A stretch of 64,000 bases of DNA, taken from NCBI RefSeq assembly GCF_001418015.1, contig NZ_LIQG01000026.1, positions 310,001-374,000 of the forward strand. Direction: 5' to 3'. Positions 1 to 64,000 of the stretch are shown here, in pieces. The translations under genes and the position numbers were made by a program. Position 1 is the stretch's first letter. Every line of letters begins with the position of its first letter. Below the pieces are notes generated by a model. That model was not told the origin of the DNA. It was given only the letters and a program-made list of their open reading frames with translations, and did not search any database. Source of the stretch: Lacinutrix mariniflava (GTDB taxonomy: Bacteria; Bacteroidota; Bacteroidia; Flavobacteriales; Flavobacteriaceae).

Positions 1-1
1 A

Positions 2-796
2 AGTTTAGAAACTTTATTATGCGTAGAAGCATCTGATAAAATAGATCCTAATAAAAATGTTACACCAACTAATAGAGAACTATTAGCTCAAGGTGCTGGT
101 AATATATTATCTGGTTTAGTAGGTGGTTTACCAATAACTCAAGTAATTGTTAGAAGTTCTGCTAACATTCAATCTGGTGGAAAATCTAAGATGTCTGCAA
201 TTCTACATGGGTTCTTACTATTAATTTCTGTAATACTAATACCTACTCTACTTAACAAAATACCATTATCGGTATTAGCAGCAATTTTATTAATTGTAGG
301 TTATAAACTTGCAAAGCCATCATTATTTATTAAAATGTATAAATTAGGATGGAAACAATCTGTACCGTTTTTTGTAACAGTAATAGGGATCGTTTTTGCA
401 GATTTGTTAGTAGGTATCGGCTTAGGTTTGGTTGTTGGTATTGTGGTAATACTTTTAAAAAGTTACCAAAACTCTCACTTCTTACATATTGAAGATAATA
501 GTAATGGGAAGCATAAAATTAAAATGGCATTAGCCGAAGAAGTTACTTTCTTCAATAAAGGAGCTATTTTAAAAGAGCTTGATAGCTTACCAAGAGATAC
601 TTATTTAGAATTTGACGTTACTAAAACGAGATATCTTGATTATGATATTGTTGAAATTCTTGAAGATTTCGCTTTTAAAGCTAAAGAAAGAAATATCGAT
701 ATAAAATTAATTTCTAAAAGAGGGATTGTTGAAAATCCACCTAGTTTTATTGAATTCTTTCAATTAAGACCTAAGTCTAATATAAGTTTAAGTTAG
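2..796 (+). CDS. SulP family anion transporter, 5'-truncated by window edge
   Basis: This is the C-terminal part of a SulP (SLC26-like) inner-membrane anion transporter. The frame is open from base 2, and an internal Met at 191 is not the real start, because conserved SulP sequence lies upstream of it (SLETLLCVEASDK and the following GNILSGLVGGLPITQVIVRSS). Several hydrophobic segments follow, then a cytosolic STAS-like domain over the last 110 residues or so. The next genes (Usp, then a carbonic anhydrase) suggest a bicarbonate or other anion role, but the substrate cannot be read from sequence. A second SulP lies at 2996-4858, so the region holds a SulP pair. Confidence 0.9.
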   Translation, partial: SLETLLCVEASDKIDPNKNVTPTNRELLAQGAGNILSGLVGGLPITQVIVRSSANIQSGGKSKMSAILHGFLLLISVILIPTLLNKIPLSVLAAILLIVGYKLAKPSLFIKMYKLGWKQSVPFFVTVIGIVFADLLVGIGLGLVVGIVVILLKSYQNSHFLHIEDNSNGKHKIKMALAEEVTFFNKGAILKELDSLPRDTYLEFDVTKTRYLDYDIVEILEDFAFKAKERNIDIKLISKRGIVENPPSFIEFFQLRPKSNISLS

Positions 797-802
797 GACG
801 TT

Positions 803-1603
803 ATGAAGAATAATAAGCATAAGATATTAGTACTTTCCGATTTAAAAAAAATGGCCGCTACTACCTTAATGAGTAGTGTAAGCTTAGCAAGTATGATTGA
901 TGCTGAAATTGCATTGTTTCATGTTAAAAAGCACATTGATATTGTAGAAAGTGATAATCAATTATCTGCTATTAGATCTTTAAATGAAGCGCATAATACT
1001 ACAGAAAAGGAAATTGAAGCATTAATCCATCCTTTTTCAAAAGAGTATAATGTAGCAATTAATACTAGCTTTTCTTTTGGAAAAATAAAAGATGAAATTC
1101 GTGATCATATTAAACTTACTAAGCCTGATATTATTGTTTTAGGACAAAGAGATTCTAATCCACTTCGAATTATAGGAGACAGTATTACTCATTTTGTTTT
1201 AAAAGAGTTTAAAGGCGTTATTATGATTTCGGCAAATAAAAATGCTTTAGTACCGAATGAAAAAATGACTTTAGGTGTCTTTAATGATTCAAAAAAAGTA
1301 TTTAATACCAAGTTTTCAAAAGACTTAATAACACATACAAAAGCACCTTTACAGTCTTTTAAAATTATTAACAGTCAAAAGGAAACAATAAATACATCTG
1401 CTGAAAATGAAGATAAAATGCTGGAATATGCTTTTGAAAAAAATGCAAATGCCATGACTACACTCTCTTCATATTTATCAAAAAATAACATTAACTTACT
1501 TTGTGTAGATAGAGCAGAAAATAAAACAAAAAATACAATAGAAACTTCTTTAAAAGAAGTGATAAACAAATTAAATGTTTCGTTATTAGTTTCGGAAGCA
1601 TAA
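803..1603 (+). CDS. Universal stress protein-like, two-domain
   Basis: A 266-residue protein with the N-terminal KILVLSDLKK strand and an internal KPDIIVLGQRDSNPLRIIGDSITHFVL block, typical of the UspA ATP-binding loop region. Its length fits a tandem Usp in which the second domain is degenerate. It starts 6 bases after the SulP stop, so the two are almost certainly co-transcribed. The Bacteroidota tandem Usp at 30282-31079 has a similar layout. Role inferred: a cytosolic regulator or sensor attached to the anion-transport module. No catalytic activity is expected. Confidence 0.8.
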   Translation: MKNNKHKILVLSDLKKMAATTLMSSVSLASMIDAEIALFHVKKHIDIVESDNQLSAIRSLNEAHNTTEKEIEALIHPFSKEYNVAINTSFSFGKIKDEIRDHIKLTKPDIIVLGQRDSNPLRIIGDSITHFVLKEFKGVIMISANKNALVPNEKMTLGVFNDSKKVFNTKFSKDLITHTKAPLQSFKIINSQKETINTSAENEDKMLEYAFEKNANAMTTLSSYLSKNNINLLCVDRAENKTKNTIETSLKEVINKLNVSLLVSEA

Positions 1604-1631
1604 TTTTAATTAATTAAAAAAACAAAACATT

Positions 1632-2258
1632 ATGAAAGCACATACAAAAGAAACACAGTCGACAATGACACCTCAAAAAGCAATTGACTTTTTAAAAGAA
1701 GGTAATCAACGGTTTCAAGGTAATCTAAAAGCGAATAGAAACCTTTTAGAGCAAGTAAATGATACAAGTGATGGACAATTTCCTTTTGCAACAATACTAA
1801 GTTGTATTGATTCTAGAGTGTCTGCCGAATTAGTTTTCGATCAAGGTTTAGGAGATGTATTTAGTGTTAGAATAGCAGGAAACTTTGTAAATGAAGATAT
1901 CTTAGGAAGTATGGAGTTTGGGTGTAAACTTGCCGGAACCAAAGTAATTGTAGTTTTAGGCCATACCAGTTGTGGCGCAATAAAAGGTGCTTGTGACGAT
2001 GCTAAATTAGGTAACCTTACTAAGTTAATAGAGAAAATAACTCCAGCAGTAAAAGCTGTTACAGAACCTAAAGAAGCTAATTTAAGAACTTCTAAAAATT
2101 TAGATTTTGTTGATGACGTATCAAAAAAGAACGTAGAATTAACAATAGATAGAATTCATGCTGAAAGCCCAGTTCTTACTGAAATGGAGAAAAATGGTGA
2201 AATAAAAATTGTTGGAGCGATGTACGATATTAATACAGGAGCTGTGAATTTTTACTAA
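1632..2258 (+). CDS. Beta-class carbonic anhydrase
   Basis: Interconverts CO2 and bicarbonate. The beta-class zinc site is visible: Cys58-x-Asp60-x-Arg62 in SCIDSRVSAE, then His111-x2-Cys114 in GHTSCGA. The RIAGNFVNEDILGSMEFG segment is typical of the clade annotated as carbonic anhydrase family protein. Its 208 residues fit the family. There is no clear signal peptide, so it is probably cytosolic. It lies 28 bases after the Usp gene and belongs to the same run of genes as both SulP transporters. It differs in subfamily from the second carbonic anhydrase at 4871-5497 (SCIDSR versus GCSDSR context), so the two are not a recent duplication. Confidence 0.94.
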   Translation: MKAHTKETQSTMTPQKAIDFLKEGNQRFQGNLKANRNLLEQVNDTSDGQFPFATILSCIDSRVSAELVFDQGLGDVFSVRIAGNFVNEDILGSMEFGCKLAGTKVIVVLGHTSCGAIKGACDDAKLGNLTKLIEKITPAVKAVTEPKEANLRTSKNLDFVDDVSKKNVELTIDRIHAESPVLTEMEKNGEIKIVGAMYDINTGAVNFY

Positions 2259-2283
2259 GAAATATCAGGAAAAATAAGTTAAA

Positions 2284-2952
2284 ATGAAAAAGAAAACTTT
2301 AATGGCAACACTAACAATAGCTTTAGTGTTGCCTTTTCTTGCTTTAGGGCAAGAAAGTGATTTAGGAAATTGGTTAATTTATATTGGAAACAAAAAACTT
2401 AATTCTAAATGGAATATTCATAATGAAGTACAGTATAGAAATTACGATGCTGGTGGAGATTTAGAGCAACTATTATTAAGAACAGGCTTAGGATATAATT
2501 TAACCGAAAATAATGATAATTTATTACTAGGTTATGGTTATATTTTGTCTGAAAACTATGTAGGTGATACAGACGACAAAGTATCTGTAAACGAACACCG
2601 TATTTTCCAACAATTTACAACAAAGCAAAATAAATGGAGATTAAACATTACGCAGCGCTATAGGTTTGAACAACGTTTTATTGAAAGCGACTTTAAAATG
2701 AGATTACGCTATTTCTTATCATTTAATTACCCATTAAATAATAAAGAAATTATTCCAAAAACATTGTATTTGTCTGCCTATAATGAAGTATTTTTAAACA
2801 CAGAACCCTCTATATTCGATAGAAATAGGCTTTATGGAGGATTTGGTTATAAATTAAATGAGAATATAAAATTTGAATTAGGATATATGAGTCAGATATT
2901 TGAAACCTCTTTTAGAGATCAAATAAATATTATTGCATTCATTAATCTTTAA
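2284..2952 (+). CDS. DUF2490 family outer-membrane protein
   Basis: A 222-residue exported protein: the signal peptide (MKKKTLMATLTIALVLPFLALGQ) is followed by alternating amphipathic strands with many aromatics (YRNYDAGG, LLLGYGYILSE, WRLNITQRYRFEQRF) and a hydrophobic C-terminus. This is the usual pattern for DUF2490, a presumed outer-membrane beta barrel of unknown function common in Bacteroidota. It sits between the carbonic anhydrase and the second SulP, so it may be a passive outer-membrane pore for this anion module. That role is inferred from position only. Confidence 0.8.
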   Translation: MKKKTLMATLTIALVLPFLALGQESDLGNWLIYIGNKKLNSKWNIHNEVQYRNYDAGGDLEQLLLRTGLGYNLTENNDNLLLGYGYILSENYVGDTDDKVSVNEHRIFQQFTTKQNKWRLNITQRYRFEQRFIESDFKMRLRYFLSFNYPLNNKEIIPKTLYLSAYNEVFLNTEPSIFDRNRLYGGFGYKLNENIKFELGYMSQIFETSFRDQINIIAFINL

Positions 2953-2995
2953 TTTATAGGTTTTTAAATAAAATTACTTACTATATATATAACTT

Positions 2996-4858
2996 ATGAA
3001 AAACTTTTTTTCAAATCTAAAAGGTGATGCCTTTGGAGGTATTACTGCAGGAATTGTAGCGCTACCATTAGCATTGGCCTTTGGTGTATCTTCTGGGCTT
3101 GGACCAGAAGCAGGATTGTACGGAGCTATTTTTATTAGTTTTTTTGCAGCCCTTTTTGGAGGAACAGCAACGCAAATTTCTGGACCAACTGCACCAATGA
3201 CAGCAGTGAGTATGGTTGTAATTGCTGGTATTGTAGCAGCAAACGATGGAAGTGTTGATAAAGCGCTTCCAGCAATTTTAACCGTATTCATGTTAGCAGG
3301 ACTAATACAGGTAGGTCTTGGTTTTTTAGGATTAGGAAAATATATAAGATATATACCATACCCAGTGGTCTCTGGTTTCATGACTGCTATTGGAGTTATA
3401 ATATTACTAACTCAAATTTTACCTTCCATTGGTTATTACCCAAAAGAAGACACTGAGTTTGTTGAGCAATTTAAACCACAAGCAGAAGAAGTTATTCTTG
3501 AAAACATATTAAAAGAAGAAGTAGGCGAAGGTATTTTAGTTTTAGATGATTTTCAAGAAACAAAAAAAAGAGCAGAATTAATTACACCAGAACAAGTTTT
3601 AAACGAAGCTCAAACATTAGCAGCTCAAGAGGCATCTGGAACAATAGGCGCTATAAAAGTACTCCCAAGAGCACTACAGAACATTGATTGGCTAGAGCTT
3701 ATTCTAGCTTTAGGAACGATACTAATTATATACGGATTTAAACGAATAACAACAGCCATACCCAGCACCTTAGTGGCATTAGTTGTTATGTCTGGTATTG
3801 CTTATGGTTTTAACTTAGGTTATAGACCTATTTCTGAAATACCTGGAGGTATACGAATGCCAAAATATGAAATATTCACTTCTTTTAGTTTTGGTAGTAT
3901 TTCACCATATATTTTTACAGCGCTAACCTTATCATTATTAGGAGCAATAGATTCGCTTTTAACAAGTGTTGTTGCAGATAACATGACCAAAACAAAACAC
4001 AAGCCTAATAAAGAACTAATAGGTCAAGGAATAGGGAATACTATTGCTGCACTTTTTGGAGGTATTCCAGGTGCCGGAGCCACTATTAGAACCGTTGTAA
4101 ATATTAATGCAGGAGGGAAAACAAAACTTTCTGGAATGATTGCTGGTATTATGTTACTAATAATTATGCTAGCACTAGGACCTGTAGCATCTAAAATACC
4201 TGCAGCAGTTTTAGCAGGTATATTAATAACTGTTGGTATTGGTGTTATGGACTACAAAGGATTAAAAGCAATACCAAGTTTACCGAGAGATATTAAATTT
4301 GGACCTTTAAAATTAAGCTCGGAAGTTTTAATAATGCTTATAGTATTATTGTTATCTACTTTTTGGGATTTAATTTATGCTGTTGGTATTGGTCTTATAA
4401 TCGCATCATTAATGTTCATGAAAAAAATTGGTGATTTAACCGCTGAACGGTCAGATGTTAAATCATTAAAAGAAGAAACTTGGGATGATGAGTCTGAATT
4501 TCCAAAACAATTAAAAGAAGAAGTCTTTATTAAACATCTAAAAGGACCATTGTTTTTCGGTTCTACGAGTGATTTCCAAGCTTTAACGCTGCAAATTCCA
4601 GACACAGCAAAAATTGTAATATTACGATTAGGACGCATGCAATACATGGATCAAACAGGTTTGTACGCTATGGAAGACATGTTACAAGATCTAAAAAAGA
4701 AAGATATTGATGTCTTGTTTGTTGGCCTTTTAAAGCAACCAAGATATCTTATGGAACGTATAGGTATTATTCCAGATTTTATACCAAATGAGCACATTTT
4801 TAAAGATTTTAAAACCTGCTTAAAATGGATAAAAAATAATGTCGAAAACACATATTAA
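2996..4858 (+). CDS. SulP family transporter with STAS domain, long inter-helix insertion
   Basis: A full-length (620 residues) SulP permease. The N-terminus shows the family signature (GITAGIVALPLALAFGVSSGLGPEAGLYGAI and SGPTAPMT). The STAS domain is at about residues 500-610 (LHLRLGRMQYMDQTGL-like core, here VILRLGRMQYMDQTG). Bacterial SulP members such as BicA carry bicarbonate, and others carry sulfate. A carbonic anhydrase starts 12 bases downstream, which favours bicarbonate. Oddity: an acidic, Glu/Lys-rich insertion of about 80 residues (about 150-230) lies between hydrophobic segments where most SulP proteins have a short loop. Confidence 0.92.
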   Translation: MKNFFSNLKGDAFGGITAGIVALPLALAFGVSSGLGPEAGLYGAIFISFFAALFGGTATQISGPTAPMTAVSMVVIAGIVAANDGSVDKALPAILTVFMLAGLIQVGLGFLGLGKYIRYIPYPVVSGFMTAIGVIILLTQILPSIGYYPKEDTEFVEQFKPQAEEVILENILKEEVGEGILVLDDFQETKKRAELITPEQVLNEAQTLAAQEASGTIGAIKVLPRALQNIDWLELILALGTILIIYGFKRITTAIPSTLVALVVMSGIAYGFNLGYRPISEIPGGIRMPKYEIFTSFSFGSISPYIFTALTLSLLGAIDSLLTSVVADNMTKTKHKPNKELIGQGIGNTIAALFGGIPGAGATIRTVVNINAGGKTKLSGMIAGIMLLIIMLALGPVASKIPAAVLAGILITVGIGVMDYKGLKAIPSLPRDIKFGPLKLSSEVLIMLIVLLLSTFWDLIYAVGIGLIIASLMFMKKIGDLTAERSDVKSLKEETWDDESEFPKQLKEEVFIKHLKGPLFFGSTSDFQALTLQIPDTAKIVILRLGRMQYMDQTGLYAMEDMLQDLKKKDIDVLFVGLLKQPRYLMERIGIIPDFIPNEHIFKDFKTCLKWIKNNVENTY

Positions 4859-4870
4859 TTTTCTAATATT

Positions 4871-5497
4871 ATGAATCTCAGCAAAGTATTCCAAAACAAT
4901 GAAAAGTGGATTAAGTCTAAATTAAATGAAGACGAAAAATACTTCGATAAATTAGGTGAAGGTCAAAATCCAGAACTCTTATTTATAGGGTGTTCAGACA
5001 GTAGAGTAACTGCTGAAGAATTAATGGGTTTAGGTCCTGGAGATGTTTTTGTGCATAGAAATATCGCAAATATGGTTATTGGTACAGATCTAAATGCCAT
5101 GTCTGTAGTCGAGTATGCAGTAGAACATTTAAAAGTAAATCATGTTGTTGTTTGTGGGCATTATGGATGTGGTGGTGTAAAAGCCGCTATGCAGTCTGCA
5201 GATTTAGGTCTGTTAAATCCTTGGTTACGTAATATTCGTGACGTATATCGTATTCATAACGATGAGCTTAATGCTATTAAAGATGAAGAAAAAAAATACG
5301 AACGCCTAATAGAGTTAAACGTACAAGAACAATGTGTAAACCTTATTAAAACAGCTGCTATTCAAAAAGCAGTTCGTGGTAATGGCTTGCAAGTACACGG
5401 TTGGGTTTTCGATATTCACTCAGGAAAACTAATAGATTTAAAAATAGATTTTGAAAAAATTCTAGATAATATTAGAGAAATTTATCACTTAGACTAG
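4871..5497 (+). CDS. can: Beta-class carbonic anhydrase, Can-like
   Basis: A 208-residue cytosolic beta carbonic anhydrase. Zinc ligands and the catalytic dyad are seen as Cys41-x-Asp43-x-Arg45 (GCSDSRV) and His97-x2-Cys100 (GHYGCGG). The FVHRNIANMV and LKVNHVVVCGHYGC segments match the Can/CynT clade of E. coli type. The C-terminal VHGWVFDIHSGKL motif is intact. It starts 12 bases after the SulP stop, so a transporter-enzyme pair is translated from one message. An intrinsic terminator follows directly, closing the run that began before base 1. Confidence 0.95.
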   Translation: MNLSKVFQNNEKWIKSKLNEDEKYFDKLGEGQNPELLFIGCSDSRVTAEELMGLGPGDVFVHRNIANMVIGTDLNAMSVVEYAVEHLKVNHVVVCGHYGCGGVKAAMQSADLGLLNPWLRNIRDVYRIHNDELNAIKDEEKKYERLIELNVQEQCVNLIKTAAIQKAVRGNGLQVHGWVFDIHSGKLIDLKIDFEKILDNIREIYHLD

Positions 5498-5504
5498 AAC
5501 AAAG

Positions 5505-5531
5505 AAAGCCACTCAAAACATGAGTGGCTTT
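5505..5531. terminator. Bidirectional intrinsic terminator
   Basis: An 8-bp perfect GC-rich stem (GCCACTCA / TGAGTGGC, extended by AAA/TTT) around a 5-base loop, with a T-rich tail on the plus strand. It lies between the carbonic anhydrase stop and the convergent HmuY-like gene, so it probably ends both transcripts. Confidence 0.85.
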
Positions 5532-5571
5532 TTCATTTTTAAAAGAACTAATTCTAAAAACAAATCTTAGC

Positions 5572-6660
5572 TTATTGTAATAAGCTATAAACAAATTGTG
5601 GATGACCACGTTCTCCAGATTCACTAGCCATTGCTAAAAACTTTAGCTTATACAAATTGCCATCGGTATCATTAACAATATAAAAAACATTCTCTTTTAA
5701 AGACGGTAAAGCTCCTGGTCCTCCTCCATTTCTCCAACTGCTTCCAATACTTCTTTGGTCGTTTGTAAAGTTTGTATCTATAACATCTCCAAGAGTAAAA
5801 TTTTCATATGTAAAGGTGTTTAGTTCTGTATCTATCATATAAGCAGTTGCATTAGATTTTATGTTGTTAACTATATAATCCGAATATCCGTAAGCACCAA
5901 AACCAGTAATTTCATTAGTAAAAACAGTAAAGTTTAAATCCCATTCTGTTTTTATAGGCTCTACACTAACTTCAGATTCTGTATTAAAACTAAAGAAAGT
6001 AAAATTATAATCTGCATTTTTTGAAATAGTGACTTCGTTATGTGTTGTAGCATCTAAATCTGCATATTGTAATACGTAATCGTTTCCACTTTTCGTAACC
6101 CTAATTTTTTTCCAACCTCTAGAGTCTCCAGAAACAGCTACACTTCCGTTTGAAGGCGTTTCGGTTCCTACTTTAAAACCTAAGTTTACTAAATAGACGT
6201 GATTGTTAGTATCTGTATCAGAAATGGCATCAATAGCCGTTTCTGTAATTTGACCATAAGGAGCATCAATAAATTCTAAATTTGCTTCATCAAATGTTCC
6301 TACTGCTACTTGTGGTTGTAAATCTTGAACTTCTGTCGACGATGAGTTAACAGCATCAATATCTGTTGCTGTTAATTGTGCAGTTGCCATGTAAATAGAA
6401 CCGTTTATAGCAACTCTAAAATCACTTCCAGAATAGAATCCTAAATCCCAAGAATCACGTTGTATAGCAGTCGCAGTATCTGTACTTAAATCTATATAAA
6501 CTTGGTTTTGCTCGTTTGGTCCTCCAATTTCTGGAGACACTTCTGCGCCTTCGATTATAATAGAAATAGGTTGAGATGGTGTTGAATCATCGTCACTACT
6601 ACAGCTTGATAAAGCGAATAGTGAAAGACATAAAATTGAGGTAAATAATTTGTTAATCAT
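5572..6660 (-). CDS. HmuY-family heme-binding lipoprotein
   Basis: A 362-residue surface lipoprotein: a signal peptide ends at SSCSSDDDST, giving the lipobox Cys and the acidic Ser-Asp export signal used by Flavobacteriaceae for surface display. The HmuY-like region follows (QVYIDLSTDTATAIQRDSWDL, then FRVAINGSIYMATAQ). HmuY takes heme from host or environmental hemoproteins and hands it to its TonB receptor. Here it lies 11 bases downstream of the receptor gene in one transcript. It is longer than Porphyromonas HmuY (about 216 residues) and has an extra C-terminal half with WDLNFTVFTNEITG. Heme as ligand is inferred from the family. Confidence 0.82.
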   Translation of the reverse strand: MINKLFTSILCLSLFALSSCSSDDDSTPSQPISIIIEGAEVSPEIGGPNEQNQVYIDLSTDTATAIQRDSWDLGFYSGSDFRVAINGSIYMATAQLTATDIDAVNSSSTEVQDLQPQVAVGTFDEANLEFIDAPYGQITETAIDAISDTDTNNHVYLVNLGFKVGTETPSNGSVAVSGDSRGWKKIRVTKSGNDYVLQYADLDATTHNEVTISKNADYNFTFFSFNTESEVSVEPIKTEWDLNFTVFTNEITGFGAYGYSDYIVNNIKSNATAYMIDTELNTFTYENFTLGDVIDTNFTNDQRSIGSSWRNGGGPGALPSLKENVFYIVNDTDGNLYKLKFLAMASESGERGHPQFVYSLLQ

Positions 6661-6671
6661 TGTAATTGGTT

Positions 6672-8801
6672 TTAAAAGTTTAAATTATATAATAGTTTTA
6701 AGTAATAAGAGCGACCATAACCTAATAGAAGTCCACTGCTGGTTGTTGAGTGCGTGCCAGTTGTAGAAGAGTTACTAACATTTACATTAGTAACATCTAG
6801 TAGGTTTCGTCCGCCAATTGTTGCTTGAATTTTATTGTTGAAAAAAGATTTTTTTATAGAACCGTCTAACCAACTGTAGGCATCTGTAGTCCTTTTTTCG
6901 AATATAGAATTGCCATCACCGTCTGTACCAGTAGACGTATAGTCCTTTTGCTTACCATTATGCTTTAATAGTAACGTAAAAGCAGTATTCCATTTTTTAA
7001 CGTTATAAGTTGCACTTGTGTTTAATTGGTAGGAGCATAAAAAGTCATTATCTATATTAACTTCGTTATTTACAATTCTAGAAATACCTTGTAATGTTCC
7101 TCCTAAATTAAAAGTCCAATTATCTCTTTTTATACTGTTCTCTTGTGTAATTCCCCAAAGCTTATAAGTATCTATATTTATGTATTCGTATTGTAAAGGC
7201 GATGCGTTTACAATAGCAAGATCAATTTTATCCTTTAGGTCTATATAACTTAGTTTTATGGTGTTTTGTAATGCAGTATCATTAAACCAACTCTTCTTTT
7301 TTAAGGTTAAAAATGCTGAATAGCCTTGTTCTGGTTTTAAGTTTTCATTACCTCTTACATCGTGGTTAGAATCTACAAAGTAGTAGTATAACTCTTCAAA
7401 ATTTGGTGTTCTATATGAAGTACCAACGTTGGCACGCAATTCGAAACCTTTAGGCATTAAATAACGTGTGCTTAATGAAGCTAAAACGCTAGAATCGAAT
7501 AAAGAGTTGTACTCAAAACGTATTCCTGGCCTTATAGAAAAGGCATCATTTATGTTTATTTCTGAAGAACCAAACAAGGCAATATTATCTTGTTTTCTAG
7601 TTTTATCTTGTTGTGTAACATCACCAGAAGCTTGTGTGTCGAAACCTTTTATAAAGCGCGTTTCGTAACCTATTTGAAAGTTGTAGAACTTACTTTTTAC
7701 AAGATTATTAATGTCGCCTTTAGAATAAAACACATTACTAGATTGGTATGTTTCGTCGGTTTCATCCGTTCTATCCTGTGTAAGTATATAGTAATTAAAT
7801 TCGTTTAAATCTCTTTTTTGTGTTTGATAAGAAAACGAAGCGTTATAATTGGCACCCGAATGTAAACGACCACTAAGGTTTACATTGTTTACAAAACGAT
7901 TGGTGGTAAAAATTTTATCTGTAGCAGAAGGATTACTCGTTTGATTAGCAACATCAACATTAGCTCTCACAGAAGCATCAAAAGCATTTATAGTTTCATT
8001 AAAATATTCAAATTTATAAGCTAATTTAAAATTATTAGTATTATAACTTAATAAGGCATTCGTATTAATTTGTGTTTTTGGTAACCAATCGTAACCTCTT
8101 AAACCATCATTTTGATAGTAATCTTGACCTTGTTTGTCATTATAAAAACCCGCGAAATCATTTCTATTAAAACCAATTCTAGTAAAGAGTTTTTCGTTAA
8201 TATTATGTCCAATACTAAGAGATTGTATGTGTTTACCTTTATCAAACCATTCGTATTCATCGCTAACGGTTTCTTCTTGTACAAAGGCTTGAATTTTCCA
8301 GTCGCTACTAATTGCTTTTTTTGTAATTATATTAATAACACCAGAAACAGCATTGGCACCATATTCTACTCCCATGGCGCCTTCTACAATTTCAATACGC
8401 TCGATATCATCAAGGTTTACTTGGGTTAAATCGATATTATTTCCTAAGCCATTATCACTCACCAAGGGAATATTGTCTATTAAAATATTAAAGTATTGGG
8501 AGTCTAAACCAAAAAAGGAAACTGTAGATTTTCCAGATTGCGCATTAGGAGTAACAGTAAGGTTTAGGTTAAAGTTTAATAAATCGGCCAAGTTATTTGC
8601 GGCTTGACTTTCAATTTGTGTTCTATTGATAACAGTTACATTATGAATAGATTTTTTTATGGATTGTGGGTTGTATTGTCCTGTAATTACAACTTCTTCA
8701 AGAGATTGAGTTTTTAAAGAGTCTTTTTTTACTTGAGCAAAAGAAATACAGCTTAAAAAAAGTGAAAAATAAATGGTGATTTTATTTTTATTTAGAATCA
8801 T
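6672..8801 (-). CDS. TonB-dependent receptor, probable heme receptor (HmuR-like)
   Basis: A 709-residue outer-membrane receptor. A signal peptide (1-22) is followed by a short TonB-box-like region (SLEEVVITGQ), a plug domain with LADLLNFN ... DIERIEIVEGAMGVEYGANAVSGVINIITKK, and a 22-strand barrel ending in LLYNLNF with the terminal Phe needed for BAM insertion. It lacks the N-terminal CarboxypepD-like extension and the SusC signature, so it is a substrate-specific siderophore/heme type. The downstream HmuY-like gene indicates heme. Expression is probably iron-controlled: its -7 box directly abuts a Fur-like palindrome. Confidence 0.9.
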   Translation of the reverse strand: MILNKNKITIYFSLFLSCISFAQVKKDSLKTQSLEEVVITGQYNPQSIKKSIHNVTVINRTQIESQAANNLADLLNFNLNLTVTPNAQSGKSTVSFFGLDSQYFNILIDNIPLVSDNGLGNNIDLTQVNLDDIERIEIVEGAMGVEYGANAVSGVINIITKKAISSDWKIQAFVQEETVSDEYEWFDKGKHIQSLSIGHNINEKLFTRIGFNRNDFAGFYNDKQGQDYYQNDGLRGYDWLPKTQINTNALLSYNTNNFKLAYKFEYFNETINAFDASVRANVDVANQTSNPSATDKIFTTNRFVNNVNLSGRLHSGANYNASFSYQTQKRDLNEFNYYILTQDRTDETDETYQSSNVFYSKGDINNLVKSKFYNFQIGYETRFIKGFDTQASGDVTQQDKTRKQDNIALFGSSEININDAFSIRPGIRFEYNSLFDSSVLASLSTRYLMPKGFELRANVGTSYRTPNFEELYYYFVDSNHDVRGNENLKPEQGYSAFLTLKKKSWFNDTALQNTIKLSYIDLKDKIDLAIVNASPLQYEYINIDTYKLWGITQENSIKRDNWTFNLGGTLQGISRIVNNEVNIDNDFLCSYQLNTSATYNVKKWNTAFTLLLKHNGKQKDYTSTGTDGDGNSIFEKRTTDAYSWLDGSIKKSFFNNKIQATIGGRNLLDVTNVNVSNSSTTGTHSTTSSGLLLGYGRSYYLKLLYNLNF

Positions 8802-8808
8802 TCTATTT

Positions 8809-8827
8809 TATATTTGCTGCAAATATA
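8809..8827. promoter_or_regulatory. Perfect palindrome containing divergent -7 boxes
   Basis: TATATTTGCTGCAAATATA is a 9+1+9 perfect palindrome. Each arm is an exact Bacteroidota -7 element (TAnnTTTG), one reading towards the TonB receptor (8827 to 8820) and one towards DUF6607 (8809-8816). The receptor start is about 20 bases from its -7 box, which fits a short leader. The plus-strand leader would be about 85 bases. Confidence 0.65.
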
Positions 8828-8830
8828 TAT

Positions 8831-8855
8831 CTTATTTTAATTCAATCTAAATAAG
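8831..8855. promoter_or_regulatory. Fur-like operator overlapping the receptor promoter
   Basis: A 25-bp near-perfect inverted repeat with outer arms CTTATTT and AAATAAG and inner pairs matching around a central base. It resembles the AT-rich palindromes found upstream of iron-uptake receptors in Bacteroidota. It sits immediately upstream of the receptor -7 box, where a bound repressor would block RNA polymerase. The position relative to iron-uptake genes supports Fur, but the exact regulator is inferred. Confidence 0.6.
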
Positions 8856-8905
8856 AATAATAAATTTTTAATATTTTTTTTATACCATAACCAAATAGCT
8901 TAAAA

Positions 8906-9811
8906 ATGAAACATTTAGTAGTATTAGTAGCAATTATTCTTTCTATACCGTTTAGTATAAACGCTCAAAACAAGAAAAAACAAGATCAAAAAGCCATTAA
9001 AAGCATGTGTGGTTGTTATGAGGTGAGCTTTAATTTTGCTGAAACTTTTCAGTATTCTGATGATTCTACATACGTTGCTTCAAAAACAAAACACGATAGA
9101 GGATTAGAATGGGTACAACTTGTAGAAGATGAAAAAGATAAAATAGCGATGCAACATTTATTAATTGTAGGTTCTAAAGAAAACCCATATATAGTAAAGC
9201 ACTGGAGACAAGATTGGGAGTTTGAAAATACAGATTTGTACGAGTATTTTAGAAATAACGAGTGGAAATACACAAAATTAGATAAAAGACAAGTACAAGG
9301 ACAATGGTCTCAAAAAGTATTTCAGGTAGACGATAGCCCGCGTTACGAAGGTTCTGCAACTTGGATTCATTTAGATGGTAAACACTATTGGGAAAACACT
9401 ACAACTGCACCTTTGCCAAGACGCGAATACACACAACGTAGCGACTATAATGTTACAGGTAGAACAAACAGACACGAATTAACTACAACAGGTTGGATAC
9501 ACGATCAAGACAATGATAAAATTTTAAGCGAAGAAGGTACTTACCAAATTATAGCCGAAGAAAAAGGACATAATGTGTACAAAAAAGTAGAGGATAGCGA
9601 ATGTATTGCAGCACAAAACTATTGGGCAAAAGAAAAAGATAAGTGGGCTTTAGTACGTACAAAATGGGATGAAGTTTTTGCTAGAAACAAAGATCTATTC
9701 TTAGAAGAAAAAGTAGATAATAAAGTACTATTTAAATATTTATTCGATAAAGAAAAATACCAAACAGCAGAAGAAATCAATCCGTTAATAGAATCGTTTG
9801 TAAAAAAATAA
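8906..9811 (+). CDS. DUF6607 family exported protein
   Basis: A 301-residue protein with a cleavable signal peptide (residues 1-20, ending SINAQ) and the family's characteristic MCGCYEVSFNFAETFQY segment at the mature N-terminus, including a Cys-x-Cys. The rest is Trp/Tyr-rich with no transmembrane helix, so it is probably periplasmic or outer-membrane-attached. DUF6607 genes often accompany HmuY-type heme receptors in Bacteroidota. Here the gene is divergent from the receptor and shares its control region. Molecular function is unknown; heme handling in the periplasm is an inference from context. Confidence 0.75.
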   Translation: MKHLVVLVAIILSIPFSINAQNKKKQDQKAIKSMCGCYEVSFNFAETFQYSDDSTYVASKTKHDRGLEWVQLVEDEKDKIAMQHLLIVGSKENPYIVKHWRQDWEFENTDLYEYFRNNEWKYTKLDKRQVQGQWSQKVFQVDDSPRYEGSATWIHLDGKHYWENTTTAPLPRREYTQRSDYNVTGRTNRHELTTTGWIHDQDNDKILSEEGTYQIIAEEKGHNVYKKVEDSECIAAQNYWAKEKDKWALVRTKWDEVFARNKDLFLEEKVDNKVLFKYLFDKEKYQTAEEINPLIESFVKK

Positions 9812-9948
9812 GCTTCCGTATTATTGACTCCAAATTGAGGCACAAGCCGTTAGTGGAACTGAAATAAAATACTAAGTGTTCTTATAATTCGCGGCCTAAA
9901 AATTGATAACAGAATACCATAAATAAAAGACACTATAATTAAATACCC

Positions 9949-11427
9949 ATGAAACATTTAAAAAACATAACAATAGTCGTAATACTCTTTTTAAGTACAC
10001 AAATTTTTGCACAGGACAATGTGTTTTTAAATAGAGATTTTTGGAAATCTAATCCAACAATTAAAGCTATTGAAACAAAAATAAAAGAAGGAAATAATAT
10101 AGCAGAGGCTAATAGTAATAATTTTGATGCTGTAACTTCTGCAATATTAGTAGATGCACCACTTGAAACTATAAAATACATCCAATCTAAAAAAGGAAAT
10201 GATGTAAATAAACTTACTCATGATGGTAGAACATACATTTTCTGGGCAGCTTATAAAGGTAATGTAGAACTTATGGAATATCTTTTAAGTAATGGAGCAA
10301 GAACAGACATAAAAGATGATAAAGGAAGTACAATATTAAATTTCGCAGCTGGATCTGGACAGCAAGATACTAAGGTCTACGATCTATGTATTGCACATGG
10401 AGCTAAAGTAAAAACAGATGTAACTCCAAATGGAGCGAATGCTCTATTATTAGTTGCACCTTACGATAAGGACTATACGTTAATAAATTATTTCACTTCA
10501 AAAGGAGTAGATATTAATAGCGTAGATAGAGATGGTAATGGTGTTTTTAATTACGTTGCAAAAACAGGAAATGTAACGCTATTGAACCAGTTACTGGAAA
10601 AAGGTATTAAAGGTACTGATAACGCATTTGTATTTGCAGCCCAAGGCACCAGAGGAAAAGCAAATACAATAGACTTTTATAAGTATTTAGAAAGTTTAGG
10701 TTTAGATTCTAAAAATGGTGGTGTTAAAGGTGAGAGCGCTTTACATATTTTAGCCTCTAGAAGCAAAGACTTAGAGCTTATTAACTATATTATTGATAAA
10801 GGATCGGATGTAAACGCACAAGATCAAAACGGAAACACACCATTTATAAATGCCGCAAATAGAAATAGTTTAGAAACCGTAAGATTATTATTTAGTAATG
10901 TAAAAAATGTAAACCAAGTTAATAAAAAAGGAGCATCTGCTCTCGCTCTAGCGGTAGAAAACAACGCATCAGAAGTGGTTGATTTTTTAATTAAAAACAA
11001 AGCGAATGTTGCTACATTAGACGCTGATAAAAATAATCTAACAGTTTATTTAATGGAATCTTTTTCAACTAAAAAAGAAGATCATTTTAAACAAAAATTA
11101 GATGTATTAACTAAAAACGGTTTAGATATTACTAAAACCCAAGATAATGGTAATACATTATACCATTTAGCTTTGGCGAAAAATAATGTAGCGCTATTAA
11201 AACTTATTAAGCAATATGATATCGATGTAAATGCTAAAAACAAAGAAGGAAATACCGCATTACATCTTGCTGCGTTACAAGCAAAAGATACAGATATTTT
11301 AAAGTATTTAATTTCTATTGGAGCTAAAAAAGAAATGGGTACAGATTTTGAGGAAACGGCTTATGATTTAGCATTAGAAAACGAAATTTTAAAATCAAAA
11401 AACATCAATTTAGATTTTTTAAAATAA
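9949..11427 (+). CDS. Exported ankyrin-repeat protein
   Basis: A 492-residue protein with a signal peptide (1-21, ending QIFAQ) followed by about ten to twelve ankyrin repeats through most of the length. Clear copies include HDGRTYIFWAAYKGNVELMEYLLSNGA, ESALHILASRSKDLELINYIIDKG and EGNTALHLAALQAKD. Ankyrin arrays bind protein partners, and export to the periplasm is unusual. It lies within the iron/heme run, so a scaffold or chaperone role for the neighbouring redox or heme proteins is plausible but unproven. Confidence 0.85.
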   Translation: MKHLKNITIVVILFLSTQIFAQDNVFLNRDFWKSNPTIKAIETKIKEGNNIAEANSNNFDAVTSAILVDAPLETIKYIQSKKGNDVNKLTHDGRTYIFWAAYKGNVELMEYLLSNGARTDIKDDKGSTILNFAAGSGQQDTKVYDLCIAHGAKVKTDVTPNGANALLLVAPYDKDYTLINYFTSKGVDINSVDRDGNGVFNYVAKTGNVTLLNQLLEKGIKGTDNAFVFAAQGTRGKANTIDFYKYLESLGLDSKNGGVKGESALHILASRSKDLELINYIIDKGSDVNAQDQNGNTPFINAANRNSLETVRLLFSNVKNVNQVNKKGASALALAVENNASEVVDFLIKNKANVATLDADKNNLTVYLMESFSTKKEDHFKQKLDVLTKNGLDITKTQDNGNTLYHLALAKNNVALLKLIKQYDIDVNAKNKEGNTALHLAALQAKDTDILKYLISIGAKKEMGTDFEETAYDLALENEILKSKNINLDFLK

Positions 11428-11505
11428 TGACTAAATTATCCTGAACTTGATTTGGGAACTCGTGATAATTAAGATTAATTCAAATTGATAAAAATAAAGT
11501 AATTA

Positions 11506-11991
11506 ATGAAAGCAATAAAAACACTTTTAGTGCTTGGAGTTCTAGCAATTTCAACACTATCCTTTACAACAGTAACAGAATCGACATCGTATAAATGTAT
11601 GATTCAAATGATTAATTATTCAGGTGAAAATGCATACGTCGTTATTTCACTTATAAATCCAGAAGGCGAATACGAAAAAACACTTTATGTTCAAGGTGAT
11701 GATGATGAGTGGTACCATGATATTTCAGAATGGTGGAAATTCTACGGTAAAAAACGAGCAAATATAGATGCTATTACTGGAGCAACAATTGCTGGAGGTG
11801 CAAGAAATATTAGTGTTTTAGAAATTGAAGATTCTAAAATAGATACAGGTTATAGTATTCGTTTTGAAACCGCTGTAGAGGATCAAGACTACTACACTAA
11901 AGATGTAGAGTTTGCTTTAACAAAAGAAAATGTAAAGAGCAAAAAAGAAGGTTCGGGTTTTATACGTTACGTGCGTATGATGCCTAACTAA
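11506..11991 (+). CDS. DUF2271 protein with predicted covalent-FMN motif
   Basis: A 161-residue exported protein: signal peptide 1-21, then a compact beta-rich DUF2271 domain. Residues 88-94 read DAITGAT, matching the [S/T]GA[T/S] motif that ApbE flavin transferases modify (FMN on Thr94 predicted). DUF2271 proteins next to PepSY proteins have been reported as extracytosolic flavinylated systems. The next gene is exactly such a PepSY reductase. Inferred role: a periplasmic one-protein flavin electron carrier. No apbE lies in this window, so the modifying enzyme must be elsewhere in the genome. Confidence 0.75.
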   Translation: MKAIKTLLVLGVLAISTLSFTTVTESTSYKCMIQMINYSGENAYVVISLINPEGEYEKTLYVQGDDDEWYHDISEWWKFYGKKRANIDAITGATIAGGARNISVLEIEDSKIDTGYSIRFETAVEDQDYYTKDVEFALTKENVKSKKEGSGFIRYVRMMPN

Positions 11992-12049
11992 TAAAGTATA
12001 ATAGATTTTAAATAAGAGACAAAATTACTACGTCTCAAAAAAATAAAAC

Positions 12050-14239
12050 ATGACCATTTCTATATGGAGATACAGTCACCTCGCACTGGCTGTATCTTCT
12101 TTTATGTTTATTCTGTTAGCATCCATAACTGGAATCATTTTAGCATTCCAACCTATTTCAGAACAATTCGAGCCATATAAAATATCAGATTTTAATAGTG
12201 TTACTGTTGCAGAAACCATATCTAATTTACAAGATAAGTATCCCGAGGTTATAGCCGTGCAAGTAGATGCAAATCAATTTGTATCAGCTTCGGTAATTAC
12301 TAACAACGGCGAAAGTTTAAATGGCTACATAAACCCAAGAACTGCGACATTTATTGGTGATAAAATAGAGGTTTCTAAGTTTTTTCAATGGATAACTAAT
12401 TTTCATAGATCCTTATTTTTAAAAAGTATTGGTCGTTTTTTTGTTGGTTTTTGTTCGTTTCTATTATTCTTAATTGCAGTTTCAGGAACTGTATTAATAC
12501 TAAAAAGACAAGGCGGTCTTAAATCGTTTTTCTCTAAAATAGTTAAAGAGAATTTTAACCAATATTGGCATGTAGCTTTAGGTCGATTATCTTTAATACC
12601 AATTATAATTATTACCGTTACAGGTGTTTATTTGTCTGCTATAAAGTTCGATATTTTACCCAAAAGCGCAATAAACCATCAAATAGATTTCGATTCCCTT
12701 TTAGAAACACCAAAACTAAATACTGCAGATTTTTCTGTTTTTAAAAACACAAAACTATCAGAGGTTAAAACAATAGAGTTTCCTTTTTCGCAAGATGTAG
12801 AAGATTATTTTATTGTTTCACTTAAAAACAAAGAGATTATTGTCAACCAATTTTCAGGAGCTGTTTTAAGTGAAATTAATTATCCGTTGGTGACTATTTT
12901 TTCAAATTTGAGTCTGTTTTTACACACCGGAAAAGGAAGTGTTTTATGGTCTGTTATTTTAGCTATTGCAACGGTAAACATATTGTTTTTTATCTATTCT
13001 GGTTTTGCAATGACATTAAAACGCAGAAAATCTAAACTTAAAAACAAGTATAAAAAAGACGCTTGCAAGTATGTAATCTTAGTCGGTTCAGAAAACGGTA
13101 GTACCTTACCTTTTGCTAATCAATTAAAAGAGCAATTATTAAAAGCAGGAGAAACGGTTTATATAGCAGAACTTAACAAATACAATGCCTATAGTAAAGC
13201 AGAACACATTATAGTAATGACTGCAACTTATGGAGAAGGCGAAGCTCCAGCAAATGCAAATGTGTTTTTACAGCGATTAAAAACCATAAAACAAGTACAA
13301 GGTATTAACTATTCGGTAGTTGGTTTTGGGTCGTTGGCTTATCCCGATTTTTGCAAATTTGCAATAGATGTAGATAATGCATTAGCCCTTCAGTTTAAGC
13401 AAGAATTACCTGTATTTACAATTAACGATAAATCGGTAGAATCGTTTCAAGAATGGATTAGTTTATGGAATAAAAATAGAAACCTTCCTATTACTATTTC
13501 GCAACAAAAACTAGCTGCAAAACCTAAGTTAAACCATACAATTACAGTTGTAGATAAGACAATAGCAGAAACACAATTGGACCGTACGTTTTTAATCACC
13601 TTAAAAACAAATACCAATAAGTTTAACTCTGGAGATTTGCTCGCTATTTATCCTGAAAACAATTACCGAGAACGCTTATATTCTATAGGTAAAGTAAATA
13701 ATAACATACAATTAAGTGTTAAGCTACACGAAAACGGATTAGGCTCAGGCTTCTTAAATACTATTACTAAAGAAGCTATTTTTAAAGCTAGAATTATAAA
13801 AAACAAAAGCTTTCATTTCCCTAAAAAAGCATCTAAAGTTATTTTAATTGCCAACGGTACAGGTATTGCTCCTTTTTTAGGAATGATAGATGAAAACAAA
13901 AATAAAGCTGAAACACATTTGTACTACGGCGTTCGAAAAAGGGAATCTTTAAACCTCTATAATCAGTCAATTAAAGAAAACCTAAACAACAAGCAATTAA
14001 CAAAACTAAATATTGCGTTTTCTCAAGAAGAACCTAAACAATATGTGCAAGACCTCTTAAAGCAAGACGCTTTATTTATAGCAGAAACCTTAAAAAATAA
14101 TGGTGTAATCATGCTTTGCGGTTCCACAGCCATGCAAAACGATGTTTTAGCCATATTAAATACAATTACAACGCAAAATTTACAATTACCATTAAGTACT
14201 TTTAAAGAAAACAATCAAATAAAAACCGATTGTTATTAA
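12050..14239 (+). CDS. PepSY membrane protein fused to flavodoxin and FNR reductase
   Basis: A 729-residue inner-membrane reductase. PepSY-associated helices lie at about 12-33, 135-155, 178-198 and 300-322, with periplasmic loops between. A cytosolic flavodoxin-like domain follows (about 339-480; GSENGSTLPFA, MTATYGEGEAPANA), then an FAD/NAD(P)-binding FNR domain (about 500-725; RLYSIG for FAD, NGTGIAPFLGM and LCGSTAMQNDVL for nucleotide). The layout resembles sulfite-reductase flavoprotein fused to a PepSY membrane part. It would carry electrons from cytosolic NAD(P)H to the periplasm, with the DUF2271 protein just upstream as the likely acceptor and ferric iron or heme as possible final substrate (inference). 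Confidence 0.85.
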   Translation: MTISIWRYSHLALAVSSFMFILLASITGIILAFQPISEQFEPYKISDFNSVTVAETISNLQDKYPEVIAVQVDANQFVSASVITNNGESLNGYINPRTATFIGDKIEVSKFFQWITNFHRSLFLKSIGRFFVGFCSFLLFLIAVSGTVLILKRQGGLKSFFSKIVKENFNQYWHVALGRLSLIPIIIITVTGVYLSAIKFDILPKSAINHQIDFDSLLETPKLNTADFSVFKNTKLSEVKTIEFPFSQDVEDYFIVSLKNKEIIVNQFSGAVLSEINYPLVTIFSNLSLFLHTGKGSVLWSVILAIATVNILFFIYSGFAMTLKRRKSKLKNKYKKDACKYVILVGSENGSTLPFANQLKEQLLKAGETVYIAELNKYNAYSKAEHIIVMTATYGEGEAPANANVFLQRLKTIKQVQGINYSVVGFGSLAYPDFCKFAIDVDNALALQFKQELPVFTINDKSVESFQEWISLWNKNRNLPITISQQKLAAKPKLNHTITVVDKTIAETQLDRTFLITLKTNTNKFNSGDLLAIYPENNYRERLYSIGKVNNNIQLSVKLHENGLGSGFLNTITKEAIFKARIIKNKSFHFPKKASKVILIANGTGIAPFLGMIDENKNKAETHLYYGVRKRESLNLYNQSIKENLNNKQLTKLNIAFSQEEPKQYVQDLLKQDALFIAETLKNNGVIMLCGSTAMQNDVLAILNTITTQNLQLPLSTFKENNQIKTDCY

Positions 14240-14256
14240 TCTTAAAACATACGATT

Positions 14257-14610
14257 ATGTGTCATAATATAAAAACAATATCTAAAGTTAGTAGTGGAGA
14301 ATTATCTATATGCAAAGACTGTAAAATATACCATTTAGAGTTCAACAATATATGTTTTGAATTTAATGAAGAACAGTATATAAAATTTAAAAACTACCTA
14401 TTAAATATAGAAGCAGACTATTGGGAAATAAAATACGCACACTCAAAAGTAAAACGTAAAATACCAATACCATCTTTGCAGCCTAACCTTGTTTTAATGT
14501 TTAATAGACAAGAAATAGCAGAATTAAAAACACTTTTCTTTAATACAAAAGATGTTTTTAATAGCTCTATAAACTTAGACGATATTAATTATACCTTGAT
14601 TCTAAACTAG
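14257..14610 (+). CDS. DUF6686 family small protein
   Basis: The start is placed at 14257 (MCHNIK), matching the conserved family N-terminus. An upstream in-frame ATG at 14230 would overlap the reductase gene and adds unrelated residues. The 117-residue soluble protein has Cys2, His3, Cys19-x2-Cys22, His26 and Cys33, a spacing able to bind a metal or heme, followed by the conserved DYWEIKY and KRKIPIPSLQPNLVLMFN blocks. It lies 17 bases after the reductase, last in the heme run. Function is unknown; a cytosolic iron or heme-binding role is possible. Confidence 0.7.
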   Translation: MCHNIKTISKVSSGELSICKDCKIYHLEFNNICFEFNEEQYIKFKNYLLNIEADYWEIKYAHSKVKRKIPIPSLQPNLVLMFNRQEIAELKTLFFNTKDVFNSSINLDDINYTLILN

Positions 14611-14614
14611 GCAC

Positions 14615-15133
14615 TTAAGCTTCGGTTTCTGTATCGCTTTCTTCTTCAGTATCAGCTTTAATAATATTAGGGAATATTATAGGAGCAATAGATTTTACAG
14701 GCTCATAAAGTATCGAATCTTTAATATGTTCCTCGTCAACAAAAGTTATTGTGTCATTCATTTTATTAAAGACAATTAGCAATACACTTAAAATCAAACC
14801 TATTTTAAGCGCTCCAAAAACGCCACCAAGCAGCTTGTTTAAAATACCAAGAGATGCAAAATCGGCCAATTTAGTAAATGCCTTTCCTGCTAACGAAATA
14901 ATAAGAATAATAATAACAAAAGTAATCGCAAACGCAGTAATATTAATCGTTTTTTCAGCCCATTCTGTTCTACTTTGCAAAAAATCTGCAACAAAATAAC
15001 TAAAGTGTATAGCGCCATAAACACCAGCAACCAAAGCAACTAAAGACGCTACTTCCACAAAAAGACCTTTCATAAAACCACGAACAAGTCCAAAAAGCAG
15101 TAAAGCACCTAAAACAATATCAATAACAGCCAT
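14615..15133 (-). CDS. CvpA family membrane protein
   Basis: A 172-residue protein when started at Met 15133 (MAVIDIVLGALLLFGLVRGFMKGL), which is the conserved CvpA start. An earlier ATG at 15178 adds a non-conserved leader. There are four predicted transmembrane helices, and the GFMKGLFVEVASLVALVAGVY signature is present. The acidic C-terminal tail (DTEEESDTETEA) is cytosolic or periplasmic and probably flexible. CvpA was first linked to colicin V export in E. coli and is now tied to envelope stress; the exact role is unclear. The gene is convergent with DUF6686 with only 4 bases between. Confidence 0.85.
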   Translation of the reverse strand: MAVIDIVLGALLLFGLVRGFMKGLFVEVASLVALVAGVYGAIHFSYFVADFLQSRTEWAEKTINITAFAITFVIIILIISLAGKAFTKLADFASLGILNKLLGGVFGALKIGLILSVLLIVFNKMNDTITFVDEEHIKDSILYEPVKSIAPIIFPNIIKADTEEESDTETEA

Positions 15134-15193
15134 AAAATTATATTTTAAGCAAATATAACCTAACTTTGCAACTTTCAAACTTTACACTAATAC

Positions 15194-15547
15194 ATGGCAA
15201 GAGATCAAGAGTTAAAAGAACGTTGGGAGTTGGTAGTTAGCAAACTATCCAATCAATTTGCAGATGGAGAAAAACTAGATTTAGACGCTATAATCTACCT
15301 TATCGGCCTTCAAGAATTAGGGCAACTAGAACGTAAATTTAAAAAAGACCAAAAACTAGACTTAATGCACATTGCAATATGCAAATTATTGGTGCCTTAT
15401 GGCTATTACGAACTTAATTTTGTAGACGAAGACGGTTGGCCACACTATCATATAAAAGAAGAATTACCAACCTTAAAAGCCGGTGAACAAAGCGTTTTAA
15501 TGAAAGAAGCTATCGTAAATTACTTTGTAGAAACAGAGTATATATAA
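15194..15547 (+). CDS. Conserved hypothetical protein, Bacteroidota type
   Basis: A 117-residue soluble protein without signal or membrane segments. It shows helical, charged segments (DQELKERWELVVSKLSNQF, LIGLQELGQLERKFKKDQ) and a Tyr-rich middle (YGYYELNFVDEDGWPHYH). I recognise it as a conserved flavobacterial hypothetical but know no function. It is divergent from cvpA with a 60-base gap, which may hold both promoters. An interspersed repeat follows its stop codon directly. Confidence 0.75.
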   Translation: MARDQELKERWELVVSKLSNQFADGEKLDLDAIIYLIGLQELGQLERKFKKDQKLDLMHIAICKLLVPYGYYELNFVDEDGWPHYHIKEELPTLKAGEQSVLMKEAIVNYFVETEYI

Positions 15548-15550
15548 TAT

Positions 15551-15600
15551 TTTTGGGCGTTACCACAAGGGTCAGGCTTTTTATTACAATCGCTAACGCG
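15551..15600 (+). repeat. Flavobacterial structured intergenic repeat, short copy
   Basis: Starts TTTTGGGCGTTACC and ends CGCTAACGC. The ends pair (GCGTTA with TAACGC), and inside is a short ACC/GGT hairpin followed by CAGGCTTT. The same conserved blocks occur in the longer copy at 33102-33210, with different hairpin arms. Confidence 0.7.
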
Positions 15601-15689
15601 AATAAAACAAAGCAGCTTAATTATTATTAAAACTTGTAATAATTTTCTTAATTTCGTTTTTTTTAAATCAAATAAAAACAACCAACCAA

Positions 15690-16127
15690 ATGAAAAAATT
15701 AATTTTACCTTTTAGTATTCTTGCACTTTTATTTACATCATGTAGTAGTGATGATGATGCAACTGCTTCAACTCAAGATCCATTTATTGGTACTTGGAGT
15801 TATTATAAGTATTTAGAGAACGGAGTTGAACAACCGTTAGACCCTTGTGAGAATGAAGAGACTATTGTCGTTTCAGAAAACGGTGATTTTTCAGCTGTAT
15901 ATTATGATGATAATATAGATGGTGACTGTGTGTTAGATGAAACGTTCACAGGAACTTGGTCTAATTCAGGAAATAGTATTTACGATTTCACAGGAGATGA
16001 AGGTGCAACTTCGAGTCTAATTACATTTGAAGGGAATACATTTTATTTTATAGATTCTTATGACAATGGAACGCCAGATGATACTTCTGATGATATAGTG
16101 TATAAAGATGTATATCTTAGACAATAA
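15690..16127 (+). CDS. Lipocalin-like lipoprotein
   Basis: A 145-residue lipoprotein: signal peptide ending FTSCSSDDDA (lipobox Cys plus acidic surface-export signal), then a small beta-barrel domain with the lipocalin-like opening DPFIGTWSYYKYLENG and a repeated GTWSNSG strand. Such proteins are very common in Flavobacteriaceae, and ligands are generally unknown. A stand-alone gene: its own terminator follows before pheS. Confidence 0.8.
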   Translation: MKKLILPFSILALLFTSCSSDDDATASTQDPFIGTWSYYKYLENGVEQPLDPCENEETIVVSENGDFSAVYYDDNIDGDCVLDETFTGTWSNSGNSIYDFTGDEGATSSLITFEGNTFYFIDSYDNGTPDDTSDDIVYKDVYLRQ

Positions 16128-16146
16128 TATCTTTTAAAGATTACAA

Positions 16147-16173
16147 AAAACCTTCTATAATAAAGAAGATTTT
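16147..16173 (+). terminator. Intrinsic terminator after lipocalin-like gene
   Basis: AAAACCTTCT pairs with AGAAGATTTT (one C-A mismatch) across a 7-base AT loop, followed by a run of T. Only about 20 bases after the lipoprotein stop. Confidence 0.6.
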
Positions 16174-16227
16174 TTTATGCGTAACACACAGTAAATTCAT
16201 TAAATTTGCTAATCATTTATAGAGGTC

Positions 16228-17247
16228 ATGATAGATAAGATAAAAGAACTCATTGCAGAAGCAGAAAGCTTTAAAGCCCAATCTAAAGAAGAGGTTGAAA
16301 CTTTTAGAATAAAATATTTAGGTAGAAAAGGATTACTTAACGATTATTTTGCTGAGTTTAAAAATGTTGCAAACGAGCAAAAGAAAGAATTTGGTCAAGT
16401 AATAAACCAATTAAAAAACACCGCTCAAGAAAAGGTTAACGCTTTAAAAGAAGAGTTAGACAGTTCTACAGAAGAAACAGGAGATTTTGGAGATTTATCA
16501 CGTCCAGGAGCACCAGTATCTCTTGGAGCAAGACATCCTATTTCTATTGTAAAAAACGATATTATAGACATCTTTTCTCGCATAGGTTTTAACGTAAGTG
16601 AAGGTCCGGAAATAGAAGACGACTGGCATAACTTTACAGCATTAAACTTGCCAGAATACCATCCAGCAAGAGACATGCAGGATACGTTTTTTATACAAAC
16701 AGATCCAGATATTTTATTACGTACACATACAAGTTCTGTACAAGTACGTTATATGGAAAACAATCAACCACCAATTCGTACTATCTCACCAGGTCGTGTG
16801 TATAGAAACGAAGCCATTTCGGCACGATCGCATTGTTTTTTCCACCAATTAGAAGGACTATATATAGATAAAGATGTAAGTTTTGCAGACTTAAAGCAAA
16901 CATTACAATACTTTACTACAGAGCTTTTTGGGAAATCTAAAATACGTTTACGTCCATCTTACTTCCCATTTACAGAACCAAGTGCAGAAATAGATGTGTA
17001 TTGGGGATTAGAGACTGAAACCGATTATAAAATAACCAAAGGAACAGGCTGGTTAGAAATAGGCGGTTGTGGTATGGTAGATCCAAATGTATTAACAAAT
17101 TGTGGTATTGATGCTAACGAATATTCAGGGTTTGCCTTTGGTGTTGGTATCGATAGAATAGCAATGTTATTACACCAAATAGGTGATATTAGACTTTTAA
17201 GTGAAAACGATGTAAGATTCTTAGAGCAGTTTAAATCTGCCTTATAA
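16228..17247 (+). CDS. pheS: Phenylalanyl-tRNA synthetase alpha subunit
   Basis: A 339-residue class II aminoacyl-tRNA synthetase subunit that charges tRNA-Phe together with PheT. The N-terminal coiled-coil tRNA-binding arm (about 1-90) is followed by the catalytic domain: motif 2 region RTISPGRVYRNEAISARSHCFFHQLEG, GCGMVDPNVL, and motif 3 GFAFGVGIDRIAML. The length is normal. pheT is not adjacent, as is usual in Bacteroidota. The gene is closed by a strong bidirectional terminator shared with the convergent superoxide dismutase gene. Confidence 0.97.
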   Translation: MIDKIKELIAEAESFKAQSKEEVETFRIKYLGRKGLLNDYFAEFKNVANEQKKEFGQVINQLKNTAQEKVNALKEELDSSTEETGDFGDLSRPGAPVSLGARHPISIVKNDIIDIFSRIGFNVSEGPEIEDDWHNFTALNLPEYHPARDMQDTFFIQTDPDILLRTHTSSVQVRYMENNQPPIRTISPGRVYRNEAISARSHCFFHQLEGLYIDKDVSFADLKQTLQYFTTELFGKSKIRLRPSYFPFTEPSAEIDVYWGLETETDYKITKGTGWLEIGGCGMVDPNVLTNCGIDANEYSGFAFGVGIDRIAMLLHQIGDIRLLSENDVRFLEQFKSAL

Positions 17248-17290
17248 TCACCAGATAAGTCGTCTTAAAATAGATTAACGCTTTATACAA

Positions 17291-17330
17291 AAATAAGAAA
17301 GCCACAACTTACGTTGTGGCTTTCTTATTT
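17291..17330. terminator. Bidirectional terminator between pheS and sod
   Basis: An 18-bp perfect stem (core GAAAGCCACAAC / GTTGTGGCTTTC) around a TTAC loop, with A-tract and T-tract ends, so it can terminate transcription in both directions between convergent genes. Confidence 0.9.
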
Positions 17331-17342
17331 TTTAAACTGAGA

Positions 17343-17951
17343 TTATTTTGCTAAAGCATAACGTCTCTCTACTTCGTTCCAGTTAATTACATTAAAAAAT
17401 GCATCAATATAATCTGGTCTTCTGTTTTGGTAATTTAAATAGTAAGCATGTTCCCATACATCTAATCCTAATATTGGCGTTCCTCCACAAGTTACTCCTG
17501 GCATTAATGGATTGTCTTGATTTGGTGTAGAACAAACTTCTACCTTTCCTCCTTTATGCACGCATAACCAAGCCCATCCAGAACCAAATTGTGTTGCAGC
17601 TGCTTTACTAAAAGCTTCTTTAAAAGCATCTACAGATCCATAAGCTGCTTCAATAGCATCTTTTAAATCTCCAGATAAACGTCCTTTATCTTCTGGGTTC
17701 ATTACTTCCCAAAATAACGAGTGATTATAAAAACCTCCACCATTATTTCTAACACCTTTATTATCCATATCAAGGTTACTTAATATGTTTTCTATAGTTT
17801 TTCCTTCTAAATCTGTACCTTCAATAGCAGCATTTAATTTAGTTGTATATCCATTGTGGTGCTTAGAGTGGTGTATTTCCATTGTACGAGCGTCAATATT
17901 TGGTTCTAAAGCGTCGTAAGCGTATTTTAATTTCGGTAATTCGAAAGCCAT
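17343..17951 (-). CDS. sodA: Superoxide dismutase, Fe/Mn type
   Basis: Converts superoxide to peroxide and oxygen. The 202-residue cytosolic enzyme has metal ligands His27, His77, Asp164 and His168 (the last two in [18 protein letters not shown]). Gly73 and Phe74 in [11 protein letters not shown] and the GSGWAWL segment are standard. Metal choice cannot be assigned from sequence alone, so sodB is an alternative symbol. The single-gene transcript is convergent with pheS. Its promoter region carries a TGTGAGT/ACTCACA inverted repeat also echoed near the osmC/ahpD-like pair. Confidence 0.96.
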
Positions 17952-17979
17952 AATTTTTTATGTTTATGTTAATAATTCT

Positions 17980-18029
17980 GTGAGTGTAAATTTAACACTT
18001 TAACAAATCAATTAAAAATTAAACTCACA
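17980..18029. promoter_or_regulatory. Inverted repeat at the sod promoter
   Basis: TGTGAGT at 17980-17986 and ACTCACA at 18023-18029 form a perfect 7-bp inverted repeat around a -7-like TAAATTTA (17987-17994, minus strand). Possible operator for an oxidative-stress regulator; nothing identifies the protein. Confidence 0.35.
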
Positions 18030-18154
18030 CTAAGTCTTTTGTTTTAATAATAGTTTAACAACTTGATTTTTAAACTATTCCATTTTCTTCTTAAAAAAAC
18101 GAGATTTAAACACGCTTCACACTAATTGTTTTTATCTTGTACTAAAATTATTAA

Positions 18155-21100
18155 ATGTCGTCAAACTCTTCATTTCAAGTCTATAATGCCTCTGCGGGAA
18201 GCGGTAAAACTTTCACCTTAGTTAAAGAATACCTTAAAATTCTGTTTTCTGCTTCAGGAAATTATCAATTTAGAAATATTCTTGCCATTACATTTACCAA
18301 TAAAGCAGTTGGAGAAATGAAAGCGCGTATTTTAGAAATGTTAAAAACTTTTTCAGAAGAAGATGCTTTAAAAAATCCGCATCCAATGTTTACAAACATT
18401 GTTGAAGATTTAAAAATGAAACCTGAGGTACTTCAAAAAAAATCTAAAGACATTTTAAACACCATCATGCATAATTATGCAGCATTCGATATCTCGACTA
18501 TTGATGGGTTTAACCACAGACTAATTAGAACCTTTGCTCACGATTTAAATTTACCACTCAATTTTGAGGTAGAATTAGACACAGAATCTTTATTAAATGA
18601 AGCTGTAGATCGTTTAATAGCAAAAGCAGGAACCAATAAAGAGTTAACAAAAATATTAGTAGATTTTGCCATAGAAAAAGCAGACGACGATAAAAGTTGG
18701 GATGTTGCAAGAGATTTTAACAATATCGCAAAACTACTCACTAAAGAAAGTGATTTAGATTTTGTAAAAACACTTAATGGCAAGTCTTTAAAAGATTTTC
18801 AGAATCTAAAAGAACTATTGGTTTCTCAAATTAAAATAACACAAGAAAATGTTATCGCTTCTGCCGAAAACCTACTGAGTCTTTTTGAAACAAGCGCTTT
18901 AGAGTTTAATGATTTTTCGGGTGGTTATTTACCAAAACATTTTGAAAAAATAAGTCAAGGCAATTTTGAAATAGGTTTTGTCGCAAAATGGCAAGACGAT
19001 TTAGATACAAAAACATTATATCCCAAACGTGTTTCGGAGGCAACAAAACAAACAATAGAAAGTATTCAACCACAAATAGCAGAGACCTTTACAAAAACTA
19101 AAGAAGGCGTTTTTCATATTAAATTTTTAAAATTATTTTACAAAAACCTAACACCTTTATCTGTTTTAACCGTTATTAATAAAGAATTAATAGACATTAA
19201 AACCGAGGAAAATAAAATGCTAATTAGCGAGTTCAATGCTATTATTAGTAACGAAATAAAAGACCAACCTACTCCATTTATCTATGAAAGAATGGGCGAA
19301 AAGTTTAAACATTATTTTATAGACGAGTTTCAAGATACCTCGCAAATGCAATGGGAGAATTTAACACCATTAGTAGATAGTACTTTATCTGGAGAAAATA
19401 TTAAAGCAGAAAAAGGAACCGCCATGATTGTTGGCGATGCTAAACAAGCTATTTACAGATGGAGAGGCGGAAAAGCAGAGCAATTTATGGAGTTGTTTAA
19501 TAAAAACTCTAAGCCATTTTACATTGAACAAGATGTAAAAAACCTGGGTTCAAATTTTAGAAGTTTCGAAACAATCGTTAATTTTAACAATGCTTTATTC
19601 AAGCATATTTCTTCACATGCGCTTTCTAACGAAGATTATGCTAATCTCTATGAACAATCACATCAAGAACCATCTAAAGACACGAAAGGTTTTGTAAACC
19701 TTAATTTTATCGATTTTGAAGATGAAGAAAATGATAAAGATGACGTTTACACACAGCATATTTTCGATACCATAAAATCCTGCCAAGAAAATGGTTATGC
19801 TCTAAAAGACATTTGTATTCTTGTTAGAAAGAAAAAACATGGTATTGCTATTGCAGAATTTTTAAGCAGTCAAAATATAAAGATTACATCTAGTGAAACA
19901 ATGCTTATTAATAATGCGCCTGAAGTGCAACTCATTAACAATGTACTTACAGTATTAGTAAACCCAAACGACACAGAGTGTAAAGTTAATATTTTAGATT
20001 TTTTAGCTGATAAGTATGACGTTAAAGACAAACACGAGTTTTTTAAAAATAATTTATTTTTAGATATAGAACACTTCTTTAAAAGCTTTGAAACTTTCGG
20101 AATAAATATTAATCCAAATTTATTAGTACAACAAGGGTTGTTTGATCTCGCTGAAACTGTTGTAAGGAGCTTTAAATTAGTAGAAACATCTAACGCATAT
20201 GTTCAGTTTTATCTAGATACCGTACTAGAATATTCGCAAAAAAACATTTCAGACTTGTCTTCCTACCTAGAGTATTTCAATTCTAAAAAAGAAAAATTAA
20301 GTATCGTTTCTCCGGAAGAACAAGATGCTATACAGATAATGACTATTCATAAATCTAAAGGTTTGGAATTTCCCGTAGTTATCTTTCCATATGCTGAGAT
20401 TAACATCTACGAAGACATAGAGCCTAAAGAATGGTTTCTATTAGACCCTGAAAAGTACAACGGTTTTAAATATGCATTATTAAATTATAATAAAGCCTTC
20501 GAAGATTTTGGAGAAGAAGGCAAATCTATTTATTCAAGACACCAAGCAGAGTTAGAACTTGATAGTTTGAATTTATTATATGTAGCATTAACCAGACCCG
20601 TAGAACAACTATATATTATAGGTAAAAAAGATATTAATAAAAAAGGTGAAGTAAATTTAAAATCTTACTCTGGACTACTAATCGACTACCTAATGAATAC
20701 TGGACATTGGAATGATGCAGAGACGACTTACAGTTTTGGCTCTCCAGAAAAACCAGAATCTAAAGCAAAAGAACAAAGTATAAATACTATAGAACAACAA
20801 GAATTTATATCTACAGCAAAAGAAGATCATAATATTAGGGTAATTGCAAATTCAGGATATTTATGGGATACAAAACAAGAGGATGCAATAGAAAAAGGAA
20901 ATTTAGTGCACGATATTATGGAACACGTAAAAGTAGAAAGTGATGTCGATATAGCTATTAACAATTTTGAAAGCGATGGCGTAATAAACAACACTCAAGC
21001 AAAAGCCTTAAAAATTTCAATTCTTAAAATTATAAATCGAGAAGACTTAAAACCTTACTTCTCTGGTGGCAATACAATCTATAACGAACGTGATATTATC

Positions 21101-21301
21101 TCTAAAAACGGAAAAATATACAGACCAGATCGTTTAGTTATAATTAATAACGAAGTAACTATTATAGATTACAAAACTGGAAAACTAAACCCAAAACACC
21201 AACATCAATTACAAGATTATCAAGATGTTTTAGAAGACATGGGATTTAAAGTAGTTAAGAAATTACTACTATATATAAATGATGATGTAACAATAGTTTA
21301 A
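18155..21301 (+). CDS. addA: AddA/RecB-like UvrD-family helicase-nuclease
   Basis: A 1048-residue subunit of an AddAB-type DNA end-processing complex used in double-strand break repair. All SF1 motifs are visible: Walker A ASAGSGKT (residues 12-19), TFTNKAVGEMKARI, motif II FIDEFQDTSQMQW, AIYRWRGGKAEQF, GSNFRSFETIVNFN, IMTIHKSKGLEFPVV and LLYVALTRPVEQLYI. A C-terminal PD-(D/E)xK nuclease follows (GNLVHDIMEHVK, then YRPDRLVI and TIIDYKTGK). Its partner is probably the AddB-like protein at 24141-26894, separated here by kbl and an OmpA gene. Confidence 0.9.
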   Translation: MSSNSSFQVYNASAGSGKTFTLVKEYLKILFSASGNYQFRNILAITFTNKAVGEMKARILEMLKTFSEEDALKNPHPMFTNIVEDLKMKPEVLQKKSKDILNTIMHNYAAFDISTIDGFNHRLIRTFAHDLNLPLNFEVELDTESLLNEAVDRLIAKAGTNKELTKILVDFAIEKADDDKSWDVARDFNNIAKLLTKESDLDFVKTLNGKSLKDFQNLKELLVSQIKITQENVIASAENLLSLFETSALEFNDFSGGYLPKHFEKISQGNFEIGFVAKWQDDLDTKTLYPKRVSEATKQTIESIQPQIAETFTKTKEGVFHIKFLKLFYKNLTPLSVLTVINKELIDIKTEENKMLISEFNAIISNEIKDQPTPFIYERMGEKFKHYFIDEFQDTSQMQWENLTPLVDSTLSGENIKAEKGTAMIVGDAKQAIYRWRGGKAEQFMELFNKNSKPFYIEQDVKNLGSNFRSFETIVNFNNALFKHISSHALSNEDYANLYEQSHQEPSKDTKGFVNLNFIDFEDEENDKDDVYTQHIFDTIKSCQENGYALKDICILVRKKKHGIAIAEFLSSQNIKITSSETMLINNAPEVQLINNVLTVLVNPNDTECKVNILDFLADKYDVKDKHEFFKNNLFLDIEHFFKSFETFGININPNLLVQQGLFDLAETVVRSFKLVETSNAYVQFYLDTVLEYSQKNISDLSSYLEYFNSKKEKLSIVSPEEQDAIQIMTIHKSKGLEFPVVIFPYAEINIYEDIEPKEWFLLDPEKYNGFKYALLNYNKAFEDFGEEGKSIYSRHQAELELDSLNLLYVALTRPVEQLYIIGKKDINKKGEVNLKSYSGLLIDYLMNTGHWNDAETTYSFGSPEKPESKAKEQSINTIEQQEFISTAKEDHNIRVIANSGYLWDTKQEDAIEKGNLVHDIMEHVKVESDVDIAINNFESDGVINNTQAKALKISILKIINREDLKPYFSGGNTIYNERDIISKNGKIYRPDRLVIINNEVTIIDYKTGKLNPKHQHQLQDYQDVLEDMGFKVVKKLLLYINDDVTIV

Positions 21302-21309
21302 TAAATTTG
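21302..21309 (+). promoter_or_regulatory. -7 promoter element for kbl
   Basis: An exact TAAATTTG (TAnnTTTG) directly after the addA stop and 26 bases before the kbl start, so kbl need not depend on the addA transcript. No convincing -33 TTTG at the right spacing. Confidence 0.5.
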
Positions 21310-21334
21310 TAGAATCAACAAACACAAAATAAAC

Positions 21335-22531
21335 ATGTACGGTAAAATACAACAACACTTACAACAAGAAATAAAAGACATTAAAGATAATGGTCTTTAT
21401 AAAGAAGAACGCATAATCACATCTCCTCAAGGTGCAGAGATAACTTTAAGTACTGGTGAAACAGTTTTAAACTTTTGTGCAAACAACTATTTAGGCTTAT
21501 CGTCGCATCCAGAGGTAATACAAGCAGCAAAAGATGCCATGGATACTCATGGTTTTGGAATGAGTTCGGTGCGTTTTATTTGTGGTACTCAAGATATACA
21601 CAAAGAGCTAGAGCAAAAAATTGCAGATTTTTATGGTACAGAAGACACCATATTATATGCAGCAGCTTTCGATGCTAACGGTGGTGTTTTCGAGCCTTTA
21701 TTAGGAAAAGAAGATGCAATTATATCCGACTCTTTAAACCACGCCTCTATTATAGATGGTGTTCGTTTATGTAAAGCTGCCCGTTATCGCTACCAAAATA
21801 GTGACATGGCAGATTTAGAACAACAACTAATAGATGCTAATAAAAATGGTGCAAGACATAAAATAATAGTTACCGATGGTGTATTCTCTATGGATGGACT
21901 AGTGGCTCCTTTAGATAAAATATGTGATTTAGCAGATAAGTATGATGCTTTAGTAATGATTGACGAATGCCATGCAACAGGATTTATTGGAAAAACTGGT
22001 ATTGGTACATTAGAAGACAAAGGTGTTTTAGGAAGAATCGATATTATTACTGGAACATTAGGAAAAGCTCTAGGTGGAGCTATGGGTGGTTATACAACTG
22101 CTAAAAAAGAAGTGATAGACCTTTTACGTCAACGTTCTAGACCGTATTTGTTTTCGAATTCTTTAGCACCAGCTATTGTTGGCGCCTCTATTAAAGTGTT
22201 CGATATGCTTAAAAATGACACTTCTCTAAGAGATAAGCTTGAAAGCAATACCAACTACTTTAAAAAAGGAATGAAGTCTGCTGGTTTTGATATTATTGAT
22301 GGAGACTCTGCTATAGTTCCAGTTATGCTATATGATGCAAAATTATCTCAAACAATGGCAAATATGCTATTAAAAGAAGGTATCTACGTTATTGGCTTCT
22401 TTTTTCCGGTTGTTCCCAAAGGAAAAGCTAGAATTAGAGTACAACTATCTGCAGCACACGAACAAAGCCACTTAGACAAGGCGATCGAAGCTTTTATTAA
22501 GGTCGGAAAAACACTAGATATTATTAAATAA
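21335..22531 (+). CDS. kbl: Glycine C-acetyltransferase (2-amino-3-ketobutyrate CoA ligase)
   Basis: A 398-residue PLP enzyme of the alpha-oxoamine synthase family that splits 2-amino-3-oxobutyrate into glycine and acetyl-CoA in threonine breakdown. The [16 protein letters not shown] start, [26 protein letters not shown] and the PLP-Lys loop [14 protein letters not shown] (Lys244) are present. The usual partner, threonine dehydrogenase (tdh), is not adjacent. The close relative serine palmitoyltransferase is an alternative, but the N-terminus and length match Kbl better. Confidence 0.92.
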
Positions 22532-22575
22532 CCATTATATATTTTAACATTTTAGCACAAGAATCAATATTTTTA

Positions 22576-22583
22576 TATATTTG
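22576..22583 (+). promoter_or_regulatory. -7 promoter element for OmpA-like gene
   Basis: An exact TATATTTG, 63 bases before the start, with a TTAG about 20 bases upstream that partly fits the -33 TTTG. An AT-rich leader follows. Confidence 0.55.
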
Positions 22584-22645
22584 TCTTTGTTAATACTATT
22601 TAACAACTTATTTTTGCTTTTAATTAACACTTAAAAATTAAATTT

Positions 22646-24070
22646 TTGAATATGAAAAATCTTAGCAGATTATTATTCACTCTAGTACTTGTAGTAAGTT
22701 TTAGTAATGTGAATGCACAAGACCAAGACAATCCTTGGGCTATTAATTTTGGAATTAATGCGGTAGATTTCTACCCAACTAACGACGGGTTTCCTCAAGC
22801 AACTGAGACTTTTGATGAGTACTTTAATGCTTCTGATCACTGGAATATCCTTCCATCTTTATCTACAATATCTGTATCTAAGTATATGGGTAACAACTTT
22901 TCTTTACAAGCTGGTGGTTCTATCAACAAAATTGAAAAGTATGGAGATGCAACAGTAGCTGATTTAAACTACTATGCAGTTGATGGTAACGTAAGATACC
23001 ACCTTGCTGAAATAATTAAAAGTAAAAAATTAGATCCAACAGTTGGTGTTGGTGGTGGTTATACTTGGGTTGAAGAAGGTGCTTTTAACACAAATGGTGT
23101 TGGTGGTAGCAACAATAATGGTGCTGGTACATTAAACGGTTCTTTAGGTTTAACTTACTGGTTTACTGATAACGTAGGTTTCTCAGTAGAGTCTAAGTAT
23201 AAGCATTCATTTGAAGATTATTTAGATTCTCACTTCCAACATTCTGCAGGTTTTACTGTAAAGTTTGGAGGAACTGATACTGATGGTGATGGTATATTCG
23301 ATAAGAATGATGCTTGTCCAGAAGTTAAAGGTTTAGAAGCTTTCAACGGTTGTCCTGATACTGATGGTGATGGAATCGAAGATTCTAAAGATTCTTGTCC
23401 TAACGAAGCTGGTTTAGCTGAGTTCAACGGTTGTCCTGATACTGATGGTGACGGAGTTGTAGATGGTAGCGATGATTGTCCTACTGTTAAAGGTCTTAAA
23501 TCTTTAAACGGTTGTCCTGATGCTGATGGTGATGGTGTAGCTGATTCTAAAGACAAATGTCCTAAAGAAGCTGGTCCAGCTGCTAACAATGGATGTCCTT
23601 GGGCTGATACTGATGGTGATGGAGTAACTGATAATGTTGACAAGTGTCCTAAAGTAGTAGGTACAGTTGCAAACAATGGTTGTCCTGAAGTTGTTGAAGT
23701 TGTTCAACCAACTCAAGAAGTTATCGATAGATTAAATAGCTATGCTAGAACAATCTTATTTAACTCTGGAAAATCAAGTTTCCAAGAACAAGCTTACCAA
23801 TCTTTAAAAGATATTACAGCTATATTAAAAGAGTATCCAGATTCTAACTTCTCTATCGAAGGTCATACTGATAGTGTAGGTGCTAAATCTTCTAACCAAT
23901 TATTATCTGAAAGAAGAGCTAACGCAGTAAGAGATTACTTAATAGCTAATGGTATCTCTAAAGCGAGATTAACTTCTTACGGTTTTGGTGAAGATTACCC
24001 AGTAGATTCTAATGCTACAAGAAATGGTAGAAAAAACAACAGACGTACTGAGATTAAACTTAAAAAATAA
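22646..24070 (+). CDS. OmpA family protein with thrombospondin type 3 repeats
   Basis: A 474-residue outer-membrane protein. Signal peptide 1-25 (ending SNVNAQ), an N-terminal eight-strand barrel (about 28-208), five calcium-binding TSP type 3 repeats (about 211-345; DTDGDG...CP units), then a periplasmic OmpA peptidoglycan-binding domain (about 366-474; FSIEGHTDSVGAKSSNQLLSERRA, NRRTEIKLKK). It tethers the outer membrane to peptidoglycan and is usually among the most abundant Bacteroidota proteins. Strong promoter and terminator signals flank it, so it is a single-gene transcript. Confidence 0.95.
   Translation: MNMKNLSRLLFTLVLVVSFSNVNAQDQDNPWAINFGINAVDFYPTNDGFPQATETFDEYFNASDHWNILPSLSTISVSKYMGNNFSLQAGGSINKIEKYGDATVADLNYYAVDGNVRYHLAEIIKSKKLDPTVGVGGGYTWVEEGAFNTNGVGGSNNNGAGTLNGSLGLTYWFTDNVGFSVESKYKHSFEDYLDSHFQHSAGFTVKFGGTDTDGDGIFDKNDACPEVKGLEAFNGCPDTDGDGIEDSKDSCPNEAGLAEFNGCPDTDGDGVVDGSDDCPTVKGLKSLNGCPDADGDGVADSKDKCPKEAGPAANNGCPWADTDGDGVTDNVDKCPKVVGTVANNGCPEVVEVVQPTQEVIDRLNSYARTILFNSGKSSFQEQAYQSLKDITAILKEYPDSNFSIEGHTDSVGAKSSNQLLSERRANAVRDYLIANGISKARLTSYGFGEDYPVDSNATRNGRKNNRRTEIKLKK
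23276..23690 (+). repeat. Tandem TSP type 3 coding repeat, five units
   Basis: Five units of about 75-90 bases, each encoding D-x-DGDG-x5-D-x2-CP followed by a short spacer and NGCP. GATACTGATGGTGATGG-type blocks recur nearly unchanged. The DNA-level similarity makes unit gain or loss by slippage possible. Confidence 0.85.
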
Positions 24071-24098
24071 GTTTCTCATTACTTTTAAATAAGTTTTT

Positions 24099-24128
24099 AA
24101 AAACGCTTCGGTTTACCGAAGCGTTTTT
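24099..24128 (+). terminator. Intrinsic terminator after OmpA-like gene
   Basis: AAACGCTTCGG pairs with CCGAAGCGTTT around TTTA, followed by a T tract (24121-24131). Stem of 11 bp or more. It separates the OmpA gene from the AddB-like gene 12 bases downstream. Confidence 0.88.
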
Positions 24129-24140
24129 TATTTTTATACA

Positions 24141-26894
24141 ATGAAATCATTTATTTTCGATGTATTAAAAAACCTTAAAGATAAAGGTGAAGACTTATCA
24201 AGCCTTAGCTTTATATTACCAAGTAAACGTGCTGGTGTCTTCCTTAGACAGGAACTATCTGCTGTAGTAAATAAAACAATATTCTCACCTAATATTATTA
24301 GTATTGAAGAGTTTGTTGAAGATTTAGCCAAGCTAAAATCGATTACCAACACAGAACTGTTATTCGAGTTTTACAACTCCTATCTAGCTTTAACTCCAAA
24401 AAAGGAGCAAGAACCATTTGAAAGCTTTTCTAAATGGGCTCAAATATTACTTCAAGATTTTAACGAAATAGATCGTTACCTCATTCCTCAAAATAAAATA
24501 TTCGATTATTTAGGAGCAATAAAAGAATTAGACCACTGGTCTCTAGAAGATAACAAAACAGATGTTGTAAAAAACTATCTTAAGTTTTGGGACAAATTAA
24601 AACTCTATTACAAACATTATACAGAAGCTTTAATAGACAAGAAAACAGGTTATCAAGGTTTAATATATAGACAAGCTGTAACAAACATTAAAAATTATTG
24701 TTCTAGCACTGAGCAGAAACATATTTTTTTAGGGTTCAATGCACTAAATACAGCCGAGGAAACCATAATCCAGGAGCTACTTGAAAATAGCTTAGCAGAA
24801 GTATTTTGGGATGTTGACGACGTTTTTATTAACAATCCAATTCACGATGCTGGTTTATTTACCAGAAACCATAAAACTAATTGGAAGTACTTTGAAAAAA
24901 ACCCATTTAATTGGATAACTAACCACTATTCTAAATCTAAAAATATTGAAATATTAGGTGTACCCAAAAATATAGGTCAAGCAAAAACCATTGGATCAAT
25001 TTTAAAAATAATTGAAACTCAAAATCCAAACCTTAAAAGTACGGCAGTTGTTCTTGGGGACGAAAACTTACTTATCCCAGTTTTAAACTCAATTCCATCA
25101 TCAATAGATAAGCTTAATATAACGATGGGATTTCCTTTAAGTTCTATTCCGCTCGCATCACTTTTTGAACAACTTTTTGCTATTCATAAAAAAGCATCCG
25201 ATAAGTATTATTACAAAGATATCATTGGTCTTTTATCTCATCAATTTATAAGACCTTTATTTTCTAATGAGGACACTAACACCGCTTCTCTATTGATTGA
25301 GACCATAAAAAAGAACAACTTAGTATACTTATCCCTAATTGATTTAAAAGCATACACAAAAAACAATTCAGAAATATTAGAGCTCCTTTTTAATAATTGG
25401 AAAAATACAGCAAACAATGCTATTGAAAATTGCTTCTTTCTAATAAAATCAATAAAAGAACATCTGTCTATAAAGAAAGAAGACCATCTAATATCCCTAG
25501 AATATCTATACCGCTTTAATAAGCTCTTTAATGAACTCTTTAGGCTAAACGAAAGCTATAAACATATAAATGATATATCTGCACTCTTTAGCATCTACAA
25601 AGAACTATTAACCAGTGAGACATTAGACTTCCAAGGAGAACCTTTAGAAGGCCTTCAAGTCATGGGAATGTTAGAATCTCGTGTATTAGATTTCGAAACA
25701 GTAATTATCTCTAGTGTAAATGAAGGTGTTCTACCATCTGGAAAATCAAACAACTCTTTTATTCCATTTGATGTAAAGGTAGAAAACGAATTACCTACTT
25801 ATAAAGAAAAGGATGCTGTTTATACTTATCACTTTTATAGATTATTACAGAGAGCAAAAAACGTGTATATTCTTTATAATACCGAAGCTGATATATTAAC
25901 TGGTGGTGAAAAAAGCCGTTTTATCAATCAATTAGAGTTAGAAGATATTCATACTTTTAATCATAAAATTGTAACACCTCAAGTTCCAAGTTTCAATACA
26001 GAATTAAAAGAAATTGTAAAAACTAAAGCAATAGTAAATCAATTAAAAGAAATAGCAAAACGAGGTTTCTCTCCTTCTTCTTTAACAAATTATACAAGAA
26101 ACCCACTTGACTTCTATTACCAGAAACTACTTGGTATAAAAGATCTTGAAGATGTTGAAGAAACTGTTGCCGCCAACACCATGGGAACTGTTGTTCATGA
26201 CACCTTAGAAGCTCTATACATACCGTCTATTGGTAAACTTTTACAGGTTGAAGATATAAAAAAAATGATTCCTAAGATTGATAGCAATATCACCATGTTC
26301 TTCAAAAAAGTGTATGCCGATGGAGACATGACTAAAGGTAAAAACCTTATTATTTTTGAAATTGCCAAACGTTACGTACAAAACTTCTTAAATTTAGAAA
26401 TCAAGGATTTAAAAGCAGGTAATACTATAAAGATAATTGCTCTAGAGGCAAAAACAGAAATACCATTAAACATACCCGAATTAGGCTTTGAGGTCAACCT
26501 TAAAGGTACTGTGGATCGTGTAGACGAATACAATGGTATTACTAGGATTATAGATTATAAAACAGGAAAAGTTGATGCCTCCCAAACTTCAATACTCGAC
26601 TGGGAAGATATAACTTCCGATTATAAAAAATACAGTAAAAGCTTTCAAATACTCGCTTATGCTTACATGATGAATACGGTTAAACCTCTAAATTTCCCAA
26701 TTGAAGCTGGAATAATTTCATTTAAAAATTTAAACGCTGGCTTTCTAAAGTTCACAAAAAAAGAAAAACAAAGAGGTGGAAATAAAGACACTTTAATTAC
26801 GCAAGAAACGTTAGACAGCTACTTTGAAGAATTAAAAAAGCTAATTATAGAAATTTGTAATCCTGAGATTAATTTTATCGAAAAAGAAGTGTAA
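24141..26894 (+). CDS. addB: AddB-like PD-(D/E)xK nuclease subunit
   Basis: A 917-residue protein with an inactivated helicase-like body (opening LSFILPSKRAGVFLRQEL, LGFNALNTAEETIIQELL, LQVMGMLESRVLDFETVIISSVNEGVLP) and a C-terminal PD-(D/E)xK nuclease (TMGTVVHDTLEALY, LKGTVDRVDEYNGITRIIDYKTGK). This matches the AddB partner of AddAB helicase-nucleases as found in Bacteroidota. I do not see the four-cysteine iron-sulfur cluster arrangement of Bacillus AddB. The start lies 12 bases after the terminator tail. It overlaps the next gene by one base. Confidence 0.85.
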   Translation: MKSFIFDVLKNLKDKGEDLSSLSFILPSKRAGVFLRQELSAVVNKTIFSPNIISIEEFVEDLAKLKSITNTELLFEFYNSYLALTPKKEQEPFESFSKWAQILLQDFNEIDRYLIPQNKIFDYLGAIKELDHWSLEDNKTDVVKNYLKFWDKLKLYYKHYTEALIDKKTGYQGLIYRQAVTNIKNYCSSTEQKHIFLGFNALNTAEETIIQELLENSLAEVFWDVDDVFINNPIHDAGLFTRNHKTNWKYFEKNPFNWITNHYSKSKNIEILGVPKNIGQAKTIGSILKIIETQNPNLKSTAVVLGDENLLIPVLNSIPSSIDKLNITMGFPLSSIPLASLFEQLFAIHKKASDKYYYKDIIGLLSHQFIRPLFSNEDTNTASLLIETIKKNNLVYLSLIDLKAYTKNNSEILELLFNNWKNTANNAIENCFFLIKSIKEHLSIKKEDHLISLEYLYRFNKLFNELFRLNESYKHINDISALFSIYKELLTSETLDFQGEPLEGLQVMGMLESRVLDFETVIISSVNEGVLPSGKSNNSFIPFDVKVENELPTYKEKDAVYTYHFYRLLQRAKNVYILYNTEADILTGGEKSRFINQLELEDIHTFNHKIVTPQVPSFNTELKEIVKTKAIVNQLKEIAKRGFSPSSLTNYTRNPLDFYYQKLLGIKDLEDVEETVAANTMGTVVHDTLEALYIPSIGKLLQVEDIKKMIPKIDSNITMFFKKVYADGDMTKGKNLIIFEIAKRYVQNFLNLEIKDLKAGNTIKIIALEAKTEIPLNIPELGFEVNLKGTVDRVDEYNGITRIIDYKTGKVDASQTSILDWEDITSDYKKYSKSFQILAYAYMMNTVKPLNFPIEAGIISFKNLNAGFLKFTKKEKQRGGNKDTLITQETLDSYFEELKKLIIEICNPEINFIEKEV

Positions 26895-27739
26895 TGAATA
26901 AACAAAACCAGATTTTACATAACAAGGGACAAAAACCTATTGTTTACGATGTGTTTTATAATGAAACCAAAAAACCTAAACCACTAGTTATTTTCTGTCA
27001 TGGCTATAAAGGTTTTAAAGATTGGGGAAGCTGGAATTTGATGGCGGACGCTTTTAAGAAAGCAGAAATATTCTTTGTAAAATTTAATTTTTCGTACAAT
27101 GGTGGAACACCAGAAAACCCGATAGATTTTCCAGATTTAAAAGCTTTTGCAGAAAACAACTACACTAAAGAATTAAATGATTTAGATACAATATTGAATC
27201 ATTTTTTATCAGAAAATTTTGATTATAAAAAAGAGATAGATTATAAAAATGTCACAATTATAGGGCACTCTCGTGGTGGTGGGATCGCTATAATTAAGGC
27301 CGCTGAAGATTCGAGAATATCCAACTTAATAACTTTGGCTAGCGTATGCGATTTCGAAAAGCGTACTGCTACAATTGGCAATTTAACCCAATGGAAAAAG
27401 GAAGGCGTTAAATATGTTTTAAACGGAAGAACAAAACAACAAATGCCTCATAACTATCAATTTTACACAAATTTTAAAGAAAACGAAGAAAGGTTAAATA
27501 TAGAGAAGGCTGAAAAATCATTACAAATACCACATCTAATAATTCATGCTAAAGATGATCCTTCAGTTAAATTTAATGAAGCAGAATCTCTTCATTCATG
27601 GCATTCAAAAAGTAAATTAATTTCTATTGAGAATAGTGATCATGTTTTTGGAGCTAAACATCCTTGGAAAGAACTAATACCTCCAAAACCTCTAACTCAG
27701 GTAATAGATCACTGTATTGGGCAAATACATAATAACTAG
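26894..27739 (+). CDS. Alpha/beta hydrolase
   Basis: A 281-residue cytosolic serine hydrolase. The nucleophile elbow is GHSRGG (after KNVTIIG), an oxyanion-type HGYKGFKDWGSW motif lies near the N-terminus, DDPS provides the Asp and SDHVFG the His of the triad. Substrate is unknown; dienelactone or peptide ester hydrolase-like. It is translationally coupled to addB (stop TAA and start ATG share one A) although the functions are not obviously related. Its stop overlaps that of the convergent kinase gene. Confidence 0.85.
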   Translation: MNKQNQILHNKGQKPIVYDVFYNETKKPKPLVIFCHGYKGFKDWGSWNLMADAFKKAEIFFVKFNFSYNGGTPENPIDFPDLKAFAENNYTKELNDLDTILNHFLSENFDYKKEIDYKNVTIIGHSRGGGIAIIKAAEDSRISNLITLASVCDFEKRTATIGNLTQWKKEGVKYVLNGRTKQQMPHNYQFYTNFKENEERLNIEKAEKSLQIPHLIIHAKDDPSVKFNEAESLHSWHSKSKLISIENSDHVFGAKHPWKELIPPKPLTQVIDHCIGQIHNN

Positions 27740-30102
27740 GCTATTTTTAGAATACTTAATTTGTGTTCCTTAATTTTTCTTGAAAGTAGTTCTCTATTTA
27801 CAGGTTTTGTAATGTAATCATTCATTCCAACATCCATTACTTTCTGTCTAGCTGTATCCGTTGCATCTGCTGTAACAGCAATAATAGGAATGTTTTTATT
27901 AACACTACCTGGTGGGCTATTTCGTATAATTACAGTAGTTTCATAACCATCCATAATAGGCATTTGTAAGTCCATTAATATAATGTCGAATGTATTATTT
28001 TGTAAAAGTTTTAATGCTTCTTTTCCATTAGCTGCTAGTTTGTAATCGGTTATAGAGAGATTTTTGAGTATTTTCTGCATTATCATTTGGTTCATTAAAT
28101 TATCCTCAACAATTAAAACCTTAGGAGCATTCTCTTCTATTTCTATTACACTAGACTTGGCTCCAAATTTTATTTGTTCGATAATTTTAAATTCCATTTT
28201 CATAGAAACCTCTGTACCACGACCTTCATCACTATCAATGCTAATAGTACCTCCAAACAAATCTATTAAATGCTTTACAATACTTAATCCCAAACCTACA
28301 CCTCCAAAACTACGCTTATCATTCATGCGCATTTGCCCAAAACTATTAAATAAGTTTAGTTTTTTATCGCTAGAAATTCCTATACCTGTGTCTAAAATAC
28401 TAATAGTTAATTGCGTAAAACCGTTGTTATTAGTAATAGCTTTAATAGAACAATCTATTTTACCATAAGCCGTAAATTTTACAGCATTACTTAAAACATT
28501 ATTAATAACTTGTGTAAAACGCTCTACATCACCTTCAATTTTATAAGGAAGCGTATCGTCAATATACAAAGTATACTTCAACCCTTTTACCTCTGCCATT
28601 CGCTGCCAATTACTACTTATTTGGGCTATTACTTCTTTTGGGTTAAAAACCTCTTCTCTTAATTTTAACTCTCCTTTTTCAATTTTTTCAAAATCTAAAA
28701 TATCATTTATACTACTTAATAAACTTAAAGAAGCATGTTTAATTACCTCGAAGTTTTTATGACTTTCTGGATTTAGCTTCTTGTCTAACTCATCATCCGC
28801 AATACCCATAATAGCATTAATAGGCGTTCTTAATTCATGACTAATATTAGACATAAAATAACTTTTAAGCTCACTTACCTCTTCTGATTTACTAAGAGCT
28901 ATTATTTGAGAGTCTTCTTTCTCTAAACGTAAGTCTCTAATTAAATTAGTCATTGACAATGATAAAAATATAACTTCAAATGTGATACCAAATTTTGCGC
29001 TGTTTAGCGTAACAAAATTATTAGGTAACAAGCTTAAGTTATTCATCACAAAGGCCATTAAACCAACAATTAAAAAGAAAATACCTACAGAAAAGAACGC
29101 ATCAACTTTAACACTTCTATATCGCGAATAAATTAGAGTTATTAAAATTAAAATTAAACTTAGTAGGCCATTAACATTAACAATTGGGTAGACCAAAGAC
29201 TTGGTATTATCGTTAACAAATAGCATGATTCCTAAAATAATAATCACTCCATAAAGTATTTTAAAAACAATTTTTATAACTTTATTTAAAGATTTTACTT
29301 TTAAAAAGTATTCACAATACTTCAATAGAAAAAAATTAGAAACTAATGCGGTAATTAAAACTGCTCTACTATTTAAAAACCCACCAGAAGGTAATACGTA
29401 CTGAAATATCATACCATCAAGAGCAGACTGTAACAATGCAATAGAAAAAACGTAAGAACCGTAGTAAAGAAATGTTTTATTAGATAAACTAGTAAAGAAA
29501 AACATGTAAACTATTGTTGCCAAAAACAATAATCCGTAAAAAAATCCTAGAAACAATTGTTGAGAGTAATTAGCTTTCCAGAACTCACTTTCCGTTTGTA
29601 ATATAAGCGGAAGGTTTAAGGTCTCTCCATCACTTCTTAAATGAATGTAAAATAATTGACTACTACTTTTAGGCAATTCAACCTTAAAAATAGTTTTACG
29701 ATGCGCCACCTGTCGCTCGTCAAAAGGAATGATATCTCCACTCTTAAACTCGGATACCTTATTTTTTTTATCTACTTGAAATAAGCTCGCAACATCGGTA
29801 ACTGGTCTAGCTGTCTGCAAATAATAAACTTTAGACTCTTTTGCTGAATTCTCTAATTTAAAGGTTAACCAATAATCATCTGTAGAAAACCCTACACTTT
29901 GGTATTCAGACGTTAAAGGTTTAAAAGCTAAACTACTCTTACCTTCTAGAATACTATCTATAGTTACACCTCCATTCTCTGCCTTAGCAAATTGGGCATA
30001 TTCATAAAGTTTACCTTTACTTGTATTTGGGTTGTACGCGCTATTTTGCGCAAATGATACACAGCATACTAGGCTAACAAATAATATTAATACTTGACGC
30101 AT
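27736..30102 (-). CDS. Hybrid histidine kinase with 7TMR-DISM sensor and receiver
   Basis: A 788-residue sensor. Order: signal peptide (1-18), periplasmic 7TMR-DISMED2 jelly-roll domain (about 30-165), seven-helix 7TMR-DISM membrane domain (about 180-385), HisKA with His422 (SNISHELRTPINAIMGIADDE), HATPase with DTGIGIS and GGVGLGLSIVKHLI, and C-terminal receiver with phospho-acceptor Asp711 (ILMDLQMPIMDGYE). The DISMED2 domain may bind a carbohydrate-like ligand. No separate response regulator or HPt gene is adjacent, so the output partner is unknown. Transcribed alone. Confidence 0.93.
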   Translation of the reverse strand: MRQVLILFVSLVCCVSFAQNSAYNPNTSKGKLYEYAQFAKAENGGVTIDSILEGKSSLAFKPLTSEYQSVGFSTDDYWLTFKLENSAKESKVYYLQTARPVTDVASLFQVDKKNKVSEFKSGDIIPFDERQVAHRKTIFKVELPKSSSQLFYIHLRSDGETLNLPLILQTESEFWKANYSQQLFLGFFYGLLFLATIVYMFFFTSLSNKTFLYYGSYVFSIALLQSALDGMIFQYVLPSGGFLNSRAVLITALVSNFFLLKYCEYFLKVKSLNKVIKIVFKILYGVIIILGIMLFVNDNTKSLVYPIVNVNGLLSLILILITLIYSRYRSVKVDAFFSVGIFFLIVGLMAFVMNNLSLLPNNFVTLNSAKFGITFEVIFLSLSMTNLIRDLRLEKEDSQIIALSKSEEVSELKSYFMSNISHELRTPINAIMGIADDELDKKLNPESHKNFEVIKHASLSLLSSINDILDFEKIEKGELKLREEVFNPKEVIAQISSNWQRMAEVKGLKYTLYIDDTLPYKIEGDVERFTQVINNVLSNAVKFTAYGKIDCSIKAITNNNGFTQLTISILDTGIGISSDKKLNLFNSFGQMRMNDKRSFGGVGLGLSIVKHLIDLFGGTISIDSDEGRGTEVSMKMEFKIIEQIKFGAKSSVIEIEENAPKVLIVEDNLMNQMIMQKILKNLSITDYKLAANGKEALKLLQNNTFDIILMDLQMPIMDGYETTVIIRNSPPGSVNKNIPIIAVTADATDTARQKVMDVGMNDYITKPVNRELLSRKIKEHKLSILKIA

Positions 30103-30281
30103 TTTGTTGATTTAAATTCGTTATCAAAAAAATCAAGTACAACTATGTGAAGAGGGATTTAATAGCTGAACACTCTATATACGCAATATAATAAAAGTTG
30201 GTTTTATAAAAGATTTAAAATGGTTGATTTTAAATCACTAACTAATAAGATCTTACGTGAAAATAATTCAATTTAATCTCT

Positions 30282-31079
30282 TTATTTTAAACCACTAAGT
30301 ACTAAAACAGGAAACTTGCTTACATGAAAATCTTTCTTAAGCATTACATTCTTTTCCCAAAACTTTTTAAAGAAACCACGCTTACGCCTTACAACGCATA
30401 ACAAATCTGGATTAGTTGTTTTATAATGTTCTAAAAACCCTTGATAAGTAGTAGCGTTTTCAGATTCTGTAGTATTTCTAACCATACTTTTCAATTCACT
30501 GCTCACATTAAAATCATCAGCATTATAAAATGGCGTTTTAACTAAAAGCAAATCTACATTAGCATTAAAGCTGCTTTTAATAGACTTTAGAGGCTCTAAA
30601 GCTTCCTTTCTATTAATAATTGCAGATTTCAATGCAAATAATATTGAAGCAATAGGTTTAAAAACAAATCCTTCAGGCACTATTAATGCAGGAATATTAG
30701 TCTGTTTAATAATTTTACCAGAAGTCTTACCTAAATACACTTCATCTTTAATAGAATTTGTTCTAGGTTCTAGAATTATTAAATCAATGTCAAAATTTTT
30801 ACAAACTAAATCTATAGTACTAATTAATTTACCTTTAAATGTTTTAGTAACGACCTCTACACCTTTGCGATCAATTTGCGCAACATGATGCTCTAAAAAA
30901 GCCTTACTCTCACGTTCTATTATATGATCTATCTTAATCATCGTTCCTGCTTTAGTATAAAAATTATATACTTGAACAACAAAAAGCTTAGCTCCTGTTG
31001 CTTCTGCAAAATCTACAGCATATTGTAAGTGACTTTTGGCATTTTTAGACGATCCAACTGGAACTAAAATATTTTTCAT
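30282..31079 (-). CDS. Universal stress protein, two-domain
   Basis: A 265-residue tandem UspA protein: first domain NILVPVGSSKNAKSHLQYAVDFA through LIILEPRTNSIKDEVYLGKTSGKIIKQTNIPALIVPEG, second domain degenerate. The GKTSGKI segment resembles the ATP-binding G-x2-G-x9-G(S/T) pattern. Resembles the Usp at 803-1603 in length and plan. Divergent from the MATE gene. Its promoter has an exact -7 box (TATTTTTG) 28-36 bases upstream. Confidence 0.88.
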   Translation of the reverse strand: MKNILVPVGSSKNAKSHLQYAVDFAEATGAKLFVVQVYNFYTKAGTMIKIDHIIERESKAFLEHHVAQIDRKGVEVVTKTFKGKLISTIDLVCKNFDIDLIILEPRTNSIKDEVYLGKTSGKIIKQTNIPALIVPEGFVFKPIASILFALKSAIINRKEALEPLKSIKSSFNANVDLLLVKTPFYNADDFNVSSELKSMVRNTTESENATTYQGFLEHYKTTNPDLLCVVRRKRGFFKKFWEKNVMLKKDFHVSKFPVLVLSGLK

Positions 31080-31107
31080 GGCGTATTGATTAAAAGTATT
31101 TAGACTG

Positions 31108-31115
31108 CAAAAATA
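31108..31115 (-). promoter_or_regulatory. -7 promoter element for usp
   Basis: An exact TATTTTTG on the minus strand, about 30 bases before the usp start, preceded by an AT-rich region with TTTTAG. Confidence 0.5.
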
Positions 31116-31170
31116 CTATTTTTATGCTAAAACTTCCGACCTTAGCCTACTCTAAAAAGTAAAACACACC

Positions 31171-32505
31171 TTGAGTACTAATATTAGCTTAAAACATATA
31201 AACAAATTAGCCATTCCTGCTCTTATTGCAGGAGTGTCTGAGCCTATCTTATCTTTAACAGATGCTGCAATAATAGGAAATGTAGATTTTAATGCAGCAG
31301 AGTCTCTTGCCGCAGTTGGTATCGTTTCAACTTTTTTATCCATGTTAATTTGGGTTTTTGGGCAAACAAGAAGCGCGATCTCGTCCATAATTTCGCAATA
31401 CTTAGGTGCAAAAAAACTAGATGAAGTAAAGAACCTACCAGCTCAAGCCATTTTTATAATTACATCATTAAGCATCCTGATTATTCTTGCTACATATCCA
31501 TTTGCAGAAGCTATTTTTAGACTTTATAACGCCCAAAATCTAATTCTAGAATATTCGGTAGATTATTACAGCATTCGTGTTTTTGGTTTTCCTTTTACGC
31601 TGTTTACTATTGCTGTTTTTGGAGTATTTAGAGGTTTACAAAACACGTATTTCCCAATGATTATCGCTATAATTGGAGCAATAGCAAATATTATTTTAGA
31701 CTATGTCTTCGTTTATGGTATTACAGATATTATTCCTGCAATGCACATTCAAGGCGCAGCTTATGCTAGCGTAATTGCTCAATTTTTAATGGCATTGCTT
31801 TCTGGCTACTACCTTCTTAAAAAAACAGATATCCCATTAGCTTTTAGCCTTCCTTTAAATAAAGAAATAAATCGCTTTTTATTAATGATTGGTAACTTAA
31901 TTATTAGAACCATAGCCTTAAACGTTACCTTGTATTTTGCCACTCGCTTTGCTACAGGCTATGGCAAAGAGTACATTGCAGCCTATACAATAGCAATAAA
32001 TTTATGGTTTCTAGGCGCCTTTTTAATAGACGGTTATGCAAGTGCAGGAAATATTCTTTCAGGAAAGCTAGTAGGTGGCAAAGAGTATAGCAAACTCATT
32101 ACACTAAGCAATAGATTAATAAAATATGGCATCGCTATTGGGTTAATTATCGCCATTTTAGGTTCAATATTTTACTACCCAATCGGAAGGGTTTTTATTA
32201 AAGAACCAGAAGTTTTAGAACAGTTTTACAGCATTTTCTGGATAGTTTTAGCAATGCAACCGCTGTGTGCATTAGCATTTATTTTCGACGGTATGTTTAA
32301 AGGACTTGGTAAAATGGCAGATTTAAGAAACCTCTTGTTAATATCTACATTTATAATTTTCTTACCCACACTATACGTCCTAGACCATTACAACCTAAAA
32401 TTAACAGGCATTTTTTTTGCACTAACACTATGGATTGTAGTTCGTGGACTACCATTAATCATAAAATTTAGAAAAGAATTTTTACCACTATCACAAAAGA
32501 ATTAA
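31171..32505 (+). CDS. MATE family efflux transporter
   Basis: A 444-residue inner-membrane antiporter with twelve predicted helices, of DinF-like type (INKLAIPALIAGVSEPILSLTDAAIIG, then GVFRGLQNTYFPMIIAIIGAIANIILDYVFVYG). It probably exports drugs or metabolites in exchange for Na+ or H+. The start is TTG: the frame is closed by a TAA 18 bases upstream and the next in-frame Met would remove the first conserved helix. Divergent from usp; the small membrane peptide and queD follow. Confidence 0.92.
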   Translation: MSTNISLKHINKLAIPALIAGVSEPILSLTDAAIIGNVDFNAAESLAAVGIVSTFLSMLIWVFGQTRSAISSIISQYLGAKKLDEVKNLPAQAIFIITSLSILIILATYPFAEAIFRLYNAQNLILEYSVDYYSIRVFGFPFTLFTIAVFGVFRGLQNTYFPMIIAIIGAIANIILDYVFVYGITDIIPAMHIQGAAYASVIAQFLMALLSGYYLLKKTDIPLAFSLPLNKEINRFLLMIGNLIIRTIALNVTLYFATRFATGYGKEYIAAYTIAINLWFLGAFLIDGYASAGNILSGKLVGGKEYSKLITLSNRLIKYGIAIGLIIAILGSIFYYPIGRVFIKEPEVLEQFYSIFWIVLAMQPLCALAFIFDGMFKGLGKMADLRNLLLISTFIIFLPTLYVLDHYNLKLTGIFFALTLWIVVRGLPLIIKFRKEFLPLSQKN

Positions 32506-32542
32506 CTTTGGGCGAACGTAAAGCTCATTAAAATACAAAAAA

Positions 32543-32644
32543 ATGGAAATATTAAATTTTTTAGGAGGCAGCGGCTTTTTTGCTATACTAGCCTTTGTTA
32601 TAATTATAATCTATGTATATAATAGATTTAGAAACCGCAGATAA
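32543..32644 (+). CDS. 33-residue single-pass membrane peptide
   Basis: A short ORF that starts MEILNFLGGSGFFAI and continues with a strongly hydrophobic segment (about 12-26, rich in Ile/Val) and a basic tail (NRFRNRR). Its TAA shares one A with the ATG of queD, a classic translational coupling arrangement, and there is no other gene in this gap. The length and hydrophobic-then-basic plan resemble many regulatory small membrane proteins. Function unknown; not a known family to me. Confidence 0.6.
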   Translation: MEILNFLGGSGFFAILAFVIIIIYVYNRFRNRR

Positions 32645-33096
32645 TGGGAAACATTCGTATAACTAAACTTTTTTCTTTCGAAACTGGTCACGCACTTTAT
32701 GGCTACGATGGAAAATGTAAAAACGTTCATGGACACAGTTACAAACTATCTGTAACCGTTTTTGGTAAGCCTATTTCAGATAGCACAAATGTAAAATTCG
32801 GAATGGTTATCGATTTTACAGATCTTAAAAAAATAGTAAAAGAAGAAATTGTAAATGTATTCGATCATGCCACTGTTTTCAATAAAAACACACCTCATGT
32901 AGAATTAGCAAAAGAACTTCAAGACAGAGGACACAACGTTCTATTGGTAGATTACCAACCAACAAGCGAGATGATGGTTATAGATTTTGCTAAAAAAATT
33001 AAAAACCGTTTACCGGAAAACATACAATTACACTCCTTAAAACTTCAAGAAACAGATAGTTCGTATGCCGAGTGGTATGCGAGTGAAAACAGTTAG
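32644..33096 (+). CDS. queD: 6-carboxytetrahydropterin synthase
   Basis: A 150-residue PTPS/QueD enzyme acting in queuosine precursor synthesis. The zinc ligands are His16, His29 and His31 (FSFETGHALYGY, NVHGHSYKL), and catalytic Cys25 is present. The DFTDLKKIV and FDHATVFNK segments are also typical, and the C-terminal QETDSSYAEWY contains the substrate-binding Glu. A tetrahydrobiopterin-type synthase is possible but QueD is the usual assignment in this group. The start overlaps the stop of the small membrane peptide. An interspersed repeat follows. Confidence 0.92.
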   Translation: MGNIRITKLFSFETGHALYGYDGKCKNVHGHSYKLSVTVFGKPISDSTNVKFGMVIDFTDLKKIVKEEIVNVFDHATVFNKNTPHVELAKELQDRGHNVLLVDYQPTSEMMVIDFAKKIKNRLPENIQLHSLKLQETDSSYAEWYASENS

Positions 33097-33101
33097 AACA
33101 A

Positions 33102-33210
33102 TTTGGGCGTTACCAAGACACGTAAACGCATGTCTTGGTCAGGCTTTACACTATATCTTTTTTTGCCATATATGGCAGCAAAAAAAGGATGCCGTTTCAA
33201 TCCTTAACGC
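33102..33210 (+). repeat. Flavobacterial structured intergenic repeat, long copy
   Basis: Conserved ends TTTGGGCGTTACC and TCCTTAACGC pair through GCGTTA/TAACGC. First internal hairpin: ACCAAGACA (33112-33120) with TGTCTTGGT (33131-33139). Linker CAGGCTTT. Second hairpin: ATC plus seven T and GCC (33155-33167) with GGC, then seven A and GGAT (33174-33190). The short copy at 15551-15600 keeps the ends and linker but has different arms. Confidence 0.72.
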
Positions 33211-33300
33211 AATCACCTACTAGCTTACTAACCAAATTAAAGACCATTGTTAATTTACTAAGAGATTCCTGCCTTAGCAAGAATTGGTTATATTTACAAA

Positions 33301-34053
33301 ATGCAAATTCCAAAAGGAAAAAAAATATATTTCGCTTCAGATAATCATTTAGGAGCTCCCACAAAAGAGGAATCCTTTCCTCGTGAACAAAAGTTTGTCA
33401 CTTGGTTAGATGAGATAAAAGAAGACGCAGCAGTAATATTTCTACTTGGCGATTTGTTCGATATGTGGATGGAGTATAAAACCGTAGTTCCTAAAGGTTT
33501 TACAAGAACCTTAGGTAAGCTAGCCGAAATTAGCGACTCTGGAATCCCAATCCATTACTTTGTTGGAAATCACGATTTATGGATGAATGGTTATTTTGAA
33601 GAAGAATTAAATATTCCTGTTTACCACAAACCACAAGAATATACCTTTAACAATACTACCTTTTTTATTGGCCATGGAGATGGTCTTGGTCCTGGAGACA
33701 AAGGTTATAAACGCATGAAAAAAGTATTCACCAATCCGTTTTTTAAATGGTTATACCGTTGGCTACACCCAGATTTTGGTATGCGTATAGCACAACATCT
33801 TTCAGTTAAAAATAAAATGATCTCTGGAGACGATGATGCTAAATTTTTAGGAGAGGACAACGAGTGGCTTGCACAATATTGCAAACGTAAACTAGAAAAC
33901 AAACATAGAGATTTCTTTGTTTTTGGTCACAGACATCTACCATTAGACATTAAATTAAATGAAACTTCAAGATATGTAAATCTTGGCGATTGGGTAAGTT
34001 ATTATACTTATGGAGTCTTCGATGGAGAAACTATGGAACTAAAAGAATACTAA
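33301..34053 (+). CDS. lpxH: UDP-2,3-diacylglucosamine diphosphatase
   Basis: A 250-residue metallophosphatase that cleaves UDP-2,3-diacylglucosamine to lipid X in lipid A synthesis. Motifs in order: SDNHLG, GDLFDMW, GNHDLW, GHGDGLG and FGHRH, which bind the two metals. The sequence resembles the LpxH-like branch of Bacteroidota. A distinct insertion (residues about 130-180, KVFTNPFFKWLYRWLHPDFGMRIAQ) forms the lipid-binding cap. It starts after the repeat region and its stop overlaps that of the convergent gene by 4 bases. Confidence 0.9.
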   Translation: MQIPKGKKIYFASDNHLGAPTKEESFPREQKFVTWLDEIKEDAAVIFLLGDLFDMWMEYKTVVPKGFTRTLGKLAEISDSGIPIHYFVGNHDLWMNGYFEEELNIPVYHKPQEYTFNNTTFFIGHGDGLGPGDKGYKRMKKVFTNPFFKWLYRWLHPDFGMRIAQHLSVKNKMISGDDDAKFLGEDNEWLAQYCKRKLENKHRDFFVFGHRHLPLDIKLNETSRYVNLGDWVSYYTYGVFDGETMELKEY

Positions 34054-34691
34054 TCTTCCAAGGCAATAATATCTTTATTGTCAAACACTTCTTTAAAATC
34101 TATCATAAAAAAGACAAAACAAAACTGTGCTACTGTTTCACTTAAATTTAAAAGTCCAAAAAGTAGAGGGTTTTCTATTCTTAAAAACACCATAATCAAA
34201 CCAAAAATACAAGTTATACTATATCCAATACCTGTTAAAAATAGTAGAATACTTTTAGGATGATTATATACATAAGTAATATAAAAACAACAGAATAAAA
34301 AAGAAGTAAATAAAAGCGTTGCTATAGCATAAAGCAAATTACTATTAAGTTTACTCATAAACGTAAAGTACATAGAGAGAATAATATAAGCTAAAACTCC
34401 AGTTACTAATAAAATAAAAATGCGATTAATACCTTTAAATTTTAGTCTCCTTTTTTTTATTAACGGAAGTAATAAAATATCGCCACTAAAAAAGCATATC
34501 GAATATGGTAACAACACCCATACCATACTAAATACAATGCTAGATTTAGCTATAAACTCTATAGTAATAGCGCTCAAATAAAATAAGTAAAATAAGGGTT
34601 TTATTTTTTTTGTAAAAATAGAATAAGCCACTAATAAAACTACATGAAAAAGAGGCTTAGAGTACAACTCAAGCCCATTATATGCTGTCAT
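34050..34691 (-). CDS. Multi-pass membrane protein, YhhN/lysoplasmalogenase-like
   Basis: At least 213 residues with about seven hydrophobic helices. YSKPLFHVVLL near the N-terminus and YSICFFSGDILLLPL weakly resemble the KPL and GD motifs of YhhN family lysoplasmalogenases, but the match is by eye. The ATG at 34691 may not be the true start: upstream in frame lies a further hydrophobic stretch (FFKTLALLLGAFSVVIS) that would give the first helix, reachable only from non-ATG codons (ATT 34754 or CTG 34757) before a TAA. Confidence 0.6.
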   Translation of the reverse strand: MTAYNGLELYSKPLFHVVLLVAYSIFTKKIKPLFYLFYLSAITIEFIAKSSIVFSMVWVLLPYSICFFSGDILLLPLIKKRRLKFKGINRIFILLVTGVLAYIILSMYFTFMSKLNSNLLYAIATLLFTSFLFCCFYITYVYNHPKSILLFLTGIGYSITCIFGLIMVFLRIENPLLFGLLNLSETVAQFCFVFFMIDFKEVFDNKDIIALED

Positions 34692-34829
34692 AGAGATAAC
34701 AACACTAAAGGCACCTAATAATAGCGCCAGAGTTTTAAAAAATGTTTTAGTAATCAGTTATTTGCAGGTTTTTAGTTAGTTACAAATTAAATATTAGGGA
34801 TTATTAATTTATAGTTTTCAATATATAAC

Positions 34830-35489
34830 TTATTTTAGTAATAAATCTAAAGTTATTATATCAATTTTACCGTCAGGAAATAAGTTGTTTTTTTCTTCAA
34901 AGTTTTTTAAAGCTTCCGACGTTATATTTTTATAAACGCCATCTACCGGAATAGTATAACCTTGTTTCTCCAAAAGCCTTTGTATTTCGTAAACAAAAGC
35001 GCTTTTCTCTCCAGAATACAAAGCCTTTTCTGGCATCATACTCAATACCAATCCCTTATGTTTTAAAGTGATTTCAGCTTTCTTATAATCTGCAATAGAG
35101 ATCCCTTTAGTTTCAATTAACTTAATATCTTCATTCGTTAAACCTTCATTTTTAAACGCTTTAGACTGTTCTAAAATTGCCTTATAATAATTCACTTTCG
35201 CTACTCTATTTCCATATTCGGTCAATACCATCGTTGTTTCTGCATCATCACTTTCGGGACTTCTAACATCAATATTGTTAGCACTCCATTGCATTTGCAT
35301 GTAATTATTAGCACCTTCCAAGGCTTCATAATAGCTATAGACTGTTTCTTTGTTATGGTAATTTATATCTATATTTTTAGCTATTGCTAAGTTTGCCTTT
35401 TTAGGATGAAAACGTTGATATTCTGTGTATTGAGAATATGCAAAAATTGCAATAATAACAACAAGTATAAAGAGAAGAATTTTTTTCAT
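34830..35489 (-). CDS. Peptidoglycan-binding domain protein, membrane-anchored
   Basis: A 219-residue protein with an N-terminal signal anchor (residues 4-19) and a C-terminal peptidoglycan-binding domain type 1 (about 165-217; YEIQRLLEKQGYTIPVDGVYKN, ALKNFEEKNNL). The middle is charged and helical, with no recognisable enzyme domain. Likely periplasmic and attached to the inner membrane, contacting the cell wall. The gap before it contains a possible non-ATG-start extension of the neighbouring membrane protein gene. Exact role unknown. Confidence 0.75.
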   Translation of the reverse strand: MKKILLFILVVIIAIFAYSQYTEYQRFHPKKANLAIAKNIDINYHNKETVYSYYEALEGANNYMQMQWSANNIDVRSPESDDAETTMVLTEYGNRVAKVNYYKAILEQSKAFKNEGLTNEDIKLIETKGISIADYKKAEITLKHKGLVLSMMPEKALYSGEKSAFVYEIQRLLEKQGYTIPVDGVYKNITSEALKNFEEKNNLFPDGKIDIITLDLLLK

Positions 35490-35567
35490 TGAAAAACTTA
35501 TTTTGAATATAAACAGATTATTAGCTTAAACAAATATAAGGGAATTTGATTTTAAAGCCAGTTGTAC

Positions 35568-36842
35568 TTATTCCGATTCATCGTTAGTTTCAAAATCTTT
35601 AGTTAAATCTAATTTTCTAAAACTTGGAGATGCAATAGCAGTAGCTACTACAGTAATTAACGTCATGGTTCCGCCAAAAACAACAGCTGTTGCTGTACCC
35701 ATAAGTTTTGCTGTAATGCCACTTTCAAAAGCGCCTAACTCATTAGAACTACCAACAAACATAGAATTTACCGAAGACACTCGACCACGCATATTATCTG
35801 GTGTTTTAAGCTGAAGAATGGTTTGCCTAATTACCATAGAAACGCCATCTGTTACACCACTAAAAAAGAGTGCTACAACCGAAATCCAAAATGTTGAAGA
35901 TAAACCAAAAACAACAATACTAATTCCAAATCCAAAAATAGCAATAAGCAATTTCATACCTGCATTTTTACTAATAGGAATATAAGCTGTTACCAACATG
36001 GTTAAAAAGGCACCAACAGACGGTGCTGCTACTAAAACACCAAAACCTTGTGGTCCTACTTTTAAAATATCTTCTGCAAAAACTGCCAAAAGTGCTACTG
36101 CTCCTCCAAATAAAACAGAAACCATATCTAACGTTAAAGCGCCCAATATTGCTTTTGTTTTAAATACAAAACTGACTCCTTCTTTTAAACTCTGCATAAT
36201 AGGTTCACCTATTTTAGGATTTAATATTGGCTTTTTAGAAATCTGAAACACCATAACTAACGCTGCCATTACTAAACAAAATACAATACACAAGGATAGA
36301 TGCACACCAATCCAACCAATAGAAAAACCAGCAAAAGCGACACCTAAAACACGCGACATTTGCCAAGTCGAGCTATTCCAAGTTGCAGCGTTCGGGTAGA
36401 TTTTTTTTGGCACAATTAAAGCCACCAAAGAAAAAATAGTAGGTCCAAAAAAGGAACGTAAAAAACCACCGAAAAACACCAAAGCATAAATAGAATATAG
36501 CAAATTACTTTTAGACCACGTTTGAGAAACGGTTTCTGATGTTAGCCAAAATAAAGCAAAACTTATAATCGAAAAAGCTGCTAAACAAATAGCTAGTAGG
36601 TTTCTTTTTTCGCGCTGATCCACAATATGTCCTGCAAATAATGCCATTGTAAAGGCTGGAATAATTTCCATTAAACCAATAATACCAAGCGATAATGGGT
36701 CTTTAGTTAGTGCATATACTTGCCATTCTATAACAATAAATTGCATAGACCAAGCAAAAACTAAGAAAAAACGCATGGTTAAAAAAATGTTGAATTCTTT
36801 AAAGCGAAGTGCTGCGTATGGATCGTTTTTAATTTTATTCAT
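35568..36842 (-). CDS. MFS transporter, EntS-like
   Basis: A 424-residue inner-membrane carrier with twelve predicted helices. The WQVYALTKDPLSLGIIGLMEIIPAFTMALFAGHIVDQREKR segment is typical of the enterobactin-exporter (EntS)/macrolide efflux branch of MFS_1. Substrate unknown; no siderophore synthesis genes are near. The recJ gene lies 18 bases upstream in the same orientation, so they may share a transcript. Confidence 0.88.
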   Translation of the reverse strand: MNKIKNDPYAALRFKEFNIFLTMRFFLVFAWSMQFIVIEWQVYALTKDPLSLGIIGLMEIIPAFTMALFAGHIVDQREKRNLLAICLAAFSIISFALFWLTSETVSQTWSKSNLLYSIYALVFFGGFLRSFFGPTIFSLVALIVPKKIYPNAATWNSSTWQMSRVLGVAFAGFSIGWIGVHLSLCIVFCLVMAALVMVFQISKKPILNPKIGEPIMQSLKEGVSFVFKTKAILGALTLDMVSVLFGGAVALLAVFAEDILKVGPQGFGVLVAAPSVGAFLTMLVTAYIPISKNAGMKLLIAIFGFGISIVVFGLSSTFWISVVALFFSGVTDGVSMVIRQTILQLKTPDNMRGRVSSVNSMFVGSSNELGAFESGITAKLMGTATAVVFGGTMTLITVVATAIASPSFRKLDLTKDFETNDESE

Positions 36843-36860
36843 TGTAGTTATAACACTATT

Positions 36861-38552
36861 TTATTCCTGAATATCTCTCAATTTCAACTGCAAACTCACA
36901 TTGCCCTTCCACTCATTTTCATCAATAGAATACACTGCTTGAAATGGTTTATTTCCTTTTATCACACCTAATTTATCTCCTAAACCAAAACCAATACATA
37001 CTATTTGGTTACTATTGGGCTGTTTTACGGTAATTCGTAAATGTTTATCGTCTTCTCCAACACATTTACCATAACCAGTATCTTTAAGATTATCGCTCAT
37101 AAAAACTGGTGACATATTTCCTGGTCCAAAAGGTGCAAACTGACTTAAAATGCGATAAAATTTATCTGAAATATCGTTAAGTTCAATTTGTCTATCAATT
37201 GTAATTTCCTGAGTCAACAATCTTTTATCAATTGTAGCTTCCACAACGTCTTCAAACTTTTGCTTGAAGGCTTCGTAGTTTTCTTCTTTTAATGTTAAAC
37301 CAGCAGCATATTTATGGCCTCCAAATTGCTCGATATGTTCAGAGCAAGCTTCTAAGGCATTATAAACATCGAATCCTTTTACAGAACGTGCAGATGCGGC
37401 TAATTTATCACCACTTTTAGTAAATACTAATGTTGGCCTATAATAGGTTTCTATTAATCTACTTGCAACAATACCAATAACACCTTTATGCCAATCTTCT
37501 TGATAAACTACAGAGGTTACGCGCTCTTTTTCGTTATTATCTTCAACTTGTTGTAAAGCTTCAATAGTAATTTGCTTATCTGCTTCTCTCCTATCTGTAT
37601 TAAAATCTTCTATCTCTTTAGCACAAACCTCAGCTGCTTCAACATTGGTTTCGGTTAATAAATCTACGGCATATTGACCGTGTTTCATTCTGCCTGCTGC
37701 ATTTATTCTTGGCGCAATTACAAACACAACATCTGTAATGGTTAGTGTTTCTTTTTTAATTTGATTTATAATCGCCTTAAATCCTACTCGCGGATTTTGG
37801 TTAATAACCTGTAAACCATGAAAAGCTAGAATTCTATTTTCTCCAGTAATAGGTACAATATCGGCTCCAATAGCCGTAGCTACTAAATCTAGATATTCTA
37901 TTAAGTCTTCAATGGTTTTTCCTTTTTTAGATGCTAATGCTTGAATTAATTTAAAACCAACACCACAACCACATAACTCATCGTAAGGATAATTACAATC
38001 GTTTTGTTTTGGGTCTAAAATGGCAACTGCACTTGGTACTATGTCTCCTGGTCTGTGGTGATCGCAAATTATAAAATCGATATTTTTTTCTTCCGCGTAA
38101 GCGACTTTATCAATTGCTTTTATTCCACAATCTAAAGCAATAATTAAAGTAAAATTATTGTCTTCGGCAAAATCGATACCTTTAAAAGAGACACCATAAC
38201 CTTCGCCATAACGGTCTGGAATATATGTGGCTACATTAGGATATTCGGTTTTTAAATAAGAAGACATTAATGACACCGCAGTTGTGCCGTCTACATCGTA
38301 ATCGCCATAAACCAATATATTTTCATTGTTCTCTATCGCTTTTTCTATACGCTCAACCGCTTTCTGCATATCTTTCATTAAAAAAGGATCGTGCAAATCT
38401 TCTAATCTTGGTCTAAAGAAATCTTTGGCTTGCTCGTAAGTTTCTATTCCTCTTTGGGCAAGAAGCGCAGCAATAGGTTCTTCCACCTGCAATGCATGCT
38501 GTAAAAACTGTACAGTTTCAAGATTAGGTTTTGGCTTTAGAGTCCAGCGCAT
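36861..38552 (-). CDS. recJ: Single-stranded-DNA-specific exonuclease RecJ
   Basis: A 563-residue 5'-3' exonuclease of the DHH superfamily, acting in recombination and repair. The YGDYDVDGTTAVSLM motif (residues about 80-94) and DHHRPGD (about 165-171) give the metal centre. The DHHA1 region includes RINAAGRMKHGQYAVDLL and GHKYAAGLTLKEENYEAF, and an OB-fold follows at the C-terminus. Length matches the family. It is followed by the MFS gene after 18 bases. Confidence 0.96.
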   Translation of the reverse strand: MRWTLKPKPNLETVQFLQHALQVEEPIAALLAQRGIETYEQAKDFFRPRLEDLHDPFLMKDMQKAVERIEKAIENNENILVYGDYDVDGTTAVSLMSSYLKTEYPNVATYIPDRYGEGYGVSFKGIDFAEDNNFTLIIALDCGIKAIDKVAYAEEKNIDFIICDHHRPGDIVPSAVAILDPKQNDCNYPYDELCGCGVGFKLIQALASKKGKTIEDLIEYLDLVATAIGADIVPITGENRILAFHGLQVINQNPRVGFKAIINQIKKETLTITDVVFVIAPRINAAGRMKHGQYAVDLLTETNVEAAEVCAKEIEDFNTDRREADKQITIEALQQVEDNNEKERVTSVVYQEDWHKGVIGIVASRLIETYYRPTLVFTKSGDKLAASARSVKGFDVYNALEACSEHIEQFGGHKYAAGLTLKEENYEAFKQKFEDVVEATIDKRLLTQEITIDRQIELNDISDKFYRILSQFAPFGPGNMSPVFMSDNLKDTGYGKCVGEDDKHLRITVKQPNSNQIVCIGFGLGDKLGVIKGNKPFQAVYSIDENEWKGNVSLQLKLRDIQE

Positions 38553-38628
38553 AGTTAAGTAAAAAGTTAAAAACAGAGTAAAGTTTCTTAATTAATAAGA
38601 GACTTCCCTTTGCTCTAAATGACAATAA

Positions 38629-39051
38629 TTAATTATTATGAAAATGAATTTTTGTTTCAACCTTAGAAAACTGACGAAACATTTCCATGACACCACAATA
38701 TTTTTCGACTGAAAGATTAACGGCTTTTGTTATCTTTTTTTCGTCTAAAGCGTTACCATAAAAATGATAATCTACAATTACTGTATGGTATATTTTTGGG
38801 TGTTCGTCTGTAAGTTCACCTTCAACTTCAATTTTTAAATCTGAAAATTCTGTTTTCATTTTTTCGGCAACAGAAACAACATCTAAACCAGAACATGCTG
38901 CTAAAGACGATAACATTGCTGCTTTTGGTCTTAACGGTTTGTAAGGGTCGTTTACATCTTCGGTTACACCTAAGTTAAAGTTAAAACCACTTGGGTTATC
39001 GCTTTCAAAAACCATTTTTTCTTTCCAAACAGTTGTTACTTTATCTGCCAT
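38629..39051 (-). CDS. OsmC family peroxiredoxin-like protein
   Basis: A 140-residue small dimeric enzyme of the OsmC/Ohr group that reduces organic hydroperoxides. The two conserved Cys are in LAACSGLDVVSVAEKM and KYCGVMEMFRQ. The C-terminal half fits the OsmC fold. It is divergent from the AhpD-like gene at 39145 and shares a short control region with it, which suggests joint response to peroxide. Confidence 0.88.
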   Translation of the reverse strand: MADKVTTVWKEKMVFESDNPSGFNFNLGVTEDVNDPYKPLRPKAAMLSSLAACSGLDVVSVAEKMKTEFSDLKIEVEGELTDEHPKIYHTVIVDYHFYGNALDEKKITKAVNLSVEKYCGVMEMFRQFSKVETKIHFHNN

Positions 39052-39081
39052 AATTGAATATTTTTTTGTTTATTGATGGTT

Positions 39082-39114
39082 AACTCACCTATACTTTTTA
39101 AATTTGAGTGAGTT
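39082..39114. promoter_or_regulatory. Inverted repeat and -7 box between osmC and ahpD-like genes
   Basis: AACTCAC at 39082-39088 and GTGAGTT at 39108-39114 are exact inverse complements and frame a perfect plus-strand -7 box TAAATTTG at 39099-39106. A repressor bound here could control both divergent genes. The half-site matches that at the sod promoter. Confidence 0.4.
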
Positions 39115-39144
39115 CAATCAAAAATACTATTAAAAAACAAATAT

Positions 39145-39735
39145 ATGCCATTAGTAACGCCATTAGATGCAGAACACGATTTAGAAACAAAAAAATTAGC
39201 AGAGTTCTTTAATGAGACATTAGGCTTTTGCCCAAATTCTGTATTGACCATGCAGCGCAGACCAGCCATTTCTAAAGCTTTTATAAATTTAAACAAAGCT
39301 GTAATGGCTAATGAAGGCAAAGTAACCTCAGCCTTAAAACGTATGATTGCTTGGGTTTCTAGTAATGCCACTGGTTGCCGTTACTGTCAAGCACATGCTA
39401 TTAGAGCTGCAGAGCGTTACAGAGCAGAACAAGAGCAGTTAGATAATATTTGGGAGTACAGAACGCATGCCGCTTTTAGTGATGCTGAGCGTGCTGCTTT
39501 AGATTTTTCGTTAGCAGCCTCACAAGTACCAAATGCTGTTGATGCAGATATACAAAAACGTTTACATGCACATTGGACTGAAGGTGAAATTGTAGAAATG
39601 TTAGGTGTTATTTCTTTATTCGGGTACCTTAACCGTTGGAACGATTCTATGGGAACAACGCTTGAAGAAGATGCTATTGAAAGTGGAGATCAATACCTAG
39701 GAAAACATGGTTTTGAAGTTGGGAAGCATGTTTAA
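39145..39735 (+). CDS. AhpD-like carboxymuconolactone decarboxylase-family protein
   Basis: A 196-residue protein with the AhpD-type redox motif Cys78-Arg-Tyr-Cys81-x2-His84 (SSNATGCRYCQAHA), able to act as an alkylhydroperoxidase. The C-terminal half repeats helical segments (HAHWTEGEIVEMLGVISLFGYLNRWND). The family also includes true decarboxylases, which lack the CxxC. Divergent from the OsmC gene; ended by a strong terminator. Confidence 0.88.
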   Translation: MPLVTPLDAEHDLETKKLAEFFNETLGFCPNSVLTMQRRPAISKAFINLNKAVMANEGKVTSALKRMIAWVSSNATGCRYCQAHAIRAAERYRAEQEQLDNIWEYRTHAAFSDAERAALDFSLAASQVPNAVDADIQKRLHAHWTEGEIVEMLGVISLFGYLNRWNDSMGTTLEEDAIESGDQYLGKHGFEVGKHV

Positions 39736-39760
39736 TTAATAAAAGAATATTCTAAAAAAA

Positions 39761-39805
39761 GAAAAACCTTACCAACTCAAGAACACTTGAATGGTAAGGT
39801 TTTTC
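39761..39805. terminator. Terminator between convergent ahpD-like and PBP1A genes
   Basis: GAAAAACCTTACCA (39761-39774) pairs perfectly with TGGTAAGGTTTTTC (39792-39805), with a smaller nested pairing in the loop. A- and T-rich ends allow it to act in either direction. Confidence 0.85.
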
Positions 39806-39866
39806 TTTTCTATAATACTATTAATCTCGACGCTCTTTGCTTAGCTATGAGTGACAGATTTTAAAC

Positions 39867-42224
39867 TTACAACTCTAAACCATCAGGAATATCTTCCGTT
39901 GGTGTATCACTATCACCATCTGGGTTATCTGCTTGATATTTACTACAGTCTACTTCTATAGACAAATTTTTAGGCCTTTCAAATGCTTCTTTAGATACTT
40001 TTAAAGCTTCATCTTCATAACAACTCTTCATATACATTCCCCAAATAGGTAATGCCATTGCTGCTCCTTGCCCATAAGTTATACTCTTAAAGTGTGCTGC
40101 CCTATCTTCTGCTCCAACCCAAACTCCAGTAACTAAGTTTGGCACCATTCCCATAAACCAACCATCACTCTGATTCTGTGTAGTTCCTGTTTTTCCTGCT
40201 ATTGGGTTTTTAAACTCGTAAGGATAACCTGTTATAATTTCTGGGTAAACACCTGTTTTTGGCATCCACGTTCTACGTAATCGTGAACCTGAACCACTTT
40301 GAGTAACACCTTCCATTAACTTTACAGTTACGTATGCAGATTCTGCACTTAGCACATCTCTAGTCTCTGGTGTAAACTGATATAAAACCGTTCCATTTTT
40401 ATCTTCAATACGCTCAATCATTACTGGTTTTGTATATACACCTTGGTTAGCAAAAGCTGAATAAGCACCAACCATTTCGTAAACACTAATATCTGGAGTT
40501 CCTAAAGCAATTGAAGGTACTTCTGGTATTTCTGAGGTAATACCTAAACGCCTTGCTAAATCGGCAACTGGCTGTGGCCCTACTTTATCCATTAAACGCG
40601 CAGTAACGGTATTAACAGAATTTGCTAATGCATCTTTAAGTGTTTTATCTCCACCATAATCACCACCATCGTTACCTGGCGACCATGGCTCTGGATTACC
40701 ATATTTATTAGCTGCAATTGTTATTTGAGATAATGGTAATTTATCGCAAGGAGACATGTGCAATTGATCTATTGCTGTTGCATAAACAAACGGTTTAAAA
40801 GTAGATCCTACTTGACGTTTACCTTGCTTTACCATATCGTACTGAAAATGTCTATAGTTCATACCACCAACCCAAGCTTTTACGTGACCTGTTTGTGGAT
40901 CCATACTCATCATTCCTGTGCGTAAAAAAGATTTATAATAACGCATAGAATCCATAGGTTTCATGATAGTATCTACTTCGCTAGCTTTACCATCTATCCA
41001 TTTAAAAACCGTCATTTTTGTTGGTTTCTCAAATGATGCTTCTATTTCTTTATCACTCTTTCCTTGTTTTTTAAGAATCCTCCAGCGCTCTCCGCGTCGC
41101 ATACCATCGTTAAGAAGTTTTTCAACTTCAGATTTATTTAAATCTAAAAATGGAGCTGTAGGGTTTCTTTCAGGAGTATTTTGATTAAAGAACTCTGCTT
41201 GCAACCTTGGCATATGTCTACCAACTGCATCTTCTGCATATTTTTGCATTCTTGAATCTAACGTTACAAAAACCTTTAAACCATCACTGTTAATATTGTA
41301 TTTTTCACCATCGGGCTTTCTATTGCCCTTATCTTTTGTCCAGTCTTTCATCCAGCTTCTCAAGTACTCTCTAAAATAAGTTGCAGATCCAGAGTTGTGA
41401 GTTTGAGGCGTGAATCTTAAATCTAATTCTGTTTTCTGTAAAGAATCTTTAACGGCTTTATCTATAAAACCATATCTATTCATTTGATACAATACTACAT
41501 TTCTACGGTTTTTAACACCTACCGGGTTTCTTGATGGTATTGGATTATAAAATGAAGAGTTTTTAAACATCCCAACAAGCATTGCTGCTTCTTTAACATC
41601 TAAATCTTTAGGTTCTTTATTAAAATAAATATTTGAAGCAGAACGAATACCATCTCCATTATTACCAAAATCATAAATATTAAAATATTGAGCTATAATT
41701 TCTTCTTTTGTGTATTGACGCTCAAGACGAATCGCTATAATCCATTCTTTTGCTTTCTGAATAACTCTTTCTACAATGTTTTTTGAACCTTCACCATGAA
41801 ACAAAAGCTTAGCTAACTGCTGAGAAATAGTACTTGCACCACCTCCTGAACCAAGCGTAACAATTGCTCTCAATGTTCCTTTAGCGTCAATTCCCGAATG
41901 TTCATGATAACGAGCATCTTCGGTTGCTATAAGAGCATCTACTAAATTTTTTGATAAATCGTTATATTTAACGGGTGTTCTATTATCATTAAAATAAAAT
42001 TTTGATAACGTTTTACCATCACTCGAAATAACTTCTGTTGCCAAATTTGTTTTAGGGTTTTCTAAAACAGTGTGATCTGGCATTTCACCAAAAGCTCCCC
42101 AAGAAGCTAATAAGAATAGTAATGCTACTGAGAAAATTCCTCCTAAAAATATCATCCAGAACCAACGCACGTATTTGTCGAAACCTTGATGATCTTGTGT
42201 TTGTTTTGTTTTTGTCTTTGCCAT
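39867..42224 (-). CDS. Penicillin-binding protein 1A, bifunctional
   Basis: A 785-residue peptidoglycan synthase. Membrane anchor at about 20-42, then the glycosyltransferase GT51 domain (ATEDARYHEHSGID, GGGASTISQQLAKLLF, with the catalytic Glu in TEDARY). The transpeptidase domain has SxxK in GSTFKPFVYATAID (about residue 470), SVNTVTARL and KTGTTQNQSDGWF. The C-terminal acidic tail ends DGLEL. It lies downstream of gldH and ricT in the same orientation. Confidence 0.95.
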   Translation of the reverse strand: MAKTKTKQTQDHQGFDKYVRWFWMIFLGGIFSVALLFLLASWGAFGEMPDHTVLENPKTNLATEVISSDGKTLSKFYFNDNRTPVKYNDLSKNLVDALIATEDARYHEHSGIDAKGTLRAIVTLGSGGGASTISQQLAKLLFHGEGSKNIVERVIQKAKEWIIAIRLERQYTKEEIIAQYFNIYDFGNNGDGIRSASNIYFNKEPKDLDVKEAAMLVGMFKNSSFYNPIPSRNPVGVKNRRNVVLYQMNRYGFIDKAVKDSLQKTELDLRFTPQTHNSGSATYFREYLRSWMKDWTKDKGNRKPDGEKYNINSDGLKVFVTLDSRMQKYAEDAVGRHMPRLQAEFFNQNTPERNPTAPFLDLNKSEVEKLLNDGMRRGERWRILKKQGKSDKEIEASFEKPTKMTVFKWIDGKASEVDTIMKPMDSMRYYKSFLRTGMMSMDPQTGHVKAWVGGMNYRHFQYDMVKQGKRQVGSTFKPFVYATAIDQLHMSPCDKLPLSQITIAANKYGNPEPWSPGNDGGDYGGDKTLKDALANSVNTVTARLMDKVGPQPVADLARRLGITSEIPEVPSIALGTPDISVYEMVGAYSAFANQGVYTKPVMIERIEDKNGTVLYQFTPETRDVLSAESAYVTVKLMEGVTQSGSGSRLRRTWMPKTGVYPEIITGYPYEFKNPIAGKTGTTQNQSDGWFMGMVPNLVTGVWVGAEDRAAHFKSITYGQGAAMALPIWGMYMKSCYEDEALKVSKEAFERPKNLSIEVDCSKYQADNPDGDSDTPTEDIPDGLEL

Positions 42225-42305
42225 TTAAATAATTGCCTAGTGTACTTAAAGTATTATCCACCCGATAACGATAAGTATAATACATACCGTTAAGAGCTCT
42301 TTTTT

Positions 42306-42794
42306 TTATTCTGTTTTTTCTATTCTAAAACCAATGTCTGTAATGCCTTCCAAATTAGCAACACCATTAACCTCACCGTTTTCACGCATAGCGTGTTTTA
42401 TATTTACAGTATAATCTCCAGTTTCACTAAATATTACACCTTCTTTATACCAAAACTTATTCTCTTTTACACTAGATAATCCAGTACCTAAGAACTCTCC
42501 ATTTGGTTTTGTCATTTTGTATTCTAATGTATCTACGACACTTTTTCCGTGTGGAAAATTCATTTCAACAATTAAAAACAAATTACTGTATTTGTATGCA
42601 TCTGTATTACGCAAATTAACAAACAAATTATAGGCTTTAGTTGAGTCTGGAGGACTAACGTTAAAGCTTATAGTTTTATCTTTATTCCAAACTTCTGGAA
42701 CAGTTTCATAATCATCAAAAACACCTTTAGAATCGCAAGACACCAAAAATAAACTTAAAAATAAAAAACAATAAAACAATCTATTTTGCATCAT
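42306..42794 (-). CDS. gldH: Gliding motility lipoprotein GldH
   Basis: A roughly 162-residue lipoprotein; the start is set at the tandem ATG 42794/42791 (MMQNRLFYCFLF), since the longer frame adds basic, unconserved residues. The signal peptide ends LFLVSCDSKGVF, giving the lipobox Cys. The domain with NLFLIVEMNFPHGKSVVDTLEYKM is typical of GldH, needed for Flavobacterium gliding and for type IX secretion. It overlaps ricT by 11-14 bases in another frame, so the two are translationally coupled. Confidence 0.9.
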   Translation of the reverse strand: MMQNRLFYCFLFLSLFLVSCDSKGVFDDYETVPEVWNKDKTISFNVSPPDSTKAYNLFVNLRNTDAYKYSNLFLIVEMNFPHGKSVVDTLEYKMTKPNGEFLGTGLSSVKENKFWYKEGVIFSETGDYTVNIKHAMRENGEVNGVANLEGITDIGFRIEKTE

Positions 42795-44106
42795 TAGCGT
42801 TGTTTTCAGGCTTGCTTTGAGTCTTCCCTTGAGGTCTCGGTCTCGGTTTTGCCTTCGGTCTTGGATTGGGTTTCGGATTAGGTTTCGGCTTAGGATTAGG
42901 CTTCGGCTTAGGTTTGTTTTGCTGCCCACTTTGAGGCTTTTTATTTGTATTAGTGTTGGAAACAGTTTTCTTATTACGATTGCGGTTCTTATTGTTGTTA
43001 CGTTTTTTATTCCCTTTTGGACTATCGAAACGTGTTAAACTATCTTGACCAACAACATTTTCGAATTCAACTTTTACCTCTTCTACTAATTCTAAAGCAT
43101 ACTCTTCAAGGCTAGCAATCTTTTCTTTATTCTTGTTTATTTCTATAATTTCTCTAGCTTGATCTGTAGTTATTTTATGCCAGTTCATCCACTCACCTTC
43201 GTAAGCATACCACATGTGTCCTTGAAAAATATCTGTTTTCTGGCATACTGCTGTTCCTTTTTTCGTGTATAGTTTTGTATCTGCTTTTGGAAACGCCTTT
43301 AAAGCATCTTGATACGAGTCTAACTCGTAATTTAAACAGCATTTTAACTTACCACATTGTCCTGCTAATTTTTGTGGATTTAAAGACAATTGTTGGTAAC
43401 GTGCTGCACTTGTGCTTACAGATCTAAAATCTGTTAACCAAGTAGAACAGCATAACTCACGCCCACATGATCCAATACCACCAAGTCTTGAAGCTTCTTG
43501 TCTAAAGCCAACTTGTTTCATTTCTATTCGTGTTCTAAACTCGCGAGCAAATACTTTTATAAGATCTCTAAAGTCTACACGTTCTTCAGCTGTGTAATAA
43601 AATGTTGCTTTACTGGCATCACCTTGAAACTCGATATCCGAAATCTTCATATGAAGCTTTAAATCGATAGCGTATTGTCGTGCGCGAACCTTCATTGGTT
43701 CTTCTTTATCACGCGCATCGCTCCAAATGTCTATATCTTTTTGAGAAGCTTTTCTGTAAATTTTTAAGACATCCTCTGGCTTTTCGTTAATTTTTTTGCG
43801 TTTCATTTGTACGCGAACTAACTCACCTGTTAAGGTTACCATACCAATATCGTGGCCAGATTGTGCTTGAGTAGCAACAATATCTCCAATTGCTAATGTT
43901 AAATTTTCTGTGTTTTTATAGTAGTGTTTTCTTCCGTTTTTAAAACGAACTTCAACAAAATCGAAAGGTTTTTCTCCGTTTGGTAGAGACATGTTTGCTA
44001 ACCAATCGAAAACGGTTAACTTATTACAACTGTCTGTACCACAAGTACCATTATTTTTGCAGCCACCTGGTTGGCCATCTTTAGTTGTGCAACTTGCGCA
44101 AGCCAT
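42781..44106 (-). CDS. RicT/PSP1 domain protein
   Basis: A 441-residue protein of the PSP1/YaaT (RicT) family. In Bacillus RicT acts with RicA and RicF on RNA processing. The Cys-rich N-terminus (MACASCTTKDGQPGGCKNNGTCG) and the body (GGIGSCGRELCCSTWLTDF, LKCCLNYELDSY) may bind an iron-sulfur cluster or metal. The C-terminal 90 residues are a low-complexity Lys/Pro/Arg/Asn tail, with repeated PKPK and NPKP units, that could bind nucleic acid. The DNA of the tail is repetitive. Upstream of gldH with overlap. Confidence 0.9.
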   Translation of the reverse strand: MACASCTTKDGQPGGCKNNGTCGTDSCNKLTVFDWLANMSLPNGEKPFDFVEVRFKNGRKHYYKNTENLTLAIGDIVATQAQSGHDIGMVTLTGELVRVQMKRKKINEKPEDVLKIYRKASQKDIDIWSDARDKEEPMKVRARQYAIDLKLHMKISDIEFQGDASKATFYYTAEERVDFRDLIKVFAREFRTRIEMKQVGFRQEASRLGGIGSCGRELCCSTWLTDFRSVSTSAARYQQLSLNPQKLAGQCGKLKCCLNYELDSYQDALKAFPKADTKLYTKKGTAVCQKTDIFQGHMWYAYEGEWMNWHKITTDQAREIIEINKNKEKIASLEEYALELVEEVKVEFENVVGQDSLTRFDSPKGNKKRNNNKNRNRNKKTVSNTNTNKKPQSGQQNKPKPKPNPKPKPNPKPNPRPKAKPRPRPQGKTQSKPENNANDAK

Positions 44107-44317
44107 ATTATGTAGATATATTGATTCTAAACACCTTACGCCATTTTAAACAAATGGTTTATGTGCTAGAAGACGATTAATATTATTCTATTTTATACTG
44201 AAGTATACTGTTTTCAGCTTAAAATAAAATCTAACGGTAAAGATAAGATTATTATTATGACTTTGAAATATAAAAAAAGCGGCATTCCAAACAGCCCTTA
44301 ACTCAACTAAAATTGCG

Positions 44318-45385
44318 TTAACTCTTCTTAAAAGTTTCAAAAATATTACGTAAATCTTTTTTATAAGGTAAATGATTTGCTCGTCCTTTTTTAAAAATAT
44401 CATTACTGTTACCTTGGCCTTTTCTTAGTTCTTTTTGCTCCTCAAAAGGTAATGCATGAATTTCTTGACAAGTAGTTGAACAACAATTATTCATTTCTTC
44501 TTTACAATTATCGCATTGTAAAAATAGTAAATGACAAGCATCGTTTGCGCAGTTTGTATGTATATCGAAAGGGTCTCCACATTGATGACATTTAGCGATA
44601 ACATCTTCACTAATTTTTTCGGCACGCCTATCGTCGAAAACAAAGTTCTTACCGATAAACTTATTTTCTATACCTTCAGCATTTACTTGTCTGGTATATT
44701 CTATAATTCCACCTTCAAGCTGGTACACATTTTGAAACCCTTTATGCTTGTAATAAGCACTTGCTTTTTCGCAGCGAATTCCTCCTGTGCAATACATTAA
44801 AAGATTTTTTTCTTCTTTATGCTCGCGTAAATCGGCTTCAATAATATCTAAACTTTCTCGAAATGTATCTACATCTGGAGTAACTGCGCCATCAAAATGA
44901 CCAATTTCGCTTTCGTAATGATTTCTCATATCTACACAAACCGTATTTGGATTTGCTAGCATTTCATTAAAATCCTTAGCAGAAAGGTGCACTCCTTTGT
45001 TTGTAACATCGAAAGTCTCATCATTTAAACCATCTGCTACAATTTTGTTTCTCACTTTTACCTTAAGCTTTAAAAAAGACATATTATCTTGTTCTACAGC
45101 TATATTTAAACGGATGCCGTTTAAAAAATCGATACTGTCTAAATGTGTTTTAAAAGCCTCGAAATTTTCGGCTGGAAGAGATAGTTGCGCATTTATTCCT
45201 TCTTGAGCTACGTAAATACGTCCTAAAACGTCTAAACTGTCCCATTTAATAAATAAATCGTCACGTAATTGTTGTGTGTTGCCAATTTGAGCGTAAACGT
45301 AAAACGATAATGTTAAACGGTCTTTCCCAGCTTTTTCTATAAGCTCTGCTCTTTCTTTGGCGCTTAATTTGTTGTACAGTTGCAT
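44318..45385 (-). CDS. trhO: tRNA uridine(34) hydroxylase, rhodanese-type
   Basis: A 355-residue enzyme that hydroxylates U34 of certain tRNAs (formerly YceA). An N-terminal UPF0176 domain (LSFYVYAQIGNTQQLRDDL, GRIYVAQEGINAQLS) is followed by a rhodanese domain with catalytic Cys in YCTGGIRCEKA (about residue 190-200). A C-terminal zinc-finger-like Cys set (CHQCG, CDNCKEEMNNCC) follows, which is common in this family. Single gene, divergent from the orphan peptide and recA region. Confidence 0.93.
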   Translation of the reverse strand: MQLYNKLSAKERAELIEKAGKDRLTLSFYVYAQIGNTQQLRDDLFIKWDSLDVLGRIYVAQEGINAQLSLPAENFEAFKTHLDSIDFLNGIRLNIAVEQDNMSFLKLKVKVRNKIVADGLNDETFDVTNKGVHLSAKDFNEMLANPNTVCVDMRNHYESEIGHFDGAVTPDVDTFRESLDIIEADLREHKEEKNLLMYCTGGIRCEKASAYYKHKGFQNVYQLEGGIIEYTRQVNAEGIENKFIGKNFVFDDRRAEKISEDVIAKCHQCGDPFDIHTNCANDACHLLFLQCDNCKEEMNNCCSTTCQEIHALPFEEQKELRKGQGNSNDIFKKGRANHLPYKKDLRNIFETFKKS

Positions 45386-45580
45386 GCTATACTATGTTTT
45401 TAAGGTTAAAGAATTCTCATCTAATGTTCTACTAAGAAAATATAATGAGTTTGTGGCGCAAAGGTATTGATTTATCTTAAAAAAGCAAGAGGTTCAAGAT
45501 TCGGAAATAAGTTTAGGATAATTAAACCTTAGAAAATAAATTTCAGCTCCACTTATTTATTTTGATTTTTAAACAAAAAA

Positions 45581-45605
45581 AGTCCTTTGCGCTCTGCAAA
45601 GGACT
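45581..45605 (-). terminator. Terminator of the orphan peptide gene
   Basis: AGTCCTTTGC pairs with GCAAAGGACT around a 5-base loop. On the minus strand a run of seven T follows, while the plus side is not T-rich enough to be sure. It lies 55 bases after the peptide stop and 196 bases before trhO starts, so it isolates the peptide gene. Confidence 0.8.
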
Positions 45606-45659
45606 TTTAATAGACTAACTCGTTATTAATTTTTTTTATTTCTAAAAAAAACAAACGAG

Positions 45660-45752
45660 CTAACCTCCATCGGCTTTACAGCTACTGTTTACTAAAACAG
45701 ATACTGAAACACCTAATGCATTTGATGTTAATACTTTTTTTAAATATTTCAT
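45660..45752 (-). CDS. Orphan 30-residue peptide, possible lipopeptide precursor
   Basis: The ORF opens MKYLKKVLTSNALGV, continues with a moderately hydrophobic core and ends NSSCKADGG. It has its own terminator and a -7-like box (TAATTTTT, minus strand 45773-45766), and nothing else lies in this 547-base gap. The basic-then-hydrophobic-then-Cys plan looks like a lipoprotein signal peptide with a six-residue mature part (C-K-A-D-G-G), although Asn at lipobox -3 is atypical. No modification enzyme lies next to it. Function unknown. Confidence 0.5.
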   Translation of the reverse strand: MKYLKKVLTSNALGVSVSVLVNSSCKADGG

Positions 45753-45932
45753 GTTACTACACTTTAAAAATTAGACATGAACTCTTAAAAAATGCGGTTA
45801 ATTTTTCTTTTTCATAGCTAAAACTTTCCCACCTTTATTACTAGATGCAAAAATGTTTAAAAGGTTGCGTTGGAAATTAAAAAAAAGATTAAAAAGTAGT
45901 ATTTTAGCATGAATTAAAGAAAAAAACAGACT

Positions 45933-46937
45933 ATGAGCAGTGAAAAAGAAGCAAAATTAAAAGCATTAAAGCTAACTTTAGACAAATTAGACAAAGCTTA
46001 CGGAAAAGGAACAGTAATGAAAATGAGTGATGCTGCAATTGTAGACATCGAAGCTATACCTTCTGGTTCTTTAGGTTTAGATATTGCTTTAGGCGTTGGT
46101 GGTTACCCAAGAGGCCGTGTTATTGAAATATATGGACCAGAATCTTCTGGTAAAACAACATTAACATTACATGCTATTGCTGAAGCACAAAAAGCAGGAG
46201 GTATTGCCGCATTTATTGATGCAGAGCATGCTTTCGATCGTTTTTATGCTGAAAAACTTGGCGTTGACATAGATAATTTAATTATTTCTCAACCAGATAA
46301 TGGTGAGCAAGCTTTAGAAATTACCGATAATTTAATTCGTTCTGGTGCTATTGATATTGTAGTAATTGATTCTGTTGCTGCATTAACACCTAAAAGCGAA
46401 ATTGAAGGTGAAATGGGTGACAGTAAAATGGGATTACATGCGCGTTTAATGTCTCAAGCCTTAAGAAAATTAACGGCTTCAATTAGTAAAACTAATTGTA
46501 CTGTAATATTTATTAACCAATTACGTGAAAAGATTGGTGTAATGTTTGGTAATCCTGAAACAACAACTGGTGGTAACGCCCTTAAGTTTTACGCTTCAGT
46601 ACGTTTAGATATTAGACGATCTACTCAAATTAAGAGTACAGATGGTGCTGTATTAGGTAACAAAACAAGAGTTAAAGTTGTTAAAAACAAAGTAGCTCCT
46701 CCTTTTAAACTTGCCGAATTCGATATTATGTATGGAGAAGGTGTAAGTAAAGTTGGTGAGATTTTAGATGTAGCAGTAGAAAAAGAAATTGTTAAAAAAG
46801 CGGGTTCTTGGTTTAGCTATGGCGATACTAAATTAGGACAAGGTAGAGATGCTGTAAAAGCAATAATAAAAGATAATCCAGAGCTTTTTGACGAATTAGA
46901 ACAAAAAATAAAACAAGCCATTAAAGACGATATGTAA
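45933..46937 (+). CDS. recA: Recombinase RecA
   Basis: A 334-residue ATPase that forms filaments on single-stranded DNA for recombination and SOS signalling. Walker A GPESSGKT (68-75), Walker B region [12 protein letters not shown], the L1/L2 loops (including [28 protein letters not shown]) and the C-terminal basic/acidic tail are intact. Slightly shorter than E. coli RecA (353) as usual in Bacteroidota. It is followed by a clear terminator. I cannot place a LexA box. Confidence 0.98.
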
Positions 46938-46972
46938 TCGAGATAATAACTGTTTTAACTTTCTAACAAATT

Positions 46973-46999
46973 ATAAATCCCGATTTTTTCGGGATTTAT
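46973..46999 (+). terminator. Terminator after recA
   Basis: An 11-bp perfect stem (ATAAATCCCGA / TCGGGATTTAT) around a T loop, followed by T-rich sequence. 35 bases after the recA stop. Confidence 0.82.
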
Positions 47000-47075
47000 T
47001 TGTTTTTAGACGCAACCTTTTATAAACTTTTGCATCTACCTTTAAATACACGTTTTAAGTTACAGAGTAAAAAAA

Positions 47076-47483
47076 ATGAAAAAAGCACTTATTTTATTAG
47101 TTGGTTTAATATTGTTTTCTTGTAGTTCAAATGATGATTCTCTTTATAACTACCAAGACCCAATGCCTATTGAGCTAGTAGATTTACCCGAAGAATTTAT
47201 TTTAAATGAAGAATATGAAATTACTATTACATACTTAAAACCGACAACGTGCCATGTTTTTAATGATATTTTATACCAAGAGGATAATAATATTAGTACG
47301 GTTATTGTAATAGGAACAGTTTTTCAAAATAATGGAAATTGTACAGATTTAAACACAGAATCTCAAGCTAGCTTTAACTTTACAGCGAATAATATCGGTT
47401 CTTATATTTTTAAATTTTGGAAAGGACTAGATGACAACGGAGAGGATATTTATTTAATTGTAGAAGTTCCAGTAGTAAACTAA
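47076..47483 (+). CDS. Small lipoprotein upstream of sigma factor
   Basis: A 135-residue lipoprotein: signal peptide ending LFSCSSNDDS (lipobox Cys, acidic surface-export type). The mature part is a single beta-sandwich-like domain (LNEEYEITITYLKPTTCHVF, ASFNFTANNIGSYIFKFW) with two more Cys. No family recognised. It lies 25 bases before the ECF sigma factor in the same direction, so it may be part of that regulon or unit, but this is only suggested by spacing. Confidence 0.75.
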   Translation: MKKALILLVGLILFSCSSNDDSLYNYQDPMPIELVDLPEEFILNEEYEITITYLKPTTCHVFNDILYQEDNNISTVIVIGTVFQNNGNCTDLNTESQASFNFTANNIGSYIFKFWKGLDDNGEDIYLIVEVPVVN

Positions 47484-47508
47484 TTATTAACTAACACGTA
47501 AATTAAAT

Positions 47509-48054
47509 TTGAGTTTAGACCAACTCATACATAATTGTAAGATTAATGATACTAAAGCACAAGGCGAATTATATAAACTCTTTTCGAGTAAATTATTTTC
47601 TTTATGCTTGAAGTATTCACGAAACTATGCTGAAGCAGAAGATAATTTGCAAGATGCATTTGTTACTATTTTTAAAAAAATAGAACAGTATAAAAATAAA
47701 GGTTCTTTTGAAGGCTGGCTAAAACGAATTACCATAAATACTGCATTACAATGCTACAGAACGCAAGGCGTTTTTGATATTGTAAACGAACATTTAATTG
47801 AGGATGATTCTATTACAGTAGAAGATGAAGATGATATTTCTATAGATTATCTATTGCAAATCATTCAAGAACTGCCAGATCGTTATCGTCTAGTTTTTAA
47901 CCTATATGTTTTAGACGGTTATTCTCACAAAGATGTTGCAGATTTACTTAAAATAACAATAGGAACTTCAAAATCTAATCTTGCAAGGGCTAGACAGATA
48001 TTAAAAGATAAAATAACAGAATATAAAACGGGATTAAATTCTCAATCTTTATAA
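47509..48054 (+). CDS. ECF RNA polymerase sigma factor
   Basis: A 181-residue group 4 sigma factor. Region 2 is RNYAEAEDNLQDAFVTIFKK, region 4 LPDRYRLVFNLYVLDGYSHKDVADLL. The start is TTG, since the frame is closed by a TAA 19 bases upstream and there is no earlier Met. The gene product probably recognises its own promoter. It is followed with a one-base overlap by a membrane anti-sigma-like gene, so sigma and regulator are co-translated. Confidence 0.92.
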   Translation: MSLDQLIHNCKINDTKAQGELYKLFSSKLFSLCLKYSRNYAEAEDNLQDAFVTIFKKIEQYKNKGSFEGWLKRITINTALQCYRTQGVFDIVNEHLIEDDSITVEDEDDISIDYLLQIIQELPDRYRLVFNLYVLDGYSHKDVADLLKITIGTSKSNLARARQILKDKITEYKTGLNSQSL

Positions 48055-49745
48055 TGAGCGATAAAAAACACATAGACAGGCTTTTTCAGGAAAAATTCAA
48101 GGATTTTGAAGCCAAGCCACAGGCTAATGTTTGGGATGGGATTCAAAGCAAAATGGAACATCCAAAAGAAAAAACTAAAACCGTTTTACCTTTCTGGCTG
48201 CGCTTCGCAAGTATAGCAGCTGCATTATTTTTATTACTCGCCATTGGGAATTTATTTCTTGATGATGAAGGAACCGAAAACAAAACTATTATTGTAAAAG
48301 GTAAGACAGATACTAAACGTGAGCATATTAATTCTAATACAGAAAAAAATATAACAACTAATCTCTCAACTGAAAGTCAAAACTCTTCTGAAGATACTAA
48401 TAATAACCTTATAGAAAATGAATCTATAGACGCCGCAACTATTGTAACAAATGATTCAGAAAGAAATACCGTTTTAGAGACAGTTAAAAAGAAAGCTAGT
48501 AACCTAAAATCTAATTCACCACACCAAAAAGGCGAATTAAAAGAAAATGAGAATAACACCAACATCTCTTTAGCTAAAAACACTAATACAAATAACATTA
48601 ATAGCAAGTCTAGTACCGTTAGTGCAAATTCAGAAAAAGACAATGTTTTAAGTGCATCTAATAATTTGCAGAGGTATGCGCAAAGTAACTCTGTAGATAA
48701 AACAAAAACTAATGCTACTAATAATGGAAAATCAGATAAAACTGCCAACACCAACAATAATGAATCAAGCAATTCAGTAAGTAGCAAAAACTTTAATAAT
48801 AAGAATAATATTATAAATAACACCTTAAATAAAACAAACATTAAAGCAGATAACGTTTTAGACAATAATAACAAGTCTTCGGATGCAGTTGCTGCAACAA
48901 CAAATAGTGAAAAGGAAAAAGAAGAAGAAAAACTGATGGAACAAGACAGCGCAAACTCGTCTAATACCATCGAAGAGACTCTTGCCAAGAATGAAGATCT
49001 TGATGAGAAGGAAGAAGAGAAAGTAAACAGGTGGTCGTTAAGTGCAAATGCTGCACCTGTTTATTATAACACTCTTGGCAAAGGTTCTCACATTGACGAT
49101 CAATTTATTGACAACCCTAAGAATGGAGAAATTAACACTAGTTATGGTATTAATGTTGGCTATATTTTAAGTGATAAATTAAAAATTCGTTCAGGAATTA
49201 ATAAATTAAATTTAAGCTATGATACCGCAAATGTAATTGTCTATGAAAATGTAGCAAATACACCTAGTAGCTCTCCTTTACGTACTATTAATTTCACCCC
49301 AAATAGCCAAGGTCAAAATATTTCTGTTTTAAGCACAAATAGCTTAGCAGTTCAGCAAATTAGCAGTGTTATTAACGATAATTTAAATGCTGCACTAAGT
49401 CAACGATTAAGCTATTTAGAAGTGCCTTTAGAGCTTGAATATGCAGTTGTTAGGAATCGCTTTGAATTAAACTTAATTAGCGGCTTTAGCACCTTCTTTT
49501 TAAATGATAACGAAGTTGTAACAGAAGTAGAGGATAGAAAAACAAAAATTGGAGAGGCTAATAATGTAAATAATATAAGCTTTAGTGCAAATGCAGGGAT
49601 AGGTATAGGTTATAAATTTAGCAATGCTATTAAATTTAATTTAGAACCAACTTTTAAATACCAAATTAATGCCTACAGCGAAACCTCGGGTAATTTTAAA
49701 CCATATATTATTGGTGTGTATACTGGTATTAGCTACAAATTTTAA
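48054..49745 (+). CDS. Candidate dual-membrane-spanning anti-sigma factor
   Basis: A 563-residue protein with three parts. N-terminal cytosolic segment (1-47) with FKDFEAKPQANVWDGIQSKM, typical of Bacteroidota anti-sigma regions. One inner-membrane helix (48-69; FASIAAALFLLLAIGNLF). A low-complexity Asn/Ser/Lys/Glu-rich linker of about 250 residues. A C-terminal outer-membrane beta-barrel domain (about 326-563) ending GISYKF with the final Phe signature. The layout would join inner and outer membranes, like the dual membrane-spanning anti-sigma factors described in Bacteroides thetaiotaomicron. Coupled to the sigma gene. Confidence 0.85.
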   Translation: MSDKKHIDRLFQEKFKDFEAKPQANVWDGIQSKMEHPKEKTKTVLPFWLRFASIAAALFLLLAIGNLFLDDEGTENKTIIVKGKTDTKREHINSNTEKNITTNLSTESQNSSEDTNNNLIENESIDAATIVTNDSERNTVLETVKKKASNLKSNSPHQKGELKENENNTNISLAKNTNTNNINSKSSTVSANSEKDNVLSASNNLQRYAQSNSVDKTKTNATNNGKSDKTANTNNNESSNSVSSKNFNNKNNIINNTLNKTNIKADNVLDNNNKSSDAVAATTNSEKEKEEEKLMEQDSANSSNTIEETLAKNEDLDEKEEEKVNRWSLSANAAPVYYNTLGKGSHIDDQFIDNPKNGEINTSYGINVGYILSDKLKIRSGINKLNLSYDTANVIVYENVANTPSSSPLRTINFTPNSQGQNISVLSTNSLAVQQISSVINDNLNAALSQRLSYLEVPLELEYAVVRNRFELNLISGFSTFFLNDNEVVTEVEDRKTKIGEANNVNNISFSANAGIGIGYKFSNAIKFNLEPTFKYQINAYSETSGNFKPYIIGVYTGISYKF

Positions 49746-49820
49746 GTTAAGTTAAGTTGTTTAGTTGGTTGGCTAGAGTTACATAGTATCTTATTGAAAT
49801 GAGAGTCCAATAATTATTTA

Positions 49821-49853
49821 AAAGCTACTCTGTGCCAAGAGTGGCTTTTTTTT
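49821..49853 (+). terminator. Terminator after sigma/anti-sigma genes
   Basis: AAGCTACTCT pairs with AGAGTGGCTT (one T-G wobble) around GTGCCA, followed by eight T. Ends the plus-strand unit. Confidence 0.78.
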
Positions 49854-49904
49854 ATAGTCTAGAATAGAATTCTAAATTTTAAAAAATCTCAATTTTTTGC
49901 AAAT

Positions 49905-49976
49905 AAAAAAGGTGAACGAGAGTTCACCTTTTTTGCCCCAAATCTACCATGAACTTAACCTACTTATGTTATGGTA
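49905..49976 (-). ncRNA. Candidate small RNA of about 72 nt
   Basis: On the minus strand an exact -7 box (TATATTTG, 49988-49981) is followed after about 5 bases by a hairpin with TACCAT/ATGGTA arms (49976-49971 and 49950-49945) and inner AAC/GTT pairs. A short GATTTGGGG single-stranded segment and a strong terminator hairpin (GGTGAAC/GTTCACC with A and T tracts, 49935-49905) follow. There is no ORF of note. The compact promoter-hairpin-linker-terminator plan is that of a small regulatory RNA. No family is assigned. Confidence 0.5.
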
Positions 49977-49980
49977 AGCT

Positions 49981-49988
49981 CAAATATA
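49981..49988 (-). promoter_or_regulatory. -7 element of candidate small RNA
   Basis: An exact TATATTTG on the minus strand, directly before the putative RNA. No good -33 TTTG at the standard distance; a partial ATTG lies 12 bases upstream. Confidence 0.45.
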
Positions 49989-50140
49989 ACAAAGAGTTTT
50001 CAATAAAATTGTTTTTTTAGATAAATGGTAAATATATCTGATGAATTACACTTAGTCGATGATCTCGAATAAATTGATATTCAATTAGATAAAGTGCGAC
50101 TTCATTTTATTGAGATAAAACGAAAATATTATTAAACATA

Positions 50141-50175
50141 AAAAAAAAGCCGAACAAAAGTTCAGCTTTTTTTTT
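50141..50175 (-). terminator. Terminator after purF-like gene
   Basis: AAAGCCGAAC pairs with GTTCAGCTTT (one C-A mismatch) around AAAA, with long A and T tracts on both sides; on the minus strand it follows the purF stop by about 40 bases. It separates purF from the candidate small RNA. Confidence 0.8.
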
Positions 50176-50217
50176 TACAAATTTATATTATAGATAACTA
50201 CTTAGAACATGTACTAA

Positions 50218-52116
50218 TTAATAAGCACGTTCTTTATTCCCTTCGAAAAAATTAATAAATGCTCTATTTACAACTCGGTTTCCTCCCACTGTTGGATAGT
50301 CTCCCGTAAAATACCAATCTCCTAAATTTTTAGGACATGCTTTATGTAAATTCTCAACCGATTGGAAAATAATTTCCACTTCTGCATTTACAGATTCATC
50401 ACTTAAAAGTTCAGATATTTTAGCCGAAATTTCTTCTGGTGTAAATTGATTATAAATTTCATTTACAAAATTCTTCACCTCCTTATCTGGTAAATCTACT
50501 TGCGCTATACATTTATGATAAACAGTTTCTACTAAATCGTATTTATTATTATCCTTTAACAGCTCTAACGCGGCATTAAAAGCTACTAATGTTTCTAGAT
50601 TAGCCATATCAATACCATAGCAATCTGGAAAACGAATTTGCGGTGCCGAAGAAACAACTACTATTTTTTTAGGATGCAATCTATCCATCATTTTAATAAT
50701 ACTCTTCTTAAGCGTTGTCCCACGAACAATACTATCGTCAATAATAACAAGATTATCTGTTCTTTTGATTACACCATAAGTAACATCATAAACATGTGCT
50801 ACTAAATCGTCTCTACTACTATCTTCTGTAATAAAGGTTCTTAACTTAACATCTTTAATTGCTATTTTCTCTATACGAGGTCTTTCTTTTAAAATATCGA
50901 TAACCTCCTGCTTAGTAAGCTTACCATCACCGTTTAATATCGCCTGCGTTTTACGCTCATTAAGATGCTCTTCAACAGTTTCAATCATTCCATAAAAAGA
51001 AGTCTCCGCCGTATTTGGAATATACGAGAACACAGAGTTTGCTGTATCGTTATCAATGGCTTTTAAAACTTCTGGCATTAATAGTCTACCAAGCATTTTA
51101 CGCTCTTGATAAATCTCTGCATCACTACCTCTCGAAAAATATACACGTTCGAAAGAACATGCTTTACGCTCTAAAGGTTCAAGTATTTTCTCAATAGCAA
51201 CTTCTCCAGATTTTTTAGTAATAATAGCATGACCAGGATCTAACTCCTTTACATCATCAAACTCTACATTAAATACTGTTTGAATTACTGGTCTTTCTGA
51301 AGCTACAACAACAACCTCATCATCCTTATAATAATAAGCTGGACGAATACCAGATGGATCTCTTAACACAAAAGAATCTCCATGACCTAACATTCCTGCC
51401 ATTGCATAACCACCATCCCAATTTTTAGCAGCTCTTTTAAGTATTTTAGCTACATTTAATCGCTCTGCAATTAATGGTGAGCATTCGCTTTTTTTGTAAC
51501 CTTCTTTTTTTAACTTCTTATAAATCTTACTAACAGCATCATCAAGAAAATGTCCTATTTTCTCCATAATAGTAATAGTATCTGTGTATTCTTTTGGATG
51601 TTGACCAAGTTCTACTAAACTACTAAATAACTCTTTTACATTTGTCATGTTAAAGTTACCCGCAAGAATTAAATTTCTATGCTGCCAGTTGTTTTGACGT
51701 AAAAATGGGTGTACACTTTCCACACTGTTTTTTCCAAAAGTACCGTAACGCACATGCCCTAAAAGCACTTCGCCAATGTATGGTATGTTTTGTTTCTGTA
51801 AAGCAACGTTATCGCTATATTCTGGATGTGCTTCTAATTCATTATTAATACGCTCATTAATTTGAGCAAAAATATCTTGAATTGGTTGTTGTTCAATAGA
51901 GCGGACTCTACTTATATAACGTTCTCCAGGTTTTGTATCTAATTTAATACTTGCAAATCCTGCACCATCTTGTCCACGATTATGCTGTTTTTCCATTAGT
52001 AAATACATTTTATTCACTCCGTAAAAAGCGCTTCCGTATTTTTCCTTGTAAAATTCTAATGGTTTTAAAAGCCTAATATGTGCAATTCCGCACTCGTGTT
52101 TTAAAGCATCACTCAT
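50218..52116 (-). CDS. purF: Amidophosphoribosyltransferase, long Bacteroidota form
   Basis: A 632-residue Ntn glutamine amidotransferase joined to a PRTase domain, catalysing the first step of purine synthesis. The N-terminal nucleophile is Cys9 (KHECGIAHI), exposed after removal of an eight-residue leader. GHVRYGTFGKNSVESVHPF and GNFNMTN are glutaminase motifs; NLVIIDDSIVRGTTLKKSII is the PRPP loop. It is clearly longer than the 470-510-residue canonical PurF, with extra segments, so a divergent paralogue with a related reaction cannot be excluded. Confidence 0.8.
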   Translation of the reverse strand: MSDALKHECGIAHIRLLKPLEFYKEKYGSAFYGVNKMYLLMEKQHNRGQDGAGFASIKLDTKPGERYISRVRSIEQQPIQDIFAQINERINNELEAHPEYSDNVALQKQNIPYIGEVLLGHVRYGTFGKNSVESVHPFLRQNNWQHRNLILAGNFNMTNVKELFSSLVELGQHPKEYTDTITIMEKIGHFLDDAVSKIYKKLKKEGYKKSECSPLIAERLNVAKILKRAAKNWDGGYAMAGMLGHGDSFVLRDPSGIRPAYYYKDDEVVVVASERPVIQTVFNVEFDDVKELDPGHAIITKKSGEVAIEKILEPLERKACSFERVYFSRGSDAEIYQERKMLGRLLMPEVLKAIDNDTANSVFSYIPNTAETSFYGMIETVEEHLNERKTQAILNGDGKLTKQEVIDILKERPRIEKIAIKDVKLRTFITEDSSRDDLVAHVYDVTYGVIKRTDNLVIIDDSIVRGTTLKKSIIKMMDRLHPKKIVVVSSAPQIRFPDCYGIDMANLETLVAFNAALELLKDNNKYDLVETVYHKCIAQVDLPDKEVKNFVNEIYNQFTPEEISAKISELLSDESVNAEVEIIFQSVENLHKACPKNLGDWYFTGDYPTVGGNRVVNRAFINFFEGNKERAY

Positions 52117-52174
52117 TGTTGTTGTGTTATTGAGAGTTGTGTGTTAATTATAATTTCTTACTAGTATATTAGAA

Positions 52175-52203
52175 TAAAAAACGCGCTCTAAAAGAGCGCG
52201 TTA
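52175..52203 (-). terminator. Terminator after pfkB
   Basis: AACGCGCTC / GAGCGCGTT with a TTTA loop; on the minus strand six T follow. It lies directly after the pfkB stop, so pfkB and purF have separate transcripts despite their common direction. Confidence 0.85.
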
Positions 52204-52206
52204 ATT

Positions 52207-53136
52207 TTATTTCAATTCGATTTCAAATTGCGTTAAATCCTTAAATTGCTGCAAGCGCTTGTGAACTTCCTCATCTGTAAGTGTTAACATACGTTCGGTT
52301 CCAAATTTCTCTACACAAAAGGACGCTAGCGTACTTCCGTAGATTACTGCATTCTTCATATTCTCAAAAGAGATATCACCTGTTTTTGCTAAATAACCAG
52401 CAAAACCACCAGCAAAAGTATCTCCAGCTCCCGTAGGATCGAAAACTTCTTCTAAAGGTAATGCAGGTGCATAAAACATATTATTATCATGAAACAATAA
52501 AGCACCATGTTCTCCTTTTTTAATCACTACGTATTTTGGTCCCATTTCATGAATTTTGCGAGCCGCAACAACTAAAGAGTATTCTCCAGTTAATTGTCTT
52601 GCTTCTTCATCGTTAATGGTAATAACATCTACGTTCTTAATAACCGAAAGCAAATCGTCTAATGCGATATCCATCCAGAAATTCATTGTATCTAAAATAG
52701 CCAACTTTGGCTTTTTATTCATTTGGTCTAATACACCTTGTTGCACCATTGGATGTAAGTTTCCAAGCATTACAATTTCGGCATCCTTATATGCTTCTGG
52801 CACAACTGGATTAAAATGCTCTAATACATTTAGCTCTGTCGCTAAGGTATCTCGAGAATTCATATCGTTATGGTATTTTCCACTCCAAAAGAAAGTTTTA
52901 CCGTCTTTTACAATTTCTATACCTTCAATATCTACACCTCTATCAGTTAAAAGATCTAAATATTCCTGCGGAAAATCTCCTCCTACAACAGATACTGCAG
53001 CAGAATCTACATTATCAAAATTTGAAGCTGACAAACCAATATAAGTTGCTGCTCCTCCAAGGATTTTATCCGTTTTACCAAATGGTGTTTCAATAGCATC
53101 GAAAGCTACTGTACCTACTATTACTAATTTGCTCAT
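52207..53136 (-). CDS. PfkB family sugar or nucleoside kinase
   Basis: A 309-residue ribokinase-type enzyme. The N-terminus MSKLVIVGTVAFDAIETPFGK and GGAATYIGLSASNF are typical, and the anion hole DPTGAGDTFAGGFAGYL is intact with catalytic Asp. Substrate is not defined by sequence: adenosine, ribose or a related sugar are possible, and the setting next to purF suggests a purine or ribose role. It is preceded by an exact -7 box. Confidence 0.88.
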   Translation of the reverse strand: MSKLVIVGTVAFDAIETPFGKTDKILGGAATYIGLSASNFDNVDSAAVSVVGGDFPQEYLDLLTDRGVDIEGIEIVKDGKTFFWSGKYHNDMNSRDTLATELNVLEHFNPVVPEAYKDAEIVMLGNLHPMVQQGVLDQMNKKPKLAILDTMNFWMDIALDDLLSVIKNVDVITINDEEARQLTGEYSLVVAARKIHEMGPKYVVIKKGEHGALLFHDNNMFYAPALPLEEVFDPTGAGDTFAGGFAGYLAKTGDISFENMKNAVIYGSTLASFCVEKFGTERMLTLTDEEVHKRLQQFKDLTQFEIELK

Positions 53137-53159
53137 AAAGCGTTCTTAAAATTAAAGTG

Positions 53160-53167
53160 CAAATATA
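53160..53167 (-). promoter_or_regulatory. -7 promoter element for pfkB
   Basis: An exact TATATTTG on the minus strand, 24 bases before the pfkB start. Confidence 0.5.
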
Positions 53168-53337
53168 GGTTTTTTAGTCGCATTTTTTTTAATTTCCTTT
53201 CGGAATAAAATTGAAATAACTTTGAAATAAATTTATAGATATTAGCAATTCACTTATAAAATAGAACAGTTCACTATTCTTTATTTTTTTTGAGGCTGTA
53301 AATCAAGGATGTTTGCTTTGAATTAATAAAACTTGAT

Positions 53338-54741
53338 ATGAAAAAATTAAAAAAGGCTTTTGTTTATGCGTTGATTGTAACTGTTGTAATTAATGGGATT
53401 GGTTCTCTAATTAACATACTTATTTATGACTTAAACAAAGCCATTGTAGATATATTATATATTGCTCCAGTAAGTTTTCCTTTATTTTTCGTTCCTTGTT
53501 TCTTTTCAGTAATATATTTTAGAGATACTCTTTTTAAAAACGTGAATACTACAATTAAACCTATCTTAAAACCAGTATTGTTTTCTTTTATAATTATACT
53601 AGTATTGGTTTTGATAGTTATGAATTTAAAAAAGGGTTTTAATATATCATACTTAACAAGTACAGCATTGCCAAACGCTGTATTTGCTATTATAATAAGT
53701 TTGTTCAGTACGCTAGTTTTGTTCCTTTTAAACAAACCACATACAAAAACACTTAATGAAATCAACACTAAACCATCTATTACTGTTGCTTTAATTCATT
53801 TTTTTTGGGTAACACTAGCATATTTTTCACTAATAACCTTTAATAATTCTTCTTTTGCAAAATTTCATATTCTTTTCAATACCTTTATTAGTGGACTTTT
53901 GGTGGTTCTATTTGTTTATTTTTCTCTTCAACATGTCATCAATAAAGCAAAAAGCAAATATTGGATTATAGCTATTTATATAATTGCAACTTTTGTTATT
54001 CCTTCCATTTTATCGCTAATAAATTCAAATATTACTTTTGAAATTTTCGTAATAAAAATTAAGGTGTTTCTCTCGGTTTCGACACCATATTTCTTATTCT
54101 TGACATTAGTTATTCATACATATTACATTTATTTAAAGAACAAAAGCGAAAAACAAAACCTAAAACAAATTGGAGTTGAAGCATCTTTAAAATACCAACA
54201 GTTAAAGTCGCAAATAAGTCCACATTTTTTATTCAATAACATTAGTGTTTTAACTGGTTTAATTGAAGAAGACAAAGAAAAGGCCATTAGGTTTTCAGAA
54301 GATTTATCTAAAGTTTATCGCTACTTCTTAGACCAAGAAACTCAAGATTTAGTAACTTTAAAAGACGAAATTTCTTTTGCAGATAAGTATATAGCATTAT
54401 TAAAAGTGCGATTCGAAAATGCTTTAATTTTTATTAACGAAGTAGAAGAGAATGAAGCGTTTTATATTTTACCAATGGCTTTGCAACAAGTATTAGAAAA
54501 TGTTGTAAAACACAACGAACTAAGTATAGAAAACCCAATAGCAATAACGCTATCTGTTAAAAATGATTTTTTAATAATTTCTAACACTTTACATCCTAAG
54601 TTAACAATTGAAACTACTAAACCAACAGGATTAGAAAATATCAAAAATAGATATGCTTATTTTACAGATGAAAAATTGATCATTATTAAAGACGATAATC
54701 TATTCACAATTAAACTACCATTATTAAAACCTGAAGCGTAA
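53338..54741 (+). CDS. LytS-like sensor histidine kinase
   Basis: A 467-residue kinase with about seven to eight N-terminal membrane helices (residues 5-275) and the His_kinase domain of the LytS/YehU type: phospho-acceptor His296 in KSQISPHFLFNNISVL and an ATPase part with LPMALQQVLENVVKHNE and GLENIKNRYAYF. No extracellular ligand domain is seen, so it probably senses in or near the membrane. It overlaps the LytTR regulator by one base. Confidence 0.92.
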   Translation: MKKLKKAFVYALIVTVVINGIGSLINILIYDLNKAIVDILYIAPVSFPLFFVPCFFSVIYFRDTLFKNVNTTIKPILKPVLFSFIIILVLVLIVMNLKKGFNISYLTSTALPNAVFAIIISLFSTLVLFLLNKPHTKTLNEINTKPSITVALIHFFWVTLAYFSLITFNNSSFAKFHILFNTFISGLLVVLFVYFSLQHVINKAKSKYWIIAIYIIATFVIPSILSLINSNITFEIFVIKIKVFLSVSTPYFLFLTLVIHTYYIYLKNKSEKQNLKQIGVEASLKYQQLKSQISPHFLFNNISVLTGLIEEDKEKAIRFSEDLSKVYRYFLDQETQDLVTLKDEISFADKYIALLKVRFENALIFINEVEENEAFYILPMALQQVLENVVKHNELSIENPIAITLSVKNDFLIISNTLHPKLTIETTKPTGLENIKNRYAYFTDEKLIIIKDDNLFTIKLPLLKPEA

Positions 54742-55481
54742 TGAAAGTAGTAATTATAGAAGACGAATTAGCTTCTAGTCGAAGACTTCAACGTATGTTA
54801 AACTCATTTAATTATGAGGTTTTAGCTAGTTTAGTTTCGGTTAAATCTGCTGTAAAATGGTTTAAAAATAATGAGCATCCAGATGTATTGTTTCTAGATA
54901 TTCATTTAGCTGATGGTTTATGTTTTGAAATTTTTAAACAGGTTAAAATTACGAGTCCAATTGTGTTTATAACCGCCTTTAGCGAATACAGCATTAAAGC
55001 ATTCGACTATAATAGTGTGTCTTACCTATTAAAACCAATTAATAAAGAAGAGCTTGAAAAGGCTATAACAAAAGCAAACACATTCTATAAAAATGAAAAA
55101 GAGTTATTAGCATTAAAAACAATTATTGAAAACGAAAACCTTCAAGTTTACAAAACAGAATTTGCTGTTAGAATAGGAAAGAAAATTAAAATAATAAAAA
55201 CTAAAACTATTGATTGCTTCTATAGTGAAGATAATACTACTTACTTAAGGAGCTACAATTCTAATTATATATTAAACGATGCACTTTCTAGTTTAGAAAC
55301 AAAATTAAATAGCAATCAGTTTTTTAAAGTCAACAGAAAATTCATAATTAACAAGGAAGCAATAGAAAACGTAATTGCTCACACAAACAGTAGATTTAAA
55401 ATTGAATTAAAAAATTACAATGACACTAAAATTATAGTGAGTAGAGAAAGGTCGAAAGACTTTAAAAAATGGATAACTTAA
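54741..55481 (+). CDS. LytTR family response regulator
   Basis: A 246-residue regulator: receiver domain with phospho-acceptor Asp53 (DVLFLDIHLADG) and Lys in YLLKPINKEELEKAI, then a LytTR DNA-binding domain (about 140-245; IKTKTIDCFYSEDNTTYLRS, FFKVNRKFIINKEAI). It pairs with the LytS-like kinase by a one-base overlap. Targets are unknown; the secreted metalloprotease gene downstream in the same direction is a natural candidate. Its stop lies 2 bases before the rnhA remnant. Confidence 0.93.
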   Translation: MKVVIIEDELASSRRLQRMLNSFNYEVLASLVSVKSAVKWFKNNEHPDVLFLDIHLADGLCFEIFKQVKITSPIVFITAFSEYSIKAFDYNSVSYLLKPINKEELEKAITKANTFYKNEKELLALKTIIENENLQVYKTEFAVRIGKKIKIIKTKTIDCFYSEDNTTYLRSYNSNYILNDALSSLETKLNSNQFFKVNRKFIINKEAIENVIAHTNSRFKIELKNYNDTKIIVSRERSKDFKKWIT

Positions 55482-55482
55482 C

Positions 55483-55735
55483 CTACTTCCTACCAAAATC
55501 TGCAGGTATTTCTCCCCAAGCTTTAGTTTCCCATTATACAATGGTTGTTTTGTATTTATTTTCTTTTAGCCAAATCACCGCTCTATCTACGAGATCGTAA
55601 ACAGGTTTATTTTTTTTGCGTTTCGTTCTAGTTTGCTTTTATCTGTTTTTCTACTCCCCCAACTCATTGCTATTCTAGAATTTTTGTAACTAATTCTGTT
55701 GCTACCATGTTTTTAAAAAAAACTTAGTCGTAGAT
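55483..55735 (-). pseudogene. Truncated, degraded second copy of rnhA 3' end
   Basis: Translated on the minus strand this segment is colinear with the C-terminal about 80 residues of the RNase H at 59551-60189, including YDLVDRAVIWLKEN, KTTIV and WETKAWGEIPADFGRK with the same stop. Two Lys codons have become TAA, one codon is inserted, and no 5' half is present. Identity by eye is about three quarters at protein level. It lies beside the LytTR gene, and the rest of the gap to 55991 is AT-rich with no feature I can name. Confidence 0.85.
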
Positions 55736-55991
55736 ATCTTGGCGAGACAATATTTAATAGACTTGTTATTGCTAATATTTTGGGACTATGATATTTAACG
55801 TATTTACAGATTAATAGTTTTTCGAATTTATTATTAGTCCAATTATATTGCTTTTTCTAAAATATTTTAAAAACTGAAAACGAATACAAAGTTTAACTAT
55901 ACGTTTATAAATTGCTTTTATTTAAAATTACAATGTTATCTATATTTACTTAATAACAGATAATCCATGTGTAACTATTAATATAAAAATT

Positions 55992-58900
55992 ATGAATACA
56001 AAACTATGCTATGTTCTATCATTTGCTTTTCTTTTTTTAGCAACTACTCTTTTTGCGCAGGAAAACATTTGGTCTAGAACAACATTTAAAGAAGGAACCA
56101 CGGGAATTTCACTTAAAAACATCGATGCTGATAATTCTAAAATTCTTCAATTAAATATTAACGACTTTAAACAACAGCTTGTTAATGCACCATTAAGAAG
56201 TGTTTCAAATCGAATGTCTAATACTGTTATTAGTTTCCCATCGGTTAACGGGAAAATGGAACAATACAGAGTTGTAGAAACAGCTATTTTCTCTTCAGAA
56301 GATAATGAAGCACAACACCCAGGTATTAAAACCTATTTGGGCTCAAGAACAGATGGTTCTGGAACACGAGTGAGATTTAGTGTTACGCCTTTAGGGTTAA
56401 AAGCAATGATTTCTGAACCTGGTAAAGAAACAGTATACATTCAACCGGTTACAAAGGTTTCTAACGGTCAATATATTGTTTATAATAGAACTGCTAAACT
56501 AAATTCTTCAGATACTTTTGAGTGTTTAATAGAAGACGTTGACATTTCTAACAAAATTATTGGTAGTGAAGTGTCACGTAATGCTAACGATCAATTATTA
56601 AGGACCTATAGAATGGCAATGTCTACAGCTGCATCTTATACTAATCATTGGGATGATTTTAATCCTGGTAATGGAAATGCGCAAGCAGATGCTTTAGCAC
56701 AATTGGTTTCTACTTTAAATAGAGTAAATGAAGTCTTTGAAGTTGATATGGCTATTACTTTTGTATTAGTTGATACAGCGGACGATCCTGCATTAGATTT
56801 AATTTACTCAGGAACAGATCCTTACGATGTAGATTTGAATACTGACTTAATGGCAAATCTAACTGACCTTGTTGGTCTTGCAGATTTTGATATTGGACAT
56901 TTATTAGTTAATGGCGATATTGAAGGTCTTGCTGGTTGTCTTGGTTGTGTTTGCGATAATACTATAGATCCAGATCCAGATCAATATAATAATGGAAAAG
57001 GAAGCGCTTATTCATCTCATACATTTTTGGACAATGATGGAGGACCTTTCATGTCTGATTTTTTTGATATAATAGTGTCACATGAAATTGGACACCAAAT
57101 GGGAGCAAATCATACTTTTTCTTATGAATTTGAAGGAAATGGTGTGAGTTCTGAACCAGGAAGTGGAACAACAATTATGAGTTATGCTGGAGGTGCAGTT
57201 GCTAATGACATTCAAGATCATCAAGATCCTTATTTTCATTACCATAGTATAAATCAAATACTTATTAATGTTAATAGTGGAGCTAATCAATGTGCTGTTA
57301 CTACTGCAATTACAAATAGTCCTCCTGTAGCAAATGCAGGAATTAATCATACTATACCAATAGGAACTGCATTTATATTAAAAGGAGCAGCCACAGATAC
57401 AGATGAAGAAGACATATTAACATATACTTGGGAGCAAATAGATGATGGGCTAACAACTAATGTACAATTTGGTCCAACTCATGGTGGTCCTCTTTGGAGA
57501 TCAAGACCTCCTAACGTATCTCCAAATAGATATATGCCAATATTAAGTAGAGTTTTAGCTGGACAATTAACAGAAACTAATCCAGTAGAAACTGCAGATA
57601 ATACGTCCTGGGAAACTGTTTCTACTATAAGTAGAGAATTAAATTTTGCATTAACGGTAAGAGATCATTCTGAAAGTGGAGGTGTTGGACAAATACCACA
57701 AACAGATTTTGATACTATGAAAGTAACTGTAGACGCTGCTGCTGGACCTTTTACCGTTACTTCTCAAACTATAAATGTAACTTGGGATGCAGGTTCTACA
57801 GAAACTGTAACTTGGGATGTTGCAGGAACAGATGGTGGAGCTGTAAACACGCCAACAGTAAATATTTTATTATCTGTTGATGGTGGTTTAACGTTTCCTA
57901 CCGCATTAGCTTCTAATGTTCCTAATAATGGTTCTTATGATCTAGCAGTGCCAGCAACAATAGAGAGTACTAACACTGCGAGAGTAATTGTAGAAGGGAA
58001 TAACAATATATTTTATGCAGTAAACTCAACAAATTTTACTATTAGACAACCTGAATTTGTTGTTAATGTTTCTAATCCAGAAGTAGATATTTGCCAGCCA
58101 GCAGACGCAGTATATAACTTTACATATAATACGTTTCTAGGTTTTAGTGATATAACTAATTTTTCAGTATCTGGATTGCCTACAGGAGCAACAGCAGTAA
58201 TCAATCCTACTTCTGCAACAACAGATGGAACAATGGGAACTGTTACAGTATCAGGAACAGGGTCATTAGATTTAGGAACTTATTCTTTTTCTTTAGTAGG
58301 AACCTCTGACCCACTAGTAGAATCTTCACCCTTAACACTAAATATGCCTAACGACATGCTATCACCAATAATATCATTAGTTTCTCCTGTTGATGGAGCA
58401 ACAGGTGTTTCGGTAGATGGTATGCTAACTTGGGATTTAGAGGCAAATACTCAAGATTATTTGGTTGAAATTGCAATTGATGATGGATTTACATCAATAA
58501 CAGAATCTACTACAGTACAAACAAACACATATTCTACTACTACTGATTTAGCTGTAAATACTCAGTACTTTTGGAGAGTAACTGGGTCTAATGAATGTGC
58601 TACAGCTACTGCATCTTCAACTTTTAGTTTTACTACTGAAAGCTTAGACTCATCATGTAACAGTTATACAAATAGTGTTTCTCAAGTAATAAATGCAATT
58701 GGAGACGCAGACTCAGTGTATTCGACAGTAAGTGTGAGCAGTAATTTTCTTATTACTGATGTAAATGTAACTATAGATATTACCCATACTTATGATGCTG
58801 ATTTAGATATTTCATTAACCAGCCCTAGTGGGACTATAGTTGTATTATCAAGATATAATGGAGGTGCCGGAGATAATTATACAGGAACCATATTTGATCA

Positions 58901-59363
58901 AGAATCTACTAATGGAAGTATAGCTGGTAATGCTGCTCCTTTTACAGGAAACTTTGTTCCTAACGGAGACTTATCTTCTATTTATGGAGAAATGTCAGCT
59001 GGAAATTGGATACTAACAATTGATGATGATGGATTTGATGATGGCGGGACATTTAATAGTTTTACTTTAGAACTTTGTCAAACAACACTATCTGCAGATG
59101 AGTTTAATACTTCAATTTCTGAGTTTTCTATATATCCGAATCCTAATAGAGGATCATTTAATGTAAAACTAAATAGCACTTCAAGTGAAAATATTTCTGT
59201 TGTAGTTTTCGATATAAGAGGTAGAAAAGTATACAATAAGCGTTACGATAGCTCGCCAACATTTAATGAAACTATTAATTTGGAAAGCGTACAGTCTGGA
59301 ATGTACATGCTACAAGTTAGTGATGGTTTTAATACACAAACAAGGAAAGTGATTATAATCTAA
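55992..59363 (+). CDS. Secreted metzincin metalloprotease with T9SS sorting domain
   Basis: A 1123-residue exported protease. Signal peptide 1-22; propeptide and N-terminal region (about 23-190); reprolysin-like catalytic domain with the extended zinc motif HEIGHQMGANH (His364, His368, His374) followed by a Met-turn-like IMSYAGG; Ig/PKD-like and fibronectin-like modules (about 440-870). Near the C-terminus is a proprotein-convertase P domain (about 887-1030; ITHTYDADLDISLTSPSGT), then a type IX secretion sorting domain (about 1040-1123; YPNPNRGSF, SGMYMLQVSDG). Probably surface-bound or released, degrading proteins. Ends at a clear terminator. Confidence 0.93.
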   Translation: MNTKLCYVLSFAFLFLATTLFAQENIWSRTTFKEGTTGISLKNIDADNSKILQLNINDFKQQLVNAPLRSVSNRMSNTVISFPSVNGKMEQYRVVETAIFSSEDNEAQHPGIKTYLGSRTDGSGTRVRFSVTPLGLKAMISEPGKETVYIQPVTKVSNGQYIVYNRTAKLNSSDTFECLIEDVDISNKIIGSEVSRNANDQLLRTYRMAMSTAASYTNHWDDFNPGNGNAQADALAQLVSTLNRVNEVFEVDMAITFVLVDTADDPALDLIYSGTDPYDVDLNTDLMANLTDLVGLADFDIGHLLVNGDIEGLAGCLGCVCDNTIDPDPDQYNNGKGSAYSSHTFLDNDGGPFMSDFFDIIVSHEIGHQMGANHTFSYEFEGNGVSSEPGSGTTIMSYAGGAVANDIQDHQDPYFHYHSINQILINVNSGANQCAVTTAITNSPPVANAGINHTIPIGTAFILKGAATDTDEEDILTYTWEQIDDGLTTNVQFGPTHGGPLWRSRPPNVSPNRYMPILSRVLAGQLTETNPVETADNTSWETVSTISRELNFALTVRDHSESGGVGQIPQTDFDTMKVTVDAAAGPFTVTSQTINVTWDAGSTETVTWDVAGTDGGAVNTPTVNILLSVDGGLTFPTALASNVPNNGSYDLAVPATIESTNTARVIVEGNNNIFYAVNSTNFTIRQPEFVVNVSNPEVDICQPADAVYNFTYNTFLGFSDITNFSVSGLPTGATAVINPTSATTDGTMGTVTVSGTGSLDLGTYSFSLVGTSDPLVESSPLTLNMPNDMLSPIISLVSPVDGATGVSVDGMLTWDLEANTQDYLVEIAIDDGFTSITESTTVQTNTYSTTTDLAVNTQYFWRVTGSNECATATASSTFSFTTESLDSSCNSYTNSVSQVINAIGDADSVYSTVSVSSNFLITDVNVTIDITHTYDADLDISLTSPSGTIVVLSRYNGGAGDNYTGTIFDQESTNGSIAGNAAPFTGNFVPNGDLSSIYGEMSAGNWILTIDDDGFDDGGTFNSFTLELCQTTLSADEFNTSISEFSIYPNPNRGSFNVKLNSTSSENISVVVFDIRGRKVYNKRYDSSPTFNETINLESVQSGMYMLQVSDGFNTQTRKVIII

Positions 59364-59385
59364 ACTAATAAAAACTTTAATAATT

Positions 59386-59417
59386 AAAAAGCCGCAACTT
59401 ACGTTGCGGCTTTTTTT
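59386..59417 (+). terminator. Terminator after metalloprotease gene
   Basis: GCCGCAAC pairs with GTTGCGGC around TTAC, with A5 before and T7 after. About 25 bases after the stop. Confidence 0.9.
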
Positions 59418-59550
59418 AACCATAAGTTTTTGTAAGTGATATCACCTATGTAAAAGTCGAGAGCGAACCCAACATTTAATAACATATGCTTATAACGTGG
59501 TAGATATTATTGTCTGTCAAGATTACTTAAAAGAGTTCAAAAACTATTAA

Positions 59551-60189
59551 TTATTTCCTCCCAAAATCTGCAGGTATTTCTCCCCAAGCTTTAGTTTCCC
59601 ATTTAACTATCGTGGTTTTGTACTCGTTTTCTTTTAACCAAATCACAGCTCTATCTACCAAATCGAAAACGGGCTTGTTTTTTGCGCTGCGCTCTAGTTT
59701 ACTATTACATATTTTTTTTCTAACCCAGCTCATAGCTGTTCTAGAATCTGTATATAAAATACGATCACTATCGTGTTTTTTAAGAAAGCTTAAACCATGA
59801 ACTAAGGCTAAAAACTCACCAATATTATTAGTGCCTTGAGCAAAAGGGCCTTGAATAAAAAGTTGCTTTTTAGATTTTGTATCAACTCCACGATATTCCA
59901 TAATTCCTGGATTTCCACTTGAAGCAGCATCTACAGCAATAGAATTATAATTAGGCTTACCTATTTTTTTAAGTTGCTCTGCAGACAATTCTGTCTTAAA
60001 ACTTTTGTTTTTTCCTATAAAATCGAAGTAGTTTCCATTTAAAGCTTCATTGGCAGCATCTTCAGTCGTAAAAGATTTGTATTGTGCACCATCGTAATTT
60101 TTAATTTGCACTTTACAATCTTTCCAGGATTTAAAAACGCCTGTTTTATGCCCTTTCCAAACGGTATAATATTTTTTCTTTTTACTCAT
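59551..60189 (-). CDS. rnhA: Ribonuclease H with N-terminal hybrid-binding domain
   Basis: A 212-residue type 1 RNase H that degrades RNA in RNA-DNA hybrids. N-terminal viroplasmin/hybrid-binding domain (residues 5-50; YYTVWKGHKTGVFKSW) and C-terminal catalytic domain with Asp87, Glu125, Asp148 and Asp208 (VDAASSGNPG, NNIGEFLALVHG, YTDSRTAMSW, IPADFG). Last gene of the purN-cyclase-rnhA transcript (16 bases from cyclase). A broken copy of its 3' end lies at 55483-55735. Confidence 0.95.
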   Translation of the reverse strand: MSKKKKYYTVWKGHKTGVFKSWKDCKVQIKNYDGAQYKSFTTEDAANEALNGNYFDFIGKNKSFKTELSAEQLKKIGKPNYNSIAVDAASSGNPGIMEYRGVDTKSKKQLFIQGPFAQGTNNIGEFLALVHGLSFLKKHDSDRILYTDSRTAMSWVRKKICNSKLERSAKNKPVFDLVDRAVIWLKENEYKTTIVKWETKAWGEIPADFGRK

Positions 60190-60205
60190 TTAAATACACT
60201 TTAAA

Positions 60206-60898
60206 CTATTCGAAAATTGCAACAGCACGCACAGGAGAACCGGTACCTCCTTTTATTTTAAGCGGAAAAGCTATAAATCTAAATCTACCTCGACCGATAA
60301 GTTGATTTAAATTTATCATATTTTCATAATGTGTAAAATTAAATTCTCCACAAATATAATGCACTTCCTTATTAGATATTCCTGGAACTCCTGGAGACAT
60401 AGTCTCTACTCCAAAAGCTGATACTTTTTTATTCCCCAACCATCTTGCAGCATCTGCGGTGATACCAGGACCTTTATTCCAATTTTCTGTTCCAAAGGCC
60501 TTTTTATAATGGTTAGTATACAATAAGACAGTATCTTTTTCCTTAATAACTATATTTTCTTTCTTACACGCATCAATAATATCATCGACATCTATTAACT
60601 CTTGAAAACCTTTATTAGAAAAATCAAGACAGACACCTTCTGTATAAAATAGACTCAGAGGCATCGTATCTATCGACTGTCCTTTATACTGCTTAGCCAT
60701 GTGGTTAATAGCATCCACATGTGTTCCTGTATGCTCTCCTAATTCAAGTTTATGCACAGCAGGTGTTCTTGTTTTAGAATCTAATTCGCCATTCCATTCT
60801 TCATGTGTGTTATGGATAGACATTTTCACTTGCGGTAAATCCTTATAAACAGGCATACCTTCATATATTTCTTGACTTAGATCTATAATTTCTGTCAT
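60206..60898 (-). CDS. Cyclase family protein (kynurenine formamidase-like)
   Basis: A 230-residue metal-dependent hydrolase of the Cyclase family (PF04199) with the HxGTHxD motif in LGEHTGTHVDAINHM, typical of bacterial kynurenine formamidase and related amide or lactone hydrolases. No tryptophan-degradation genes are nearby, so the substrate is open. It overlaps the purN stop by 4 bases and is co-transcribed with purN and rnhA. Confidence 0.85.
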   Translation of the reverse strand: MTEIIDLSQEIYEGMPVYKDLPQVKMSIHNTHEEWNGELDSKTRTPAVHKLELGEHTGTHVDAINHMAKQYKGQSIDTMPLSLFYTEGVCLDFSNKGFQELIDVDDIIDACKKENIVIKEKDTVLLYTNHYKKAFGTENWNKGPGITADAARWLGNKKVSAFGVETMSPGVPGISNKEVHYICGEFNFTHYENMINLNQLIGRGRFRFIAFPLKIKGGTGSPVRAVAIFE

Positions 60899-61458
60899 GA
60901 TAATAATTTATCAACCACTTTAGGAAAATGTTCCATCTCCAATTCATGAATTTTACTCGCTACATCGTCTGCATTATCCGTAGTCAAAACCTTACATTTT
61001 GCTTGAAAAATGATTCCTCCTTCGTCATAATGTTCATTTACGTAGTGAATTGTTATGCCAGTTTCAATTTCTTTTTTAGCAATTACGGCTTCATGAACAT
61101 GCATTCCATACATGCCTTTTCCTCCAAATTTTGGAAGCAATGCAGGATGCACATTTATGACTTTATTAGGAAAATGTTTGAGAATATTCTCAGGGAATTT
61201 CCAAAGAAAACCAGCAAGTACAATTAGATCTGGATTGGCAGATTTTAAGATATTAAGCACATCATCGGTCTTAGAGAACGCCATCCTATTAAATGACAAT
61301 GCGCTAATACTTAGCTTTTTACATCGATCCAAAACTTTGGCATGAGGATTGTTAGTTAATACTTGAATAACAGACGCATTGTCGCTATTTTGAAAAAACC
61401 TTATTAAATTTTCAGCATTACTTCCGCTACCGGACGCAAAAATTACTACTCGTTTCAT
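60895..61458 (-). CDS. purN: Phosphoribosylglycinamide formyltransferase
   Basis: A 187-residue enzyme adding the formyl group from 10-formyl-tetrahydrofolate in purine synthesis. The N-terminus VVIFASGSGSNAENLI, the catalytic Asn/His/Asp set (KVINVHPALLPKFGG, EHYDEGG) and DLIVLAGFLWKFP are standard. First gene of the minus-strand unit, divergent from acpP across a 183-base gap. Confidence 0.96.
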   Translation of the reverse strand: MKRVVIFASGSGSNAENLIRFFQNSDNASVIQVLTNNPHAKVLDRCKKLSISALSFNRMAFSKTDDVLNILKSANPDLIVLAGFLWKFPENILKHFPNKVINVHPALLPKFGGKGMYGMHVHEAVIAKKEIETGITIHYVNEHYDEGGIIFQAKCKVLTTDNADDVASKIHELEMEHFPKVVDKLLS

Positions 61459-61601
61459 TTTCTAGAATTCAATGTTAAATCTTCAAACAAAAAAAAGAAT
61501 AATTATTAACAATTACGGGCTAAAACAAAAATTCCTCGAAATAAATTATTAACTTTCGGAGTCTTTTTTAATAGAAAGATGAGTTTTAAAATAAAGTTTT
61601 T

Positions 61602-61609
61602 TATTTTTG
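61602..61609 (+). promoter_or_regulatory. -7 promoter element for acpP
   Basis: An exact TATTTTTG 32 bases before the acpP start, in a very AT-rich region. A partial -33 match lies about 17 bases upstream. Confidence 0.55.
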
Positions 61610-61641
61610 CCTCTTAATTAAAACTAAAAAAAATTAAAATT

Positions 61642-61875
61642 ATGTCAGACATTGCATCAAGAGTAAAAGCGATAATCGTAGACAAATTAGGTGTTGATGA
61701 AAACGAAGTTGTAACTGAAGCTAGCTTCACGAACGACCTAGGAGCAGATTCATTAGACACAGTGGAATTAATTATGGAATTCGAAAAAGAATTCGATATC
61801 CAAATTCCAGACGATCAAGCAGAAAACATAGCAACAGTTGGTCAAGCTGTATCATACATTGAAGCTGCAAAATAA
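61642..61875 (+). CDS. acpP: Acyl carrier protein
   Basis: A 77-residue carrier for fatty-acid synthesis. The 4'-phosphopantetheine attachment is Ser37 in [15 protein letters not shown]. Strongly acidic, as usual. 12 bases before fabF, sharing a transcript. Confidence 0.98.
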
Positions 61876-61887
61876 GCACTAATATTT

Positions 61888-63138
61888 ATGGAACTAAAGC
61901 GAGTTGTAGTTACGGGTCTAGGAGCACTTACACCAATTGGGAACACCAAGGATGAATATTGGGACGCCCTACTTAAAGGTAAAAGTGGTGCTGCGCCTAT
62001 TACGTATTTTGATACTGAAAAGTTTAAAACAAAATTCGCTTGTGAGTTAAAAAACTTTGTCGCCACCGATTTTCTAGAAAGAAAAGAGGCGCGAAAAATG
62101 GACAGGTTTACCCAGTACGCAATGGTCGCATCTGATGAGGCTATTGCGGACTCAAACCTTAATTTAGATACCATCAACAAATTAAGAGTTGGTGTTATTT
62201 GGGGAGCAGGAATTGGAGGCTTGGAAACGTTCCAGAACGAAGTACTAAACTTTGCCGCTGGAGATGGAACACCAAGATTTAATCCATTCTTTATCCCAAA
62301 AATGATTGCAGATATTGCACCAGGAAACATATCTATAAAAAATGGATTTATGGGACCTAACTATACAACTGTATCTGCCTGCGCATCATCTGCTAACGCC
62401 ATGATAGACGCACTTAACTATATTCGTTTAGGACATTGCGATGTTATTGTTACAGGTGGAAGTGAAGCCGCTGTAACTATTGCTGGAATGGGCGGATTTA
62501 ATGCTATGCACGCATTATCAACAAGAAATGAAAGCCCAGAAACAGCCTCAAGGCCTTTTGATGGAACTAGAGATGGTTTTGTTTTAGGTGAAGGTGCTGG
62601 AGCAATTATTCTTGAAGAATATGAGCATGCAAAAGCAAGAGGTGCAAAAATTTATGCTGAAGTATTAGGTGGAGGAATGTCTAGCGACGCTTACCACATG
62701 ACAGCGCCACATCCTGAAGGAATAGGTGTTATTGCAGTTATGAAAAACTGTTTAGAAAATGCTGGTTTAAAACCTGAAGATGTCGATCACATTAACACAC
62801 ACGGAACATCTACACCGCTTGGTGATGTAGCCGAACTTAAAGCAATTTCAAACGTTTTTGGAGATCACGCTAAAAACATCAATATTAATTCTACAAAGTC
62901 AATGACTGGTCACTTATTGGGTGCTGCTGGTGCTATTGAATCTATTGCCTGTATTTTAGCAATGGAACATGGTATCGTACCTCCAACAATTAATCATACA
63001 ACTATTGACGAAAACATAGATCCTAATCTAAACTTAACGCTTAACCAACCACAAAAACGCGAAATTAAAGTCGCAATGAGTAATACTTTTGGTTTTGGCG
63101 GACATAATGCTTGTGTATTATTTAAAAAGTTAGATTAA
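61888..63138 (+). CDS. fabF: Beta-ketoacyl-ACP synthase II
   Basis: A 416-residue condensing enzyme. Catalytic Cys165 in VSACASSANAM, His in NTHGTSTPLGD and His in MTGHLLGAAG. The N-terminal RVVVTGLGALTPIG is typical. It elongates acyl chains on the upstream ACP. Conserved acpP-fabF-rnc order in Flavobacteriaceae. Confidence 0.98.
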   Translation: MELKRVVVTGLGALTPIGNTKDEYWDALLKGKSGAAPITYFDTEKFKTKFACELKNFVATDFLERKEARKMDRFTQYAMVASDEAIADSNLNLDTINKLRVGVIWGAGIGGLETFQNEVLNFAAGDGTPRFNPFFIPKMIADIAPGNISIKNGFMGPNYTTVSACASSANAMIDALNYIRLGHCDVIVTGGSEAAVTIAGMGGFNAMHALSTRNESPETASRPFDGTRDGFVLGEGAGAIILEEYEHAKARGAKIYAEVLGGGMSSDAYHMTAPHPEGIGVIAVMKNCLENAGLKPEDVDHINTHGTSTPLGDVAELKAISNVFGDHAKNININSTKSMTGHLLGAAGAIESIACILAMEHGIVPPTINHTTIDENIDPNLNLTLNQPQKREIKVAMSNTFGFGGHNACVLFKKLD

Positions 63139-63145
63139 ATATTGA

Positions 63146-63889
63146 ATGAAAAGAATTCGAAACATATTCTCAAAATCTAAAGAAGGAAAAGGAGAGTTCT
63201 TTACTACAATTTCAGAAATTATAGGCTACAAGCCAAAAACGATTAAACACTTTAAAACAGCGTTTACACATCGTTCTATGAATATTAAAAACGACAACGG
63301 TCATATTATAAATTATGAACGTTTAGAGTTTTTAGGAGACGCAATGCTAAGTTCAGTCATTGCACATCACTTATATAAAGAAGTTCCAAGTGGAGACGAA
63401 GGCTACTTAACTAAAATGCGCTCTAAAATTGTTAGTAGAGAACATTTAAACGAACTTGGGCGCGACTTAAAACTTATCGATCTTGTAGAAAGTAAAATTC
63501 CAAAAGGGCAATTTGGTGATAATATTCATGGTAACTTATTCGAATCTTTAGTAGGTGCCATTTACTTAGATGGTAACTATAAAGCGTGCGAGAAATTTAT
63601 TTACAAACGTGTTATTACACCTTTTGTAGACATAGAGCAACTTGAAGGAAAAGTTATTAGCTATAAATCCTTATTGATTGAATGGTGTCAGAAAGAAAAA
63701 AAGACTTTCGATTATAATGTTTACGAAGATACTGGTAACGATAATATTCGTCATTTTTCTGTAAAATTATCAATAGACGATAAAATAGTGTCTAAAGGCA
63801 GAGCAACTTCAAAAAAGAAAGCAGAAGAAAAAGCCTCAAAACGCGCATTTTTTGTTTTTCAAAACCAAATATCAAAAGCTTTTTCATAA
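63146..63889 (+). CDS. rnc: Ribonuclease III
   Basis: A 247-residue double-stranded RNA endonuclease for rRNA and mRNA processing. The signature ERLEFLGDAMLSSVIAHHLY and Asp/Glu of FESLVGAIYLDGNY give the metal site. C-terminal dsRBD (about 175-243; ISYKSLLIEWCQKEKK, GRATSKKKAEEKASKRAF). 7 bases after fabF. Nothing recognised in the remaining 111 bases. Confidence 0.97.
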   Translation: MKRIRNIFSKSKEGKGEFFTTISEIIGYKPKTIKHFKTAFTHRSMNIKNDNGHIINYERLEFLGDAMLSSVIAHHLYKEVPSGDEGYLTKMRSKIVSREHLNELGRDLKLIDLVESKIPKGQFGDNIHGNLFESLVGAIYLDGNYKACEKFIYKRVITPFVDIEQLEGKVISYKSLLIEWCQKEKKTFDYNVYEDTGNDNIRHFSVKLSIDDKIVSKGRATSKKKAEEKASKRAFFVFQNQISKAFS

Positions 63890-64000
63890 GCTCTATTGGT
63901 ATTTTATCATTTTAAATAAATTAAGAGCAAACTACAACGTTTTCGTATTATCTTCTTGTTAAGATTAAGTAAAACAACGTACTTCAAACCATTTTAAATA

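What the first reader, a model, noticed from the sequence alone, without database searches (positions are those of the whole stretch)
47509..49745. ECF sigma factor with anti-sigma protein joining both membranes
One protein contains a cytosolic anti-sigma-like segment, one inner-membrane helix, about 250 residues of Asn/Ser/Lys-rich linker long enough to cross the periplasm, and an outer-membrane barrel ending in Phe. This matches the recently described dual-membrane anti-sigma type in Bacteroides, where loss changes vesicle formation. Finding it in a marine flavobacterium-like genome extends the type and gives a direct outer-membrane-to-sigma signal path.
Basis: partly seen in the sequence, partly recalled or inferred. 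Interest (0 to 1): 0.75.

Follow-up and report, generated by a model that had tools for sequence, protein, structure and literature searches.

The report
Two-membrane anti-sigma operon in Flavobacteriaceae
A protein that appears to stretch from the cell interior to the outer membrane, holding a gene switch on a long flexible tether, is common in a large family of mostly marine bacteria and comes with a readable promoter code for genes it probably controls.

Summary
An ECF sigma gene (47509-48054) overlaps a 563-residue protein with two short N-terminal helices, one membrane helix (47-69), a 257-residue disordered linker and an 8-stranded OmpA-like barrel ending in Phe. This is the Dma/Reo anti-sigma architecture already described in Bacteroides and Phocaeicola: a new member of a known kind. 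It is not rare either: 125 of 149 sampled genomes of its family have a match.

New here is what surrounds it. In the 93 loci examined it follows an ECF sigma gene and, in 76, a small lipoprotein, beside recA. In 91 of 92 a fixed-spacing promoter (GCAACC-N14-N[CT][AG]TCT) precedes the operon. A strict form of this motif occurs in 94 of 126 sampled genomes with the protein and in 0 of 23 without it. A second copy across recA starts a short transcript with its own terminator, which in many species encodes a 30-residue peptide ending CKADGG. Further copies precede mostly lipoproteins and, in some genera, an acyltransferase and acyl-ACP desaturase.

Best reading: an outer-membrane sensor restraining an autoregulated envelope sigma factor. 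Sigma binding, release, signal and any vesicle effect are inferred.

The parts
47010..47038 (+). ECF-type promoter of the operon, ACGCAACC-TTT...GCATCTA
   Evidence: Exact match. GCAACC-N14-N[CT][AG]TCT lies between recA and sigma in 91 of 92 loci; base shuffles average 0.08 of 92 (largest 1), reversed sequence 0, reverse complement 0.
47076..47483 (+). small lipoprotein, first gene of the operon; beta-sandwich fold predicted
   Evidence: Homologue between recA and sigma in 76 of 93 loci. Columns C16 (lipobox), C59 and G117 invariant, C89 over 90%. AlphaFold pLDDT 91.3. No PDB match at E 0.001 or better; weak chance-level Pfam and NCBIfam hits only.
47509..48054 (+). ECF sigma factor
   Evidence: Pfam sigma regions 2 and 4; NCBIfam TIGR02937 over its cut-off. 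Aligned start codon TTG 65, GTG 18, ATG 2 of the 85 loci scored out of 93.
48054..48191 (+). Dma residues 1-46: cytosolic anti-sigma-like segment, helices 7-14 and 24-34
   Evidence: AlphaFold (pLDDT 62-76 per ten-residue block); W27 invariant and K5, D8, F11, P22, I30, L34, P46 at least 90% in 93 rows.
48192..48260 (+). Dma residues 47-69: single inner-membrane helix
   Evidence: AlphaFold helix; mean hydropathy 2.34 over residues 51-69.
48261..49031 (+). Dma residues 70-326: disordered linker, 257 aa
   Evidence: pLDDT mostly under 55 to residue 305, short helix 306-314. In 93 homologues length 140-327, median 203, no second membrane helix by hydropathy.
49032..49742 (+). Dma residues 327-563: OmpA-like 8-stranded outer-membrane barrel ending in Phe
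   Evidence: Barrel length 229-247 in 93 homologues.
49820..49849 (+). intrinsic terminator after the operon
   Evidence: 12-pair stem followed by a T run (6 terminator-like sites in the stretch against 2.0, sd 1.4, in shuffles).
45842..45870 (-). second copy of the promoter, on the other side of recA, pointing away from it
   Evidence: Exact match. In this position in 48 of 66 recA-trhO intergenic regions and in the expected orientation in 67 of 80 named loci.
45660..45752 (-). 30-residue micropeptide ORF, MKYLKKVLTSNALGVSVSVLVNSSCKADGG
   Evidence: Read. DGG-ending peptide in 24 of 66 regions (21 with and 3 without the promoter) and 35 of 80 named loci. Codon-position entropies 0.65, 0.53, 1.01 and crude pN/pS 0.47 over 43 unique 30-mers.
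45578..45608 (-). terminator between the micropeptide and trhO
   Evidence: 13-pair stem and T run.

Best explanation
This is a Dma-type (Reo-type) anti-sigma factor with its own ECF sigma factor, in an autoregulated operon with a lipoprotein. At rest the short cytosolic helices hold sigma at the inner membrane, and the disordered linker crosses the periplasm to a barrel seated in the outer membrane. When the outer membrane or barrel assembly is disturbed, the barrel end is lost or altered, the anti-sigma segment is inactivated (by loss of tethering or by stepwise proteolysis ending at an RseP-type site-2 protease) and sigma is released. Sigma then transcribes its own operon, a short terminated transcript beside recA that often encodes a 30-residue peptide, and a small envelope regulon: lipoproteins, outer-membrane proteins and, in some genera, phospholipid enzymes. 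Shown here by computation: gene order, domain anatomy, barrel fold, promoter conservation and its co-occurrence with the protein. Inferred: sigma binding, insertion in both membranes at once, signal, release step, that this sigma reads these promoters, and any effect on vesicles.
For: Anatomy. Sigma gene beside it on the same strand in 93 of 93 loci examined, gap between -8 and +5 nt in 67 of 93. Autoregulatory promoter in 91 of 92 loci. Strict motif in 94 of 126 genomes with the protein and 0 of 23 without, Fisher p 3e-12. Of 40 other motif sites in 20 genomes, 32 have an ORF within 150 nt and 17 of these 32 carry a lipobox against 8 of 510 neighbouring genes. Acyltransferase PF01553 (7e-20) and FA_desaturase_2 PF03405 (3.2e-141) behind one such site. 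An RseP-family gene is in the genome. Published relatives: inactivating the P. vulgatus anti-sigma turns its sigma regulon on and the pair is induced by a membrane-active toxin (PMC9308784 passages); ecfO-reo were among the most induced genes with the toxin or with Bd-A (PMC13114119 passages), and bacteroidetocin A is described as inhibiting BamA.
Against: No experiment on this protein. Pfam shows no anti-sigma domain and the N-terminal model is of modest confidence. The genome has 15 other ECF sigma factors in the tree, and a different one might read the motif. With one mismatch allowed the motif is hardly above its reversed control in the own genome (37 against 29), so the regulon may be very small. 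32 of the 126 genomes with the protein lack the strict motif. Most Dma-negative genomes are small (18 of 23 under 2.5 Mb), which confounds the co-occurrence. Site-1 protease not sought; RseP is near-universal.
Confidence: 0.72

Rival explanations
1. The barrel is a receptor for an outside ligand, such as a glycan, and ligand binding rather than membrane damage releases sigma. The Dma2 authors propose this for their protein.
For: PMC13088901 discussion hypothesises glycan sensing for Dma2. Barrel loops are long in the model (residues 399-445).
Against: The locus lies beside recA rather than in a glycan-use cluster in the loci examined; barrel length is nearly constant, 229-247; predicted targets are lipoproteins and envelope genes.
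Confidence: 0.15
2. The protein is normally cut in two: a free outer-membrane barrel and a conventional one-helix anti-sigma factor, so that nothing joins the membranes in the resting state.
For: The linker is long, disordered and unconserved, hence protease-prone. Related sigma factors in the same genome sit beside short (186-254 aa) one-helix anti-sigma proteins with no room for a barrel.
Against: 93 of 93 loci keep one reading frame joining both parts, with linkers of at least 140 residues, which two unlinked products would not need.
Confidence: 0.15
3. The conserved GCAACC promoter is read by another ECF sigma factor, so the downstream genes say nothing about this sigma factor.
For: Several own ECF sigma factors exist. 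The F. [quoted passage not shown]
Against: The motif precedes this operon in 91 of 92 loci and is absent from 23 of 23 sampled genomes without the protein.
Confidence: 0.2
4. The protein is a structural outer-membrane anchor placed beside a sigma gene by chance, not an anti-sigma factor.
For: No Pfam anti-sigma domain.
Against: Sigma neighbour in 93 of 93 loci; relatives in other families of the phylum also beside a sigma gene; published anti-sigma function of the same architecture.
Confidence: 0.03

Closest known systems
Dma family (Dma1, Dma2, Dma3), Bacteroides thetaiotaomicron
   Same: N-terminal sigma-binding segment, one membrane helix, disordered tether, C-terminal barrel, neighbouring ECF sigma gene (PMC13088901 passages).
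   Different: Here in a recA-lipoprotein-sigma-Dma order in Flavobacteriaceae, with a GCAACC-N14-YATCT promoter and a CKADGG micropeptide transcript. Not compared residue by residue with Dma1-3: the 2024 PNAS paper is not held and their sequences were not fetched.
EcfO-Reo, Bacteroides fragilis and Phocaeicola vulgatus
   Same: Anti-sigma said to span all five compartments and thought to sense outer-membrane stress; regulon of surface lipoproteins (NigD) (PMC13114119 passages).
   Different: The lipoprotein here is not NigD by Pfam. The genomes with a nigD-adjacent sigma-Dma pair that I found (L311, L312) lack the GCAACC motif in the 700 nt upstream of sigma.
SM6 promoter group, Flavobacterium psychrophilum
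   Same: Listed genes include a YceA (rhodanese-related) gene and an ECF sigma/anti-sigma pair, the two neighbours of the sites here; also a regulatory RNA and T9SS genes (PMC9723704 passages).
   Different: -10 box described as CGT, here mostly CAT. I could not check that THC0290_1774/1773 are the orthologues of this pair.
RpoE-RseA of Escherichia coli (recalled)
   Same: Envelope-responsive, autoregulated ECF sigma factor with a one-helix membrane anti-sigma factor.
   Different: RseA has no linker to the outer membrane and no barrel; in E. coli DegS senses unassembled porins separately.

Membership tests
Dma family | single protein with N-terminal cytosolic segment and one membrane helix | tested here: met
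Dma family | long intrinsically disordered tether | tested here: met
   257 aa in the window protein, pLDDT mostly under 55 to residue 305; 140-327 aa in 93 homologues.
Dma family | C-terminal outer-membrane beta-barrel | tested here: met
   PF13568 1.4e-7; 8 strands; OmpA match 2.9e-9; strand alternation.
Dma family | encoded next to an ECF sigma gene | tested here: met
   93 of 93 loci examined.
Dma family | the neighbouring sigma factor belongs to group ECF21 | tested here: inconclusive
   No ECF21 model was available.
Dma family | sequence homology to Bacteroidales members at both ends | tested here: met
   Profiles from this family match the nigD-adjacent proteins of L311 and L312 at the N-terminus (i-Evalue 1.7e-4, 1.7e-5) and barrel (4.5e-6, 8.6e-7), in a set of about 20 sequences only. 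That these are Reo orthologues is inferred from the nigD neighbour.
Dma family | inhibits its sigma factor; loss changes vesicle output | not testable with these tools
   Needs experiment.
NigD-like lipoproteins (for the upstream gene) | NigD_N domain PF12667 | tested here: not met
   No match for 47076-47480 in Pfam and none in the own genome.

The most novel reading that the evidence does not exclude
The anti-sigma factor is itself a client of the barrel-assembly machinery, so sigma activity reads out outer-membrane assembly directly: if the barrel is not inserted, the tethered anti-sigma is destroyed and sigma is freed. Its output in Flavobacteriaceae is a compact regulon with one promoter code: the lipoprotein operon, a short recA-side transcript with a CKADGG micropeptide (or a regulatory RNA where the peptide has decayed), other envelope lipoproteins, and in some genera acyl-chain remodelling enzymes.
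Probability: 0.3. Interest if true: 0.78.

Novelty: new member of a known kind. Interest (0 to 1): 0.52.

Why it matters
If right, a large environmental family has one recA-linked outer-membrane stress circuit whose promoter can be read from sequence. That makes Dma function testable outside gut Bacteroides in genetically workable flavobacteria, offers a candidate counterpart of RpoE for a phylum that assembles its outer membrane differently, and supplies concrete targets to assay, including an undescribed micropeptide and a conserved lipoprotein.

Tried and rejected
Rejected: that the type is rare in this family. Rejected: that the divergent promoter mainly serves trhO. A terminator lies between in the window and short ORFs or terminators follow the motif in relatives; read-through is not excluded. 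Rejected: L319 and L320 as Dma proteins; their N-termini looked acidic and disordered with no sigma domain.

Led nowhere: Rfam (8 hits up to E 1, all under the gathering score); Pfam and NCBIfam for two versions of the micropeptide (0 hits); the lipoprotein fold in the PDB (0 hits at E 0.001); a paper search for CKADGG (0). The GCAACC motif was absent from the 700 nt upstream of sigma in 10 of 10 loci outside the family, and present in 3 of 7 loci of one large unnamed genus of the family. In one of the other four (G127) it lies further up, 29 nt before a lipoprotein.

Limits: 93 loci were examined of 125 genomes with a match; the rest were not fetched. The motif was first written from the window sequence and memory, then tested on the same loci; the 80 named loci overlap the unnamed set in part (the same contigs recur), so they are not an independent sample. 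E-values refer to about 20 sequences. The lipobox test is nominal, as orthologous sites recur across genera and the lipobox rule is my own.

Full report
Observation. The sigma factor has Pfam regions 2 and 4. The second protein has one Pfam match, an outer-membrane barrel at residues 350-531. From 93 homologues, AlphaFold gives two short N-terminal helices, a helix at 47-69, coil to 305, a short helix, and a barrel of 8 long strands from 327 to 562, the barrel mostly above pLDDT 90 while the whole-protein mean is 68.8. Foldseek ranks OmpA first in the PDB (E 2.9e-9, TM 0.65 on the target). The sequence of the strands alternates as a membrane barrel should. The linker is 257 residues; 93 homologues range from 140 to 327 with median 203, rich in N, E, K, T and S, with no second membrane helix by hydropathy. 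A worm-like-chain estimate gives a contour length of about 92 nm for the window protein and 50 nm for the shortest, so crossing 20-30 nm is possible for all of them; the periplasm width and chain parameters are recalled.

Distribution. 125 of 149 genomes sampled from the family have a match to the window protein. A profile search added one, G127, whose 641-residue protein sits behind a sigma gene. Among the other 23 genomes the profile found nothing in 20 and only matches covering the N-terminal half of the profile in 3, mostly in frames of 230-310 residues; 18 of the 23 are under 2.5 Mb (sizes). In a sample of 296 genomes of the phylum 74 match the profile, but many of those are N-terminal-only matches to short proteins. 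Relatives with a barrel match beside a sigma gene occur in other families (L311, L312, L314-L318, L321-L323).

Locus. I examined 93 loci. A sigma gene stands beside the protein on the same strand in 93 of 93, recA upstream in 92 (the stretch of the 93rd, L016, is too short to tell), a lipoprotein homologue in between in 76. Sigma and the anti-sigma gene are separated by -8 to +5 nt in 67 of 93. The aligned sigma start codon is TTG in 65, GTG in 18 and ATG in 2 of the 85 that could be scored.

Promoter. Upstream of the operon, 91 of 92 loci carry GCAACC-N14-N[CT][AG]TCT; the exception (L090) has one base less in the spacer. Base shuffles average 0.08 of 92, the reversed and reverse-complemented sequences give 0. 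The spacer varies freely. A strict form (ACGCAACCNTTN12YATCTA) was sought in the 149 genomes: 94 have it, with 0 matches to the reversed pattern in all 149. All 94 have the protein (G127 included), so 94 of 126 against 0 of 23 (Fisher p 3e-12). Against a large regulon: allowing one mismatch in the shorter pattern gives 37 matches in the own genome against 29 for the reversed pattern.

Second transcript. The own genome has five strict sites. One lies on the other side of recA, at 45842-45870 on the minus strand. Behind it are a 30-codon ORF and a 13-pair terminator, before trhO. The site is present in 48 of 66 recA-trhO regions and 67 of 80 named loci. A DGG-ending peptide is present in 24 of 66 (3 of them without the promoter) and 35 of 80. 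Codon-position entropy (0.65, 0.53, 1.01) and crude pN/pS 0.47 indicate that it is translated. In several Winogradskyella and Algibacter-like loci the ORF is cut short while promoter and terminator-like hairpin remain (read by eye), so an RNA role is possible too.

Other sites. I took 40 further sites from 20 genomes in the order of a capped list, after leaving out operon and trhO-side sites; one G029 site was left out for lack of room, and one (L362) turned out to be trhO-side. Of the 40, 32 have an ORF of 50 residues or more starting within 150 nt; 17 of the 32 pass a lipobox rule of mine against 8 of 510 genes in neighbouring stretches. In four genomes a small lipoprotein is followed by an acyltransferase-like gene (L294, L297, L351, L360), and in three of these a desaturase-like gene is listed next; Pfam was run on the L297 pair only (Acyltransferase 7e-20, FA_desaturase_2 3.2e-141). 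In the own genome the sites precede a 492-residue secreted-type protein followed by two lipoproteins, a 1134-residue secreted-type protein, and a lipoprotein followed by a barrel-like protein (no Pfam hit) and an OmpA-domain protein (5.2e-31).

Known relatives. The Dma2 paper (abstract, introduction and opening results, discussion, reference list in part and passages seen) gives the same four-part anatomy, an adjacent ECF21 sigma gene, and more vesicles on deletion through the sigma factor. Two Phocaeicola papers (passages) describe Reo spanning all compartments, induction by a toxin and by Bd-A, and a NigD lipoprotein output. The F. psychrophilum transcriptome paper (passages) lists a YceA gene and a sigma/anti-sigma pair under one ECF-type motif. 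A Nature paper on F. johnsoniae BAM (passages) contains no occurrence of 'sigma' in its text. The 2024 PNAS paper that named Dma1 is not held. Searches for a description of the flavobacterial system listed none; the library covers open-licence papers only.

Mechanism. Shown by computation: anatomy, gene order, promoter conservation and its co-occurrence with the protein. Inferred: that this sigma factor reads the motif; that the N-terminal helices bind it; that the barrel sits in the outer membrane while the helix sits in the inner one; that disturbed barrel assembly is the signal; that a site-2 protease (an RseP-family gene is present) takes part. The sigma tree groups all 27 Dma-associated sigma factors with only 3 of 15 other own ECF sigma factors, at modest support (86/79), and those 3 lie beside short one-helix anti-sigma proteins; the barrel was therefore probably gained or lost within one sigma lineage.

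Verdict. A real dual-membrane anti-sigma factor by architecture, new as a member and not as a kind. The conserved promoter, the recA-side micropeptide transcript and the lipoprotein-rich candidate regulon are what a specialist would find new.

Noticed in passing
45660-45752 (-): 30-residue peptide ending CKADGG behind the second promoter, with no Pfam or NCBIfam match (two versions tried) and no held paper containing CKADGG.
   Followed up: partly
47076-47483 (+): Conserved lipoprotein with two further conserved cysteines (C59 invariant, C89 over 90% in 76 rows); beta-sandwich without a PDB match at E 0.001.
   Followed up: partly
47509 (+): The sigma gene keeps a non-ATG start (TTG or GTG) in 83 of the 85 loci scored, which may hold its translation low.
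   Followed up: partly
L294, L297, L351, L360: Small lipoprotein plus acyltransferase-like gene (in three followed by a desaturase-like gene) behind the same promoter in four genomes, suggesting acyl-chain remodelling.
   Followed up: partly
L296, L300, L304, L353, L359, L361: Six sites lie 0.4-2.6 kb upstream of a gene starting MKAFKYILFLLL or similar; in four of them the intervening 2.3-2.6 kb shows no obvious target ORF on that strand. Not identified.
   Followed up: no
48377-48988 (-): 203-aa reverse-strand ORF over the low-complexity linker; a by-product of its codon bias, not a gene candidate.
   Followed up: no
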